A model generated the notes under the pieces. That model worked only from the letters and a program-made list of their open reading frames with translations. It had not been told where the DNA came from and made no database searches. Below, one piece after another: positions 1-12,385 of a stretch of 12,385 bases of DNA. The stretch is from positions 37,517-49,901 of the forward strand of contig JH993974.1 of assembly GCA_000316135.1 (NCBI GenBank), read 5' to 3'. Numbering within the stretch: the first letter of the stretch is position 1; every line of letters starts with the position of its first letter. The stretch comes from Trachipleistophora hominis. Lineage: Eukaryota > Microsporidia > Pleistophoridae. Made by a program: the position numbers and the translations under genes.

Positions 1-419
1 ATTTCTGCTTTATAGTCTTTACCTGCTTTTAATTATATGTTCGTTTATTCATTTGTGACTAAGAATATTTTCTCTCGTTAGGTTATGATGTATAAATTTC
101 ATTAAGAGATTATATTGTCTTACATACCCCATATACGATATCACAGTGTTTTTTATGATCATTTATGGAATGGAATACTTCGCTGAACTTATATTTTTAT
201 TATAATTGTTGAACGTAGTACCCCTTCATGTCAACATTAGATAAAGTATCCTCTTTAAGTAACAATAATTATTTCTCTTTTAAAGTTTACGTGCATTGCC
301 TTCTCTTTTGATTATGGATGCCGTTATTTAGTTAGACATCTGAAATTACTTTTATTGCCCAGTCTATTCAGTCCATTTTAAGGAAGTACCCGTTTAGTTG
401 TTTAACCCTGCCTTGGATC

Positions 420-441
420 GTCAGAGAGTTGTCCCTCTGAC
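420..441. repeat. GC-rich hairpin upstream of the Ase1-like gene
   Basis: A perfect 7-bp inverted repeat, GTCAGAG (420-426) and CTCTGAC (435-441), encloses an 8-base loop. It ends 54 bases before the Ase1 start codon and is more GC-rich than the surrounding sequence. It could be a regulatory element or chance; nothing else ties it to transcription. Confidence 0.25.
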
Positions 442-489
442 CAGTGGTAAATTCTACTTTAGACCGTATTTACAAGATTAAATATTTAG

Positions 490-493
490 CCCC
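490..493 (+). promoter_or_regulatory. C-rich start-site motif of the Ase1-like gene
   Basis: AGCCCCTA lies directly before the ATG, with four C residues ending 2 bases upstream. The same kind of C run precedes the eIF1A, SPT3 and Gag-like starts. Microsporidia are known to carry CCC-like motifs just upstream of start codons, associated with very short 5' leaders. The motif supports ATG 496 as the real start. Confidence 0.6.
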
Positions 494-495
494 TA

Positions 496-1737
496 ATGGA
501 GGAAAACATCATTTCACGAATCCATAGTAACATTGATAAGTTAAATAACACCATTCATAAATTGTCACCAATCGATGAACTGATTGTGCCGTCTCCAAAT
601 TATCTAGAGGAGCATTTTTCTAACATTGCCAGAGAAATCGACACGGCGTTGGAAAGGGTTCAAGAAAAGATGCGGGAAATTGAGAATAAATTAGAAAAAG
701 ACAAGCAAGAGTTGATCGTAAGAGGCTCTAGAATCGGTCTTTCTGTAAAATTTGAAAAGTTTGAAAATTTAATGTTGGATCGTCTAAACGTAGCAAATGA
801 GAGGAATCGAATAATTGTTCTGGAAAAAATAATGATGGAGAAGGTTAAATTCTTTTCGAAACAAATAAACGATTATCACTATGATCTATATGGCACGTAT
901 AGCGGGTACGCTAACAACGAATGTTCCCTGGAAAACTTGGAAACGGTAAGAAAATTGCATGACAAACTTGTAGCTGATGTAAATCTAAGGTTCAATCAGC
1001 GCAGGCTGTTGAAGAAAAAGCTTTTAAAGTATAAGATGAAGGACATAGATGATATGAAGTTTTTTCAAATGGTTGCTTTAGTAAAGAAAATTACGGAACA
1101 GGAAGAGAAAGAAGAAAAGCTTAAAATTGTTCTTAGACGTTCTATTCATAGAGTTTTGGATTTGCTCAACAGAGATAATGATGTGGTGCTGCCAAATAAC
1201 TTAGAAAAACTAAAAATAATTTATGAGAAGCTGTTGGAGGAGGAGAAAGCACAGTTTGATCGAATATTTGATGCGACTGAAAGGGAGTTTAACGAAATTT
1301 GTTCAATTTTTTTTGTCAAATTTGATAAGCTCAAAAGAACCAGGGAGAGCATCATCTTAATGAAAAAAATAATAAACGATCTTACTGAGAGAAAAGAACA
1401 CTTCGTAGAACTAAAAGAACTTATCGAAAAGCGTGCCAGAATAATTGTTGAAATAGAACTATTTGAGAAAACAGCACGTGATCCGAATAGGCTCAAAGGA
1501 TCTTCACTGCAATTGCTGCATGAAGAAAGATTTAGACGGAAAGTTATTCCATCACTGCTTGAAATGGAATCTCGAATATTGGGGAAGTTGAACGATTACA
1601 AACAACTGTACAACGAGCCATTCATGTATGGCGATGAGGATTATGAGGAGAAGCTAAGGAACGAAATAAACGGAAGAATAATCCATTCAAGCGTCTATGT
1701 TTCGAACAAAGCACAAAGTCCGTGGAAAAAGTCATAA
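496..1737 (+). CDS. ASE1: Ase1/PRC1/MAP65-family microtubule-bundling protein, reduced
   Basis: Predicted antiparallel microtubule crosslinker of the spindle midzone (MAP65/Ase1/PRC1 family). Most of the 413 residues are predicted helix and coiled coil rich in K, E, L and R. The identification rests on residues about 319-378: a helix reading ELFEKTARDPNRL, then a basic helix beginning LLHEERFRRK and an EPFMYGDEDYEEKL segment. This matches the family signature after the spectrin-like microtubule-binding domain (ExxASDPNRF ... LLKEEKxR in PRC1). It is much shorter than PRC1 (about 620 aa) or yeast Ase1 (more than 700 aa), and only about 35 residues follow the signature, so the long disordered tail is largely gone. 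The tail keeps one SPWK (408-411), which fits a CDK consensus S-P-x-K. The start is set by ATG 496 directly after a C-rich motif. Downstream it converges on SPT3. Confidence 0.82.
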   Translation: MEENIISRIHSNIDKLNNTIHKLSPIDELIVPSPNYLEEHFSNIAREIDTALERVQEKMREIENKLEKDKQELIVRGSRIGLSVKFEKFENLMLDRLNVANERNRIIVLEKIMMEKVKFFSKQINDYHYDLYGTYSGYANNECSLENLETVRKLHDKLVADVNLRFNQRRLLKKKLLKYKMKDIDDMKFFQMVALVKKITEQEEKEEKLKIVLRRSIHRVLDLLNRDNDVVLPNNLEKLKIIYEKLLEEEKAQFDRIFDATEREFNEICSIFFVKFDKLKRTRESIILMKKIINDLTERKEHFVELKELIEKRARIIVEIELFEKTARDPNRLKGSSLQLLHEERFRRKVIPSLLEMESRILGKLNDYKQLYNEPFMYGDEDYEEKLRNEINGRIIHSSVYVSNKAQSPWKKS

Positions 1738-2544
1738 TATAATCATTGTAGGACGTATAAATGTATAAGTGTATATTTGCAATATCCTGAGAGTATGTGG
1801 GTTAGTGTGAATTGGATGTTGAATTGGTGTTATAAACAACATACCACTTGATTGATAAGAACAATATCATCATATCTCGTTGTTGTCCTAGACACTTTGC
1901 TAGAGTGTATTCTAAATAGTTTTATTTTTAAATTTTTTGTTTAATTCAATACGAGAAGATGGCGTGACTCATAGGTAAATGTTATGCTTAAGACAAAGAT
2001 TTTATATTTTCTGTTCTAGTGCACTTTTCAAATGAACTTTCGTTTAACTTGGTCTGTAAATAATTTTTGTAATTATTTCCTTCCATTAAGCACAAGTAAT
2101 ATGTTGCTTTAAATGCCTAGGATATTAAAAACTTGAGAAAAAATTTAATACGCGGTTAGACGGCTTCTTTTACATTACTGGCGTTTAAAAATATTTATAT
2201 CAAATATATACGCAATGTTAGTGCTATTCTGCAATCTTACCATTCAACTACATCGTTTTCTTAATAATTCAGTTGAAATTTGCCGTATAAACACGTTACA
2301 ATTTGAACAGATCGCAATATTTGCAGATCTTATTGGAATAAAAAAGTTTATCAACTACGATTATTCTATTTGTCATACGTCGTATCGTGCAAGTAAAACA
2401 AAACGTTGAATAAAGAAGAGAAGATGATGATCACGTTATTATTCATGAGGATAAGTCGTTAAAATGATCGGTATATATTTTTTGCGTATAATACAAAAAT
2501 AATTTATCGAAAGGTTAATCATCACATCTACGTAAGATTACATG
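1738..2544. other. Convergent intergenic region between ASE1 and SPT3, one weak ORF
   Basis: The region contains the 3' flanks of the two convergent genes. A plus-strand frame is open from 2149 to 2409 (about 86 codons). Its first ATG, at 2215, gives 64 residues with no C-rich motif upstream and no domain I recognise. In sequence this AT-rich a few such frames are expected by chance, so I do not call a gene. No tRNA-like or repeat structure was seen. Confidence 0.45.
2215..2409 (+). CDS. Doubtful hypothetical small ORF (64 aa)
   Basis: ATG-initiated, with a hydrophobic first third (MLVLFCNLTIQLHRFL) and a mixed C-terminal half ending in a basic TKR. The frame is open 22 codons upstream of the ATG as well. 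No family is recognised and the C-rich motif seen at the accepted genes is missing. It sits in the 3' flank shared by two convergent genes, an unlikely position for a promoter. It is listed only because it is the longest ATG-initiated frame in this gap; chance is the leading explanation. Confidence 0.15.
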   Translation: MLVLFCNLTIQLHRFLNNSVEICRINTLQFEQIAIFADLIGIKKFINYDYSICHTSYRASKTKR

Positions 2545-3336
2545 CTAAAAAAACAATCTATTTTCTTTCAGTATAAGCCAACACACCTCATCAATCTCAT
2601 CTGTAGAGATTGGTATGCTTTGTCCAAACTTTACTTTATATCCCCTCCGTTTATCACGCAACGTTAAAACCATGGTTGCAATGTTGTATACCATCTCGTA
2701 ACATATATAACCAAGAACATCCATAATATTATCGTGAATTCTCCAGCCTCCGATAAACTCTCGAAATTTTTTATTTTTCCGATATACAAAACTTGATTGT
2801 CTGCATTCTGCAAATTCCAAGTACTCATCTTTGCTCATATTGGCTGTTAAGTTGTCGATCTCGAGCAATCTATTGAGTTGAAACGTATCTGTACCCTGTA
2901 CAGGCAACATCCATGAAAATTTTTTCTCATCATTGGTTATTTTAAATATATCAGGTTCTATTTTTGCTGAATTAGAGTCGATATCCGATTTATTTTCGAC
3001 ATTGTCTTCACACAACGGTTTTATGTCGGTAAACTCAGCTTCGCTTGAATGAAATTCTAATTTGCTCTCCAACTTCCCTTTAATCTCTTTGAAATGTATA
3101 AAATTAAGCAGCCGCCGCAATTTAAATGGATCTTTGCGAATAACAAATCCTATATCTTCCAGATTAATGAGTTTACCTCGTCTACATATTCGTATATTGT
3201 TGGCGGCAGATAAAAATCTCTGTATTTGTGTCTTTAAAACGCTTTCCAGATACTGAGCTGTCTGTAGCGAAGGGTTTTTACTATCACCGAATGAATAAAG
3301 CATGGCTTTTATTTCGTTAGTATACAAATAATTCAT
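2545..3336 (-). CDS. SPT3: SAGA complex subunit Spt3
   Basis: Spt3 is the histone-fold subunit of the SAGA co-activator that helps deliver TBP to promoters; it acts in the nucleus. The protein is 263 aa from the first in-frame ATG (3336). Residues about 4-80 form a TAF13-like histone fold: YTNEIKAMLYSFGD, then LINLEDIGFVIRKDPFKLRRLL, very close to the IxPEDLLFLMRKDKKKLRRLL pattern of Spt3. After an acidic linker (about 90-130), MSKDEYLEFAECRQSSF (167-183) and FREF (191-194) match the conserved Spt3 block ending in CRQLSF and FRDW. A second, TAF11-like histone fold follows (about 200-230, DVLGYICYEMVYNIA). The frame stays open 23 codons upstream but without an ATG, and AGCCC sits 4 bases before ATG 3336, so this start is well supported. 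It is slightly shorter than the human and yeast proteins (about 320-340 aa). Confidence 0.9.
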   Translation of the reverse strand: MNYLYTNEIKAMLYSFGDSKNPSLQTAQYLESVLKTQIQRFLSAANNIRICRRGKLINLEDIGFVIRKDPFKLRRLLNFIHFKEIKGKLESKLEFHSSEAEFTDIKPLCEDNVENKSDIDSNSAKIEPDIFKITNDEKKFSWMLPVQGTDTFQLNRLLEIDNLTANMSKDEYLEFAECRQSSFVYRKNKKFREFIGGWRIHDNIMDVLGYICYEMVYNIATMVLTLRDKRRGYKVKFGQSIPISTDEIDEVCWLILKENRLFF

Positions 3337-3340
3337 GGAA

Positions 3341-3345
3341 GGGCT
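3341..3345 (-). promoter_or_regulatory. C-rich start-site motif of SPT3
   Basis: On the minus strand AGCCC ends 4 bases before ATG 3336 (AGCCCTTCC then ATG). Placement and sequence match the motif before the Ase1-like, eIF1A and Gag-like genes. It decides the start: the frame extends further upstream, but only with non-ATG codons. Confidence 0.6.
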
Positions 3346-4634
3346 GGAAGACAAGCCCGTGATAAAAATGGTTAATTTCAAAAATGTGCAAAGATATATT
3401 TTCACAATGCTTGTGTAGTACAGTAAAGTGCCCGTTACACCATTTTACCATCATAAAATTATTGTAAGCTGAAATATAAATACATCATAAAATTTATATT
3501 ACTATAAATCATCAAAACGCGTGTAAAAAGGGTAGTTTTTAATCAAAATTAATTTCGATAACCCCTTCGCTAAGAATGTATAAATTGTGCAAGACAAGCG
3601 CAGAATACAGCGTTGCGTTACTTTAGGAAGTGAATCGAAGTTCATAACGTTGCTAATAAGTTATATTATGGTATTATAAAATTACGATCTATCACGAATA
3701 TTGTTGGGAGTTATTTATATACGATTGAAAGACTTCCAATTTTTAATTTATCCTGATTAAATAATCTAATGTTGATGAATTCATTAATTGCTTGTCATAA
3801 GATAGGTGTGATGTACGTATTATTGTTAAATTATTCTCCTGTTCAAAAATTGTAACTGTTGTTATAGTGGATGCAAGGGACCTGTGAAATTGAATTTTAT
3901 GTTAAGCTAAATATATTTATCATACGTCCATACTACTACGGCATATCACATGTGAATCAAGGATACTGATGCTCTATTTAATTTAATAAAGCAGATTTCA
4001 TAAAAGGAGTGTTTTATTTTCATTATCTTTAAATGTCCTTTACGGGATTTTTGGAGGTAATTAAGAGGTTTCTAAGAAAAGAACGAATCGTCTGCGCACA
4101 AAAATCTCAATTGGCTATAATCTTTGTTTAGCCATGGTCATACTAAAAATTTAAGCAATCCTGTTAAATAAATGAATCTATTAGAACGGGTTCTGTGCGG
4201 TGATAGATGATTTTTAGAACATGTTATGTTATATTCAGTCAAATAAGCTAACTTTATTGTTCTTGTATATAAAAAATCAAATCAATTTATATTATCTGTG
4301 ACCAAATTCTCAGTTAAACATAAGCAAGATCTTTGTTTTTACCCATCATTCCTAAAAATGTTATGGATGAACTTTTATGAATGTTTTTCACACCAACCCT
4401 AAACTAAAATATATTTATTCATTATAACTCTACATCTATAAATCTGATATACTCTTCTCTGTGATTTTCATATATCGTGTAACATGACCGGTTTTATCTT
4501 CAATGCCTTACCAATCGATATGTACAATATGATCAAATCCTTATTTATTACAATGTAAGGTTTTATTTTTTTACAAAATAGAAAATATTTTAAATATTTG
4601 TTAAGCGGTATTGAAGAAATTCCTGTCATTGCAA
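3346..4634. other. Gene-poor region upstream of SPT3
   Basis: No defensible gene. Stop-poor frames are present but short. A minus-strand ATG frame at 3502-3645 gives 47 aa beginning MNFDSLPKVTQRCIL. A plus-strand frame at 4247-4399 is open for 51 codons without an early ATG. In the same plus frame, 4484-4648 is interrupted by one TAA at 4556. The two N-termini with an LP-x6-I/L pattern faintly recall F-box-like starts, but that is not enough to name a family. They may be gene relics or chance. No RNA gene, tandem repeat or terminal repeat was recognised. Confidence 0.4.
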
Positions 4635-4805
4635 TTATGTATTTCTGTTAACACCATTTGGTGTTCTAATAATAGTATTTGTCATATAACTACCACCTGT
4701 GGTTTTCAAATTTGCAATGGAAACAACTATCCTACGGCGTTGATAGAATCTTCTAGATGATTTGGGAGGCATTTTAATAAGTTCTGGTTTCCCACCTAAA
4801 ACCAT
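4635..4805 (-). CDS. Small basic hypothetical protein (56 aa)
   Basis: An uninterrupted ATG-to-stop frame of 56 codons lies in a patch that is visibly more GC-rich than the surrounding AT-rich DNA. The peptide is strongly basic, with an arginine cluster SSRRFYQRRR at residues 16-25 followed by a Thr/Gly/Asn-rich second half. Its amino-acid choice (Gly, Pro, Thr, Arg) is unlike the Ile/Lys/Phe/Asn-rich peptides that AT-rich noise gives. A second in-frame ATG at 4772 (residue 12) has GGTGGG about 18 bases upstream and may be the true start. No family is recognised. The cluster could bind RNA or DNA or act as a localisation signal, which is inference. There is no transmembrane segment. The opposite strand is also partly open here, so the call stays tentative. 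Confidence 0.35.
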   Translation of the reverse strand: MVLGGKPELIKMPPKSSRRFYQRRRIVVSIANLKTTGGSYMTNTIIRTPNGVNRNT

Positions 4806-5633
4806 ATTTAATTATGTTAATATTCACTTTTTCATCTCATAGAGATTCTTCTGATCTATTGGAATCAACTATAGCGTCCGTTTGATAGATTTCAGTTATC
4901 GATAGATAAATCGTCAGGTTGAGACTATGATAATCAGTGAAAAATTTATTTATATAAAATGTAAGACTTGTCTATCATAAGGAGTCTATCTTTAATCAAT
5001 ATATAACATGAAAATGTAACGTATAACTGTGAAATATAAACAAAAACGGTGAATATTTTAGTGTTTGTTATTGTAAAGCGAGTTCGTATTTATATTCAAT
5101 ACCATATGTATTGTATAAATGATAAGGTGTAAGGAAATACAGGAATGGCGAATAAGTTAAATAATAAAATGAAACAGAAGAGGAAAACATAATATTAAAA
5201 AGTTTTTTGATAGTGATAATCCCTTTCCATCAATAATAGATATAGTGTTCGTGTTAAGCGATAGAAATATTCGTTATCTCACATATACTTTAACATCAAT
5301 GTATTGCTTATACATCATAAAAACTGTGGTTCTACTATATTAGATCTGCTCGTACTTGTTATTAGTTATAACGCAGTGTTCTATAGTATCTTTTTAATAC
5401 AAGGTTAATATGATAAATTCGAACATCACATTCTGTTCTAGTTTAAAAGAATATGAAAGTCTAAAAATATTTTGGAGAGCGATTTCAAAAAAAATTCCGA
5501 AAGTAAAATATTTAGATGCATTTGTTGTTCAAGACCAAATTTATTTAACGTGTATATACAAACAATAGTCTTACAAGTTGTTGGTTAAAAGATACTGTGA
5601 ACGAGCGATAAGCGATTCAATCGTTTTAAATCG
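4806..5633. other. Intergenic region downstream of the Gag-like ORF
   Basis: Holds the 3' flank of the minus-strand Gag-like gene. A plus-strand ATG frame at 5410-5568 gives 52 aa with no known domain and no start motif. A second plus frame (5145-5343) reads through only if a frameshift near 5188 is assumed, then encodes a hydrophobic C-terminal stretch. Immediately past the Gag-like stop, the +1 frame of the minus strand stays open about 17 more codons. No zinc-knuckle (CX2CX4HX4C), protease or reverse-transcriptase motif was seen in it. Confidence 0.4.
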
Positions 5634-6410
5634 TCAACAATGGCTTCGAATTTCATCGGTGATTATTCTTTCCAGATCTATTAAATTTCTTGATATTTCT
5701 TTGATTCCATACAGACCATTCATCTCAAGATACACCAAAGTATCCATATCCAACCCGATTTTGAAATATTCATCGAGTGTCTTCTCATCAGGTTCAACAC
5801 CACCACCTCGTGATATCCATAGTTTGCTCGTTAAGTGTTTGATTTCATTTATGTAGTCCTCAATGTAGCAAAAGTCTTTTTGTTTTGTCGTCAATAATTT
5901 TTTAACAATCTCTCCTCGTCTATATGATGGAAAAACGTTACTTAACAATACTTTCAGCATATCATCAGAACAGGCCTGTCTCTTCAACGTTGGTTGAGAA
6001 GTATTGCTTGTCAATTCAAGTATATATTGCTTCTTAGCATCTTCGGTCCAACAAGCCTCTTGCGCAGCATTTTTAAACATGTGTACCCATTCCAGTACCT
6101 GGTCCTCATCATCGGTCATGAGGTAAGGCATTGTTCTAAATATTACTTTGTTGTTTCTATAAATGTTGTATGTGTAATTTTTCTGTGCTCTATGTTTGTT
6201 TTTGCGCATTCTCTTTCTTTGTGGCTTGAAGCACCGCCTCTTTAATCTCTCAAAACCATAGCAGAAATATTCTATGATGATTGATTTGTTCAAATGAGGT
6301 GGATTGCGTTTATAAATTGCGTTCCTTACGAGATATATTCTGTGTTCCTCAGAGCTAGACTCTACAGTTTGTGTAAGATCTAACGTTTTATAGTCTGGAT
6401 GGAAAGTCAT
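5634..6410 (-). CDS. Orphan retrotransposon Gag/capsid-like protein
   Basis: The 258-residue intact ORF has a C-terminal part resembling the capsid region of Ty3/gypsy-type Gag proteins, which form particle shells. The pattern runs in order from residue about 98 to 250: an acidic start then VLEWVHMFKNAAQEACW, an LLSNVFPSYRR segment, KKLLTTKQKDFCYIEDYINE (the KL-x3-KQ...V-x-Y-x-x-E/F pattern), and DEKTLDEYFKIGLDM (the DE-x3-x-x-F-x-x-GL pattern) ending in an LERII helix. Residues 54-77 form a Lys/Arg-rich cluster that could bind nucleic acid. No CCHC zinc knuckle is present and the last four residues are RSHC. No protease, reverse transcriptase, integrase or LTR was found around it. The ATG follows AGCCC by 9 bases, like host genes here. 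It is either an orphan Gag or a host-adopted capsid gene. The Gag resemblance is by pattern; a profile search would settle it. Confidence 0.68.
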   Translation of the reverse strand: MTFHPDYKTLDLTQTVESSSEEHRIYLVRNAIYKRNPPHLNKSIIIEYFCYGFERLKRRCFKPQRKRMRKNKHRAQKNYTYNIYRNNKVIFRTMPYLMTDDEDQVLEWVHMFKNAAQEACWTEDAKKQYILELTSNTSQPTLKRQACSDDMLKVLLSNVFPSYRRGEIVKKLLTTKQKDFCYIEDYINEIKHLTSKLWISRGGGVEPDEKTLDEYFKIGLDMDTLVYLEMNGLYGIKEISRNLIDLERIITDEIRSHC

Positions 6411-6419
6411 AGTACTTAT

Positions 6420-6424
6420 GGGCT
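6420..6424 (-). promoter_or_regulatory. C-rich start-site motif of the Gag-like gene
   Basis: On the minus strand AAGCCC precedes ATG 6410 with 9 bases between. This is the longest gap of the four examples in the window but the same core (AGCCC). It suggests the Gag-like ORF is transcribed from a host-type promoter rather than an LTR. Confidence 0.45.
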
Positions 6425-6498
6425 TGAGCAGAAGTTTATCGATTTTACTTTGTTGTATACCTGCTATGGAATGTATATGGTGCCAAACAAAGAAGGTT

Positions 6499-6526
6499 TA
6501 ATTAGTAGATATCAACTCACTAATTA
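6499..6526. repeat. Inverted repeat upstream of the Gag-like gene
   Basis: TAATTAGT (6499-6506) and ACTAATTA (6519-6526) form a perfect 8-bp stem with a 12-base loop containing GATATC. It lies about 90 bases upstream of the Gag-like start. The AT-rich composition makes a chance origin quite possible. Confidence 0.25.
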
Positions 6527-8217
6527 GATTAAATTATTTTTACATATATTTAGGCTTTGTTTTACTTATTTTATCTTCGAATCATCATATCTCTGCGATT
6601 TATAAAATTTTGATTATACTCTTAATCACGCTAGTAACTACTGCCTTTTACTTTGTAAAACACTAAAAATATGAAAATGATGAATTAGAGCATTGAATCT
6701 GGATTGGAAGAAATCATATCCAGTTTTATTTCATTACTTATACTAAGATGTTCCTCGCATTAGTTCGCCACTTTTATCAAGTAAATTATTTTCATGTTAA
6801 AAAAATGAAGAATGTTCTTAGAGTCATCGTTAGATTTAATAAAAATATTTTACCGCAGTAATATGGAAGTATGATAAATAAATTTTATTTCATTCATTCA
6901 ATAAAAATATTTGTACCAGATTAATACAGCACGTAAAATGTGAACGTTAATAAACTAACATTATAAATCATACACTTTACCATATATCCTCTTTCATACA
7001 TAATTTCCGTTTCTCAAAAGGTTGTACGAATTAAAACTAATATGGTTGTATAATAATTGTCTCTGTGTGATCAATACACTACTAAAAAGGATAAAATATA
7101 AAAATATTTGAGCCTTTCGACTAAACATGGACAGTTAAGAATCCTGGAAATCAAATAACGACTACGTTATTGACGATAAAGATCTAATAATTTCGTTATA
7201 ATAATATCATAATGCATTGGTCTTAATATATTATTTAATCAATCATTTTATACAAACAACATTACCACAATATAAAACATAAGCGGTACACAAACTATTG
7301 TTAATTATTTTGTAAATTACACATGTTTAGTTTAATATTTCATATAGAAATTCTCTTACCAGCTTATTAATAATTATACAGCGTAATAGGAGATAAACAT
7401 TGTAAAAGTTTAAATATTTTTTTAATTATTTCTAGTTGTCCTAATTAATATGAATTTTATTTATTACTTCAATTACTCCTCATCACACTCAGTGTTAGAA
7501 TTTGTTTTGTATTTAACCTTATCATGTAAATGGCTGTATAAAAGTACATAACACAAAATATTTTATTTTGATAATATTACATTACGGGGTTTTATTCAAG
7601 GATAATGTGATAAACATCCGTTAGATGCGTTTGTATTTTCATTTTCCTTATGTAAGGTTTAATTTTATTTACGGACATTGTGTATATCAGTCTTGTAACG
7701 CAATTATAATTTATTAATCAACTCTTTTGCTAAGCGCTGTCTTTAATCTGATAAATGGACAAGAAAAAAGTCTTTGTATTTCTCAAACGCACTAATATTT
7801 GTACATACGCGATCAGGAAGTACTTTGCTCCGTTTTTATATCACAGAAGAATCTATTTATCATAGAGTTGTAGTACTAACATTTTTTTATATGATGAAGA
7901 GAAGTTCTCTCTTTATCTATCACTTGTTTAAAGAAACATGAGAACTGTTTAGATAAAAACGATGTATACAATGAATATTGTGGCTTTAATGAGGAGTAGA
8001 AATGTGTGTATGTTATAGAGAAGATAAATAAAGACACTTTTACAAAAACATTTGATAAATAGACCACGGTGCACTTTTTAGTGAATGACATATTAGAAAT
8101 GTACTTGAAACGGTGTTTCAAACTATATCCTTATATACCACCTCAAAGGGATGAATAAACGTGATGAAGTTTCCTATCTCTACAGTAGACAGTAAGGACT
8201 AAAAAACGTTCTGTATG

Positions 8218-8340
8218 TTACACATCGAACAGATGGTGGTATAAATTAACTTGCTTAAACAGTCCATTAGCCCTTATTAATTTTTCTAGCTTGGTGTGAC
8301 CACTCCTGATGACGTAAATTATAGAATAAACGGATCGCAT
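8218..8340 (-). CDS. Doubtful micro-ORF upstream of eIF1A (40 aa)
   Basis: ATG-to-stop frame of 40 codons in a locally GC-richer patch, divergent from eIF1A. The peptide starts MRSVYSIIYVIRSGHTKLEK and has a balanced composition, but it has no domain, no C-rich start motif and no neighbour that suggests a role. It is listed so that it is not lost; it may well be chance or part of the eIF1A promoter region. Confidence 0.15.
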   Translation of the reverse strand: MRSVYSIIYVIRSGHTKLEKLIRANGLFKQVNLYHHLFDV

Positions 8341-8440
8341 CGATTTAATAAGGCATATCCTTCATTATTTTTATGAAACGCCTTGTTTCAGAAATTACGT
8401 AATATTCACGGCAAATCACCAAATACAAAATTTTTCAAAA

Positions 8441-8443
8441 CCC
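8441..8443 (+). promoter_or_regulatory. C-rich start-site motif of eIF1A
   Basis: AAACCCATA immediately precedes ATG 8447, with CCC ending 3 bases upstream. It is the same layout as the Ase1-like and SPT3 starts and fits a very short 5' leader. Confidence 0.6.
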
Positions 8444-8446
8444 ATA

Positions 8447-8806
8447 ATGCGAAAAAAAGGTGGTAGAAGCAGAAATATAAACGCACAAAGAACAATGGTA
8501 TACGCCGAACCAGGTATAAGCGTGTATGGTCAAATCACACGTGCATTTGGTAGCGGCAGGTTTGAAGTAATATGCTCGGATTCGTCTACCCGAGTGTGTA
8601 AAGTACGCGGAAGCATGTATAAGCGAGTGTGGATACAGGCAAACGACATTGTTTTAATTTCAAATAGAGAAGAGGACGACAAGGGCGATATCATGCACAA
8701 ATATTTTCCGTATGAAATCAAACAGCTTAAAGACAGCAAGTTAATACCGGATAATTTTTCGGGAGATAAAGAGAATGCAGCCGCTATCGAATTTGATCAT
8801 ATATGA
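8447..8806 (+). CDS. EIF1A: Translation initiation factor eIF1A
   Basis: eIF1A binds the A site of the 40S subunit in the cytosol, promotes scanning and AUG selection, and later contacts eIF5B. The 119-aa protein has a short basic N-terminal tail (MRKKGGRSRN), then the S1-type OB fold from about residue 24: YGQITRAFGSGRFEV (27-41), CKVRGSMYKRVWI (51-63) and DIVLIS (67-72). These parallel the human YAQVIKMLGNGRLEAMC, CHIRGKLRKKVWI and DIILVG. A short helix (YEIKQLKD, 89-96) follows, as in the family. It is shorter than the human (143 aa) and yeast (153 aa) proteins, because the acidic C-terminal linker is cut to about 20 residues. The last residues, IEFDHI, still resemble the acidic-hydrophobic DIDDI tip known to contact eIF5B. 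The start is supported by the C-rich motif and by homology. Confidence 0.93.
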   Translation: MRKKGGRSRNINAQRTMVYAEPGISVYGQITRAFGSGRFEVICSDSSTRVCKVRGSMYKRVWIQANDIVLISNREEDDKGDIMHKYFPYEIKQLKDSKLIPDNFSGDKENAAAIEFDHI

Positions 8807-9183
8807 TAAATTAAAGGGATTGGCTTGCGTTTTGCGATAAATTCTTTAGAACTACTTTTTTGCGTTAAAGGGCGCGTTTTTTGTTCACCGTTTTTATTGA
8901 CAGCGTTCACGTTATTCGTCTTTTTGACGTATCACAATTTCTACCGTAGCTCTCATTTTGGTCTTAAGTTTTTCAACGTCTTTTATTTTATATGTCATAA
9001 TTTATCAGCATCTAACTCTCAGTGCATCGTGCTACGTACAATACTATAACGATAATGATCTATCGCTCCTCTCATCACAATTTTTTTGTTGTCAAAGCTT
9101 AATAACTCGTAATCCTTCTGTAATACTCGGACAGTGCATTCTACTGATCTAATTTTATGATATTCGTAGGTATTTCTACGCAT
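8797..9183 (-). pseudogene. Possible broken small gene between eIF1A and the tail-anchored protein
   Basis: A minus-strand ATG frame of 54 codons (9183 to 9019, beginning MRRNTYEYHKIRSVECTVRV) is followed by a 28-codon frame in another phase (8998-8912). A 44-codon stretch open in the first phase again (8931-8797) then ends on a TGA that overlaps the eIF1A 3' end by a few bases. The patch has coding-like GC, and the minus strand is purine-rich like the accepted genes. The pieces read as one reading frame interrupted by two compensating frameshifts over about 120 codons. No family is recognised, no GTAAGT-type intron accounts for the break, and the plus strand is also open in part. This may be a decaying gene, a sequencing-error case or chance. 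Confidence 0.22.
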
Positions 9184-9429
9184 TCATCATTAACAGGAGA
9201 TCAATTTCAATCTTTTCGTGTGGTCATTACTTTTTAAAAATATTACCTCGTTCGCTTATTATAGATCAAATGAAACGGAGAGTACGTTAATCACGAGTTT
9301 CACAATAAAATGATGCTATAACAGTGCACTATAACGGTACAGGTACGTTTTTACAACAGCAAGCCACCAATAACTAAATTAGTGTTACAAAGTTGAAGGA
9401 ATTTTCAATTTATTTTATTCTTGGACTGG
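9184..9429. other. 3' flank of the tail-anchored protein gene
   Basis: No gene seen. On the minus strand two overlapping AATAAA hexamers lie just past the stop of the tail-anchored protein gene. The rest is AT-rich with short stop-poor pieces and no recognised element. Confidence 0.4.
9409..9419 (-). terminator. Likely polyadenylation signal of the tail-anchored gene
   Basis: Two overlapping AATAAA hexamers on the minus strand (rc of TTTATTTTATT) begin about 11 bases after the TAA stop. Their position right after the stop fits the short 3' ends of microsporidian mRNAs. Confidence 0.45.
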
Positions 9430-9900
9430 TTATGAGAATAATTTTCCAGCGAAAAAGAATGCAACACCAACTACAATAAGCAACACAACAACAATTATCC
9501 CTGTTTTTGCTCGTCTCATTCTTATATTGTGCCTAACAGTGCTTATAAACCTACTGTTTAGAAATATGATAAACGGCTCAAGTCGTTCTCCTTCCTTAAG
9601 TTTTTCCATCTCTTTTCTATTCTTCACATATTCAACTATGTCATCGATTTGTACTGTCAAAATATCGTTTTGCATGAGAACTCCGCTCTGTTGCATTTTT
9701 CCACTCTTGATTTTTGGAATATGAATTTCTGTCTGTTTTGCTTCTTCCGGTTTTTCTTCGACAGGCTCAACATTTTTAGCTGACTCAGTCTTCGCAGGCT
9801 CCTCCTTCTGACTCTGTTCTTCTGGCTGTTCGTCTTTCTTCACCTCTTCTTGCTTTGGTTCTTCATCTCTCACTTCTTCTTTCTTTTCGCTTTTTGGCAT
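9430..9900 (-). CDS. Hypothetical tail-anchored membrane protein with Lys/Glu-rich arm
   Basis: The 156-aa protein from ATG 9900 has three zones. Residues about 2-58 are low-complexity, almost only E, K, P, Q and S (SEKKEEVRDEEPKQEE and similar), so disordered. Residues about 60-125 look folded, with an ILTVQIDDIVEYVKNRKEME segment. A single hydrophobic helix at about 133-152 (GIIVVVLLIVVGVAFFF) follows a basic RMRRAK stretch and leaves only about four residues, the layout of a tail-anchored protein facing the cytosol. The target is probably ER or another endomembrane, by inference. It is not a clear SNARE (no long heptad with a central Q or R layer) and not Sec61-beta (too long). Unlike the other four genes it has no C-rich motif before its ATG; a hairpin lies about 60 bases upstream. 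The frame extends two codons further, but only through a GTG. Confidence 0.78.
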   Translation of the reverse strand: MPKSEKKEEVRDEEPKQEEVKKDEQPEEQSQKEEPAKTESAKNVEPVEEKPEEAKQTEIHIPKIKSGKMQQSGVLMQNDILTVQIDDIVEYVKNRKEMEKLKEGERLEPFIIFLNSRFISTVRHNIRMRRAKTGIIVVVLLIVVGVAFFFAGKLFS

Positions 9901-9961
9901 GTTCACTAAAAACTGTGATGTTTTATGAAATACTTTTTTATAGCTAACGAATAAATTAAGA

Positions 9962-9983
9962 ACTCCTTATTCATTTAAGGAGT
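9962..9983. repeat. Hairpin upstream of the tail-anchored protein gene
   Basis: ACTCCTTA (9962-9969) and TAAGGAGT (9976-9983) form a perfect 8-bp stem around a 6-base loop. It lies 62-83 bases upstream of ATG 9900, in the promoter or leader of the only accepted gene that lacks the C-rich start motif. A link to its expression is speculative. Confidence 0.3.
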
Positions 9984-10183
9984 CTTTTGATCGTTCTGTC
10001 ATTAATTTGTCACTAATAATCTTTAGAATATTTGTGTAAATGACTTTGCAGCAATTTATAAATCAAAATATACTCTTTTGTTACTTATTATGGAAAGTAT
10101 AATATTTCAAAAGGGTTGACTTTCTGTTTTTATATGAACACATTTCTGTTTTAAGTACAAAATTAATGTTATAAGGGATTTGA

Positions 10184-10416
10184 ATGCCTCTTTCTGACAA
10201 ATTATTTTATTTATTTATCAATACTAATGGAAATGTTGTGTTTCAACACTGATAATAAATATTTTCAGGAAACACATCCCTGTTTCCGGGCATTTTATTC
10301 GTAACCATAATGAAGAAAATAATTTGTTTAAATCGCTTCAAAATTTTATGATAGTCTTTTTAACTTGCGAAACAAACACGTCTTTTGCTTCAAATGTGAT
10401 ATTTACTCCTTTTTAG
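10184..10416 (+). pseudogene. Possible broken or spliced small gene (plus strand)
   Basis: ATG 10184 follows AAGGGATTTGA and opens 22 codons (MPLSDKLFYLFINTNGNVVF and so on) to a TGA at 10250. From 10228 another phase is open for 62 codons to a TAG at 10414. A sequence ending TATTTTCAG (10267) resembles a 3' splice site. Removing about 29 bases before it would join the two frames, but the matching GT has a poor donor sequence. A frameshifted relic or chance is at least as likely as an intron. No firm family. Confidence 0.18.
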
Positions 10417-11020
10417 CTGCCACGTCATAAGTGCAAAGGTAATAGGGGCAAGATCAAACATCGATTTGTCTTTGTACTGATAGAGGACAAATGTTAAACA
10501 TAATAACGAATAAACAAAGACGCCTACCTAAAAACAATTATAATACGATCACTAAAGGTGTGATCGAGTAAAAATGATCATGTTCTTTGGTGATGTGTAT
10601 GAAAAGATGTTAACATTTAATTTATGTGTTATGTTACTATAATAATTATTATCATTTACAAATAACCACATGCTACATTGAGGCTTGGCGCAATATTTCC
10701 TTCCAGTTATACTTTTATGAAAAATATATTGTGAAAGCCTAGTAACCTCGACTTACCATTTAGGTAATATATTAGTATTGATTTACCCGCGTGGGGTGTT
10801 GAAGATAAATTCTTAACTAAAAGTAAAGAACGGAAGCCGTGATAAAGGGGTTGTAAACCTAGGAGCATTCATTTTAGGTTTTATTCGTAGTAACACTGTA
10901 AGACATTGAATAAGAGATCGTTTTATAGCGCTTTTCTCTCTATATTGGGGCATATCACAGTCCTCAGAACGGTAGGCTATTCTTTAAATGGCCTTTTTTT
11001 GAAGAGAAATTGCGGTTCAT
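10390..11020 (-). pseudogene. Possible decayed gene (minus strand)
   Basis: Overlapping minus-strand frames run in series: ATG 11020 (short), 10983-10813 (56 codons open, ATG at 10953), ATG 10868 to 10707 (53 codons), 10752-10555 (66 codons) and 10527-10390 (45 codons, with two hydrophobic stretches near the end). Together they would cover about 200 codons with roughly three frameshifts and three stops. Local GC is about 35-38%, as in real genes, against about 22% further right. The caveat is serious: the plus strand is also open over parts of it (for example 10929-11078), so neither the strand nor the coding nature is certain. No family is recognised. Confidence 0.2.
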
Positions 11021-12223
11021 TGCAATATTATTGAATTCTTGTAAGTTAAAACTTTATCTTGTACCAAGAGTGCTTTGATAGTAATATAATTTTTTAGTTT
11101 TAATATCAAGATGTGCTATTTTATTGTGTATTATTTTCAGGTATTAGTATGTTTTAACTTTTAAATTTGATAGTGGTGATGATAATATCAATTTCAGGTG
11201 AATATTAACGTATGATTTGTTATTATCAAACTTTTGTACAGTCGTATTCATAAATCAGAGGTTTGTTACCATAGTCAGCCCAATGTGCCAAAGAAGTATA
11301 TGTAAGATGGAGAATTGAGTGAAATGATAATCTAATACAATACACATTTAGTAAAAATGTAGGAAGTAATAATGATTATAACCTGAATAAGAATAACATT
11401 ACGATAACTGCTGTTAAAGTTATAATCTTTTTGTCCCTGGAATATCTTACATTTTGATTGCCATAAAAATTGGAGTGAACAATCACTAAATATTTACAAC
11501 GTTAATTATTCCTGAAACTAATGATCAACTTTGTGACTTATAAAAAACGATTATTAAAACGAATACTTTATCACAAAAATTCTCTTTACGTTCAACTCTA
11601 CTATATCTTATGATTTACATACGTTAATTATCGTTTCTAAAAGTAATTATGGGATAATGTAACCAACACTTCAACCTAAAAAATACGAGAAAACTTCAAG
11701 ATTTTACCTCATATATCAGAGAACGATTCATTTTGACATAGCGTATATTTAATGGTATTATTAGAAATAAATCATAAGGTTACTTTAATATTCATTTAAA
11801 CAGTTATTATAAGAAGGTATAATGTTTATACACATCATACACGTATAATAGGACGTACTGTCATCACTAAAGGTACTTCCATAAGGCAATATTCCGATAC
11901 AACTACAATTTTTCGAATAATTATCAATATAAAACAAAATCATCCTTTATATAATAATTATATTGTCATAGTGGATTAACTGAATCGTTGTATTCAAACA
12001 CCTTTGAAAATCAAAAAATATCGTATAATCCATTTATATATTTCAACATACATAATGACATTAATTCTTGAATGCTCGCTTATTATTTTTTCTTTATTCT
12101 TCTTTTACTTTTTATTCATTAACCAAATTCATATTTTAGTGCATGCTACGTTTAAATAAGCTCATAATACACGTCTGAACTGTCGTCTAAAACCAATTCA
12201 AAATTAACTACTTTTTCAACTTT

Positions 12224-12261
12224 GGGGGACCAAATAATATTATTTGCGTCACAAATGGGGG
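12224..12261. repeat. 16-bp perfect palindrome between two G5 runs
   Basis: CAAATAATATTATTTG (12231-12246) is its own reverse complement. GGGGG at 12224-12228 and again at 12257-12261 flank it in direct orientation. G5 runs are rare in this AT-rich sequence. No start codon follows at the spacing seen for the C-rich gene-start motif on either strand. Role unknown. Confidence 0.35.
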
Positions 12262-12385
12262 TTTATCAATTTCAAGCAAGATTAAATTCGTTAGTGCAAA
12301 AATCGTTGTAATGCATATAAATACTTATGAATGGTGTGACGTAGTGAGGTGAGTGGTAACTGAAGTAGTAAGTAAATTATATTTT

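Follow-up and report, generated by a model that had tools for sequence, protein, structure and literature searches.

A lineage-specific gene of the microsporidian Trachipleistophora hominis, apparently kept by selection and possibly derived from a retrotransposon capsid

The described systems closest to the gene reported here are Arc and the domesticated capsids of animal Metaviridae (Ty3/Gypsy) and, in yeast, Drt2 and the Ty1 restriction factor p22/p18. Among four ancestral proxy metaviruses, the ARC-like one alone is without NC (PMC11011659). Drt2 derives from the GAG of Ty1', a source element that is both present and inhibited (PMC10951436). In the CA of Ty3, a lobe of four helices precedes one of five (PMC6525542). 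The LTR elements found in microsporidia are placed in the Ty3/Gypsy group, with gag and pol forming one polyprotein (PMC4202319), and this placement would make Ty3/Gypsy the likely source of the 258-amino-acid (aa) gene described below. For Vavraia culicis the same survey gives three transposable elements in total (Parisot et al., PMC4202319). A domesticated gag in microsporidia was not found in the open-licence literature, as judged from search listings.

Here we analyse a window of 12,385 nucleotides (the whole stretch of DNA under study) from T. hominis, in which a sequence-only reading had proposed an intact orphan capsid gene kept by the host. The features discussed are as follows, with positions counted within the window.

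5634..6410, minus strand: candidate capsid-derived gene, ORF P0001 with its stop codon, 258 aa
6420..6422, minus strand: CCC start signal, in AAGCCCATAAGTACT ahead of the ATG, starting at -12
6129..6410, minus strand: N-terminal part, residues 1-94, calculated pI 10.3
6180..6242, minus strand: Lys/Arg cluster, residues 57-77, KRRCFKPQRKRMRKNKHRAQK
5637..6128, minus strand: residues 95-258, the capsid-like part (calculated pI 4.9; low-confidence models show eight helices)
5820..5969, minus strand: residues 148-197, whose V. culicis counterpart aligns with positions 29-77 of the 97 in the Retrotrans_gag profile (E 0.0047, sub-threshold)
5871..5930, minus strand: residues 161-180, PSYRRGEIVKKLLTTKQKDF, 0/20 differences from V. 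culicis, within the gag-like stretch
9430..9900, minus strand: 156-aa ORF whose N-terminal half is charged and whose C-terminus is hydrophobic

The 258-aa ORF is a real gene. It is unbroken and the only one in its interval, and its stop-to-stop frame runs to 287 codons; the longest stop-free run in first-order Markov simulations (n=300) of the 5.1-kb stretch 3337-8446 had a mean of 89 codons and a maximum of 148. The gene gave one match in its own 5.5-Mb assembly, which as searched comprises 119 contigs, is possibly incomplete and has some stretches masked. With an unbroken frame, a single match and no adjoining element, the description of the gene as intact and orphan holds. The proposed host-type start motif was likewise confirmed, in the form of the CCC starting at -12. 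Four of the five main genes of the window have a CCC no more than 15 nt upstream of the start, compared with 5 of 308 intergenic ATGs, and the exact AGCCC is found upstream of three of the five. For microsporidia a CCC-like start signal has been described (PMC2803860), and the CCC of the 258-aa gene agrees with it. The Lys/Arg cluster is indeed present ahead of the capsid-like part, where it is a candidate RNA-binding arm or nuclear signal. Inspection by eye found no CxxC in the protein, which therefore has no zinc knuckle, as had been reported.

The neighbouring genes are ASE1/MAP65-like, SPT3/TAF13-like and eIF1A genes, as identified with Pfam, and the 156-aa ORF. No retroelement domain was listed by Pfam at E <=10 for the five main ORFs of the window, and neither RVT_1 nor the integrase core rve had a match on the contig that carries the gene (C58). 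Between the flanking genes (3337-8446), direct repeats of at least 18 nt amount to only two pairs, of 20-21 nt, and we therefore see no LTR at the gene. The earlier statement that no pol, protease, integrase or LTR is visible is thus borne out for the main ORFs and the intervening DNA. Scans with Rfam and for tRNAs returned nothing in the window.

A dispersed non-coding repeat is present in two outward-facing copies that flank the gene, at 3909-3941 (minus strand) and 6853-6885 (plus strand). Its 24-nt core has 27 matches in the genome at up to three mismatches, both flanking copies counted, and the core pattern read backwards has none; in many of the copies the similarity spans some 60 nt, and contig C52 carries a tandem array of related sequence. 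The spacers at 3337-5633, 6411-8446 and 9901-12385 measure 2.0-2.5 kb at about 28% GC, roomy for a microsporidian, and contain no ATG-started ORF of at least 80 aa. The 156-aa ORF possibly encodes a tail-anchored protein; it has no Pfam family above the cut-off and lacks a CCC in the 15 nt upstream of its start.

An ortholog of the 258-aa gene, VCUG_00673, was found in Vavraia culicis floridensis, where it is annotated solely as 'hypothetical protein'. The two proteins are collinear without gaps, both 258 aa long, and 78% identical, compared with 83% for the SPT3/TAF13-like neighbour. About 5.8 billion proteins were searched by a method that depends on shared five-residue words; among the 166 candidates scored, VCUG_00673 was the one relative besides the query itself. 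The same kind of search with the SPT3-like neighbour returned nine relatives besides its own record, among them the 83% identical V. culicis protein and one from Pseudoloma neurophilia at 53% identity. Because V. culicis supplies the sole relative while the neighbour has nine, the 258-aa gene looks confined to the Trachipleistophora/Vavraia lineage, within the reach of a word-based search. Relatives of Gag-Pol size were sought with a 774-aa query made of three copies of the V. culicis protein, residues 96-258 alone being scored; the tripled query let the length filter admit proteins of about 426-1354 aa by its stated rule, and none of the 333 candidates reached E <=10. Scans of viral contigs with the two-species alignment and with an RT piece gave no relative, and tblastn of phages gave no match.

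Differences between the two species are spread unevenly along the protein: 11 of 20 positions differ in residues 1-20, one of 20 in residues 221-240 and none in residues 161-180. These changes were compared with a neutral null run to 58 amino-acid differences with 1500 runs at each of three transition/transversion settings. Under the null 5.1-6.3 stops were expected and none was seen (P 0.0007-0.0067), conservative changes numbered 31 against 17.8-21.2 expected (P 0.0007-0.0027), and the changes were more clumped along the protein than under the null (P 0.0007-0.0027); the three measures are not independent of one another and are distinct from dN/dS. The substitution pattern rejects neutral drift and therefore supports the view that the protein is being kept by selection across the two species. 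The claim that the host has kept the gene is thus supported, both by this pattern and by the intact frame in V. culicis. The expectation of an ortholog at the same locus fared less evenly: the ortholog exists, but on the one side compared the SPT3-like neighbour lies elsewhere in V. culicis. There VCUG_00673 is on a 146-kb contig and the SPT3-like VCUG_01619 on one of 82 kb; on that side, then, the two species do not share gene order.

The case for a capsid begins with the order of segments. Every segment quoted in the sequence-only reading as typical of retrotransposon capsids is present in the order given: VLEW at residues 105-108, LLSNVF and RR within 155-165, KLLTTKQ at 171-177, YINE at 186-189 and DE...FKIGL at 208-220. 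The predicted Gag profile match was found only in part. For the window protein there was none: Pfam listed no Gag family at E <=10 for either full-length ortholog, and Retrotrans_gag was not listed for the window-protein pieces 95-258, 141-258, 96-221 and 148-221. In trimmed V. culicis pieces, however, Retrotrans_gag (PF03732) did appear, at best in piece 96-221 (E 0.0047; 17.5 bits, below the cut-off of 24.1), then in 96-258 (E 0.012) and 148-221 (E 0.22), and it was not listed for 148-258. The outcome varies with the trimming of the ortholog, and the pieces given are all those tried against Pfam. Since the best score lies below the curated cut-off, we do not assign the gene to Retrotrans_gag; it is a candidate for a wider kind, the domesticated capsid genes.

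How much such a match is worth can be judged from controls. Retrotrans_gag was absent from two reversed and six shuffled controls at E <=10 and from ten other proteins at E <=1. An unrelated family, PreP_C (PF22516), scored as well as or better than Retrotrans_gag, with E-values of 0.00097 to 0.023 in both orthologs and a best score of 19.2 bits, below its curated cut-off of 27. Chance-like matches were obtained for Baculo_PEP_C in a coiled-coil ORF (E 0.00029), DUF5659 in the SPT3-like protein (E 0.015) and Init_tRNA_PT in a shuffled control (E 0.032). Because the controls gave values similar to that of the Gag match, E-values of this size arise without homology, and only its prior prediction distinguishes the Retrotrans_gag match from the chance-like ones. 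No family in Pfam, NCBIfam or PHROGs was above threshold.

That the C-terminal 164 residues form a two-lobed capsid domain is weakly supported. AlphaFold models reached a mean pLDDT of 39.1 and 40.5 (two-sequence alignment; residues 95-258 alone), and at this confidence, too low to probe the fold, they show eight helices for the capsid-like part, where Ty3 CA has four plus five. Foldseek and VIA-align searches with these models returned P450s, a thiol oxidase and others, which we do not read as relatives; since model confidence is low, the lack of a Gag among these matches counts neither for nor against a capsid. Sequence searches of the PDB gave no relative, the matches being chance-level kinases and one dehydrogenase.

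The main rival explanation is that the gene is an unrelated helical orphan of the Trachipleistophora/Vavraia lineage, in which a Gag-like order of helices arose by chance, and which, with its basic N-terminal part, may for example bind RNA or chromatin. We give this a substantial chance, though one clearly below even. The lack of any above-threshold family, the restriction to one other species, the score of PreP_C and the equally strong sub-threshold matches in the controls are all as this explanation would have it, and genes restricted to T. hominis and V. culicis have been described (PMC4654818). Against it stands the fact that Retrotrans_gag was predicted beforehand and then turned up in the ortholog where it was expected. 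On balance we lean slightly towards a capsid origin. Our best explanation, which we hold to have marginally better than an even chance, is a lineage-specific gene under purifying selection that most likely began as the Gag capsid of an LTR retrotransposon, the rest of that element's genes having disappeared. Of the original proposal of a capsid gene kept by the host, 'kept' stands on the selection pattern, while 'capsid' is likely but unproven, the Gag match being sub-threshold.

It is also conceivable that the gene belongs, as its gag, to an LTR element that still moves or was inserted recently, and whose pol and LTRs were lost or missed. Retroelement remnants do occur in the genome. RVT_1 gave nine matches on seven contigs (C108, C111, C45, C16, C107, C12 and C21), seven of them over the cut-off and five of the nine with stops inside, and rve gave one match, with a stop. 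On C108 the integrase core follows the RT, which is the order of Ty3/Gypsy elements, and a CCHC knuckle can be made out by eye. No similar Gag was seen by eye in the remnants on C108 and C16, the two inspected most closely. The seven RT loci fetched yielded 272 stop-to-stop frames of 60 aa or longer, counting masked runs, and none was convincingly similar to the 258-aa protein, the best reaching E 0.012 at 21% identity; broken Gag pieces below 60 aa would escape this search. The best-matching ORF resembles a ubiquitin-specific protease. Besides these remnants, the neighbourhood that differs from V. culicis on the SPT3-like side would suit an insertion. Nevertheless, the single match in the genome, the lack of LTR-like repeats, an intact and constrained frame in two species and the seven RT loci without a convincing counterpart make a mobile or recent gag improbable. 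Indeed, neither many near-identical copies followed by pol nor a full-length element with a matching Gag was found in the genome, in agreement with the gene's having been proposed as host-kept.

Profile searches of the genome with Retrotrans_gag and Ty3_capsid gave no match, but control searches were equally empty, so that little follows from them; Retrotran_gag_2 gave none either. A zf-CCHC search listed one match, a 270-aa ORF with several knuckles on contig C114 (L020 1123-1935, plus strand), and missed the knuckle on C108. The 270-aa ORF was rejected as a Gag on account of its several knuckles and its likeness to proteins of the Air1/2 type. Large related ORFs lie near the RT matches in loci L013, L016 and L017, those of L013 and L016 being near-identical; they resemble leucine-rich-repeat proteins. 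T. hominis has a described leucine-rich-repeat family of 117 members (PMC3486916).

That the gene is a piece of a presequence-protease-like (M16C) protein is very improbable: the PF22516 matches, seen in both orthologs in pieces containing residues 107-192, would point that way, but they stay below the cut-off and cover about half of the PreP_C profile, and no catalytic M16 domain is listed for the ORF.

If the gene does descend from a capsid, the ancestral step would have been the retention of the Gag capsid of an LTR retrotransposon and the loss of the element's other genes. The basic N-terminal arm may bind RNA or direct the protein to the nucleus, the acidic capsid-like part may self-associate, and the product might then assemble on RNA into oligomers or shells, in the manner of Arc. 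We offer only as a tentative proposal, with a chance a little short of even, that this is a domesticated retrotransposon capsid which a single microsporidian lineage retained while genomes shrank, and that it encodes an RNA-binding protein able to self-assemble, carries a new N-terminal arm and arose independently of Arc, dArc and Drt2. Restriction or control of a present-day retroelement is less likely, since the genome yielded no element with a related Gag; this suggested role is left without support, there being no related element found as its target. A capsid origin, if true, would extend capsid domestication to a parasite group known for gene loss and would provide a small protein for asking whether such capsids package RNA. 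If false, the 258-aa gene is an ordinary lineage-specific gene.

How, then, does the gene compare with known systems? Like Drt2 of Saccharomyces (PMC10951436) and Ty1 p22/p18 (PMC12530519), it is a stand-alone fungal gene with a proposed capsid part. It differs from Drt2 and p22 in that no related element was found and in that it is not a bare C-terminal capsid domain. It differs too from the microsporidian Ty3/Gypsy elements, since the remnants on C108 and C16 have no similar Gag by eye and C108 retains its CCHC knuckle. Arc-type genes stand apart from it in that it is microsporidian, with a sub-threshold capsid homology and a putative fold and assembly. Nevertheless, it shares with Arc and the domesticated capsids of animal Metaviridae the status of an orphan without pol, a C-terminal capsid-like part, the absence of an NC zinc knuckle, an N-terminal extension and, to judge from its substitutions, purifying selection.
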